A DNA stretch of 34,336 nt from a virus: IMG/VR virus record IMGVR_UViG_3300028800_000655, positions 1 through 34,336 of that record. One strand, given 5' to 3'. Positions within the stretch are counted from its first letter, which is position 1. Every line of letters begins with the position of its first letter. The notes below the pieces were generated by a model. That model saw only the letters and a list, made by a program, of their open reading frames with translations, ran no database searches and had not been told where the DNA came from. This document shows positions 1 to 34,336 of the stretch, in pieces. The translations under genes were made by a program, and so were the position numbers.

Positions 1-1
1 G

Positions 2-184
2 ACTATTTCAGAATACTTGAAGAACCTATTTGGAGGGCTTGGCATTGTCTTCTTCTTGTTGACTTTCATTCTTGGTTTTATTGCTGAAGCTCGTGGCCCT
101 AAATGGGAGGACTTGGACTTCTTTCGCTTCATAGCGTTATCTGTCGCATGTTCTCTAATTTCGATGGCGTTCAGGGAGCACTAA
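2..184 (+). CDS. small two-helix membrane protein, 5' end cut off
   Basis: An open frame enters from the left edge and ends at TAA 182-184, leaving 60 residues. The visible part has two hydrophobic segments: one at about residues 10-30 rich in Gly, Val, Phe, Leu and Ile, and one at about residues 42-56. A charged stretch with KWEDLDFF lies between them. This suggests a small inner-membrane protein with two helices, such as a phage superinfection or host-takeover factor, but no family is recognised. It lies at the head of the plus-strand early block and its start is outside the window. Confidence 0.6.
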   Translation, partial: TISEYLKNLFGGLGIVFFLLTFILGFIAEARGPKWEDLDFFRFIALSVACSLISMAFREH

Positions 185-221
185 CCCGCCTCCATACGGA
201 GCGCGATGAAAGGAATAAAAA

Positions 222-371
222 ATGAACCTAAACACACGTTGTGCTTATATGTTACCTAACCATTTACAATGCGCTAATACAGCACAGGATAATTCTACCA
301 TGTGCGCATTGCATATTGATCACGAAGTAAAACCTGCTGTAACCAAGCCAAATCTAGTAGTCAAAAAATAG
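222..371 (+). CDS. 49-aa Cys/His protein, probable small zinc finger
   Basis: ATG at 222 follows AAAGGAATAAAAA, a fair ribosome binding site, and the frame ends with TAG at 369-371, ten bases before the next gene. The protein has Cys7, Cys17, Cys28 and His31, spaced C-x9-C-x10-C-x2-H. This resembles the small CCCH zinc-binding peptides common in phages and bacteria, whose usual pattern is C-x8/9-C-x10/11-C-x2-H. The tail after residue 32 is basic and extended. Nucleic acid or protein binding is plausible but inferred only from the metal-site pattern. It leads the ATPase/SSB gene pair. Confidence 0.6.
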   Translation: MNLNTRCAYMLPNHLQCANTAQDNSTMCALHIDHEVKPAVTKPNLVVKK

Positions 372-380
372 GAGTAATCA

Positions 381-1163
381 ATGTACGAAAACATATCAGG
401 TTTGATTGATCTTGGTGCGGAATCAAAATATAAAATCGCCATAGTCGGAGTACCAAAGGCGGGAAAAAGCTGGCTGGCTTATACAGCACCAGCCCCGCTG
501 TATACTTTTGATTTTGATACCCGCTCTGAGTCTCTTAAGGAATTTTGCCGTAAATATAAACGCACGGATATATCCGGGAAATCTTATTGGGATAAAAATC
601 CTAATGCTCCAAACGCTATGGATCAGGTCGAGGCGGATATCTCAGCATTTGAGTACGATAAACAGCGAGGTAAGGAAATTCCCAAAACCTACGTCCTCGA
701 TTCCATGACATATATGCGTACTGCTATGGAACATACTCTTATTTATCAACAGCAGCAGCTCTCCAGAAAAATCAAGATTGGCTCAACTGTTCTAAATATC
801 CCGCAGGGATGGGATATTATAAACGGACTTAGAGCTTATATGGACTACATAGTAGGTAGACTCAGTGAGCTTGGTAACGTGATAGCAGTCTTTCATGAAA
901 CTGATGAAACTGATAAAGCTAAGTCCACGAAAGAAGTCCGAGCATATACGGGAATGAAAACTGTGCAGCCTGTATACTTAGCAACTGTTCTTTCCCTGTT
1001 TAATGACGTATTCCGAGTCTCGGTGGATTATAGTGGTAAGCGCATAGTAACCACATCTCCTACTAGTGATTTTATGTGTTCCACTTCTATGAAGCTTGAT
1101 CCTACTGAGAGCCCGAATCTAGCTGACATGATCGCAAAACACCAGAAAGCATCCCAAGTTTAA
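381..1163 (+). CDS. Sak4-like phage recombination ATPase (AAA_24, RecA fold)
   Basis: This 260-residue protein has a Walker A motif GVPKAGKS at residues 23-30, right after a basic beta strand, and a Walker B-like strand YVLDS at 104-108. The N-terminal layout, LG....KIAIVG.PKAGKSWLAYTAPAPLYTFDFD, is that of the phage AAA_24/Sak4 family. Members are RecA-core, ATP-dependent single-strand annealing or recombination proteins. The next gene is a DUF669-type ssDNA-binding protein, and Sak4 homologues are often paired with an SSB, which supports the call. It starts at ATG 381 behind AGGAGTAATCA. It probably acts in the cytoplasm during replication-coupled recombination. An annealing activity of this particular protein is inferred. 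Confidence 0.8.
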   Translation: MYENISGLIDLGAESKYKIAIVGVPKAGKSWLAYTAPAPLYTFDFDTRSESLKEFCRKYKRTDISGKSYWDKNPNAPNAMDQVEADISAFEYDKQRGKEIPKTYVLDSMTYMRTAMEHTLIYQQQQLSRKIKIGSTVLNIPQGWDIINGLRAYMDYIVGRLSELGNVIAVFHETDETDKAKSTKEVRAYTGMKTVQPVYLATVLSLFNDVFRVSVDYSGKRIVTTSPTSDFMCSTSMKLDPTESPNLADMIAKHQKASQV

Positions 1164-1223
1164 TCACAAGTTCGCGCAAGCGAAGTACGAGAAGTAAAAT
1201 AAAAACACAACGAGGTAATACAA

Positions 1224-1715
1224 GTGGCTACTTTTCAAATGAAGGTAAGTAACGATAAGATCGAAGGATTTGATGTTATTCCTCCGGGACAGTATGATGT
1301 TAAACTTGTAAGCTTTAACCCAAAGCTTTCCAAGTCCGGTACGTCGCTTAATTATAACCCTTGCATGGTAGTGGTAAATCATCCTGAATTCGCGGGAAGG
1401 AAAGTATTTGATTCCTTGAACGCTCCGTGGGTTTGGGCTGATTTTTCCCATTGCTTTGGACTTCCGCTGGAAACAGATGGTAAGGATAACTGGCTCCCCG
1501 GAGAATGGACTGGCGATCCCGCTAAGTACAAGGCTGATGATCCTGCGACGTTTGTTTACAAGGGGCCATTAGTTGGGCGTACTGGTAAGATTGAGGTCGC
1601 GGTTGACAACTATCAGGGCAAGGATAGTAATAAAGTCAGTCGTTATCTTTGTGCGGTTGCGGATTGCGCGACCAAGTTTCCAAAGATTCGGCACTCAACG
1701 AACCTGATTAAGTAG
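1224..1715 (+). CDS. DUF669-type single-stranded DNA-binding protein
   Basis: The 163-residue product starts at GTG 1224, with CGAGG as a weak ribosome binding site 60 bp after the ATPase gene. It opens with an IPPGQYDVKLVSF strand, then a KSGTSLNY segment, a GRKVFDSLNAP turn and a GRTGKIEVAVDNYQGKDSNKV strand near the C-terminus. This order of PPG-x-Y, S-K-S-G, VFD and GK-x-EV elements matches the DUF669 family, whose members are treated as phage OB-fold-like SSBs that accompany Sak4 or Erf-type recombinases. A Trp-rich stretch (WVWADF) could stack on bases. It is the last gene before a strong terminator, so the ATPase and SSB form a short transcription unit of their own. Confidence 0.7.
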   Translation: MATFQMKVSNDKIEGFDVIPPGQYDVKLVSFNPKLSKSGTSLNYNPCMVVVNHPEFAGRKVFDSLNAPWVWADFSHCFGLPLETDGKDNWLPGEWTGDPAKYKADDPATFVYKGPLVGRTGKIEVAVDNYQGKDSNKVSRYLCAVADCATKFPKIRHSTNLIK

Positions 1716-1736
1716 GGAGAGGAAAGCTTGTATCAC

Positions 1737-1776
1737 TTGAGCGGGTAGGATATATGCTCTACCCGCTCAATTTTTC
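1737..1776 (+). terminator. Rho-independent terminator after the SSB gene
   Basis: A perfect 12-bp inverted repeat (1737-1748 pairs with 1759-1770, core GAGCGGGTAG/CTACCCGCTC) encloses a 10-base loop and is followed by TTTTT at 1771-1775. It lies 21 bp after the SSB stop codon and 25 bp before the next start, so it should separate the ATPase/SSB unit from the polymerase operon or act as an attenuator. Confidence 0.88.
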
Positions 1777-1800
1777 AATCTAAAACCAAGGAGAATGTAT

Positions 1801-1941
1801 ATGGCAGATGAAGATATTGAAGATATGTTCTGTGACGAGTGTGGGGAGTTGCATGAGGATTGTATGTGTGATGTAGATGCCGAGGACGAGGATGAAGATG
1901 CCGATGACCCCGAAAGTGAAAGCCCCGATCAAGTTAACTAA
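1801..1941 (+). CDS. 46-aa very acidic protein with CxxC and CxC
   Basis: ATG 1801 is preceded by AAGGAGAATGTAT, a strong ribosome binding site, and translation ends at TAA 1939-1941. The peptide has Cys11-x2-Cys14 and Cys21-x-Cys23, a possible zinc site, followed by a run of Asp/Glu (about residues 24-40). Acidic small phage proteins often act as DNA mimics or as host-protein inhibitors, but there is no direct evidence for that here. Its last third overlaps the start of the next gene in another frame, which suggests translational coupling. Confidence 0.6.
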   Translation: MADEDIEDMFCDECGELHEDCMCDVDAEDEDEDADDPESESPDQVN

Positions 1942-2098
1942 GGAAGGTTTGAACGGAATTAGATTCGGTAGTGTATCAGATGCGAAGCTTATTCGTATTC
2001 TAAATGCTCCACCAAATAACAAGGAAGTAAGCGAACGCGCAGCACGTTGGATGGCGGCACAGATTTTAGGAAATTACGGTTATGAGTTAGAGGGATAG
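1892..2098 (+). CDS. 68-aa basic protein overlapping the acidic gene
   Basis: The frame is open from 1877 to TAG 2096-2098. ATG 1892 (behind GAGGACGAGG), 1898 and 1904 are all possible starts; 1892 is chosen for its purine-rich upstream sequence. The N-terminus is Lys/Pro rich, and the rest (KLIRILNAPPNNKEVSERAARWMAAQILGNYGYELEG) reads as a real helical protein. It overlaps the acidic 46-aa gene by 50 bp and ends 5 bp before the exonuclease gene. The function is unknown. The Asp/Glu run upstream and the Lys/Pro run here come from the same bases read in two frames, so the first residues are probably under little constraint. Confidence 0.5.
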   Translation: MKMPMTPKVKAPIKLTKEGLNGIRFGSVSDAKLIRILNAPPNNKEVSERAARWMAAQILGNYGYELEG

Positions 2099-2103
2099 TT
2101 ATA

Positions 2104-3228
2104 ATGTATGTACACCCAAAAGGTAATCCGACTGCTCCGGTATGGATTATATTAAACAAACCCTTAAGTGGAGATGAGGATAAAGGGTATTTGTTCTCAT
2201 CTCCACAGGGGTATGTGTTTGATAAGATGCTTGCCGAAGCAGGAATCACAGATTATTATGTAATAGTGCAGAAACCTGATACAGCGAATACTTCAGCAGC
2301 GGGGTCTTGGGAATCAAGCTTACATACTTACAAGCCGCCTATTATTATACCGCTAGGTTCCGCAGGGAATTGGCTGGTTGAGGAGATGCGGTTTAAATAT
2401 CAGAAGAAGAATTATAACCCTGATATGGATTCAGAACTCTCGAAGTATGCTGGTTCATTACTCTCCTCGAATATGGGGAATAAGCTTGATTGGCCGCATT
2501 ATATAATTCCGACATTTGAACCGATGGATGTGATTCGTCAGTGGAAGATTCGGGATATAGTTGTGAGTTGTGATTTGAGTAAGGCAGCCGCGGAACTTGA
2601 ATATTGGAGAAATAATGGACACAGTATCCAACCTCTACCAAAACGCACACATAAGATCACTTTTGAATCGTTCGATGAACTGCTTTCTATTATTGATGAT
2701 TTTCTTAATTATGATATTATTTCTAACGACATTGAGACAATCTATCCAAAAGCACCTACTAAAACTCAACCATCACAATTTTATGGTATTTTGCCGGGAT
2801 ATCCTGTTGTTATTGGGCTGGCTCCTTCTATTGATTTCGGAATCAGCTTTGATTGCTTTCGCGATTCGGTAGTTGAGACACGAGAGTTATGGAAACACCT
2901 AGCTAAACTCTTTTGGGAAGTCCCCTCTCTTGGACAAAACTTCTTCAACTTTGATGCTAACTACTACGAAGCACTTGGCTTTCGATTCCCACTAGAAAAA
3001 TGCCGCGATACACTTATACAGCATCATATACTCTGGCCGGAACTTAAGCACACATTGCAGTTCCAGACGCGGCAGTATACAAGAGAGCGGTACTATAAGG
3101 ATGAGGGCCACGGATGGAGTACGAAGAACACGACTATGTTAAAGACATATAATGTCAAAGATGTATGCGTTACTATGGAAATCTACCTAGCACAACTTGA
3201 GGAACTAAAACAGCGAGGACTTGAATAA
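2104..3228 (+). CDS. 3'-5' exonuclease half of a split family A DNA polymerase, with UDG-like N-terminal domain
   Basis: The protein has 374 residues. Residues 180-374 carry the DEDDy proofreading motifs: Exo I at 208-211 (NDIE, with Asp209 and Glu211), Exo II around 278-291 (GQNFFNFDANYYEAL, with Asp284) and Exo III at 349-353 (YNVKD, with Tyr349 and Asp353). Asp302 lies in the usual D-T-x8-P-x4-L helix. Residues 1-165 follow the layout of the uracil-DNA glycosylase superfamily: an AGI turn, KPPIIIPLGSAGNWLV, YAGSLLSS, then HYIIPTFEP and a final DL. The segment up to about residue 155 has no cysteine, so no iron-sulphur cluster, and the usual GE.PG catalytic motif is not intact. Its stop overlaps the next start (TAATG). 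The polymerase half is encoded separately at 4021-5559. Confidence 0.8.
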   Translation: MYVHPKGNPTAPVWIILNKPLSGDEDKGYLFSSPQGYVFDKMLAEAGITDYYVIVQKPDTANTSAAGSWESSLHTYKPPIIIPLGSAGNWLVEEMRFKYQKKNYNPDMDSELSKYAGSLLSSNMGNKLDWPHYIIPTFEPMDVIRQWKIRDIVVSCDLSKAAAELEYWRNNGHSIQPLPKRTHKITFESFDELLSIIDDFLNYDIISNDIETIYPKAPTKTQPSQFYGILPGYPVVIGLAPSIDFGISFDCFRDSVVETRELWKHLAKLFWEVPSLGQNFFNFDANYYEALGFRFPLEKCRDTLIQHHILWPELKHTLQFQTRQYTRERYYKDEGHGWSTKNTTMLKTYNVKDVCVTMEIYLAQLEELKQRGLE

Positions 3229-3431
3229 TGACCGAAATCTCACTCGAATCACAGGAGATTTTATCAGATCAGATAAACTCCCAACTACGAAATCTGGCGG
3301 AGCTTGTACAGGAAAATCACGAAGCGTACAAGCTTTGCTATCAACTTGGCGAGCACTTCAACACCTATGCATCAAATGCTCGCTTACTTGCAACACCGCT
3401 TAGAAATGATGTACAAATCGGAGGTTATTAA
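3228..3431 (+). CDS. 67-aa helical protein between polymerase halves
   Basis: It starts at ATG 3228 in a TAATG overlap with the exonuclease stop and ends in another TAATG overlap at 3431, so it is translationally coupled on both sides. The sequence is amphipathic and Glu/Gln/Leu rich (QINSQLRNLAELVQENHEAYKLCYQLGEHF), as in a short coiled coil or helical hairpin. No family is recognised. Its place between the exonuclease and polymerase genes makes a role in holding or modulating the split polymerase possible, but this is only inference from position. Confidence 0.65.
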   Translation: MTEISLESQEILSDQINSQLRNLAELVQENHEAYKLCYQLGEHFNTYASNARLLATPLRNDVQIGGY

Positions 3432-3640
3432 TGCCTGGAATCAACTTGGAATATAGTACAGACCACATTTGGACTATGGAAGATCGTGAAGGATTCATAG
3501 GACTAAGGTTAGATTGTGGCGATGCTGGCGTAATCTACTTTACCAAAGAACAAGCCTCAGAAGTTGTAGCAGCGTTCTCAATGCATTTAGCTTACAATAA
3601 GATATCTAAAATTGAGTATAAACCAGACGAGGTAAAATAA
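3431..3640 (+). CDS. 69-aa hypothetical protein between polymerase halves
   Basis: ATG 3431 overlaps the previous stop (TAATG) and the frame ends at TAA 3638-3640, directly abutting ATG 3641. The product alternates short beta strands (GFIGLRLDCGDAGVIYF) with one helix (TKEQASEVVAAFSMHLAYN). This small alpha/beta layout occurs in many phage orphan proteins. There is no catalytic motif, signal peptide or membrane segment. It is the second of three small genes inserted in the replication operon between the exonuclease and the polymerase. Confidence 0.6.
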   Translation: MPGINLEYSTDHIWTMEDREGFIGLRLDCGDAGVIYFTKEQASEVVAAFSMHLAYNKISKIEYKPDEVK

Positions 3641-4009
3641 ATGGCAGTTCAACAGTACGAACAAATCTATAATTGTACCCCGTCGCAGTTTACGACGGCT
3701 ATGGCAACTACTCTCCCCGGCGTGGGATTTACAGTTATTCAGGCTCCTAATAAGTTCGCGGGTATTATAGTTGGTGCAAGCTCCGGTGGCGCGGGGCTTG
3801 GGCAATGTGATTTTAGCTACGACGGGCAGTATTTTCTCCGCTTCTTCGGAGCGAATCCGATCCCTGTAGCACAACAAACCAGTGCGGGGATTCCGCAGTC
3901 TAATCTATTCCCGGCCCTGGTAACTGAACTCAACTCCGCACTTCTGGCCTTGCTCGGTGCTCCGGTTATTGCTCCGAATCTTGCTGTACCTGCGAACTAT
4001 GTACCGTAA
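3641..4009 (+). CDS. YNCTP-motif protein, copy 1
   Basis: This 122-residue protein begins at ATG 3641, preceded by GAGGTAAAATAA. Residues 10-26 read YNCTPSQFTTAMATTLP. The same YNCTP-x-Q element opens the protein encoded at 29284-29562, where it is followed, as here, by a helix, a strand (GFTV here, VTVNF there) and a Phe/Trp-containing beta segment. The middle is Gly rich (GASSGGAGLGQCDFSYDGQYFLRFF), then a helix (LFPALVTELNSALLALLG) and a Pro/Ala-rich end. I know of no function. The two copies sit in different strands and different modules (replication here, portal there), which makes them a phage-specific paralogous family. Confidence 0.65.
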   Translation: MAVQQYEQIYNCTPSQFTTAMATTLPGVGFTVIQAPNKFAGIIVGASSGGAGLGQCDFSYDGQYFLRFFGANPIPVAQQTSAGIPQSNLFPALVTELNSALLALLGAPVIAPNLAVPANYVP

Positions 4010-4020
4010 TCAAGGATATC

Positions 4021-5559
4021 ATGATTCCTAATCGTATCACAAATGAATACCTACATGCGCTCCAGGCTGTCTATCACAAAATAGACAGCCGGGGCATTGT
4101 AGTTTCACACGAGAGGCTAAAAGATGCCAGCGAGTATATTAATAAAGATATACTTAATCAGTGTGCTATTGTTAGTTCTACTTGGAGTATTCCTTGTTAC
4201 ATCGGAGCCAGAAACAAACCGGAAGCTAGCCTTGGGAGCAGTATTAATCTTAATTCTTCCTCTGGCGACAATACTCCTCTTGCTCATTTAAAGAAGATGG
4301 GATTCAAAATCCCAAAGGTATCAAGTAGAGACGAAGATGGTAACTACATAGCAAAGGAATCCCTCAATGAACTCGTCCTTCAAAAAATATACGCTACTAA
4401 TCAATTCAACATACCTGGAGGAGACCCCGCACTACGAGCGTTACTTAGAATCCGTGAACTCGGTACTCTCCGCGCGAGGTATATTAATGCAAATCTCTAT
4501 CGGCAAGGAGAATACGCGGTATTCCTTACTAATTATAACTGCGCTGGAACTGTTACAGGGAGACGAGGTAGCCGCAAGCATTCTTTTGGCTTTGGAGGAA
4601 ACGCTCAAAACTTTCCCAAGCATGGAGAGCTTGCAAAAATCTATCGGAAATGTCTTATTGCGCGGGCTGGTAAAATATTTCTGAATATAGACCAGATGCA
4701 GGCTGAGGATTGGCCTACTTCTGCGCTGGCAAGTAACGCGGAAGCTTTGGATGACCTGATAAATAATATAGATCGCCATAGAAAACTAGCTTGTATAATC
4801 TTTGACCTACCCTGGGATTACTACACAGATTCAGAATGGAAAGATTCCATTGAACGCTACCTCGGAAAGAAAACTCGCCACGCTAATAACTATGGTATGC
4901 GTGGGAACACAATGTCTGATTCTCTGGCTAAGGAAGGTCATAGTCTCACGCCTGCGCAATGCTCTGCGATCCTTGATAAAGTAAACAAAGCCGACCCAAG
5001 TGTAGACCAAGTATTCCACAAGTACATAAAGGATAGACTATATGCCGAACGAAAACTCAGCACCCCCTTTGGACGTGAACGATATTTCTTTGGACTCCGC
5101 GCCGGAGAAGCAGGAAGTAATAATAAAATATTCAACGAAGCCTTTAGCTACATACCACAGTCTACTGTGGGCGATAACACGGGATTTGCGGTGTTTAATC
5201 TTGAAACCGGAAATGACAAAACAAGAGGTCATATCTTACAAGAATGCCATGATTCGATTGTGCAGGAGATTGACAATAATGTGGACACTATCTGGGATCA
5301 TATCCAAGAAACTAAGAAAGCATTTGACAGAACAATTAAATTCCACAATGGAATTGAACTTAGAATCCCCGTCGAAGGAGAAATTGGATACGACTTTGCC
5401 GAAAGCATAACCTTCAAAGCTCGGAATGGTTCCAAGCGACTAGACGATATATCATATTCTGATGTTCAGGCAGCTTGGTACAAGCTACAGGAACTCAAGG
5501 AGAGAGAGATGCAGAATGCCGAGGAAACTTCTCAAGAATTGGATCAGCAGTTATGCTGA
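4021..5559 (+). CDS. polymerase half of a split family A DNA polymerase
   Basis: The 512-residue product starts at ATG 4021 behind CAAGGATATC. It contains the family A thumb-palm signature TGRRGS...NAQNFPK (179-200). Motif A is at 222-231 (NIDQMQAEDW, with metal-binding Asp224 and Glu229), motif B at 283-294 (KKTRHANNYGMR) and motif C at 409-413 (CHDSI, with His410 and Asp411). Motif C is HDS rather than the common HDE, and the Arg of the usual DxSQxExR is Trp231. No exonuclease domain is present; it is encoded 793 bp upstream as a separate protein. The enzyme should extend primers in phage replication, probably in complex with that exonuclease subunit. The 3' end overlaps the helicase start by 44 bp. 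Confidence 0.88.
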   Translation: MIPNRITNEYLHALQAVYHKIDSRGIVVSHERLKDASEYINKDILNQCAIVSSTWSIPCYIGARNKPEASLGSSINLNSSSGDNTPLAHLKKMGFKIPKVSSRDEDGNYIAKESLNELVLQKIYATNQFNIPGGDPALRALLRIRELGTLRARYINANLYRQGEYAVFLTNYNCAGTVTGRRGSRKHSFGFGGNAQNFPKHGELAKIYRKCLIARAGKIFLNIDQMQAEDWPTSALASNAEALDDLINNIDRHRKLACIIFDLPWDYYTDSEWKDSIERYLGKKTRHANNYGMRGNTMSDSLAKEGHSLTPAQCSAILDKVNKADPSVDQVFHKYIKDRLYAERKLSTPFGRERYFFGLRAGEAGSNNKIFNEAFSYIPQSTVGDNTGFAVFNLETGNDKTRGHILQECHDSIVQEIDNNVDTIWDHIQETKKAFDRTIKFHNGIELRIPVEGEIGYDFAESITFKARNGSKRLDDISYSDVQAAWYKLQELKEREMQNAEETSQELDQQLC

Positions 5560-6763
5560 GGCTCTCGATCCAATTACGGAGGCACCACAAGCATTCGTAA
5601 TTTGGAGCGCGATCTCAGTTGTTAGTGCGGTTTTGAAAAAGAAAGTATGGGTAGATAGGGGGCCGTATTTAGTTTATCCGAATCAGTACATAGTCCTTGT
5701 AGGCCCGCCGGGATGTGGTAAGGGAACAGCTATGCACCCTGCGCATAACTTTATCAAAGAGTATAAGCCTGAACTGGCCAATTACTTATCAGATCGTATA
5801 ACCGCAGAGGAAATAATAGTACGACTTGCTAAGGGATTTCAAACAACCTCAGTAGTTAATGGACAGGTAGTTGCAAGTACCGAATCCACAGCATGTATTA
5901 TGGCATCTGAACTCAGTACCTTTTTAGGCAGCAGCGAATGGATGACAGCATTCCTCTGTGATACTTGGGATAGGAGTAAATTTGAATATGGAACTAAGAA
6001 CAAAGGTAGTCATTCTATTAAAGATATGTGCGTTAGCCTTATTGGGTGTTGTGTACCGGATTTCATCCGTAAGATTAACGGGAAGGTCAACGCAGCCGAA
6101 GCAATTAATAGCGGCTTCACAGCGAGAACCATATTCGTATTTGCTAACGAAAGGAGTAAGAAACTACCCTGGCCAGTGGCGTTAGCCAAGATGCCCGGTG
6201 GTATGGAACTCATAACAAACCTGCGCCATGATCTTGAGGAGGTTGCTAAGTTAAAAGGAGAATACACATTCACACAAGATGCTATTGATACATTTACTCC
6301 GTGGTATAAGAGTCTTCATGCTACGGATATGGATTCAGATGTAGTGAGGCATTTTAAGAGTAGGCAGGATGTACATGTTTTAAAAGTGGCCATGTGCCTA
6401 GCGGCGGCAAGTACAGATAAGCTCATAATTGATCGTTGGTGTCTTACTACAGCAATAGCCTTAGTACAGGGCGTACTTAATACACTTGATATTACATTTA
6501 GAGGAGTGGGAGAAAGTTCGCTTAGCGAGGCTACAGCTAAAGTACAATCATTCATGGAGAGGAAAGGACTTGCAAGTAGAGCGGAACTTATGGGCGCAAT
6601 GACGCGCCATGCTACGATGGAGGATGTTGATAGAATCCTCTTTACACTAAAGACAATAGGCTTAATCAGAGATCCAATTATAGGGAGTCGCCAATATTAT
6701 GAATACGTTAGACAGGGAGCAGGAAATGCTGGGCAGACCAGCGGCGGAGTTACAAACCCATAA
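5516..6763 (+). CDS. DUF3987-like replicative helicase/ATPase
   Basis: The start at ATG 5516 is chosen because AAGGAGAGAGAG lies just upstream and the protein then begins MPRKLLKNWISSY; the frame is open further left, inside the polymerase gene. The 415-residue product has a DUF3987 layout: a hydrophobic helix before YPNQYIVLVGPPGCGKGT, with Walker A at residues 63-71, and a Walker B-like strand ACIMASEL at 126-133 with Glu132. Then come LCDTWDRSKFEYGTKNKG and a SGFTARTIFVF segment typical of the family. The C-terminal part (about 350-400) reads as a winged-helix-like unit. DUF3987 proteins act as helicases or as primase-helicase partners in phages and mobile elements. No separate primase is seen in the window. 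Confidence 0.75.
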   Translation: MPRKLLKNWISSYAEALDPITEAPQAFVIWSAISVVSAVLKKKVWVDRGPYLVYPNQYIVLVGPPGCGKGTAMHPAHNFIKEYKPELANYLSDRITAEEIIVRLAKGFQTTSVVNGQVVASTESTACIMASELSTFLGSSEWMTAFLCDTWDRSKFEYGTKNKGSHSIKDMCVSLIGCCVPDFIRKINGKVNAAEAINSGFTARTIFVFANERSKKLPWPVALAKMPGGMELITNLRHDLEEVAKLKGEYTFTQDAIDTFTPWYKSLHATDMDSDVVRHFKSRQDVHVLKVAMCLAAASTDKLIIDRWCLTTAIALVQGVLNTLDITFRGVGESSLSEATAKVQSFMERKGLASRAELMGAMTRHATMEDVDRILFTLKTIGLIRDPIIGSRQYYEYVRQGAGNAGQTSGGVTNP

Positions 6764-7298
6764 TGAAGATAATGTTATCTTCGTAGTAGCAGGTAAACTC
6801 GGACTTGAGGCTATTGAGAATAAGATACTTATTCTTATTGATAAGTTTAAATCTGGGTACGAGTGTAAGGATTGTGAAGAAACTGGAATATTCAAGTCCT
6901 GTGAGTGTGAGAGGCGTGGTACTCCGGGAAGGTACACAGTAGGAAACATAGATCGTGAGTGTAGAATCTGCGATGGTAAGTACGAGGAAATGCGTGGTAA
7001 GACTTGTTTACCATGTAAAGGCACAGGTACAACTCTTATCATCCCAGAAAACTCCAAAGCTATCCCAACCTCCGGTGTGATCGTATCTACCGGGCCACTA
7101 TGTAAAACTCGTAAAATAAGTGAGCGAGTATTATTCGGAGCGCATACTGGCTACTTCCTCCCCTTCAAGGGCAACGCTAAAATAAGATGTATGCGTGAGG
7201 ATGAGCCACTTTGCCTGATATATTCACTCGATTCAAACAAAACCCTTGGAGATTTTATACAAATCGACGATAATGCAGAAACCCAAAATCAATTCTAA
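6726..7298 (+). CDS. GroES-like co-chaperonin with an inserted DnaJ-type zinc finger
   Basis: ATG 6726 is preferred (AGGGAG-x7-ATG); ATG 6699 in the same frame would add nine residues. The 190-aa product has four Cys pairs typical of the DnaJ central zinc domain: C47-x2-C50 before EETG, C59-x-C61 before ERRG, C79-x2-C82 before DG, and C94-x2-C97 before KGTG. Residues 103-167 look like the GroES/Cpn10 barrel: a TSGVIVSTG mobile-loop-like segment, ERVLFGAHTGYFLPFKG, and MREDEPLCLIY at the end, where GroES has ESDILAIV. The GroES first strand seems to be ENKILILIDKF at 31-41, which places the zinc finger inside the fold. The role is likely help in folding capsid or spike proteins with a chaperonin. 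It is the last gene of the early operon. Confidence 0.72.
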   Translation: MLGRPAAELQTHNEDNVIFVVAGKLGLEAIENKILILIDKFKSGYECKDCEETGIFKSCECERRGTPGRYTVGNIDRECRICDGKYEEMRGKTCLPCKGTGTTLIIPENSKAIPTSGVIVSTGPLCKTRKISERVLFGAHTGYFLPFKGNAKIRCMREDEPLCLIYSLDSNKTLGDFIQIDDNAETQNQF

Positions 7299-7309
7299 GC
7301 AGCAAAAAC

Positions 7310-7338
7310 AATGGCCTCCGATTAGGGAGGCCATTTTA
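7310..7338. terminator. bidirectional terminator at the convergent junction
   Basis: AATGGCCTCC (7310-7319) pairs perfectly with GGAGGCCATT (7326-7335) around a six-base loop. On the plus strand TT follows directly; on the minus strand the stem is followed by GTTTTTG, a good U-tract. It sits 12 bp after the co-chaperonin stop and downstream of the minus-strand late genes, so it can end transcription from both directions. Confidence 0.85.
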
Positions 7339-7390
7339 CTTCAATCGCCAACAATACAGCCAAGCCGATGATGATGAGCGCGATCCGCAT
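7322..7390 (-). CDS. 22-aa hydrophobic mini-ORF
   Basis: ATG 7390 on the minus strand follows GAGGGCTGGTA. Its first bases overlap the stop of a preceding short frame (TAATG), and the frame ends inside the bidirectional terminator. The peptide is M-R followed by about 15 aliphatic residues and then E-V-K-W-P-P, that is, one potential membrane helix with a positive N-terminus. It could be a tiny membrane peptide or the leftover of a larger lysis or membrane gene. The ribosome binding site and overlap favour translation, but its size keeps confidence low. Confidence 0.3.
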   Translation of the reverse strand: MRIALIIIGLAVLLAIEVKWPP

Positions 7391-7469
7391 TACCAGCCCT
7401 CAACCGTAATCATTCCAGCAGCACCCGCTACGCCGTCCAGTTAACTTCTGCCATTGTCGATTCAATCAT
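7390..7469 (-). pseudogene. small gene apparently split over two frames
   Basis: ATG 7469 (minus strand) has GGAG seven bases upstream and encodes MIESTMAEVNWTA before TAG 7428-7430. In the -1 frame the reading continues as LDGVAGAAGMITVEGW and ends at TAA 7390-7392, overlapping the next ATG. Joined, they would give a compact peptide of about 26 residues; each half alone is very short. This looks like either a frameshifted small phage gene or a programmed -1 shift. No slippery heptamer is obvious, so decay is the simpler reading. The rest of 7299-7527 shows no other gene. Confidence 0.3.
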
Positions 7470-7527
7470 CTCATCTCTCCGCCCTCGTGATTTACTGCTC
7501 AAGCACCGCAGCGCCTATTCAACTTAG

Positions 7528-10500
7528 TTACTGCGTTGCGTAGTTAAAGTTGAACAAAACCAACTTACCTGAGATTGCTGCATTCGTCAGGGTTCCCAGC
7601 CCTGGAGTTATATACACTCCGAAAGTGTTGGAATTGGGAGCAACCAACCAGTCGAGCGATGGGCTTCCAATTGCAGCGTAGTTGCTCAGAATAAAACCGG
7701 CAAAATAGCTGTTTGTATAATTTGCCGAGGTGAATGGGAGACTGATATTAACCTGATTTGTATCTGCTGTGGCTGGATATACTATCCGACCATTGACGTA
7801 AACGATATTCCCCACCTTCGTGTAATAAGCATCAGCGGTGGAGAATGTTAGATTGCCGCCGCTCTGGTCGGTCGGTTTCCAGTAAGTACCAGTCGGGGCT
7901 TGCCCGATAATTGGTCCAGTCGCCGTCAGACCGCCAATCAAAGACGCCGTGTTAGCTCCTGAGCGCGTCAAGCAGACATCTTGCGTGAGTTCGTTATCTC
8001 CTAGCACTAGCCCCGGAAGTCCCGTGGAGCAAGCGTTGATAGCAAACCCTGCACCATTTCCGCTGCCCGTCATCTGATCGTTATTGTAGATGGTTTGCAT
8101 GTTGGTGCTTGAGTTAAACGCGCCAAAGGACGACCCCGCAGCAAGCAGTGGATACGGCAAGCCTTGTGCGGATTCGCCCACAACGGTGATATTTGGGTCT
8201 GACAGATCAGCTTGCGCCGATAAGGTCACTTGATATGCAGGACTGCCAGCCGCTCCGGCCACGGTACTAGAGTAAGAAATTGTGTCCGAAACCTGCATGT
8301 AAATCGTAAACTTCTGCGATCCGCCTGGCTGCAAACTGATTGTGGATAAAGATATAGGCCCAGTGCTGATTGAACCCCATCGGCTGCTTATTAAAGCGGC
8401 GTTGACAGTTCCGGCGCTTCCTGCCGTAGTGACGGTCACAGACAAACTCGCGGTATAGTATCCCGCAACGGAGGCGGTGAAATAAACAGTGGGTGCTTGA
8501 GTGGAGGTCAACGGCATTGTCGTGAAGTTCCCAACCCCCGCATTGACCGCGTAGGCTCCGCCACTCGCACCTGTTACCGTAGTAGCATATTTCAGCGCGA
8601 TACCGGCGGAAAGATGGATCGGCCTATAAGTGGTCGAGTCGGTAATAGATGCTTGGCTATACCCGCCAAGTTGATCCAGAGACACCGCCGAAGTGGAGGA
8701 GGCCGTACATCCGGTGCAGCTTAGAGTGCCCGTCACGCTGTCTGTTGTTCCGGTCCCTGCTGAAGTGGCGTAAAGGCTCATCGACGGTAGATAATAGCCC
8801 TCCACCGCCGTTGTGTAAAAGGTGGTTGCAGAAATACTGGAAGTTTGCGCCGTTTGGATCGTGCCGGGGTAGCTTGCGTTTCCAGCAGAGAGATAGAATG
8901 GACTACCTGAAGAAATCTTGACATCATTGTTCTTGAAAACCGCGTCAATAGAACTCAGGGATGCGGATGGCTCAAACACGAATCCATAAGCAGACCCGCT
9001 AGCATTGGCTTGTCGAAGGGTATTTCCGGTGAAACTTAGATCGCTCGTCCATTTATTCGTCCCCACCGTTTCTGACGACCCGTAAATAGTTACCAGGCCA
9101 CCTCCGTTCCCATTTACGTTGGTGAACGAGTTATTGGACACGGTGAGGTGTTTCCCGCTGAAAATGGTCAGAGCACCCCCGCCATAGTTCAGGCTCCCAA
9201 ATGATGCGTTGTTGCTGAGAATCATGTCCGACTCCCCTAAGTCGGCAGGGTCTTGATTGCCAAGTGTGAATGCCGCGTGCGGCCCGCGTGGCTCATAAAC
9301 ATTGTTCCCCGTGACTAATACGTCACGGGTAGGGTAGTCAATATCATCTGTTCCAACTTGGACCGATCCGTTTAGCGAATAGGCAATCGTGTTGTTTGCT
9401 ATGGTGATATTTTTACCACGGCAGCAGTTAATCGAGGGGATTGGACTCGATTGAACGGTGTTCGCCCCGTGCCAGAAACTCGTATTTCCGATAATCTCAA
9501 CTCCGCACCCCTTCGCTTCATAAACATCGATTCGAGCGATGTTGCGGAAACTGTTGAAATTGATATGCCCATTCGAGCACAATCCTGATCCGTTTGAATG
9601 AGTAATGCCATACTGCCCAATTCCAGACCCGGCGATATTTTCTATCCGGTTGTTTTGCAGCCAGAATCCATCCACGCTACCAGATAAATCAGCGTTGACA
9701 GTAGCCCCCAGGCTCACGTCATGAATATAGTTCTTTTCAATCCTCAGATTTTTGATCGTAGTGCCGGAGCCGTTGATAATGCCCGCATGTTGATCCGCAG
9801 TCACGCCATCTCCGGCGATCTCCAAACCTGAGAAGGTCAGATTAGTGACGGTGGTGTAAAGCGGAGTTCCTGTACCGTTGTCGCCATAAATCACACCAAT
9901 CTGATGCCCGGAAGTGCCTACAAGGCATATTTTAGGAAGTCCGATACCACTCAAAGTAAAGTTGTTTGCGTTGGCTATCCAGAGCCGGTCACTCACGATA
10001 TAGCAAGAATTAGGACGGCCTGTGATCGAGAGCGTGCCGGAGGTTACACCCCCCGTTGTCATAGCCGCGATGCCCGCGTTGATGGCCGATGTGTCGTCGT
10101 CGCCAATTACAAACTCCGAGGTCGCCAGCGTCATCGTGGCAGTGGTGTTTAGGGTCGCCGTCGTGCTGGACTGAACAGAGAGAATGGTCGTGGCCAGCGA
10201 AACCCCCGCTGCACCCGCGCCAGATACCCAAATGTTTTTTCCTACGTCGGCAGACGTGAAATTCATGGATACCGAAGTAATGCTTGTTCCCGACACTGCT
10301 CCGTCATAGGTATTCCCGTACACAGTTGCAGTCGTCGAGGACACGGGAAAGGTGTTGGCTTTCTCACTGAGGAATGCATATGTGCAGGAACTCGTACATG
10401 TATTACCATAGCTGTCGAGTAGCTTGACAATCGCAGCACGGAAATTAAGTCCAAGAGCACCCACGTTGGCAATGACAATATCCATTCCTGCCATATTGGG

Positions 10501-11646
10501 ACTACTAGCCGTAAAGAAGGAACTCGCCTGAATTGTGTTGCTTGCAAGGATTTGATAAGATGCGCCGGTGACGGCAGTTCCCGCGACGACAGACAAGATG
10601 ATATGAGTGCTATCAGGTACGGATACGATCTGCGCATACAGCGTTGCACCTGCTGAACCGGCTCCCGGAACAGTCACAAACTGCGCGACATAGGCCTGCG
10701 TGAAGTTGGCAGAGGTAGAGGTAAGCGTTGCCGAGCCAAGCGTCATCGCCCCATCTGTGCGAGATATGAAATAACTAGCCCCCGTCATCGTCATCTGCGG
10801 GGCAGCGGTAAGAGTTATATTGTGTGCGTTAAGCACACTGGCAATCGTCGTAGTAAGGTTGACCCCTGCTGTTCCTGCTCCGAACACTTTAATTGTCAGG
10901 CCCACGTAACCGGACGTGAAATTGGCTGCCGGAGAATACAGAATGTTGGATGACGCCGTAGTGTTTCCATCAACCCCTTCCGGCAAGGGCGCAAATGTAA
11001 CCCCTGTGCCTGCGTAAGTGCTGTAGCCATTATTCCGGCCAGTGCCCTTTGCGCCAAAACATGTAGCCACATCTGGATGTTGTTTATCGCATACAGCGCC
11101 ACCAAGTGTACTCCAAGCAGAACCACTATATACTCTCACTACATTGCCAGTAACATTATAATAAAGAGCACCCTGATTTGTAGCTACTTTGATCTCAGAG
11201 TCAGCATAAGCTTTTGGTAAATTTGTAGCTGGAATAGTAAGATTAGCTAATGTTGATGTTATGACGGCGGATATGTTTTGTGTGCTCCCAGTTGTAGCTT
11301 GATTTACAGTTATAGATGGAGAAGTAGCATCTGGAGTTACTTGATACTGCCAATATGATCCAGCAGGTGCAATGGACGTAGAAGTAGGAATAGACCATGT
11401 ACCATAGGCTGCGCCATTAAGTTGGACTACCTGCGGAGTAAGATATTGAGCTGGTAGTTGAGCACCATTCCAATAATACGGCCCTGGAACTCCGGGTGCA
11501 GGCTGAAAAACGTAACTGATTGTCCCATTATTCCAAGTCTGTCCACTTGGATCAGTTACAGTAGCAGATACAGTCGTAGACTGAGCAAGGCAAATAGGTA
11601 GCGATAACGCCAGAAATGCGAAGAAAATCGAGATATTCTTTTTCAT
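7528..11646 (-). CDS. large tail spike/fibre with signal peptide and beta-helix
   Basis: The start at ATG 11646 has AGAGGA upstream; the frame is open 48 bp further but without a ribosome binding site. The product has 1372 residues. Residues 1-22 form a classical Sec signal peptide (MKKN, a Phe/Leu/Ala-rich core, then an LAQ/ST cleavage region). An Ig-like domain (about 25-130) follows, then a linker. Residues 228-515 hold four beta-rich repeats, and a parallel beta-helix from about 516 (DDDTSAINAGI) to about 890 has many N-N-x-F/T turns, as in pectate-lyase-like spikes. Further beta domains and a C-terminal GTYWKPTDQSGG...KVGNIVYVNGRI head region follow. It should bind or degrade host surface polysaccharide. 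A Sec signal is unusual for a virion protein. Base composition changes near 11,090. Confidence 0.82.
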   Translation of the reverse strand: MKKNISIFFAFLALSLPICLAQSTTVSATVTDPSGQTWNNGTISYVFQPAPGVPGPYYWNGAQLPAQYLTPQVVQLNGAAYGTWSIPTSTSIAPAGSYWQYQVTPDATSPSITVNQATTGSTQNISAVITSTLANLTIPATNLPKAYADSEIKVATNQGALYYNVTGNVVRVYSGSAWSTLGGAVCDKQHPDVATCFGAKGTGRNNGYSTYAGTGVTFAPLPEGVDGNTTASSNILYSPAANFTSGYVGLTIKVFGAGTAGVNLTTTIASVLNAHNITLTAAPQMTMTGASYFISRTDGAMTLGSATLTSTSANFTQAYVAQFVTVPGAGSAGATLYAQIVSVPDSTHIILSVVAGTAVTGASYQILASNTIQASSFFTASSPNMAGMDIVIANVGALGLNFRAAIVKLLDSYGNTCTSSCTYAFLSEKANTFPVSSTTATVYGNTYDGAVSGTSITSVSMNFTSADVGKNIWVSGAGAAGVSLATTILSVQSSTTATLNTTATMTLATSEFVIGDDDTSAINAGIAAMTTGGVTSGTLSITGRPNSCYIVSDRLWIANANNFTLSGIGLPKICLVGTSGHQIGVIYGDNGTGTPLYTTVTNLTFSGLEIAGDGVTADQHAGIINGSGTTIKNLRIEKNYIHDVSLGATVNADLSGSVDGFWLQNNRIENIAGSGIGQYGITHSNGSGLCSNGHINFNSFRNIARIDVYEAKGCGVEIIGNTSFWHGANTVQSSPIPSINCCRGKNITIANNTIAYSLNGSVQVGTDDIDYPTRDVLVTGNNVYEPRGPHAAFTLGNQDPADLGESDMILSNNASFGSLNYGGGALTIFSGKHLTVSNNSFTNVNGNGGGLVTIYGSSETVGTNKWTSDLSFTGNTLRQANASGSAYGFVFEPSASLSSIDAVFKNNDVKISSGSPFYLSAGNASYPGTIQTAQTSSISATTFYTTAVEGYYLPSMSLYATSAGTGTTDSVTGTLSCTGCTASSTSAVSLDQLGGYSQASITDSTTYRPIHLSAGIALKYATTVTGASGGAYAVNAGVGNFTTMPLTSTQAPTVYFTASVAGYYTASLSVTVTTAGSAGTVNAALISSRWGSISTGPISLSTISLQPGGSQKFTIYMQVSDTISYSSTVAGAAGSPAYQVTLSAQADLSDPNITVVGESAQGLPYPLLAAGSSFGAFNSSTNMQTIYNNDQMTGSGNGAGFAINACSTGLPGLVLGDNELTQDVCLTRSGANTASLIGGLTATGPIIGQAPTGTYWKPTDQSGGNLTFSTADAYYTKVGNIVYVNGRIVYPATADTNQVNISLPFTSANYTNSYFAGFILSNYAAIGSPSLDWLVAPNSNTFGVYITPGLGTLTNAAISGKLVLFNFNYATQ
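10102..10962 (-). repeat. four tandem ~70-residue beta repeats within the tail spike
   Basis: Residues 228-515 of the spike contain four related units of about 68-77 residues. Each has an ANFTSAYVG/ADVGK-type turn, a V-x-GAG-(T/S/A)-AG-(V/A)-(N/T/S)-L core, then TTI-(A/L)-SV-x5-ATL-type strands. Units 1, 2 and 4 are clear; unit 3 (from about residue 368) is more diverged. Such FTSADVGK-x-I-x-V-x-GAGAAG units are common stalk modules in phage spikes. Confidence 0.7.
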
Positions 11647-11654
11647 TATATCCT

Positions 11655-11720
11655 CTATTGATAATATGGGTCTTCGTGAAGGAACCAGAACCACCAGTCA
11701 ACCATTAAACCGTCATTCAT
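11655..11720 (-). CDS. 21-aa aromatic mini-ORF before the spike
   Basis: ATG 11720 to TAG 11655-11657 on the minus strand encodes a 21-residue peptide whose second half is DWWFWFLHEDPYYQ. Its stop abuts the ribosome binding site of the spike. GGAA lies upstream but very close to the start, so independent initiation is doubtful. It may be a leader, a degraded end of another gene, or chance. It is listed because the interval 11647-11752 is otherwise empty and the amino acid content is striking. Confidence 0.22.
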   Translation of the reverse strand: MNDGLMVDWWFWFLHEDPYYQ

Positions 11721-11752
11721 TTTCCAGACATGATATGAGAGTCCTATAGTTT

Positions 11753-12223
11753 TCAGCCTCTGCAACCTGTTCTTAACGACCATAAAATACCATCTTCCTC
11801 TGAGCCATAAAAATCAGGCACATACTGAATTGGCTTAAAATTATTCTTACTTAATAATTTTATAACTGCTGTGTTATCTGTCCTAGTATGTGCTTGTATT
11901 ACAGTAGCTATATCAAAAGCATAGCTTAACCTATCATCAAGAAGTAGCTGTCCCAAGCCTTGTTTTTGATACTCTGGCAACACAGCACTTGAGTCTAAAT
12001 ACGCTATTTGAGCGTGACTTGACCAGCACATAACAGCAGCGGCGATAGGTCTGTTCTCCAACTCATACCAAACCACCAACCAAGACTTATGTTTGTCGAA
12101 GAACGCTGTCCATTCTTCTTCCTGCATTTTATCTGTATCAAAGCATATAGCATCTATAGTCGCTAACATCTTAGGCAAACTTGAATCGTATTCTGTAGCT
12201 GTATGCTTAATTACATTCATCAT
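11753..12223 (-). CDS. GNAT-fold N-acetyltransferase
   Basis: The 156-residue protein shows the GNAT core: a strand with WLVVWYELENRPIAAAVMCW, then AQIAYLDSSAVLPEYQKQGLGQLLLDDRLSYAF. Within this, the Q-x-x-G-x-G acetyl-CoA pyrophosphate loop (QKQGLG, about residues 86-91) and the preceding V-x-P strand are intact. The C-terminal strands end with a NNFKPIQYVPDFYG motif usual in GNATs. The acceptor is unknown. The gene overlaps the ATP-grasp gene by four bases (ATGA), so the two are translationally coupled and likely act on the same substrate. It is followed by the tail spike, which makes virion or peptide modification an attractive but unproven role. Confidence 0.82.
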   Translation of the reverse strand: MMNVIKHTATEYDSSLPKMLATIDAICFDTDKMQEEEWTAFFDKHKSWLVVWYELENRPIAAAVMCWSSHAQIAYLDSSAVLPEYQKQGLGQLLLDDRLSYAFDIATVIQAHTRTDNTAVIKLLSKNNFKPIQYVPDFYGSEEDGILWSLRTGCRG

Positions 12224-13536
12224 AGCACCGACTCCGGTTTTGGTATCTTATTAGCGAATTTGATTCCATTCTTTTCTGCTTCTTGGATTGACTTGAGCAA
12301 GTCTACGAAGCCTGCGGTCTTGGCGAATATGGGTAGATGTTTCATCAACTCTAACTTCTCTTTAATATCATCAATAGATTCCGCTACTGAATCCCCAACT
12401 CCAAGTAAGACTCCAACTTCATCCTTCTTACTCGGCATGAAGTGATATATGCCGTCAATTACGCAGTAGTGATAAGGTTTGAACCATTGCTTGACCTTCT
12501 TAGGTATCTCAAGCACCTTCCACTCTTCTGCGATAGCTGGATTATCTGAGGAGGCTTCGTAGTGGATAGTGGCCTCCGCAGCAAATGGCCAGCCGAACTT
12601 TGGCTCGATTACTTTACCATTTGAGCCTTGCCATACTACATCAGCTATATTTAAGCAAGTCTCCCACTGATGCTCTCCGGTTTGCCCCGGATGCCTAGCG
12701 GTCGGGTCGATAAAATAGGGTACACCCTTACTTACACGTATCTCAGTCGCCCACCAGTTTCGATACCCATATTCCTCTAAAATTGGAGCCATCTTCTGAT
12801 TTACAAACAGAATCTCCTCCGGCAAATCCTTATCCTGAAGCAGCGAGCCTAAGTACAACTCATTCTTTTTCTCATAGCCCTGGAAAGACTTGGAGGGATA
12901 TGCCCCATTAATACACCACCCATCATACCCACACTCCATGTCTGTTTCGATTTCATCCTGTACTACGAAGGTAACCTGACTTCTCGCGCCACCGAAGATT
13001 ACTGCGAGGCTTTCAAGCCTACGCTCGCTAAGAGCATAATTAATATGATACCAAGTCTCCATATTCTCACGGTATCTATTGATCTTTACCCATTTCTTTT
13101 CCACGGTCTTGAGATACTCGGAGAGTTCTTTTAGCCCGTGAAGCACTTTAGAGGGCACAGTAGGAAGTCCTACTTCTTTCAACACCTCAATAAAATGATC
13201 CCTATAAAGCTCAAGCTCATCCGCACCCATTGACCCCCATACGGATTTACCTATGCTCCTGAGATATCGTTGAAGCCCCCCATATCCAATATCAGGAAAT
13301 ATGAATAAATCAATCTTATCAAATATCTCAGGATCGAAGAAATCATAAATCCGCTCAACTTTAGTCAGCCCACTCCCCGTCATAGTATCCGCAAGGGTTT
13401 TATACTCCCGCTCTGTAGGAGCGTAGTAGTACACTTTCTTATATGTTTCTGCTAATTTCTCAGACAAAGCAGTAAAGGTGCCATAGTCTATGACACACGC
13501 TACAACATCCTCTACTGCTTTATTTGAGGTTTTCAT
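12220..13536 (-). CDS. ATP-grasp ligase, PurD/amidoligase-like
   Basis: The start at ATG 13536 has GGAGAAG upstream and lies one base after the stop of the 38-aa gene; the frame is open to a GTG at 13572. The 438-residue product has a Rossmann-like N-terminus (VVACVIDYGTFTALSEKLAE, then IDLFIFPDIGYGGLQRYLRS). An ATP-grasp body follows: a GKSVWGSMGADELE entry, a VKINRYRENMETW strand with a candidate ATP-binding Lys, a QDEIETDMECGYDGWCING stretch, and WWATEIRVSKGVPYFIDPTARHPG with the acidic and D-P-T-x-R metal-binding end. Family members join a carboxylate to an amine using ATP, as in PurD and peptide amidoligases. No purine pathway genes are nearby, so a peptide or protein substrate is more likely than purine synthesis. 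Confidence 0.75.
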   Translation of the reverse strand: MKTSNKAVEDVVACVIDYGTFTALSEKLAETYKKVYYYAPTEREYKTLADTMTGSGLTKVERIYDFFDPEIFDKIDLFIFPDIGYGGLQRYLRSIGKSVWGSMGADELELYRDHFIEVLKEVGLPTVPSKVLHGLKELSEYLKTVEKKWVKINRYRENMETWYHINYALSERRLESLAVIFGGARSQVTFVVQDEIETDMECGYDGWCINGAYPSKSFQGYEKKNELYLGSLLQDKDLPEEILFVNQKMAPILEEYGYRNWWATEIRVSKGVPYFIDPTARHPGQTGEHQWETCLNIADVVWQGSNGKVIEPKFGWPFAAEATIHYEASSDNPAIAEEWKVLEIPKKVKQWFKPYHYCVIDGIYHFMPSKKDEVGVLLGVGDSVAESIDDIKEKLELMKHLPIFAKTAGFVDLLKSIQEAEKNGIKFANKIPKPESVL

Positions 13537-13537
13537 A

Positions 13538-13654
13538 CTAGCACTTCTCCATGCCCTTGCTTTTTTTGCCACTCTTGACCTGGAAGTTGGTTTCTACTGA
13601 ACGAATCTTTGCACGAACTTCATCACGAGTTTTAGCTGCTGCTTGTCCTGACAT
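13538..13654 (-). CDS. 38-aa basic peptide upstream of the ATP-grasp gene
   Basis: ATG 13654 follows AGGAGGCAAC, one of the best ribosome binding sites in the window. Translation ends at TAG 13538-13540, one base before the ATP-grasp start. The peptide opens MSGQAAAKTRDEVRAKIRS and has a Lys/Ser/Gly-rich end finishing in Met-Glu-Lys-Cys. It has no signal peptide or membrane segment. Tight coupling to an ATP-grasp ligase and a GNAT gene makes it a candidate substrate or carrier peptide for them; that is inference from gene order. It could instead be a small structural or regulatory protein. Confidence 0.6.
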   Translation of the reverse strand: MSGQAAAKTRDEVRAKIRSVETNFQVKSGKKSKGMEKC

Positions 13655-13665
13655 GTTGCCTCCTG

Positions 13666-15507
13666 TTAAAAATCTGCATCTGGGTTAAACTGCCGTGGGT
13701 TCCAATTCTTAGGCTTTGCTTGAGTACGACGTGGGCGGTGGGATTTATTCTTAGCCGCTTCTTTCTCTGTGGGGAATATAATATGTGATGCTTGAGTTCC
13801 GAGGCCATAGCTAGGAATATCAGAAAGTAAATCCCTACCTAGCGGCTCTGCTGCTTTGGGATGCTTTGAGTCTCTTCCCGAAGCTTTAACTACATCCTCA
13901 AGTCCCTGCTCCGCCATCCTAGCCTCTGGTGGCATGAATCTACCTACTAAGCTCGACCTATTAGCGCCCCTAATATATCCTGTTATATTCCCCCAAGCTC
14001 CGAGAGTACCTAATAGATATATCGTATTATACACCGAATCAGGATTAGAAGCCGCCTTACTTCCTGTAAGTGCGGAAGCTATACGCCCAGCGGGAGTAGC
14101 TTTGTATCTATTCTCAAGATGTTTTGCCATACCAGCAATCCCACCTTCGTGGTCTTCCCCTACTGTAATGCGGTCAAATTCCACGATAGTAGCCGCTACT
14201 AAGGGAGCCATAAGCCCCCAATTTGCGATAGTACGAGCGAGGCCCAGAGTATCCCCAGAGCGCATCTGATGTAGTAGAAGTCCACGCATAAATGCGCCTT
14301 GCTGAGTTATATACCCTGAATATGCTTTCATACTTCTGAATAGTGGAGATTGCCTCCAAAACGTAGGAGTCTTATCATAAGGATTCAAGAATACCGTATT
14401 ATTCGCCCCATGATAATAAGCCTTGTTTATGTCCTCCGGATGTAATTTATATCCTTGATCTATTACTTTCGCTGGATCAATATTAAGTCGTTTTAGAGCT
14501 TGAATTGCGTACTGAGAATCTCCCTTGCTCAATCTATAGGCTGCTTCCTCAGCTACCAGTTTACCGCCCTGTGCCCCCATAGCAATAGACTGCCTCCGTA
14601 CAGGAGCAAGTCCAGGGATTAGAAAATTCTGATGTATAAACTCCCCTACTCCACCGGGAGCGAATTTGTGTATAACACCATTTTCAAATGCTTGCTTTTC
14701 TCTGAGTGGTGCGATGGTTAATTCTGAAATAGCATTAGAAGCAAGCAAGTTATCAATCTGATGCTCCGGGCCGTAAAGTTGATTCACAGCCTTTAGCATA
14801 TTCGTGTAACCATACTCAGAGGTAAGATTCCCCCCTGCGACCCCTGCGTGGATAACAGCCGCTTTATAAGCAAGAGCCTGTCGAAATGGTTGTACGAATT
14901 TCTCCCACTTACCCTTTATCTTGTAAGGAGAAAGCGGTGTTTGAATACCTTTCTCATCATCGCCACCTGCGCCAGCCATATCTTTTCCGAACTGTGACTT
15001 TCCGCCGTACTTAGGCGCAGCCTCTTGAAACATTACATTGTAATGATCGGATAGAATATCAGCAGTTTGCTGTCCTTGATTATTTATAGTATACCGCAGC
15101 ATATCCTGAATCGCTATCCTATTAGGCCCATATACTTCATCAGAAGCCATTTTAGATGCGTGCTTGGATATTTCCGAAACAGGTACTTTATTCGCCGGGC
15201 CGAGCTTGCCAGTAGGATCGAGTGTAGATATAGCTCCGCGCACACTAGGATGTGCATTGATAGGATTCTTTAGCCCATTAGCAATCTTACTTTCATACTC
15301 GGATTTCTTCGGCACATATTCAGTAACATGGTCATGGTACAATTCCTTCGCATACGGATTAGCCTGCTCAAATGCGCGCTCCGGACTGAATAACCCGCGC
15401 AGTGAAATCTCAGGCGCGACCTCAGCGATCTTAGAAGTAATCTTACTTCCAACATCCTCCAAGCCTTCCGCTGCGATTTTCCCTATAGCTTCGCTAAATC
15501 CGCCCAT
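13666..15507 (-). CDS. internal virion (ejection) protein, 613 aa
   Basis: The product starts at ATG 15507 behind AGGTAA, seven bases after the upstream gene. It is Ala/Gly/Lys rich with long helices. Two hydrophobic segments occur near residues 427-448 (ARTIANWGLMAPLVAATIV) and 490-515 (YNTIYLLGTLGAWGNITGYI), and the tail (about 580-613) is basic and Pro/Asn rich. Sequential large helical proteins encoded distal to the tail adaptor genes are the usual arrangement of podovirus internal core/ejection proteins, which leave the capsid with the DNA and cross the cell envelope. No lysozyme or transglycosylase motif is visible. The specific family is not recognised. Confidence 0.6.
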   Translation of the reverse strand: MGGFSEAIGKIAAEGLEDVGSKITSKIAEVAPEISLRGLFSPERAFEQANPYAKELYHDHVTEYVPKKSEYESKIANGLKNPINAHPSVRGAISTLDPTGKLGPANKVPVSEISKHASKMASDEVYGPNRIAIQDMLRYTINNQGQQTADILSDHYNVMFQEAAPKYGGKSQFGKDMAGAGGDDEKGIQTPLSPYKIKGKWEKFVQPFRQALAYKAAVIHAGVAGGNLTSEYGYTNMLKAVNQLYGPEHQIDNLLASNAISELTIAPLREKQAFENGVIHKFAPGGVGEFIHQNFLIPGLAPVRRQSIAMGAQGGKLVAEEAAYRLSKGDSQYAIQALKRLNIDPAKVIDQGYKLHPEDINKAYYHGANNTVFLNPYDKTPTFWRQSPLFRSMKAYSGYITQQGAFMRGLLLHQMRSGDTLGLARTIANWGLMAPLVAATIVEFDRITVGEDHEGGIAGMAKHLENRYKATPAGRIASALTGSKAASNPDSVYNTIYLLGTLGAWGNITGYIRGANRSSLVGRFMPPEARMAEQGLEDVVKASGRDSKHPKAAEPLGRDLLSDIPSYGLGTQASHIIFPTEKEAAKNKSHRPRRTQAKPKNWNPRQFNPDADF

Positions 15508-15514
15508 AATTTAC

Positions 15515-17791
15515 CTATTTAAAATTCGACATACTACCAAGTAAATCTGTTGAATAATCTTCAAGTTGTCGTCTGAATGAGGCTGCTTCGTCTGCGGTCT
15601 TGGCGTTCTCGGACAATAACTTTAGAGTCTTAGATGTTATCTGATATGCTTTCAAAGCAGACGGATGCCTTGATAAAGCCATCTCAGTTGCTCTGGTAGT
15701 CTTACCAAATACCTCATCATTTTGCTGTGATTGCCATATAGTACCGGCAGATTCTTCTCCAAGCTTTGTAGACCGATACACATTACTCCCATACTCCAAA
15801 AACCCATTCTTAGCCATTTTATAAACATGATTCTGGAGTCGCTTACCTTCCTCCAGCAACTTTGAGTTAGTAGCACCAGAATACTCAGTAGTTTGCTTAA
15901 GTCTCCGCTCAATAGCACGACTAAGATACTGAGAATACTTATCTTTCTTGGTTACCAGGTCAGGATAATTAAAGAGAAGCCTATGTTCAGGCTTCTCATA
16001 TTTAAGTTGTGAAGGATCATGTTGTTTGAGTTCTTCGTAGAAAGCTGCCCAATTCTCATGCCCTTGTGGGCCGAGAGTCACAGCAAGAGATTCTCTATTA
16101 CGCGGCGCTCTAAAATAGGCCAGAGTATCAGCTCTATGCTGTGCAAATGCTTGAGGAGAGATTTTACCTTCAGAAGTCTCCTTAGTAGCTTTCGCCACTC
16201 TACGAAGCGCACCTTTTGAGTTCTTGATTCCTGTATCCACGGATACTGCATTTACATCGCTAGCAGCTTGTGTGGCCGCGAAATTCGCCCCATACTTCTT
16301 TTCTCGTGCTGTGAATTTAGCATCAAGCTCTGGATTAGCCGCTCGTGCGGCTTTAATTTGATTCTCACGCTCTCCTTGCACATCATCAGGCAAATGTGCG
16401 GGTGCTTCATTAGCAGCTTCCTCTATCTGCTTCGCACGAATCCCCATAGCCTCTATGCGCTGGTCAGTAGTAAGCCCTTCCATAGGCTTACCGAATTTAG
16501 CCATCGAGATAGAGTTAAATGTTGCCTTCTCAGCATTATGCAACTTTCCAAGCACAGGGTCTTTTGCATCTCGCGTTGCACTGGCGTCCTTAGTAAGACG
16601 ATCGAATAAGCCCTGTTGATTATCCTTACTTGTATACCGATACACTTTCTCATCATGCACAAACCAGCCTTTGCCCTCTGCTTCAGGAAACATCATCAAG
16701 TTAGGGCCGAGCTTAGTTCCATCAATAGCTGCGTTAGTGGATTTAACTCCCCATTCTTTACCATGCTCCAGCCACCAAGCAAGAGGACTCATTTCCTGCC
16801 ATGCACTTTGTGCTATATCCTTAACGAATGGTTTACCGCCCATAGCCATAACTTCAGCGGTATACTTCTTGATGAGAGGTGCAGAGGCTACTTTCTCGAT
16901 ACCAGCACCAAGCCCTTTGGCCGCGCCCTCAAGTACAGGAGCACCTATAGCAAATCCCGCCGCACCAGCTACAGCCTCTTTTTGTGAGCCGCCACTTGTG
17001 GTAAGGGTAGCCAAATACCCATCAGCAGCATTAATTAATCGTTTCGCCGCAAACTTACCAACAGGAGATGCCGCAAGCTTTTCCGTAAGTGGAATAGCTT
17101 TTCCAACCATACCCAGAGTTCTGGCTGTGGAAATACCCTCAAACACAGGTAAAGTAGCAACTAACTCACCATAATCATCAGCGAGCTTTCCTACTTTCGT
17201 ATCCCTCGGATGTGTTTGCAGCCAGTAATCGTAATTTTGTAATTTCTCCTGCTGTGCTTGCATTTTCTGATGATATGCTTTCATCTGGCCTTGATTATTA
17301 AATCGCTGGGACATTTGTAACGGAGTATCACCTCTATGCGTGAAATACTCCTCCATGCCAAACATAGTTCTAGCGACATTATTACCAAGCTTCAACCCAA
17401 ACATATAAATAGAATCTAAGCCCTTTGCGATACCCACATTCGCATCGGCATTGAAATTTGCTGCCTTATCTTGTTTATATGTATCGGATAACTTAGTACC
17501 ACCTGCTGTATCTATACGTCCAGATGCAGCGACCCATGTATTCTTATCAGGTACGGGTAATTTAAACCCTGCATAAGATGCTGGCACAAGCTGGTCATAT
17601 AACTTAGACCTTACCTCAGTTTTCTTCCCATCTGGGAGTGCCTGATATTTAGGGTCAGCTTTGATCTTTTCCAGACGTGAAGATATAGCCGCACCACGAT
17701 CTGCGAAAGTGGGCAACTTAGTAATCGCACTATGATCGGCAGGTTGCGGATTAGTTATTTCCGTACTTGTCGGGGTCTGTATCGGTGTCAT
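15515..17791 (-). CDS. internal virion (ejection) protein, 758 aa
   Basis: ATG 17791 lies 41 bp inside the end of the upstream gene and has only a weak ribosome binding site, so re-initiation is likely. The 758-residue protein is mostly helical and charged, with a Gly/Ala-rich hydrophobic stretch around residues 270-300 (AAGFAIGAPVLEGAAKGLGAGIE) that may insert into membrane. The first 100 residues (LPTFADRGAAISSRLEKIKADPKYQALPDGKK) resemble N-termini seen in podovirus internal proteins. Length and position match gp15-like core proteins of T7-type phages, but sequence similarity is not claimed. No enzymatic motif is seen. Confidence 0.6.
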   Translation of the reverse strand: MTPIQTPTSTEITNPQPADHSAITKLPTFADRGAAISSRLEKIKADPKYQALPDGKKTEVRSKLYDQLVPASYAGFKLPVPDKNTWVAASGRIDTAGGTKLSDTYKQDKAANFNADANVGIAKGLDSIYMFGLKLGNNVARTMFGMEEYFTHRGDTPLQMSQRFNNQGQMKAYHQKMQAQQEKLQNYDYWLQTHPRDTKVGKLADDYGELVATLPVFEGISTARTLGMVGKAIPLTEKLAASPVGKFAAKRLINAADGYLATLTTSGGSQKEAVAGAAGFAIGAPVLEGAAKGLGAGIEKVASAPLIKKYTAEVMAMGGKPFVKDIAQSAWQEMSPLAWWLEHGKEWGVKSTNAAIDGTKLGPNLMMFPEAEGKGWFVHDEKVYRYTSKDNQQGLFDRLTKDASATRDAKDPVLGKLHNAEKATFNSISMAKFGKPMEGLTTDQRIEAMGIRAKQIEEAANEAPAHLPDDVQGERENQIKAARAANPELDAKFTAREKKYGANFAATQAASDVNAVSVDTGIKNSKGALRRVAKATKETSEGKISPQAFAQHRADTLAYFRAPRNRESLAVTLGPQGHENWAAFYEELKQHDPSQLKYEKPEHRLLFNYPDLVTKKDKYSQYLSRAIERRLKQTTEYSGATNSKLLEEGKRLQNHVYKMAKNGFLEYGSNVYRSTKLGEESAGTIWQSQQNDEVFGKTTRATEMALSRHPSALKAYQITSKTLKLLSENAKTADEAASFRRQLEDYSTDLLGSMSNFK

Positions 17792-19217
17792 CGGCTTGAT
17801 CCGTTGTATTACCTACTGGCTCTGAGTCGCTTGTAGCGGAAAATGACTTGAACAAGGTAGACCAAAATCCATCCGGTTCTGGAGTATTAGTACTCGGTGC
17901 TTGTTTAGCTACATCATTTGGAAAGAGCTTCTGTGCTGTCGCTGCGCGAGTATTCTGAAGCTGTGTGAGAGCATCTTGGGCCAGTTTGATCTTAGCGGTG
18001 AGTTGTTGCTTATCACCATCAGATACTCCAGTCGCGCCTTGCTCAGTAAGCAGATTCGATAACGCTGCCCCCGCACCCTTAATATCAGCGTCCTGTTTTG
18101 CCAACTCTGTACTACCAAGCTTCTCCCTAGTGGGCACGTCAATCCTAGGATCACCTGTTACTCCAATAGTAGCAGCCGCCCTAGCATTAATAGCCCGAAC
18201 TAAATTAGCTCCCTCCGCACCCACACGCGCGAGAGCATTCTTATCCGCGGCTGTAAGTCTATCCGCCGCCGCTACAGCTTTGAAATAATCCTGCTGCATA
18301 GTGGTGGTTGCTTTGAATAGCTCAGTAGCGCGCGCATTCCCATCCTTATACTGCTGCAATAAAGCCTTAGAATTAGCATCAATTATTTTCCCCGCAATAG
18401 GAATTAATGCCTTCTGAGCCGCATCACGTTGGGTTACAGCAGCAGCATATTGTGGATTATTCTGAATCGTAGGCATATCCTTAGCAAGAGCTGCATCAGC
18501 ACGAGATTCCTGCTTTACATCTGGTTTAGGTGCTGTACTCTGTAAATCCTTAGATAACTTCGCCACAGCAGCATCCTGTGGATTAGCAGCATTATACTGC
18601 CCAGCTGCTTTAACTTCCTTCGCTGCTGCAATTCCAGCCTGTACTTCAGGAGTCTTGTTCTTCTCAGGATCGACGTAGCTAATATCCAGAGATTTTGCAA
18701 GAGCCTTAGCATTTTTCGGGTCTTTTAGAATATCGCCCAGATTCTTCTTATTAGCGTCAAAAACCTTCTGAGCTAGGGCTTTAGAATTAGGATCAGCATT
18801 AGGGTCACTAAGCACAGTCTCAGCATTATGTACATTCTGCTTCGCCTGCATAACATCCACGAGCTTGTTCTTCAACTGATCCTGCTTCTGCTGCTCATGC
18901 TTCTGCACAGCATTCCCAACCATATTAGACAAATCCGCGAATGAGTTTTGCCTGCGCGCGTGTTTAATATCATACGCGCTATTTGTAAGCGGTTGATGCT
19001 GAGGTTGCTGTTCACGCGGCTGTATTGGCTTGACATAAGGTTGTGCTGGTACAGCCCCCTGAGAATATGGACTAGGAAGTGGCGCAGAAGCTTGCGCAGC
19101 TGTCTGAGTGAGTGCTTTATCAATATCATAAGTACTCAAATCAGCAACCGGAGCATCTTTAACAGCCTCGATGCTCGGAATTGTCGGTTGTGTTGGAACT
19201 GCTACTGTATCTGCCAT
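17751..19217 (-). CDS. Ala/Gln/Lys-rich coiled-coil virion protein
   Basis: ATG 19217 follows AAGGATTAAAT. The 488-residue product starts with a Pro/Gln-rich disordered region (about 1-85). A long, highly charged, Ala-rich helical region (about 90-430) contains many AAxxAxxxL stretches, and the C-terminus is acidic (TDQADDTDTDPDKYGNN). It lies between the small Gly/Pro protein and the large 758-aa protein in the internal virion cluster, and its end overlaps the next start. A structural role inside the capsid or in the ejected complex is likely; no enzyme motif is present. Confidence 0.58.
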   Translation of the reverse strand: MADTVAVPTQPTIPSIEAVKDAPVADLSTYDIDKALTQTAAQASAPLPSPYSQGAVPAQPYVKPIQPREQQPQHQPLTNSAYDIKHARRQNSFADLSNMVGNAVQKHEQQKQDQLKNKLVDVMQAKQNVHNAETVLSDPNADPNSKALAQKVFDANKKNLGDILKDPKNAKALAKSLDISYVDPEKNKTPEVQAGIAAAKEVKAAGQYNAANPQDAAVAKLSKDLQSTAPKPDVKQESRADAALAKDMPTIQNNPQYAAAVTQRDAAQKALIPIAGKIIDANSKALLQQYKDGNARATELFKATTTMQQDYFKAVAAADRLTAADKNALARVGAEGANLVRAINARAAATIGVTGDPRIDVPTREKLGSTELAKQDADIKGAGAALSNLLTEQGATGVSDGDKQQLTAKIKLAQDALTQLQNTRAATAQKLFPNDVAKQAPSTNTPEPDGFWSTLFKSFSATSDSEPVGNTTDQADDTDTDPDKYGNN

Positions 19218-19226
19218 ATTTAATCC

Positions 19227-19997
19227 TTATGCAAACATTCCACTTAGAAAGTTACCAACTTGCTCTCCGCCAGTTGAAGTACCTAACTTATCCAGATTTC
19301 CCAAGCCACCTGAAACAGCACCACTAATACCGCCAGTAAATATATCACCAGCAATCTCACCAGCATCCGTAATTCCGCTCATAATTGAATCAAAAGTAGA
19401 CCCATCCGGCCCATGTGCAGCTCCAGTCTTACCTAGCGTATCAATAAGAGTATTCTGTTGTGCTAACTCCATATTCGCATCCGTAGCTTGCAACCCTTGA
19501 TTAACATGTGAGAAGAAATCCCCTGCGGCCAGAGCAGCTGTACTCGAATTCGGAGTAACCCCGCCAGCAGCTTCCTGCGCTTGAATATTCGCGTATTGAT
19601 CATTCGCTTCAAGATTTGTCTCCGCGTTTGTTGCAGTAACAGCTGCTGATGTAGAGGTTCCCAGACCTTGTAGAGCTTGAGATAGTGCCACACCAGTACC
19701 AGCACCATAGGTATCCTTCATATCTCCGGTAACTGTATTAGACCCATCATTCCAATTAATCCCATTGCTTTGTACTGTAGAACCCGGATTAACTCCCGGC
19801 GCTGCCGTAGCAGCAGTCGGAACTGCTGGAGTGCCAGTAGCCATTGAAAATGGATTAACCGCGTCGCTAGGTTTCGCAGCCTGTGTCCCAGGTACACCCG
19901 CAGGCACAGCTACCGGCGCGGACATAGCACCGGGCTGTCCTGCCGGATTATTCACCATATTTGACCCTAAAATCGGTACAGCAGGACTCGCTCCCAT
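19227..19997 (-). CDS. Gly/Ala/Pro-rich virion protein, possible ejection protein
   Basis: The start at ATG 19997 is chosen because GGAAGGAG lies upstream and the preceding gene ends exactly there (TAATATG). The 256-residue product has a low-complexity Pro/Ala/Val N-terminus (about 1-75) and a helical middle (SQALQGLGTSTSAAVTATNAETNLEANDQYANIQAQEAAGG). A Gly-rich hydrophobic C-terminus (ITDAGEIAGDIFTGGISGAVSGGLGNL) could associate with membrane. Small glycine-rich proteins encoded just before the large internal proteins often form the first ejected component in podoviruses. The function here is inferred from context. Confidence 0.55.
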   Translation of the reverse strand: MGASPAVPILGSNMVNNPAGQPGAMSAPVAVPAGVPGTQAAKPSDAVNPFSMATGTPAVPTAATAAPGVNPGSTVQSNGINWNDGSNTVTGDMKDTYGAGTGVALSQALQGLGTSTSAAVTATNAETNLEANDQYANIQAQEAAGGVTPNSSTAALAAGDFFSHVNQGLQATDANMELAQQNTLIDTLGKTGAAHGPDGSTFDSIMSGITDAGEIAGDIFTGGISGAVSGGLGNLDKLGTSTGGEQVGNFLSGMFA

Positions 19998-19998
19998 A

Positions 19999-20799
19999 TT
20001 ATCTCCTTCCACTCATTACTGGTCGAATCTGTCTAAAACTCTGGCTTGATACTATATCATTTTCCATTATGGAGATTCTAGCTGTTATAAGTCCAAGATC
20101 ACCCTTTTTCTTAGGATCACCGTACAATATATTATGATACTGTGTAGCATAATCCAACATCCGTAAATCCCCAGCTCCGCGCATAGCTGCGGCGTATTCT
20201 ATTACTTCCCGCCATTCGTCTGCTAGGTAGATCGGATCAGTAAGGGCCGGAGGATTCGAGAATGGATGCTGTATTTGATACCTCATGTACGACCAGAAAT
20301 TGTTATTAGGTTGCGGCGCGATAAAAATATCATTTCCAAACCTGCTCCAATAAGCAGGAGTCCCAGGTGTGCTAAACATAAGCTCTAACGAATCAATACT
20401 CTTGTACATCAATCCAATACCCGGATTATATCCCTGTCCTGTAGTCAGAGGATTGTTATAGAACATATAGAATGAGGGAATCATCTTCGGATTTTCAGTA
20501 GTTCCGAAACTCGGAATATCCCCCGCATTCACCCAAGTGCTAAACGGATATTGATATTGTCCAGAAATCATTTGCACAGGAGTGGCTGTAGTACACTGTA
20601 ATGCTTGTACTGGATAGCTCTGACTCAATTCCAGTACCGCATCAGCTATCCACTGAGTCCCCATTCCAAATCCCGCCCCACCTGAGATGCTAAATACATC
20701 ATATCTCTGGGAAAGCTTATTCCACACCCCACCATTTGGCGCACTAGGCGTAGCATTAATCCCACACAACAAATCCTGTATTGTATACGGATACGGCAT
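19999..20799 (-). CDS. probable tail adaptor/connector protein
   Basis: ATG 20799 is preceded by AGGGAGTTAAAG. The 266-residue protein is rich in aromatic residues and Pro. It has a middle block with WSRFGNDIFIAPQPNNNFWSYMRYQIQHPF and a helical end, LADEWREVIEYAAAMRGAGDLRMLDYATQYHNIL, then GLITARISIMENDI. Plausible podovirus roles are head-to-tail adaptor or tail hub component, given its position between the beta-rich tail protein and the internal virion proteins. I do not recognise an exact family. No signal peptide or catalytic site is seen. Confidence 0.55.
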   Translation of the reverse strand: MPYPYTIQDLLCGINATPSAPNGGVWNKLSQRYDVFSISGGAGFGMGTQWIADAVLELSQSYPVQALQCTTATPVQMISGQYQYPFSTWVNAGDIPSFGTTENPKMIPSFYMFYNNPLTTGQGYNPGIGLMYKSIDSLELMFSTPGTPAYWSRFGNDIFIAPQPNNNFWSYMRYQIQHPFSNPPALTDPIYLADEWREVIEYAAAMRGAGDLRMLDYATQYHNILYGDPKKKGDLGLITARISIMENDIVSSQSFRQIRPVMSGRR

Positions 20800-20809
20800 C
20801 TTTAACTCC

Positions 20810-21199
20810 CTAGCAAAGTATCCAAATTGTTATATCAGTAGCGTCATTTGTGGTCTGAAGTGTAATTGTAGTCTTAGTAGCTGCCACAGTCCCAAAGAAA
20901 ACATCCGCCGCAGCCCACTTAGCAATCACCACAAATCCAGTCGGTACAATATCCAAATTATGCGTTATTGTAGTATTCGTATTGTTCCCTGCCCAAGAAT
21001 TAGCCAGAGCATTAGGATTCGCAACACTCCCAACCCTAATAACACAACCAACGAGATTGTCAGTAGACCAAGTAAGCGGTTGTCCATTAGCATCAAATGT
21101 GAGTCCATTTCCAGGACTCACATTTCCACTAAGCACTTGGTTCGTGCTTTTGTTTAGTTGATCCTGATTTGATATCCCTGTCGCTGTTCTCGGCTGCAT
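20810..21199 (-). CDS. 129-aa small beta-rich virion protein
   Basis: The start overlaps the stop of the upstream 570-aa gene (TAATG at 21199). After an Asn/Ser-rich N-terminus, the second half has the pattern TTITHNLDIVPTGFVVIAKWAAADVFFG...KTTITLQTTNDATDITIWIL. This is the common phage beta-sandwich unit with H-N-L-x3-P-x-G, found in tail-tip, fibre or accessory head proteins. It is probably a virion component linked to the tail. No enzymatic residues are recognisable. Confidence 0.6.
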   Translation of the reverse strand: MQPRTATGISNQDQLNKSTNQVLSGNVSPGNGLTFDANGQPLTWSTDNLVGCVIRVGSVANPNALANSWAGNNTNTTITHNLDIVPTGFVVIAKWAAADVFFGTVAATKTTITLQTTNDATDITIWILC

Positions 21200-22911
21200 T
21201 AGTCAATTTCTCCGTCCGCGAAGGTTCCGGCCAGCATAGCTTTGATAATTGTCCCTTTAAAATTTGTTGATGTGATACTAAGCTGTGGAGCCTCCACTGT
21301 AGATACGCCGAAGGGAGAATAGTAGGTTCTCGCATTTGTTGTACCGTCCAAGGTAATTGTACCGAGTGAGGTTGTGTTTCCGGATACGTCAGTTATTGTG
21401 AGGGTAAGAACTCCTGTACCGTATGCTTTAACTACAGCGCGTCGAATTGTAGGCTTCCTTGTATGCCCAAGCTTCATTTCCTCAGCACGAAAGGTAAGAT
21501 TTAGATTTCCAGCCACATTAGTAGCAAAATCCGCAGTATACTTATTATACAAACTTGGATAAACTATAATGGTATAATAAGTAGCACCGTACTGCACTAC
21601 AACCCAAATTATAGTAAGTGGTTGTGCAAATATAGTTTGTACGGGTATACCATTATAAAGAGATGTAGTACTTACCGATATAACACGACCATCAGTAAAT
21701 GGCCCGCCGTCATTCTGAGCTGCACATAAAGTATCAATATTGAACTTTGCCTGCTGCCAAATATTAGTCTTCAAATCATAAAACCACAAAATAAGTGGTG
21801 GTGTAGGTTGTGTCGCGGTAGAAGTACCCGGAACTCCAACAAGCATATAAAATGGTGTAGTATAACTACTATTCCAGAAATACAACAGTATCGTACCTGC
21901 GATGCCAGGTAAGCTAATTGGTACATTATGTACATAACTAGAATTAGGACTTTGATAAGACTCTAAGATAGCTTTCTTAGCTGAGCCAGCTATATCCTGA
22001 AATCCACCATTCGTACTAACCGAGTATGCTCCTGAGTCAGTAAGTAGATATCCTACTTGCCCATACTGAACAATCGTAGCCGGGTATGTCCCGCCCTGCC
22101 CCACATCAGAAATCCACAAAGTTGTAAAATTAAACGGCCCAATTCCAATCCCCGTAGGACTCATTTCAGTGAGTCCTTTTTGTGAGATGATAATACCTAC
22201 AGAAGCAAGCGAGAGGAATCCAGTTATCTGATCCTCAAGAGCAGCAAGCTGGTTGTATCCTGATGTGCGGTCGAGAGCTGGATTCCAAGTCGTAAATTTC
22301 CCCGGCCCACTCCAACTTACCCCATTAGGTTGTAGCCCGCCGCCAGAAGTTTGATTCGTATTCATCTGGAGTAAATAATCATCCAGAACTCCCATTATCA
22401 ACCCGCCGACATAATACTGACCAAGAGCAAAACCATTATAAAAACCATTGAAAGTGTATATGCTCTGATTCCCAAAGTTCGCAATATACGCTATCCCATT
22501 AACTACCCGCACCGCTGTAGGTGGATTCGTCCACGGATAATCAGGAGCCTTACACTTAATATGACTCGGTAATCCACTTGTAAATGGGAACCACTGTAAA
22601 TATCCAGCATTACCTGCTCGCATAATATACATCTGACCAAACTGATCTACAGCATAAGCATCTCCGCCAAGCTCAAATATGAGCACAGGATATGAGTTTG
22701 TAGCGTCTGCTGACCAAGCTGGATTAGTTAGGGCAGCATTAATCAAAGCCACCTGACAAAGTGCCCCATCTACAGCGACCACATTCTGCTGAGTTACAAG
22801 TTGATTCTCAGCAATATCCACTGCATCTTTATCAGACGCGACTCCGCCCCACGGCTGCTCGTAGTATATCTCGAAGTGATTTCCAGTAGTTTTACGAAGG
22901 CCGCTGGGCAT
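21199..22911 (-). CDS. large beta-rich tail protein (stabilisation/nozzle-like)
   Basis: ATG 22911 follows AAGGTAAAGT. The 570-residue product is almost entirely beta strand and starts with WGGVASDKDAVDIAENQLVTQQNVVAVDGALCQV. Repeated segments such as ELGGDAYAVDQFGQMYIM, VNGIAYIANFGNQSIYTFNGF and YLLTDSGAYSVS suggest propeller blades. The C-terminal 120 residues form another beta domain. Podovirus nozzle and DNA-stabilisation proteins, such as P22 gp10 or T7 gp12 types, have this propeller-rich architecture, and the gene position agrees. The exact homologue is not established. Confidence 0.58.
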   Translation of the reverse strand: MPSGLRKTTGNHFEIYYEQPWGGVASDKDAVDIAENQLVTQQNVVAVDGALCQVALINAALTNPAWSADATNSYPVLIFELGGDAYAVDQFGQMYIMRAGNAGYLQWFPFTSGLPSHIKCKAPDYPWTNPPTAVRVVNGIAYIANFGNQSIYTFNGFYNGFALGQYYVGGLIMGVLDDYLLQMNTNQTSGGGLQPNGVSWSGPGKFTTWNPALDRTSGYNQLAALEDQITGFLSLASVGIIISQKGLTEMSPTGIGIGPFNFTTLWISDVGQGGTYPATIVQYGQVGYLLTDSGAYSVSTNGGFQDIAGSAKKAILESYQSPNSSYVHNVPISLPGIAGTILLYFWNSSYTTPFYMLVGVPGTSTATQPTPPLILWFYDLKTNIWQQAKFNIDTLCAAQNDGGPFTDGRVISVSTTSLYNGIPVQTIFAQPLTIIWVVVQYGATYYTIIVYPSLYNKYTADFATNVAGNLNLTFRAEEMKLGHTRKPTIRRAVVKAYGTGVLTLTITDVSGNTTSLGTITLDGTTNARTYYSPFGVSTVEAPQLSITSTNFKGTIIKAMLAGTFADGEID

Positions 22912-22919
22912 ACTTTACC

Positions 22920-23192
22920 TTACTTGTTGATGAAGATGCTGAGAGTACCAGAAGCCAGTGTAGTAACCGCCATGCCGTTAATCCAACCGAGCGTACCAAA
23001 TGTGAACATAGGATCAGCAGCATTAGCCACTGTGTTCAGGACTATGTTCCCATTCTGGTCTTTGATAATCAGAGCATCACCAGCAGTAGGTTTATTCCAA
23101 ATAAGTTCCTTGATATAAATACGCCCAGCCCATACAAGCGTAGTAGAGGCTGTATCTACAGTCCAAGGATTCGCACTAATGTTATTTGCCAT
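22920..23192 (-). CDS. 90-aa beta-rich structural protein
   Basis: ATG 23192 is preceded by AGGAGTAACA. The sequence alternates short strands: TTLVWAGRIYIKELIWNKPTAGDALIIKDQNGNIVLNT, then TVANAAD and SGTLSIFINK. This is a typical small phage beta-sandwich, often found as a head-tail or decoration component. It sits between the zinc-ribbon protein and the large tail protein with gaps of only eight bases, so it belongs to the late operon. No function beyond a structural role can be argued. Confidence 0.55.
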   Translation of the reverse strand: MANNISANPWTVDTASTTLVWAGRIYIKELIWNKPTAGDALIIKDQNGNIVLNTVANAADPMFTFGTLGWINGMAVTTLASGTLSIFINK

Positions 23193-23200
23193 TGTTACTC

Positions 23201-23473
23201 CTAGATAAATATATCATCATTCTGTCCGTCTAAAGTTGGTAGAGTTAATTTCGGGTCAGGCTGTAGATCGGGACTAAGCACGATTTGACTCAGTGCATCC
23301 GATATTCCCTTATCAATCTGTCCAAGTAATGGAAACGCATCAAAGCATTTATCGTCGAGTAACTTCCCGCGCTGCCAACGCATATTCGCTATAGGTGTCC
23401 TATCCCCACACCGTGAGCAGAATGCCCACGCACCCTCATTAAATGTATGCTTATTAGGAAGTCCAAAGCTCAT
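23201..23473 (-). CDS. 90-aa protein with a zinc-ribbon-like Cys cluster
   Basis: ATG 23473 follows AGGATTAAGCT. Residues 18-45 carry FCSRCGDRTPIANMRWQRGKLLDDKCFD: a CxxCG knuckle, then a single later Cys followed by F-D, where related phage proteins have CxxC. That gives three Cys and a possible Asp ligand. Small head-completion or tail proteins with G-x-CxxC-G...W-x-G...C-x-D patterns are frequent in phage structural clusters. The C-terminal half is acidic and likely flexible. Zinc binding is inferred. Confidence 0.55.
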   Translation of the reverse strand: MSFGLPNKHTFNEGAWAFCSRCGDRTPIANMRWQRGKLLDDKCFDAFPLLGQIDKGISDALSQIVLSPDLQPDPKLTLPTLDGQNDDIFI

Positions 23474-23482
23474 AGCTTAATC

Positions 23483-23854
23483 CTAGAGATAATCATCAAT
23501 CACAATGCTGCTTGGAAGCCCTGTCCATAGGCACAGATTGTCAATAAGTTTCACTGTGTTATTGCTATCAGAGGGCGGCGCATATTCATTATACATCTGC
23601 GTAATTGTAAGTCCCGCATAATGCCCAGAAAGCAACGCCTTCATAGCTTTAAATCCCGTATCTTCATCAGGAAAGTGCGCAAATCTTGGATTTTCATTAA
23701 ATCCATCAGGGATAGTTTCAATACAATCGGCTCCATGGGCTTTCGCAAAGACTCCATAATTTATATTCCCCGGATTATTATTTCGTCGCGCACGAGAATT
23801 AGGTACGTTATAACCTTCATTCCGAGCTATAGCTTGACAAATAGTATAAGCCAT
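23483..23854 (-). CDS. probable peptidoglycan hydrolase (lysozyme-like, NNPGNI motif)
   Basis: The second ATG (23854) is chosen because GGAG is too near the first (23857). The 123-residue product has AIARNEGYNVPNSRARRNNNPGNINYG at its N-terminus, then RFAHFPDEDTGFKAMKALL and a GLTITQMYNEYAPPSDSNNTVKLIDNL segment. The order R-N-N-NPGNI, G-F-x-A and Y-A-P-P-x-D-x-N-x-T is characteristic of a lysozyme-superfamily group of phage and bacterial muralytic enzymes. Glu13 is a candidate catalytic acid. It could be the endolysin or a virion-carried enzyme; there is no signal peptide. It sits next to the capsid gene rather than beside the candidate holins at 29.6-30.4 kb. Confidence 0.65.
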   Translation of the reverse strand: MAYTICQAIARNEGYNVPNSRARRNNNPGNINYGVFAKAHGADCIETIPDGFNENPRFAHFPDEDTGFKAMKALLSGHYAGLTITQMYNEYAPPSDSNNTVKLIDNLCLWTGLPSSIVIDDYL

Positions 23855-23869
23855 CATCTCTCCAAAGAA

Positions 23870-23971
23870 CCCCCACCTAAAGGGGAGAGGGCCAGTTCAG
23901 GTGGGGGCCGACGGGCTAAAAATCAAGCAGGTTACGTCCTGTTTAGGAGTAGTAACTTTGGTTTTAGCCCG
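23870..23971 (-). terminator. two stem-loops between capsid and hydrolase genes
   Basis: In the minus-strand direction of transcription the 140-bp gap after the capsid gene holds a 10-bp stem (23962-23971 with 23912-23921) around a 40-base loop that has its own small hairpin. It then holds a 9-bp GC-rich stem (23899-23907 with 23870-23878, core CCCCCACCT) followed by TTCTTT. The second may act as a partial terminator that reduces expression of genes beyond the abundant capsid protein. No gene is seen in this gap. Confidence 0.5.
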
Positions 23972-23999
23972 CCTACCTCCGCTAGTAAAAGCAAGCAAC

Positions 24000-24959
24000 T
24001 TAAGCTCCGTTGCTTCCCCAAGTACCTAGCCAATCCGTAGCACCGGCAGACATACGCATGGTAGTCTTCTGTTTCATTGCGCCAGTGTCAAAATCCTCGT
24101 CAAACTCATCCTCTGGATTCTGCCGCATACACACGGTCAGAGAATGATTTTTCTTCTCGGTAACAGCAAACCACGGGCCAGCGTTGGTGAAATAATGACA
24201 AACCATGAAACTCAGGTCTTCCCCAAGCACCGAGTTAATATCATTAGTATCCGTAGCTGGTTTACCACTGGAGCCAAAGATTTCACGCGCAAGGAAACGA
24301 TTTTCCGGGGCGATCAAGACTTTAGTTGGCTTCAAGTTAATCGGCAGTCCCTGCGAATCAACCATACGCTCAAACTGTGTAGTTGCAAGCTGAACGCCGG
24401 TAAATGACAGGTCGATATCTGTAGCAGGACGATTGGGATAAGTTCCAGCCGCACTGATCAGATTTGGTAGCGAACTCCACGTATTAGTAGCGGACGGCCC
24501 ACCAAGCAACGGATGCTGATTGTTAAACAAGGAGAGTCCATCAGTCGTGGTCACGTTGCTAGAGAATCCCTGATTAAAGATATTCCAAGCAACGATTTCC
24601 TTAGTATAACGAATTGAACGAGCCAGAGCTTTCGGCGCGGTCTTAATCACACCATACTTAGCATCCTGCCAGAGTTCCTTAGAGGTTCTCACAGCAAGCG
24701 CATAGGTAATATGAATATACCGTTTATCGCCACCCTGAATCATTGTAGTATACGCTACGGGCGTATTTTCCGGCTTTTCCTGAAGTGGCCCAAATCCTGC
24801 CATTTTCAAGTCCTGCTCGTACTCAGACTCCGAGGTTTTTACATTAAAAACCTGTTGAAACTCCTCAGCCCGCTGTTCTGTCTCAAGAGCATCAACGTAG
24901 ATTTTATGCAAACCCGGAGCCATAAGCTTGGGAAATGCTCCACGTACTTGTGTAGCCAT
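24000..24959 (-). CDS. major capsid protein (HK97 fold)
   Basis: ATG 24959 follows AAAAGGAATAAAACT, a strong ribosome binding site. The 319-residue product has an N-arm and helix (DALETEQRAEEFQQVFNVKTSESEYEQDLKMAGFG) and an E-loop-like segment with YTTMIQGGDKRYIHITYALAVRTSKELWQD. The spine helix and A-domain strands follow, and the end is HYFTNAGPWFAVTEKKNHSLTVCMRQNPE...DFDTGAMKQKTTMRMSAGATDW. This matches the capsid group annotated in phages as Mu-like major head subunit. The neighbouring decoration-like and scaffold-like genes and the following stem-loops agree with its being the main capsid gene. Confidence 0.82.
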   Translation of the reverse strand: MATQVRGAFPKLMAPGLHKIYVDALETEQRAEEFQQVFNVKTSESEYEQDLKMAGFGPLQEKPENTPVAYTTMIQGGDKRYIHITYALAVRTSKELWQDAKYGVIKTAPKALARSIRYTKEIVAWNIFNQGFSSNVTTTDGLSLFNNQHPLLGGPSATNTWSSLPNLISAAGTYPNRPATDIDLSFTGVQLATTQFERMVDSQGLPINLKPTKVLIAPENRFLAREIFGSSGKPATDTNDINSVLGEDLSFMVCHYFTNAGPWFAVTEKKNHSLTVCMRQNPEDEFDEDFDTGAMKQKTTMRMSAGATDWLGTWGSNGA

Positions 24960-24982
24960 AGTTTTATTCCTTTTACGTTAGA

Positions 24983-25648
24983 TTAGACATACTGTGAGCG
25001 AGCGGTGCTAAGAACCTGGAACCGTACACGAGCATTTGCAATGTAAATACCACCAGTAGAAGTCTGGTCAATAGGATTAATACCAACCATCTGAACTACT
25101 GTGTTAGTGCCCGGAGTTGTAAGATGCGCGTCAACATACCACTGACCGCTGGAATCAATAGTGAGGCCAAATTGAGTGCCAATCATTGCTTGCGTTGGAG
25201 TATAATCCGCTGCAACCGTACCATTTGAATTATCAAATGTGGCTTCAAAAATATTCAAACCAACCGAGGATTCAAACAAAGTACGACCGTCCGAAATCGG
25301 TGCGCCTACGGCAATATTTACCGCAGATGCCTGAAATGGAACCGAACCATAAGTCTGAATCGCTCCCGGAGGGCCAATCTGGGAAAAAGCACCCGGCGCA
25401 CCCTTACCAGAGGTTCCAAGATTCAAACCAGAAGTAAGTGAAAATCCAGCGAGAGTGCCAGTTACCGCGCCGCTCGAAGTAAAAGCTGCACAAGCCTGAA
25501 CAAATCCACCTGCCGACAAACCCACGGGAGTACCAATTTTAAACGTCTGCCCACTCAATTCAAGCTGGCTCACTGTCAGAGGAGTAAGTCCTGACGTAGT
25601 TTCAACAACCCCGATGGGCTGGTGATAAGTAAGATTCGGCCCTGCCAT
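24983..25648 (-). CDS. putative capsid decoration/head protein
   Basis: ATG 25648 follows GAGGAAATAAACT. The 221-residue product is Gly/Thr/Ser rich and beta-stranded, with no charged helices and no motifs for catalysis. It lies immediately upstream of the major capsid gene, as decoration (head-stabilising) proteins often do. Features such as LSGQTFKIGTPVGLSAGGFVQAC and LFESSVGLNIFEATFDNSNGTVAADYT are compatible with a capsid surface protein. The function is inferred from position and composition only. Confidence 0.55.
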   Translation of the reverse strand: MAGPNLTYHQPIGVVETTSGLTPLTVSQLELSGQTFKIGTPVGLSAGGFVQACAAFTSSGAVTGTLAGFSLTSGLNLGTSGKGAPGAFSQIGPPGAIQTYGSVPFQASAVNIAVGAPISDGRTLFESSVGLNIFEATFDNSNGTVAADYTPTQAMIGTQFGLTIDSSGQWYVDAHLTTPGTNTVVQMVGINPIDQTSTGGIYIANARVRFQVLSTARSQYV

Positions 25649-25697
25649 AGTTTATTTCCTCATACTTGAATTTGACTACTGTGCTTCTACAACCTCG

Positions 25698-26456
25698 TTA
25701 GATAGTAACGTCAGGCGAATAAAATCCCATCTTCCCTTCGTTTTTCGCCCCTACAAAATCATTGCGAAAGTCTGATTTATCCATGTATGCGCTAGCGGAT
25801 TTAGCAGCGCGCTCGTGGAGCTTGGCAGCATTAGTCGTAGATACCGCCCGTTCGTGTGCTGCACGAAGAGCGCGATAGTAAGTAGCCTTGTCAATCTTCA
25901 TCGCCACTACATCGTTAATCGAATAATGACTCTGTGCATCGAGAGCTGGTTCAATAGCTTTCTTAGCATCATCATCCAGCAAATCATTCGGCTCGATATA
26001 AGTAAATCCCTTTCCTAGCAACTCCCCAATCCGCATAGGATTCTTATTAACATATCGCGCTTCATAATTCGTATCCTTGAGCTTAATAGTAAGCCCGTCC
26101 GCACTCATAAATGGTTTTGCCTCAATCGGAAAGTCCAAATCATAAACCTGATCAAGTGTTACTTTCGAGAAGTCTGTGATTGGGGCAGCCTTTCTAGGCA
26201 TTATTTGACCTTGCATTGTGGAGTCGAATTTAGCTGCTGCGATACTTTGACGAGTCTTTTCTTCGATATCCTTTGCCATTTTGACCAGATCAGCAGCAGT
26301 TATCGGAATATTCTCAGTCCCAGGCGCAGCAGCAATTACAGGCTTGACAAAAGATTTATGTGCAGGTGGAATAGCAGGAGCAGCATTAAAATCATCAGCA
26401 CGAAGATCGCTAGTCGCTTCCTCAAGTTCTACATTGGTATCAATTTCATTAGACAT
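25698..26456 (-). CDS. head-module protein of unknown function, 252 aa
   Basis: Its start at ATG 26456 overlaps the end of the scaffold-like gene by eight bases, so the two are coupled. The N-terminal 80 residues are acidic and Ala/Pro rich. The middle contains a compact domain (KPFMSADGLTIKLKDTNYEARYVNKNPMRIGELLGKGFTYIEPNDLL), and the end is helical with YYRALRAAHERAVSTT. Similar sequences accompany capsid genes of other phages as hypothetical proteins. A role as head assembly chaperone or accessory is plausible, but no enzymatic motif supports anything specific. Confidence 0.5.
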   Translation of the reverse strand: MSNEIDTNVELEEATSDLRADDFNAAPAIPPAHKSFVKPVIAAAPGTENIPITAADLVKMAKDIEEKTRQSIAAAKFDSTMQGQIMPRKAAPITDFSKVTLDQVYDLDFPIEAKPFMSADGLTIKLKDTNYEARYVNKNPMRIGELLGKGFTYIEPNDLLDDDAKKAIEPALDAQSHYSINDVVAMKIDKATYYRALRAAHERAVSTTNAAKLHERAAKSASAYMDKSDFRNDFVGAKNEGKMGFYSPDVTI

Positions 26457-27156
26457 AGCTCAACTCCTTCTTCGATTTCTGCCAATCGACTTTACTAATA
26501 CCAAGTCGCTCTGCTATATGTTCTTCTTCCTTAGTAAAGGATTCAGCATCGTCGCCCTTTTCTTTACCACTATGCCCACCAGCACTACCACCCTCAAATA
26601 CTAGACTGGTATTCCGAGCTTTGATTTTACCATCAGCAACATCCTTCTGATTATCATACATCACAAGTTTATAGCAATTCTCGATTGATGCTGAGTTCGT
26701 TTGCTGGTTAAGCGGTAGAGTCTCAATAAGAGCATCTACTTTATTCTTGATATCTCCGTAGTAGTATTCCTTCTCCCCTAGCGTTTCCCTACGAGCTTCC
26801 CGCGATGCGAGCTTTAGCAAAGCTACCTGCGTAGGCCGTAGCTTCTCATCAACTGCATTTTCCGGATCAATAAGAATCCGCTCACTAAAATCGCCCTTAT
26901 CTTCCTTATCCTTCGCAGCTTTTCTAGCAGCTTCCTCTCGTCCCTTTTCCTCGCGCTCTTTCTTTATAAGTTCCGCAAGTTCCTGCATAGGCTTCATAGA
27001 TTCCTGCATCTTCGTATCACGGGCATCTAATTCAGCTTTCATAGCTGTTGTAATATCTTCCTTCATCTTCTCAGGTTTGAATTCCACATCCTCCAAACCA
27101 TCCGCAACTTCTACGGGCTTTACAGCTCCGTCACTTCCTCGTAACCATTTAAGCAT
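26449..27156 (-). CDS. scaffold-like coiled-coil protein
   Basis: ATG 27156 is preceded by GAGAGAGGGAATAAA. The 235-residue protein is extremely charged and helical; residues 30-95 run as a Lys/Glu coiled coil (MKAELDARDTKMQESMKPMQELAELIKKEREEKGREEAARK). The C-terminus carries FTKEEEHIAERLGISKVDWQKSKK, resembling the T-x-E-E-x3-A-x-x-L-G-(I/L) element common near the ends of phage scaffolding proteins. Its place between the portal and capsid genes is the usual position of a scaffold. No protease motif is visible. Confidence 0.65.
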   Translation of the reverse strand: MLKWLRGSDGAVKPVEVADGLEDVEFKPEKMKEDITTAMKAELDARDTKMQESMKPMQELAELIKKEREEKGREEAARKAAKDKEDKGDFSERILIDPENAVDEKLRPTQVALLKLASREARRETLGEKEYYYGDIKNKVDALIETLPLNQQTNSASIENCYKLVMYDNQKDVADGKIKARNTSLVFEGGSAGGHSGKEKGDDAESFTKEEEHIAERLGISKVDWQKSKKELSYV

Positions 27157-27157
27157 T

Positions 27158-27481
27158 TTATTCCCTCTCTCCCTTTAAAACTTTAAACGCATTCATAAAA
27201 GCAACTAGCCCGATTATATCTGAATACACTTGCAACTGACCTTGTAGATATGATTTCGCGTGTGCTTCTTCTTTCTCCGATTTATATTCCTTCTCGAAAT
27301 ACCCATCCTTTACCAAATCAACTTGGGACAGCAGGTACTCCACCAGCACCCTCGCCGCTGGTTGTAGGAATAGCTCCTTGATTGCTGGCTTGTGCTCCAT
27401 TAGTTGCTTGAGGGCTGTTTCCGAATCCAGACTGCGGACTCCCGGATTGGCCACTATTGCCTGACTGTGTAGTAAGTTCAT
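27158..27481 (-). CDS. 107-aa helical protein overprinted on the portal 3' end
   Basis: ATG 27481 is preceded by GGGGAGAGGAA, a very good ribosome binding site located inside the portal coding region. The frame is open further upstream but no better start is seen. The product is helical (AIKELFLQPAARVLVEYLLSQVDLVKDGYFEKEYKSEKEEAHAKSYLQGQLQVYSDIIGLVAFMNAF) and ends one base before the scaffold-like start. The first 164 bp are shared with the portal frame, which there encodes a low-complexity Ser/Gly/Gln tail. This suggests the small protein is the constrained one in the overlap. The function is unknown; it is possibly a head assembly factor. Confidence 0.65.
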   Translation of the reverse strand: MNLLHSQAIVANPGVRSLDSETALKQLMEHKPAIKELFLQPAARVLVEYLLSQVDLVKDGYFEKEYKSEKEEAHAKSYLQGQLQVYSDIIGLVAFMNAFKVLKGERE

Positions 27482-29282
27482 TTCCTCTCCCCGCTTTGAT
27501 AATGCTAGGAACTGGTATGAGCCTAGCAGCATCATCATGTCCGAAATTCTGGACAATCTCTTTGTATAAACTCTGTTTCGCTCGGAGTACATCTGCATAA
27601 TATTCCGCGAGTTGTGGAGGCATTCCAGGTGTAGCAAGTGCTTGAATCATCTGCGCGTCCTGAGTATAAAGCTGAGTAAGAGTCGAGGAGAGCATAATAT
27701 CACTCTGCTTCTCAAGTTCCTTATTCATAGATGCCGTAGACGCACGAACCGATAAACCAAGCTTACCACTTTTAATATTCTCAAACGCTTCTCTAAGCGC
27801 GTCGGCGTTATCACCGAATTGTCGGAGCTTTTTTCCAAGTCCGAAATTAGCATACATTTTTGCGAACTTGGAACCTGCTCTGCTGTGAGCACTCCTCATA
27901 TCGGACATACGCAGCCCAGTTCTTGAATTCTGCTGCTGTAGGACAGCGAAAGTCCCTTGGCTGCTATAAATTCCTCTCTTCTGATTGACAATCCCACCAC
28001 CCGTACCTCCTGTAGCTGGATCAATTCCTGTGCGCTCTTTAACTAGAGCAAGGGATAAATTCTCACCATCAAGATTCTCAGCCTGCGGGTTTCCAGTATC
28101 TACACGATCAATCTCATCCTTATCCGCGGGAATTAGGATGCCGGGGTAGAATTGTAGAATCGAGTGTAGCTTACTATTCTTATTAACTCTAAACGCTGTC
28201 GTATTCGCAAGAGTCTTCGCATTAATACGCTGGCGATGAAGCTCAGAAATCTCATCCTGATACGACTTAAGCATCTCAGCAAAGCCATAGCCATAATACT
28301 GGTCATCATCATAAGCAAGCTTCGCATCTTCAAATATATCCATGTTATCTGGATAATAGTTATAGAATGCTCCTAGCCTAGTCTTGCTACGCGGATGATG
28401 AAGACATACCAATCTGAGATTAGTACCATCGCTGAGTTGATAACGAATCCAGCACTCGTAAATATCATATTCATCTGCAAGAGTTCCTGACCCTGTATCT
28501 TGAAGTCCTTGTGTTCGCTCGACATAATTCTGTAGCACATCGCTCTGGGAACGATCTGGCTGTGCTATAATTGTATCCAAATCCTCATCTTTGAAGAATT
28601 TGAGAGCTTTTTTATCCTCTAAAGTCTTCCGCGAGCACGTCATAATATGTGCTTTAAACTTAGAATCCTCAAGCTTTTGATATGAAATATCAGTCAAAAA
28701 CTTATTCAAAGGCACATTCTCAGGCCGCGGCCCATCAAATCTAATCACATCCTTCATCTCATACTTATTCGCAGCGGTGTCAGACTCACCTGTGGAAACA
28801 TACTGCGTTTCCACATTATAAAGCCAGGGGAATTTAATAATCCCTGTACCATTTCTGATTGTAGATGAGAACCAAGCTTCTTCTACTCTGTAGAAGTCAA
28901 GCTCCGCTGGATCAAGAGCCATGTTTCCGAGAAATTTCTCAACAGCAGATCGTTGATCGTCACCAGCGCCGAGCGCAATATCTCCATATATCTTAGCAGT
29001 CCAGAGCGGATCAGTAAGATACATGGACATAACACGAGCGAGCAAATTATCAGAATTTGATGCAATTACTTGAATCTCAATATTTGATGCGCCCGGCCAA
29101 GGAATATCACAGGTATTATGAATAGGAGTCCCCTTGTATAAACGAGCGAATTCCTTAAGCTTTTCCTCACGAAAATTCCTAGTCCGGGCGTACCAATACT
29201 CAGTAGTCTCCTCGACCCACTTCCACATTTCCTCTGTGGCATCTTTACCGAAGTTTATTTTAATAGGTCGAATCGCGGGCAT
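27318..29282 (-). CDS. portal protein
   Basis: ATG 29282 follows AAAGGTATAAA. The 654-residue product begins with a charged helix containing WVEETTEYWYARTRNFREEKLKEFARLYKGTPI. It continues with WPGASNIEIQVIASNSDNLLARVMSMYLTDPLW, a NGTGIIKFPWLYNVE strand region and KSYQDEISELHRQRINAKTLANTTAFRVNK, the stem/wing helices of podovirus-type portals. The C-terminal 50 residues are Ser/Gly/Gln/Asn repeats and probably disordered. Portals form the dodecameric ring through which DNA is packaged by TerL and leaves into the tail. Position between the terminase and scaffold/capsid genes agrees. Confidence 0.82.
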   Translation of the reverse strand: MPAIRPIKINFGKDATEEMWKWVEETTEYWYARTRNFREEKLKEFARLYKGTPIHNTCDIPWPGASNIEIQVIASNSDNLLARVMSMYLTDPLWTAKIYGDIALGAGDDQRSAVEKFLGNMALDPAELDFYRVEEAWFSSTIRNGTGIIKFPWLYNVETQYVSTGESDTAANKYEMKDVIRFDGPRPENVPLNKFLTDISYQKLEDSKFKAHIMTCSRKTLEDKKALKFFKDEDLDTIIAQPDRSQSDVLQNYVERTQGLQDTGSGTLADEYDIYECWIRYQLSDGTNLRLVCLHHPRSKTRLGAFYNYYPDNMDIFEDAKLAYDDDQYYGYGFAEMLKSYQDEISELHRQRINAKTLANTTAFRVNKNSKLHSILQFYPGILIPADKDEIDRVDTGNPQAENLDGENLSLALVKERTGIDPATGGTGGGIVNQKRGIYSSQGTFAVLQQQNSRTGLRMSDMRSAHSRAGSKFAKMYANFGLGKKLRQFGDNADALREAFENIKSGKLGLSVRASTASMNKELEKQSDIMLSSTLTQLYTQDAQMIQALATPGMPPQLAEYYADVLRAKQSLYKEIVQNFGHDDAARLIPVPSIIKAGRGNELTTQSGNSGQSGSPQSGFGNSPQATNGAQASNQGAIPTTSGEGAGGVPAVPS

Positions 29283-29283
29283 T

Positions 29284-29562
29284 TTATACCTTTGCTACTG
29301 GGGGATACACAGTTGTAGTAGGCACTGAATTTGTAGAGAACATCTTATCAAGCCTTGTCCAGAGGAAATTCTCCTCGCCAAATGGATGTTTCTTTACTGT
29401 GATGGCTACTGTATTAGAAGTTGGAAAAGTCCACGCTACATCCCAACCCTTCTCAACAGTTTCACCGGCCTGTGCAAAGTTAACCGTTACATCAGCTTGT
29501 GCGAACATGGAAGTCAAAGAAGCAAGCTGCGCTGGAGTACAATTATAAGTTCGAGTATCCAT
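29284..29562 (-). CDS. YNCTP-motif protein, copy 2, beside the portal
   Basis: ATG 29562 has TAGGAG upstream and the gene ends one base before the portal start. The 92-residue product begins MDTRTYNCTPAQLASLTSMFAQ and continues with VTVNF, WDVAWTFPTSNTVAITVKKHPFG, a short helix (LWTRLDKMFS) and a Pro/Val end. The opening matches the protein encoded at 3641-4009, so the two are paralogues or share a domain. The beta-rich middle with Trp residues could be a binding surface. A structural or regulatory role linked to the portal is conceivable; no known family is recognised. Confidence 0.6.
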   Translation of the reverse strand: MDTRTYNCTPAQLASLTSMFAQADVTVNFAQAGETVEKGWDVAWTFPTSNTVAITVKKHPFGEENFLWTRLDKMFSTNSVPTTTVYPPVAKV

Positions 29563-29563
29563 A

Positions 29564-29890
29564 TTAGATAATCACTCCTAGAGCTTTAAGATCAGCAGCA
29601 ATGACTGAGGTATCAGTTTTTGCATCTGTGATTACGTTCTTGATAAGTGCCAGAGTTGCCTCACTAAGGGTGATTGCTACAGGGATATTTCCAGCTGAAG
29701 CCGCCGCCGCTGCTGCTGTTCCCGCTGCTATAGTCTTTGTCACATCATAGAATGTAGCCAGAATAGCAGCTTTAGTCGCCGGAGCAAGAGCAACAAACAT
29801 ATCCTCTACTTGCTTTGTTTTTGAAAATACTGTAACCACGAAACTAATTGCTTTTTCAATTCCCGAACCAATACTTGAAAATACTGACAT
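29564..29890 (-). CDS. 108-aa Ala-rich helical protein
   Basis: ATG 29890 follows GAGAGGAATAGGAT. The protein has an amphipathic N-terminal helix (SVFSSIGSGIEKAISFVVTVFSK), a long Ala-rich hydrophobic middle (AATKAAILATFYDV...IAAGTAAAAAASAG) and a final helix. This could be a membrane-active or pore-forming small protein, such as a holin or antiholin candidate in the cluster of three small hydrophobic proteins next to TerL. A helical-bundle virion protein is an alternative. Cluster position and hydrophobicity are the only evidence. Confidence 0.5.
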   Translation of the reverse strand: MSVFSSIGSGIEKAISFVVTVFSKTKQVEDMFVALAPATKAAILATFYDVTKTIAAGTAAAAAASAGNIPVAITLSEATLALIKNVITDAKTDTSVIAADLKALGVII

Positions 29891-29905
29891 ATCCTATTCC
29901 TCTCT

Positions 29906-30166
29906 TTATACCTTTGTATCTGGTGAAGTTACTGTTGTTTTACTTGTTTGTGTAATTGTAGAACCAGATGGCATCTGAACACCATCCGTTTGGAAAGCTC
30001 CAAGCAGAACTTTAGCCACACCATTAATAGCAGTTAGAATTGCTGCTGTTTTAGGCTTAATCACACTGGATAACATCAAAGTTCCAGTAAGAGCGAATGT
30101 CGTAGTAAGAATTGACTGGACTGTAGATTTCCAATTATTTTTAAGATGCTCTGCGTCAATAATCAT
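29906..30166 (-). CDS. 86-aa holin-like membrane protein
   Basis: ATG 30166 follows AGGAGAGCTTA. Two hydrophobic stretches occur, at about residues 17-37 (VQSILTTTFALTGTLMLSSVI) and 41-57 (AAILTAINGVAKVLLGA), separated by a short K-P-K-T turn, with a polar Thr/Ser C-terminus. Length, two predicted membrane helices and position in a three-gene hydrophobic cluster fit a class II holin or a holin-like protein. The muralytic enzyme lies 6 kb away, so the lysis genes are not contiguous. Confidence 0.5.
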   Translation of the reverse strand: MIIDAEHLKNNWKSTVQSILTTTFALTGTLMLSSVIKPKTAAILTAINGVAKVLLGAFQTDGVQMPSGSTITQTSKTTVTSPDTKV

Positions 30167-30175
30167 TAAGCTCTC

Positions 30176-30421
30176 CTAGAACAGACCAATCTTCTTTGAA
30201 ATTATATAAAGTATCCAAGTAGCTAAAGACGCAAGAAACGGCGATAGATAACTCGTTCTTGTACTTACAGCGTTCCTAGCTGACACGTCATTCCGCTTCT
30301 CTGACTGTTCCATTGTTTCAAGTTTAGCTTCAATTCTAGCTAAGGGAGCTGTGACGGTATGTTCTATCATATATTTTACCCAATCCCTCGTGGCATAATT
30401 TGCTCCTTCAAGATCATCCAT
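30176..30421 (-). CDS. 81-aa protein with coiled coil and C-terminal membrane helix
   Basis: ATG 30421 is chosen because GGGTGAG lies six bases upstream; GTG 30424 adds one residue. Residues 20-45 form a short coiled coil (VTAPLARIEAKLETMEQSEKRNDVS), followed by a hydrophobic segment at about 59-75 (LSPFLASLATWILYIIS) and KKIGLF. A helix plus C-terminal anchor is the layout of XhlA-like accessory lysis proteins and of some spanins. The function is inferred from topology and from the neighbouring holin-like gene. The 72 bp upstream, toward TerL, hold no gene. Confidence 0.5.
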   Translation of the reverse strand: MDDLEGANYATRDWVKYMIEHTVTAPLARIEAKLETMEQSEKRNDVSARNAVSTRTSYLSPFLASLATWILYIISKKIGLF

Positions 30422-30493
30422 CACATACTCACCCGAATTAATATATCTTATTTATAAGCTCCACGCTATGCGCTTCCTATTACTGGACAGGAG

Positions 30494-32344
30494 CTATGTG
30501 TATAATCCCGCGTAAGTTTGTCGAATTGTATTAACATATCGTTGCTTGCGACGGAGAATTTCAAACTCAATATCTTCTGTGTTTGTATCAAAGTCCCATA
30601 CTTGTGGGCCATAGCCAAGTGTATCAAGTACGTCGATTAGTTTTCCCGTAGGGTATGATTCAAATTCTTCAATAAACTCATCCATACCTACAGTATTGAT
30701 CCAGAACTCACCGCGACTAAATATCGGCCCAAGAGAATCAATCCTCATTTTCTTGGCATTCGCGGTCTTGGGAGTTTTGAGTTCTTTTATTTCCAGTGCC
30801 GCATATCTCGAATCATCCCGTGCTTTTTCCTTGATTATGTAATCCATGTGATACTTGAGATATTTTTGGGCTGCAATGGTTTCCATGTAGATACAGTCAA
30901 GTTTCCACACATTGACTGCGAGATCGAGCATAACTCCAATAAATTCATCCGTACCACAGGCTTTTGCCCATACATCGAGAAGATATACTCTACGAGGATT
31001 TTCTGCGACACCTGTGACAGTAATAGCATGGCGGCATCTTCCATCGTTCCCTGAGTGATTAGGGTCTACAATCATGTAGCGTTTTAGATTACGAGGACTT
31101 ACATCTTCCTCTACGTCACCTGCTAATACTTTATGCTTGATAAGAATCTTAGTACGAGTACGAGTTTTACCTGTGGTATCAAATGGTACTACATCTTGAT
31201 ATGTGAAGCTCTGATCTTTCACAAATTCAAATCTACGAAGATCACGAAGTTGGAACTTAACCTCAGCAGGATTTACCGGAGTGTTGCGATATTGACAAGA
31301 GAATATATAATTCCCTAATCTTTTACGGTATCTTGCAAGTTTCTCGATACTGTACTTTTCGGGAAATATAGGTATTCCGAACGGATGTAATGAGCAACAT
31401 CCGCCCAACGCTGAGTGCGTGCTAAAATTAAAGTACGTCTCCTCTTTCCTGAGATACGAATTAAGGTCTTTATAACTCCATCTATTACCGACCACGATTT
31501 CATCATTATCCCTCCCCGCATCATCACCCTCATCAGGATCGAAAGCACCCACCAAATACTTATGATATTCTATGGTTTTATTCATAGTAATATCAGATTC
31601 ATATGCTTCTCTGCCTACTAAATCATCCTGTATAACTAAATTATAATGCCTAGATTGTAGCGCACCACCTACTCCGATAAAATCATAGGTTCCTTCGCCC
31701 TGTGCGGAGCCAGTTTTATTCGAGCGCATCTGGCAGAAAGATTCTTTATTCTGAGTGCAACTTCCATCTGGCAGTATCTCAGGAAATAAATACTTAAACA
31801 AATCATTATTCTGATAGTGCCCTTGAAGTCTAACACCGAGCTTTGAGGCATTTGTAATAACTTCGGATACGAGGAGTATACGGATATCCTGATTATGTGC
31901 ATATCTCATCCACTGAATCCAGCGGTCGGTATAGCCAAGTGCACGCATGTACATTTCATCTTGTGCTGAGAAAGGAAGCGCGCGCCAAATGCTATAGCAT
32001 TCTGTATAAACTGTGGACTTGTAATGGCCACGAGGGATTTCGATTACTTCTTTTACCCCATCTTTTTCAACTACCTTGCACATCTGGAAATGTAAGTTCT
32101 GATCAGGATTCGGATTCTGTTGAAAACGATTCTTTCCAAGTACGCGGGTCGCAAAATAAAACAAGGAACCTAATGAGTTGAGCCGGTGTATAGTTCGGAG
32201 AGTATTTTCGTCACTATGAATCGGTGGAATAATACGCCAGCTACTTGTTACGCTTCTTGGTAAGTATAGACCGCCTGTCTCATTAAATTCATACTCCAGC
32301 GATTTCTCTACTATTTCTTGAAGATCGCCGGTAGTATATGACAT
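30494..32344 (-). CDS. terL: terminase large subunit (packaging ATPase/nuclease)
   Basis: The start is ATG 32344, behind GGGAGAACAGC; the frame is open 54 codons further upstream, but only through the structured intergenic region. The 616-residue protein carries Walker A at 104-111 (PRGHYKST), Walker B at 236-241 (LVIQDD) and nuclease residues Asp427 (MIVDPN), Glu488 (CIYMETI) and Asp571/Asp574 (LIDVLDTLG). These form the RNase H-like metal site. It docks on the portal, translocates DNA into the prohead with ATP and cuts concatemers. TerS lies upstream, separated by a 60-aa gene and an unusually long 218-bp gap with RNA-like structure. Confidence 0.88.
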   Translation of the reverse strand: MSYTTGDLQEIVEKSLEYEFNETGGLYLPRSVTSSWRIIPPIHSDENTLRTIHRLNSLGSLFYFATRVLGKNRFQQNPNPDQNLHFQMCKVVEKDGVKEVIEIPRGHYKSTVYTECYSIWRALPFSAQDEMYMRALGYTDRWIQWMRYAHNQDIRILLVSEVITNASKLGVRLQGHYQNNDLFKYLFPEILPDGSCTQNKESFCQMRSNKTGSAQGEGTYDFIGVGGALQSRHYNLVIQDDLVGREAYESDITMNKTIEYHKYLVGAFDPDEGDDAGRDNDEIVVGNRWSYKDLNSYLRKEETYFNFSTHSALGGCCSLHPFGIPIFPEKYSIEKLARYRKRLGNYIFSCQYRNTPVNPAEVKFQLRDLRRFEFVKDQSFTYQDVVPFDTTGKTRTRTKILIKHKVLAGDVEEDVSPRNLKRYMIVDPNHSGNDGRCRHAITVTGVAENPRRVYLLDVWAKACGTDEFIGVMLDLAVNVWKLDCIYMETIAAQKYLKYHMDYIIKEKARDDSRYAALEIKELKTPKTANAKKMRIDSLGPIFSRGEFWINTVGMDEFIEEFESYPTGKLIDVLDTLGYGPQVWDFDTNTEDIEFEILRRKQRYVNTIRQTYAGLYT

Positions 32345-32375
32345 GCTGTTCTCCCGTAGCAAATGGGGGCTCCGC

Positions 32376-32555
32376 CCCCAAACCCCCGGGACAGCTTTTG
32401 AGAAACTTGCCCGTGCCCAAGAGGTATTTACATTAGGAGCTAGCCTGTGCTTTTCAGCAGCTCTTGGTTTACGGGCACCTACAAAGTGAAGCTGTCCAGG
32501 AAACACTCAGTAGGGTTTGTGGTTATAGTTCTACTTACTTCGCACAGGCTTAGCT
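32376..32555 (-). ncRNA. candidate structured RNA between TerS and TerL genes
   Basis: The 218-bp gap before TerL folds, in the transcribed (minus) sense, into nested helices. P0 pairs 32513-32519 with 32379-32385; P1 pairs 32489-32497 with 32389-32397 (9 bp); P2 pairs 32471-32477 with 32408-32414; P3 pairs 32461-32467 with 32417-32423. All are perfect. The apical part contains a GCU-GAAA-AGC hairpin (32449-32458). A further 9-bp match, 32542-32550 with 32442-32450, would form a pseudoknot with the 5' end. A GC hairpin (32366-32380, GGGGGC/GCCCCC in either sense) follows near the TerL ribosome binding site. It may be a packaging RNA, ribozyme-like or regulatory leader; no known class is recognised. 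Confidence 0.55.
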
Positions 32556-32562
32556 AACTTGA

Positions 32563-32745
32563 TTAGTAAGGGGATTTCTTCCTGTCCGCTTTGCCCCGCC
32601 CGCTGGTTCCCAGATCAACTGGAGTTATTTTACGCGGTGGCGGCGCGGTTTGCTTGGAGCTTAGATCAACTTTCTGAATCTTTTTAGGTGCAGGCTCGGT
32701 CTGCTTTACGCCGAGGCTTACTGGTTTTTCAGTCATGGTTGCCAT
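32563..32745 (-). CDS. 60-aa basic Pro/Lys-rich protein with an internal repeat
   Basis: ATG 32745 follows AGGAGTCCTAAC. The protein contains two copies of a short unit, PAPKKIQKVDLSSK (about residues 18-31) and PPPRKITPVDLGTS (about 35-48), and a basic end with GRGKADRKKSP. It appears disordered and may bind nucleic acid or a partner protein through the K-I-x-x-V-D-L motif. Its place between TerS and TerL, in the same transcript, suggests a packaging or head-assembly accessory. No family is recognised. Confidence 0.55.
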   Translation of the reverse strand: MATMTEKPVSLGVKQTEPAPKKIQKVDLSSKQTAPPPRKITPVDLGTSGRGKADRKKSPY

Positions 32746-32755
32746 GTTAGGACTC

Positions 32756-33397
32756 CTAGTTCATTGCGGATTTGTCAACAGCCACGGCGTCAAGTAACGC
32801 GTCAGCATCAACTTGGCTTAAGTCGAAGGCCCGCGATTCAGGTACGCCGCCGGACTGAGTAAAGGCGTTGGGTGTTACTTCACATTCGAGTGTGCTAATG
32901 GGCGGGGCACCCATCATTAGAGCCATGAGATTACTGGCGACTAATGGATCAACTTGCAGATTTGGAGTCTTCTCAAAGGATACGCTGGTCTTAGAAACCT
33001 TAGCCAAGTTTCCTTCACGATCCAAAATCTCAGTAGCGGCCTTGAATTGCAGCTGTGGGCCACTAAGTCCGAGCACCGCACTCTTAATCGCGTTCAGTGC
33101 TGAAGGCACCATGCTCCTAATCTCCTGCCGCATGTTATCTACATTCTCTCGTAGTTGCGCATCGTACTGTGACAGGACTCCGGAGCTAAGCTCCATAACC
33201 TTAGCATGGAATTCGGGAAGCTGCCTAATCATCACAATAGTCTGCTTATGACAATTCAGCATATTAGCAATCTGCTCATTAGTAAACCCGGACGGATCAA
33301 GCGTAAGCCGAGCTATCGCCTCCAGCTTCCGCACACGCTTATACGTCATCCTAAATCCTGGATGAAGTGCGCTCGGTTTACCTGGGCCTGCTGACAT
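32756..33397 (-). CDS. terS: terminase small subunit-like protein
   Basis: The 213-residue product starts at ATG 33397, one base after the upstream stop. It has a helix-turn-helix at about 38-60 (FTNEQIANMLNCHKQTIVMIRQ) and a following helical region (about 63-135) with MRQEIRSMVPSALNAIKSAVLG, then QLQFKAATEILDREGNLAK. The acidic C-terminus would contact TerL. The order HTH, oligomerisation helices, 'AATEILDREG' and acidic tail is typical of phage small terminases that recognise pac/cos DNA. A downstream ATG (33349) could be an alternative start but lacks a better ribosome binding site. Confidence 0.75.
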   Translation of the reverse strand: MSAGPGKPSALHPGFRMTYKRVRKLEAIARLTLDPSGFTNEQIANMLNCHKQTIVMIRQLPEFHAKVMELSSGVLSQYDAQLRENVDNMRQEIRSMVPSALNAIKSAVLGLSGPQLQFKAATEILDREGNLAKVSKTSVSFEKTPNLQVDPLVASNLMALMMGAPPISTLECEVTPNAFTQSGGVPESRAFDLSQVDADALLDAVAVDKSAMN

Positions 33398-33398
33398 A

Positions 33399-33584
33399 CT
33401 AAGCTACTTTCTCATGCTGCGCAATGAAGTCTGAGATACTGGTGTCCTCTAAAGTTCGCGCCGGGGCCGCGCCCGTGCCTGATCCAGAGGGTTCGGCAGT
33501 AATAGGCGAAGCTCGTAGGGATTTATCCCAAGCATACTTGTCTACGAATTGTCGTAGAGCTATTAGTATAGGTGCTTCGCTCAT
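33399..33584 (-). CDS. 61-aa protein at the head of the late operon
   Basis: The start at ATG 33584 has GAGAGGAGGATTA, the best ribosome binding site near here; the frame is open upstream through Arg-rich, GC-rich leader sequence that is unlikely to be translated. The product has a short helix (ILIALRQFVDKYAWDKSLR) and a Pro/Ser/Gly linker, and ends ISDFIAQHEKVA. It abuts TerS and is the first gene of the minus-strand late block. No family is recognised. Confidence 0.6.
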   Translation of the reverse strand: MSEAPILIALRQFVDKYAWDKSLRASPITAEPSGSGTGAAPARTLEDTSISDFIAQHEKVA

Positions 33585-33820
33585 TAATCCTCCTCTCACG
33601 CGCCGGGCTGCGGCTCTGACTCCTTTGATGATACCGCGGCTTAGCCGCCCGCGCAATAGAGTATGCGGGGTAAAGTTAGACTATTTGATCGAGCATACAC
33701 TAGCCCACCCTGAATACGCCTTCCGCGTGGCCCTCCGCGCCTTAGCACAGAGCTTCGCCCTGTTTTATCGCTTGCGCTGAGATATGACTAGGTGCGAAAA
33801 TTTCAAAAATTTGTATTGAG

Positions 33821-33871
33821 ACACCCCGGCCTCCCAAATCTTCTTTTCGATTTTTTGGGGTGGGAGGGTGT
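33821..33871. promoter_or_regulatory. stem-loop in the divergent control region
   Basis: ACACC and CTCCCA on the left (33821-33825 and 33831-33836) pair with TGGGAGGGTGT on the right (33861-33871), giving 11 bp with a single 5-base bulge; AATC/GATT extends it inward. A T-run (33851-33856) lies in the loop side. It could be a transcript processing site or weak terminator between the divergent units. The preceding 33585-33820 is GC-rich at first and holds no convincing gene. Confidence 0.4.
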
Positions 33872-33885
33872 ATCATAGAAAGGAG

Positions 33886-33949
33886 AGCCTGTCAAGTGCT
33901 AATGTATGATACTTAAGTATCATAAAATAAATGCGCATACAGGCTTGAC
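33886..33949. promoter_or_regulatory. 20-bp perfect palindrome within a larger inverted repeat (operator candidate)
   Basis: TATGATACTTAAGTATCATA at 33905-33924 is a perfect palindrome. It is flanked by AGCCTGT (33886-33892) and ACAGGCT (33939-33945), whose centre is within one base of the palindrome's centre. A further half-site, TATCATA, occurs at 33871-33877. TTGACA is present on the minus strand at 33890-33895, but no -10 box lies at normal spacing. This is the layout of an operator for a dimeric repressor placed between divergent units. Confidence 0.5.
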
Positions 33950-34048
33950 TGAGCGGTATAATGAACTTGCGGGCATACCCGATGACAGACGTTATATGAC
34001 GCTCACCCAAGATGCGGGATGGTACAAAGTAAAGATATAGTTACACGG

Positions 34049-34137
34049 ACTCAGGCGTAACCCTGAGTAGGATGCGTAGCAGCATCTTAGAGCGTAGTCT
34101 ACATGGCTACGTTGTAAGTTGCTACTAAGCAACGTAG
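34049..34137 (+). promoter_or_regulatory. multi-hairpin 5' leader with mutually exclusive stems
   Basis: The leader of the last plus-strand gene holds H1 (34049-34055 with 34062-34068, ACTCAGG/CCTGAGT), H2 (34071-34075 with 34082-34086), and two stems that compete for the same bases. H3 pairs 34093-34097 with 34107-34111; H4 pairs 34107-34114 with 34130-34137 (CTACGTTG/CAACGTAG). The ribosome binding site GGTGGAGG follows at 34151-34158, partly in a small CACC/GGTG hairpin. It could be an attenuator, riboregulator or transcript-stabilising leader. Confidence 0.45.
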
Positions 34138-34166
34138 AAAGACACCGAACGGTGGAGGATATACAG

Positions 34167-34336
34167 ATGGAAATTACAATCGTACTGAATGATGCACAGG
34201 TCGCAGCTTTGAAGATGGCGGGCAAGGATGACGTAGAAGTTGTAGAGTCCATGATTCAGGCGGCTGCCAAGGCGCGAGTCAAAGGCATCTTCGTATCATT
34301 CCGCGCTGCTGAAGACCGTGTCAATGCTGAGATTTA
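34167..34336 (+). CDS. small plus-strand phage protein, 3' end cut off
   Basis: ATG 34167 follows GGTGGAGGATATACAG. The visible 56 residues begin MEITIVLNDAQVAALKMAGK and continue with a helical, Ala-rich segment (MIQAAAKARVKGIFVSFRAAEDRVNAE). Similar short proteins opening with a MEI-T-x-x-LNDAQ strand/helix are common in phage early regions, without known function. Translation runs off the window. It starts a second plus-strand unit on the far side of the divergent control region. Confidence 0.65.
   Translation, partial: MEITIVLNDAQVAALKMAGKDDVEVVESMIQAAAKARVKGIFVSFRAAEDRVNAEI

Follow-up and report, generated by a model that had tools for sequence, protein, structure and literature searches.

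The window analyzed here is a 34.3-kb virus record, taken as a whole. It encodes an SU10-like portal, a phage capsid protein and a block of late genes on the minus strand, and belongs to an uncultured short-tailed phage. The genes of interest lie in the late block and are listed in the order in which they would be transcribed:

13666 to 15507, minus strand: putative internal virion (ejection) protein, 613 aa, directly 5' of the peptide gene, with orthologues at 35-48% identity; the ejection role is assigned from position
13538 to 13654, minus strand: basic peptide, 38 aa, MSGQAAAKTRDEVRAKIRSVETNFQVKSGKKSKGMEKC; open reading frame with an AGGAGG site and homologues in the same place
12220 to 13536, minus strand: AG1, predicted PurD-fold ATP-grasp ligase, 438 aa, phage-specific family, assigned from an AlphaFold model and its structural match
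11753 to 12223, minus strand: GNAT acetyltransferase, 156 aa; PF00583, phrog_1249
7528 to 11646, minus strand: tail spike, 1372 aa, directly on the downstream side of the slot discussed below; phrog_32881, pectin-lyase-like, 3.9e-18

An earlier note on this DNA had proposed that the peptide, ligase and GNAT genes form a functional unit. Its coordinates were accurate: the three open reading frames lie upstream of the spike gene, with a gap of 1 nt between peptide and ligase, an overlap of 4 nt between ligase and GNAT, and 106 nt between GNAT and spike. The tight coupling had been offered as evidence for the unit, but the late operon had a median gap of 9 nt, with ≤12 nt in 16 of 23 cases. Close spacing is the norm in this operon, and we dropped it as a sign of functional association. 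Scans for promoters and terminators between positions 11000 and 16000 of the window gave results no better than those from shuffled sequences.

The peptide is as basic and as well placed for translation as had been claimed, with a net charge of +6 and an AGGAGG sequence a few bases 5' of its ATG. Five related records encode homologous peptides at this site (41, 42 and 45 aa), with overall identities of 45-50%. The N-terminal part was conserved (M-x-G-Q, A6, R10, V13, I17, S19, E21 and N23 were common to the peptides), and the Lys-rich basic tail varied. Within the first 23 codons, change was greatest at third positions. Because the homologues occupy the same site and the changes fall most often at third positions, we consider the peptide to be a real gene. 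AlphaFold predicted, with low confidence, a helix at residues 10-27 for the peptide alone. The window peptide was not found in the 23 other virus records that carry AG1. L017 and L019 encode proteins of 80-83 aa 5' of the ligase; these were tried as peptide homologues and rejected (shuffle frequencies of 0.32 and 0.12; no match to the peptide HMM).

The length of AG1 is counted from an ATG; the 450-aa form starting at GTG that had been listed is merely the longest open reading frame. AG1 had no sequence match in Pfam, PHROGs, NCBIfam or the PDB sequences. An AlphaFold model built with 18 relatives at 46-64% identity had a pLDDT of 90.9, and it matched PurD (GAR synthetase) over its full length (Foldseek E of 4.8e-18). 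With VIA-align, 380 residues were superimposed on PurD at 3.6 Å (Z of 27.8, 13% identity). The best 13 structural matches were all PurD (Z of 23-28, 11-14% identity), followed by PurK/PurT (Z of 20-22) and biotin carboxylase (Z of 19-20). When profiles were compared locally, genomic PurD gave a weak but colinear match (E of 0.004). AG1 shares the N, ATP-grasp and C domains of PurD (phosphoribosylamine-glycine ligase; PF01071/PF02843; PDB 2qk4, 2xcl, 1vkz), with the ATP-site lysine and acidic residues at equivalent places. Residues K151, R156, E160, E201, E222, K224, E265, R267, D277 and R281 were invariant in 25 AG1 members, including those only 32% identical; among them, K151, E265 and D277 correspond to the ATP-site lysine and the acidic metal ligands. 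Where PurD has an Asn metal ligand, AG1 has Thr, Ala or Cys, so catalysis by AG1 is likely rather than certain.

The features that mark PurD as an enzyme of purine synthesis were missing. The GGREHA loop of the N domain, the NTGG motif (GPNTGG) and the E-x-N-x-RFGDPE motif were each present in 12 of 12 genomic PurDs and in 0 of 25 AG1 members. Pfam GARS_A did not match AG1, whereas it did match the AG2 proteins described below. Judged from the model, AG1 is an ATP-grasp ligase with a PurD fold; because the substrate motifs are absent, it is predicted not to be a GAR synthetase. The ATP-grasp identity given in the earlier note was therefore confirmed by the fold and by comparing profiles with a relative that matches GARS_A, and not by sequence libraries. 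Its doubts about a metabolic PurD role were well founded in view of the motifs, and a Pfam scan of 34 window proteins indeed turned up none of the purine genes that it reported as absent.

The contigs that carry AG1 comprised 27 of viral origin, which include near-duplicates, and 2 from MAGs. There were no AG1 relatives in 50,697 sequenced phages searched with tblastn, and no homologues of the GNAT or of the 613-aa protein in the same set. Literature searches returned no description of the family. AG1 was located mostly among virion genes, in two layouts. In one, a P22-like portal gene is followed by AG1 and then by a scaffold-like gene and the major capsid protein gene; in the other, genes for large putative ejection proteins are followed by AG1 and then by lysis or tail-fibre genes.

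Several features of these neighborhoods were recorded separately. A protein of 132-170 aa with the motif IHExxEA and a conserved Asp and His is encoded just 5' of the ligase in six records (L006, L007, L008, L012, L020, L029) and is frequent at this position in the portal layout; in many cases its gene runs a few bases into the start of the ligase gene. It had no Pfam or PHROG match. Two AG1 relatives (L015:5632-7299 and L022:5617-7299) have an N-terminal extension of ~120 aa with HAD-like motifs (DFDGVIT, TGRP, DD) and no Pfam match. Glycosyltransferase-2-like genes, an NDP-sugar epimerase gene and a possible GT-B-like gene lie near AG1 in some phages (sugar-gene regions L011:9275-11007, L012:9053-10884 and L025:4166-5918). 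The 1057-aa portal of L008 (2218-5391) appears to have an intein-like interruption at residues 159-287 (PF14890, 9e-4).

A search with TerL identified about 20 close relatives of the window phage, most at 72-85% identity, that a search with the 613-aa protein had not found. Of these, three extend across the slot following the peptide gene, and a peptide search added two more, L089 and L092 (n = 5); G043 and G054, at about 85% TerL identity, do not cover the slot and are outside this count. In all five records, a homologue of the 613-aa protein is followed by a peptide of 41-45 aa and then by a protein of 422-424 aa (partial in L092), which we call AG2. Homologues of the window spike lie downstream of AG2 in all four records that cover that region. 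AG2 matched GARS_A (7e-13 and 1e-14) and also GARS_C, and gave an E of 1e-22 against PurD. The AG2 copies were 74-79% identical to one another, compared with 35-41% for the 613-aa neighbors that were compared.

AG1 and AG2 were only distantly related to each other. BLAST gave nothing useful (best E of 0.33), profile comparison gave 2.5e-7, and an AG2 profile searched against the window matched exactly at AG1 (E of 5.6e-6). Most members of both families have E/D-x-T-x-R at the position of the E-x-N-x-R of PurD, and the PurD substrate motifs were found in 0 of 3 AG2 proteins. No tested record contained both families. Like AG1, AG2 (G044, G049, G050, L089; MW202796.1) follows the peptide or virion-block proteins. 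Among the 50,697 sequenced phages, AG2 had one near full-length relative, in MW202796.1 (27% identity), in addition to weaker PurD-like matches. The MW202796.1 gene (42137-43438; L087:8001-9335) is an unannotated PurD-like ATP-grasp gene directly after virion-block genes. An annotated GNAT gene lies four genes 5' of it, and the region has no recognisable peptide.

On the basis of these sequence comparisons, the slot following the peptide holds one PurD-type ligase, AG1 in the window or AG2 in the five relatives. Because the flanking genes are orthologous and the peptide is always followed by a PurD-type ligase, it appears that the peptide and a ligase persist together while the ligase itself is exchanged. 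The third-position GC content of AG1 (46%) differs from that of the adjacent genes for the 613- and 758-aa proteins (36-37%), which gives mild support to an exchange. That the pairing outlasted the exchange suggests a peptide that depends on, or works for, a PurD-type ligase. It is not proof of function, since the few phages of this clade are related to one another and may simply have inherited the gene order.

Our preferred interpretation, to which we assign a probability of about 0.5, is that AG1 belongs to a phage-specific ATP-grasp family derived from PurD, works as a carboxylate-amine ligase, is linked to the peptide in this clade and acts on a phage target. AG1 would form an acyl-phosphate with ATP and couple it to an amine, the target being a phage product of the same period. 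The peptide would be the best candidate for a substrate or cofactor in the window clade; its N-terminal part could be a recognition element and its Lys-rich tail an acceptor or carrier. The ligase, presumably made late, would then amidate a phage target, possibly the Lys-rich tail of the peptide.

A tentative alternative is that the ligase works on its own as a late enzyme with another target, such as the portal, one of the ejection proteins, or a precursor of glycans or of the cell wall, and that the peptide is a small virion protein and a chance neighbor. Most AG1 phages, and also MW202796.1, have no recognisable peptide, so the ligase does not in general require it. The adjoining genes (for portal, ejection proteins, lysis or glycosyltransferase-like proteins) and the HAD-like extension in two phages are also consistent with such an enzyme. 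However, this alternative does not account for the peptide remaining with a PurD-type ligase in the window clade despite the exchange of the ligase. We regard as unlikely a more specific version of the peptide-linked interpretation, in which the peptide would be a ribosomal substrate, a PurD-type ligase expressed together with the virion genes would recognise its conserved N-terminal part and add amino acids or another acyl group to its Lys-rich tail, the product would be packaged or would act on the host at assembly or entry, and two distant ligase families would be interchangeable. Two further readings of the ligase are improbable: a GAR synthetase that has diverged and boosts purine synthesis, and an inactive structural protein with a PurD fold. 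The fold extends along the full length, and AG2 scores with both GARS_A and GARS_C, but the absence of substrate motifs from both families and the lack of purine genes among the window proteins argue against a GAR synthetase, and invariant K151, E265, D277 and R281 weaken the inactive reading.

The identification of the GNAT in the earlier note was solid (PF00583 at 4.4e-12, 46.7 bits against a cut-off of 20.7; phrog_1249 at 5e-14). The proposed three-gene unit was sustained for the peptide and ligase, which stay paired in the clade through the ligase swap, and we rejected it as regards the GNAT. PF00583 was detected in 0 of 23 other virus records with AG1 and in 0 of 5 same-clade records with peptide and ligase, and no AG1 relative had an adjoining GNAT gene. 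The three-gene order was not conserved, the GNAT being absent from all of these AG1 and same-clade records. Outside the clade, the ligase occurred without its partners in the 23 other AG1 virus records, a situation that the earlier note had named as evidence against its proposal. A GNAT relative, 46% identical, sits between the terminase genes of another phage. The GC content of the GNAT gene (38.4%) is below that of the window (44.9%), which mildly supports a separate gain in the window lineage. The GNAT is specific to the window within its clade and probably not part of the unit; it looks like a separately acquired, independent passenger gene. The simplest reading of the locus is that one PurD-type ligase was exchanged for another beside a conserved peptide and that the GNAT was gained separately. 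A scheme in which the peptide or a virion protein is lengthened by the ligase and capped by the GNAT, recalling the ATP-grasp and GNAT linkage with capping proposed for bacterial R2K ligases (PMC4431377), the ligase-GNAT overlap in the window and the GNAT in the MW202796.1 virion block, is very improbable, because the GNAT is missing from all of these AG1 and same-clade records, the overlap is usual for the operon, and the MW202796.1 GNAT is neither adjacent to the ligase nor recognisably related to the window GNAT by BLAST.

None of the systems compared combines a PurD fold, a position in the virion block and a small basic peptide. PurD itself differs in its low identity to AG1 and in its substrate motifs, and AG1 is a virion-block gene of phages. 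AG2 is similar in setting, but its similarity to AG1 is evident from profiles and not from BLAST. In graspetide systems, including those for microviridins, a precursor peptide is encoded along with ATP-grasp ligases (PMC8939145). In the window and the five related records, likewise, the gene immediately after a small peptide gene encodes an ATP-grasp protein, and the peptide has a conserved N-terminal part and a variable tail; in contrast to graspetides, the window ligase is PurD-type, the window peptide is a candidate substrate, and phages go unmentioned in that survey (PMC8939145). R2K/CDC123 ATP-grasp ligases occur in phages, have a proposed role in protein modification and are occasionally linked to GNATs in bacteria (PMC4431377). 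CDC123-like viral models matched the AG1 model weakly (E of 3e-3 and above), their absence from the list of PDB matches being uninformative, and the GNAT link is not conserved among AG1 records. LUZ24-like phages encode a 291-aa ATP-grasp protein in an early module together with amidoligase and glutamine amidotransferase genes (PMC3890496). The common feature is a phage-encoded ATP-grasp protein beside other ligase-type enzymes, but theirs is early, of a different length and with other partners, and the sequenced phages searched contained no AG1 relatives.

AG1 is a PurD-derived ligase family outside Pfam, PHROGs and NCBIfam that is present among the virion genes of many uncultured phages, and its placement suggests that a covalent modification not yet described takes place as particles are assembled. 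With an exchangeable ligase beside a conserved peptide, the locus offers a compact and testable pair of enzyme and candidate substrate.

Two minor observations concern the tail spike. The window spike and its homologues (L077, L079, L089) have an N terminus that resembles a signal peptide (MKKNISIFFAFLALSLPICLAQ and similar), which is odd for a tail spike. In some relatives, there are two spike-like genes in tandem.

Follow-up and report, generated by a model that had tools for sequence, protein, structure and literature searches.

A doubly pseudoknotted RNA element, apparently new, at late-gene junctions of uncultured soil phages

What fills the 218 bp that separate a 60-aa open reading frame (ORF) from the terminase large subunit gene (terL) in the genome of an uncultured phage, and does it act as RNA? 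The window, that is, the whole 34,336-nt stretch of IMG/VR record IMGVR_UViG_3300028800_000655 analysed here, carries this gap at 32345-32562, as an initial annotation of the same DNA had described it, with the flanking genes all on the minus strand. Related loci were gathered by TerL searches of IMG/VR at identities down to ~50%, and members were defined by structural search combined with hand annotation. Judged from this comparison, the gap almost certainly encodes a real, conserved RNA structure in the sense strand. The features of the locus are as follows.

32756-33397, minus strand: terS (PHROGs terminase small subunit, E 1.4e-5)
32563-32745, minus strand: upstream ORF, 60 aa, with 12 nt between its stop codon and P1a
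32389-32550, minus strand: RNA element core, P1a to P2b, 162 nt; architecture common to 15 other lineages (L097 without P1a, which lies beyond the contig end)
32554-32557, minus strand: possible P1 extension TTAG, with partner CTAA at 32433-32436 (by eye)
32542-32550, minus strand: P1a AGCCTGTGC, 5' strand of the outer pseudoknot; covaries with P1b at 15 loci
32504-32514, minus strand: Pxa CCTACTGAGTG, from a helix that the initial annotation overlooked (comparison of loci)
32498-32503, minus strand: L1 TTTCCT, pyrimidine-rich loop between Pxa and P2a (loop list across loci)
32489-32497, minus strand: P2a GGACAGCTT, within the Px loop (comparison of loci)
32478-32488, minus strand: Pxb CACTTTGTAGG, immediately 3' of P2a (comparison of loci)
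32471-32477, minus strand: P3a TGCCCGT (comparison of loci)
32461-32467, minus strand: P4a CCAAGAG (hand annotation)
32442-32450, minus strand: P1b GCACAGGCT, apical-loop strand of P1; shares positions with the 3' arm of a GAAA hairpin proposed by the initial annotation
32417-32423, minus strand: P4b CTCTTGG (hand annotation)
32408-32414, minus strand: P3b ACGGGCA (hand annotation)
32398-32407, minus strand: L3 loop AGTTTCTCAA; A-rich toward P2b in most relatives
32389-32397, minus strand: P2b AAGCTGTCC (comparison of loci)
32364-32380, minus strand: GC hairpin TGGGGGCGGAGCCCCCA, directly 3' of P2b, with no T run
30494-32344, minus strand: terL (PHROGs terminase large subunit, E 5.5e-52); starts 44 nt after P2b

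The 60-aa ORF has no match in Pfam or PHROGs. Elsewhere in the window, a 156-aa ORF (11753-12223, minus strand) resembles, by eye, a GNAT acetyltransferase (LDSSAVLPEYQKQGLGQLLLDDRL).

Across the members the helices are ordered P1a-Pxa-P2a-Pxb-P3a-(P4)-P1b-(P4)-P3b-P2b, with L1 preceding P2a, L3 preceding P2b and the GC hairpin usually next. P2a, the 5' strand of the 9-bp helix P2, is enclosed by Px, which pairs over 11 positions with one T-T mismatch. This strand comes after L1 inside the Px loop and abuts Pxb without a linker; Px and P2 thus form an H-type pseudoknot, in which one strand of the second helix lies inside the loop of the first (15 loci), and the two helices are stacked end to end. 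P3 begins where Pxb ends, and P3 and P4 make up a hairpin carried by the H-type pseudoknot. P1 constitutes a second pseudoknot of 9-16 bp, in which the apical part of this hairpin pairs with the 5' flank; equivalents of its possible extension are visible by eye in L001 (GTTAG/CTAAC) and L033 (GTTGG/CCAAC). The core measures 131-180 nt in the 12 members measured, and the P4 pairing is altered among relatives (CCTGAAG/CTTCAGG, CCAGAAG/CTTCTGG, CCTAAC/GTTAGG). Loops listed for 15 loci have a pyrimidine-rich L1 and an A-rich L3 in most members, which suggests that base triples may form there. At least 11 of 15 loci have a GC hairpin 3' of the element; only two hairpins as strong as that of the window occur on the same strand across the whole window.

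The initial annotation had seen four nested perfect helices in the transcribed (minus) sense, and three of these are retained here as P2 (9 bp), P3 (7 bp) and P4 (7 bp). The outermost 7-bp helix, apparently CAAACCC/GGGTTTG, is dropped, having no counterpart in relatives and being equalled in its own pairing by 842 of 5000 permutations. The 9-bp match from the apex back to the 5' flank is present as P1. The sequence of the proposed GAAA hairpin, TGCT-GAAA-AGCA, is there as well; its GCA also belongs to the 3' strand of the 9-bp match, so that the hairpin and the full match are mutually exclusive, and in L001 and L033 there is insufficient space for the hairpin. The idea of a pseudoknotted RNA is strongly supported by comparison, with the count corrected to two pseudoknots once the overlooked Px is included.

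Plain pseudoknot-free folding places the gap only marginally ahead of shuffled sequences (z -1.5 in sense, -1.6 in antisense), and energy alone therefore gives no support for a structured RNA. The suggestion of order beyond chance fares better when the four-helix architecture, which was defined using relatives, is scored: the window gap reaches 87.8, against a maximum of 77.2 among 250 dinucleotide shuffles. With the same type of shuffling applied to each locus, and with the architecture defined with those same 15 loci in view, none of 250 shuffles reaches the sense score in 14 of the 15, the remaining locus (L057) being reached by 8 of 250.

The decisive evidence for the predicted structure is the comparison among loci rather than folding energy. 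Divergent members were not alignable by MAFFT, and alignment-free tests were therefore used. In a strand-swap test, the best helix between two strand regions was scored for each locus with its own and with swapped partners (15 loci, 20,000 permutations), and for each of the helices the observed sum exceeded every permuted one. This sum was 441.6 for P1 (permutation maximum 349.6), the partner being searched for freely within a 75-nt flank, and 277.6 for P3 (maximum 229.4). It was 319.0 for P2 (maximum 248.6) and 226.8 for Px (maximum 196.4), in two tests that favour own pairs because the ends of Px and P2b were set by hand. A second control pairing failed the test, 4573 of 5000 permutations being equally good. 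Compensatory change in homologous gaps, which the initial annotation had proposed as a check, was thus found: the pairing of P1, P2, Px and P3 is kept across 15 loci despite sequence change. For example, the P1 strands differ by lineage, reading AGCCTGTGC/GCACAGGCT in the window, TGCGGTACACAG/CTGTGTACCGCA in L001, GCGAGGTCTACTT/AAGTAGACCTCGC in L007 and CCTAACTAGTAA/TTACTAGTTAGG in L008; L034, L038 and L039 have a common P1 sequence because P1a there overlaps conserved terS codons. The predicted fold is kept while the sequence turns over almost completely among members. Interior non-Watson-Crick positions, some of them common by descent, comprise 10 G-U, 1 A-C and 2 A-A in the sense strand; the excess of G-U over A-C favours an RNA on the terL strand and supports, without proving, this reading of the strand.

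The carriers are one clade of uncultured soil phages known only from metagenomes. The element lies in the terS-terL gap in 14 lineages (the window, L001, L032 (= L007), L033, L034 (= L008), L038, L039, L041, L045, L053, L055, L057, L060 and L063), upstream of the portal gene, whose identity is supported by PHROGs, in L051, and upstream of terS in L097, where P1a falls off the contig end. It is always codirectional with the late genes and always intercistronic. In the TerL tree, a clade of 22 rows (support 100/100) has the element in 16; in the other nine rows it was not recognised. Six of the 22 lineages are without it, four of them also without an obvious substitute; the flanks examined for L054, L059, L062 and L104 carry no element. 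Five contigs of 36-47 kb each hold one copy, in the terS-terL gap. Used genome-wide, the structural descriptor gave an excess of false matches, chiefly in low-complexity contigs, and members are claimed at homologous sites only. Two DNA pattern scans of IMG/VR gave matches outside the known loci that all lay in coding sequence and did not have the architecture. Contig scans with two TerL alignments found no relative among genome contigs, and hence no host.

Close relatives that retain TerS, TerL and portal, among them one phage identical over TerL, do not have the element, which appears to be accessory rather than essential. In L030, an HNH gene stands where L032 has the RNA, both flanks of the exchange being 99.7% identical between the two phages; no sequence-like copy of the element was found in two HNH-bearing contigs. 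Mutual exclusion of HNH gene and RNA was considered and rejected, as L038 and L041 carry the RNA followed by an HNH gene. The small HNH genes before terL are of two sorts, one in place of the RNA and the other 3' of it (L004:2597-3004, L005 and L030 before terL; L038:4685-4996; L041:4663-4998).

Several other sequences were noted in these phages. A T/G-rich tract, TTGTTGTTGCTT...TTTTGTTGTTGTTTGTTTTT, lies between the RNA and terL in two distant phages (L033:1386-1430 and L045:2940-2985). In L004, a non-coding stretch ~1.5 kb upstream of terL contains, by eye, a fragment resembling a tRNA 3' end (TTCGAATCCGCTGTCCGGGGACCACC). A sister clade that does not carry the RNA has a second structured candidate (L213:9464-9693, L217:10664-11139, L220:9382-9608), with nested stems, a possible pseudoknot and a 20-bp outer stem whose inner part changes in matched pairs (GGACTCAG/CTGAGTCC, GGACGGAG/CTCCGTCC, GGCACCTAG/CTAGGTGCC); it lies directly upstream of an ORF reading MATNAVVPEQTG..., MADVNVMEQ.... 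A further conserved region (L213:5490-5916, with the same region in L074, and L103:633-1108) has inverted arms whose differences between the two phages are matched (TGTGCTAGGCTCA/TGAGCCTAGCACA, TGTGTTAGTGGTTT/AAACCACTAGCACA).

Clues to function come from the junctions. P1a overlaps the stop or last codons of terS in L034, L038, L039 and L041, and begins 1-15 nt after the upstream stop in the window, L001, L033, L032, L053, L055, L057 and L060. In junctions without the RNA, the terS stop and terL start usually overlap or abut (TAATG in L048-L052, L054, L062 and L068), and HNH phages show an overlap between the HNH stop and the terL ATG. On the basis of these positions we favour, tentatively and with somewhat less than even confidence, an accessory intercistronic mRNA element that would act in cis, with its outer pseudoknot at the upstream stop codon. 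As the neighbouring gene varies, the function would be tied to the junction and not to terL. Ribosomes terminating at the upstream stop would open P1, and the knot would close once they are gone. The closed knot could then form a stable barrier between the upstream and downstream cistrons, substitute for the stop-start translational coupling of relatives without the RNA, and protect the mRNA or aid its processing, so that the output of packaging proteins would be set by the knot. Coupling to ribosomes cannot be universal, since L045, L051 and L063 have leaders of ~95-220 nt between upstream stop and P1a.

A trans-acting RNA would give an identical comparative pattern. Such a small RNA, a 'moron' RNA processed from the late transcript and acting, in counter-defence for instance, on a target of the host or the phage, is possible, if rather improbable. 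Three different junctions with differing neighbours, the patchy presence, the size of ~130-180 nt and the GC hairpin, which could be its 3' end, all fit; on the other hand, neither a convincing promoter of its own nor a U-tailed terminator was found in the window, no unpaired seed common to all members was seen and, among the few full contigs searched, a packaging-module gene always adjoins. We are likewise doubtful about a broader proposal, that the element is more than a spacer and represents a new class of functional phage RNA, either a self-cleaving ribozyme of a new type or a non-coding RNA with a non-obligatory part in packaging or host takeover beside an ordinary TerS/TerL motor.

The specific case of a novel self-cleaving ribozyme, with cleavage of the late transcript between genes, is distinctly unlikely, even though the fold is compact and doubly pseudoknotted, the site intercistronic and the helix order, in our own reading, like that of the glmS ribozyme. 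By eye, the 15 divergent members showed no common set of conserved unpaired bases, such as a shared active site would require. A cmscan search of the window and 11 relatives against Rfam 15 returned no match at gathering thresholds, pRNA and self-cleaving ribozyme families included, which agrees with the earlier impression that the sequence has no link to phi29 pRNA or a known ribozyme. When the window gap was also screened at E up to 10, a hairpin ribozyme match appeared in antisense (E 7.7); it is a chance match, the substrate GUC being missing and the region pairing as an uninterrupted helix.

A selfish or mobile RNA element whose insertion at gene junctions might be aided by HNH endonucleases has a slim chance of being correct. 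The three positions, the exchange for an HNH gene between nearly identical phages and the HNH genes 3' of the RNA in L038 and L041 are what it would predict; against it stand the single copy per full contig examined, the small size and two sorts of the HNH proteins, and the long persistence of the element in the TerL tree.

The likeness to a packaging RNA drawn by the initial annotation does not hold up well. A phi29 pRNA-like partner of TerS, TerL or portal would explain why every position found adjoins one of these genes; however, the search was centred on terL, and this location is partly a matter of ascertainment. The Rfam search was empty, the element is not confined to the terS-terL gap, and close relatives have the same packaging genes without it. 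This reading is therefore very improbable. An obligate packaging part is unlikely because the element is patchy, its neighbours change and it is exchanged for an HNH gene; a non-obligatory packaging role is doubtful but conceivable. Least credible, and already disfavoured, is that the complementarity reflects a DNA feature such as a binding or packaging site, or chance: gaps near terminase genes often contain packaging sites and plain folding energy does not stand out on either strand, but the pseudoknotted pairings covary at 15 loci and G-U exceeds A-C in the sense strand.

Whatever its role, the element appears to be a real, conserved and new class of doubly pseudoknotted RNA outside Rfam. 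A blastn search of INPHARED with three members found nothing meaningful, and the open-access literature, by title and abstract, contains no clear description of the element; with almost no fixed sequence, it would be missed by sequence searches. Its patchiness, changes of neighbour and clean replacement by an HNH gene between nearly identical phages provide natural pairs with and without the RNA, through which its role can be tested. Action at the upstream stop codon would make it an example of pseudoknot-based separation of late-operon cistrons, and cleavage or action in trans would establish a new class of functional RNA.

Among known systems, the phi29 pRNA is reported to be essential and forms rings through intermolecular loop pairing (PMC6765105). 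Both are phage-encoded structured RNAs tied to packaging genes. In contrast to pRNA, the present element has a long pairing that is apparently intramolecular, and very close relatives do without it; because the element is lost between near-identical phages, essentiality of the pRNA type does not fit. GOLLD, ROOL and OLE too are orphan structured RNAs of unclear role, some of them phage-borne; they are several times longer, and the present element has no Rfam match. These ornate RNAs are the subject of PMC12286853. The glmS ribozyme has a core double pseudoknot (P2-2.1-2.2) and a further P3/P3.1 pseudoknot (PMC11602151). In our own reading, the two share multiple pseudoknots, a 5' strand that pairs into a downstream hairpin and a loop that pairs with the 3' end, whereas here there is no Rfam match, no conserved core seen and no glmS gene, and P1 is long and fully variable. 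H-type pseudoknots with a pyrimidine L1 and an A-rich L3 are a general class, and the present element resembles them in the absence of a linker between P2a and Pxb, in its pyrimidine-rich L1 and, in most members, in its A-rich L3. It differs in bearing within the third loop a hairpin whose apex forms a second long pseudoknot with the 5' flank.
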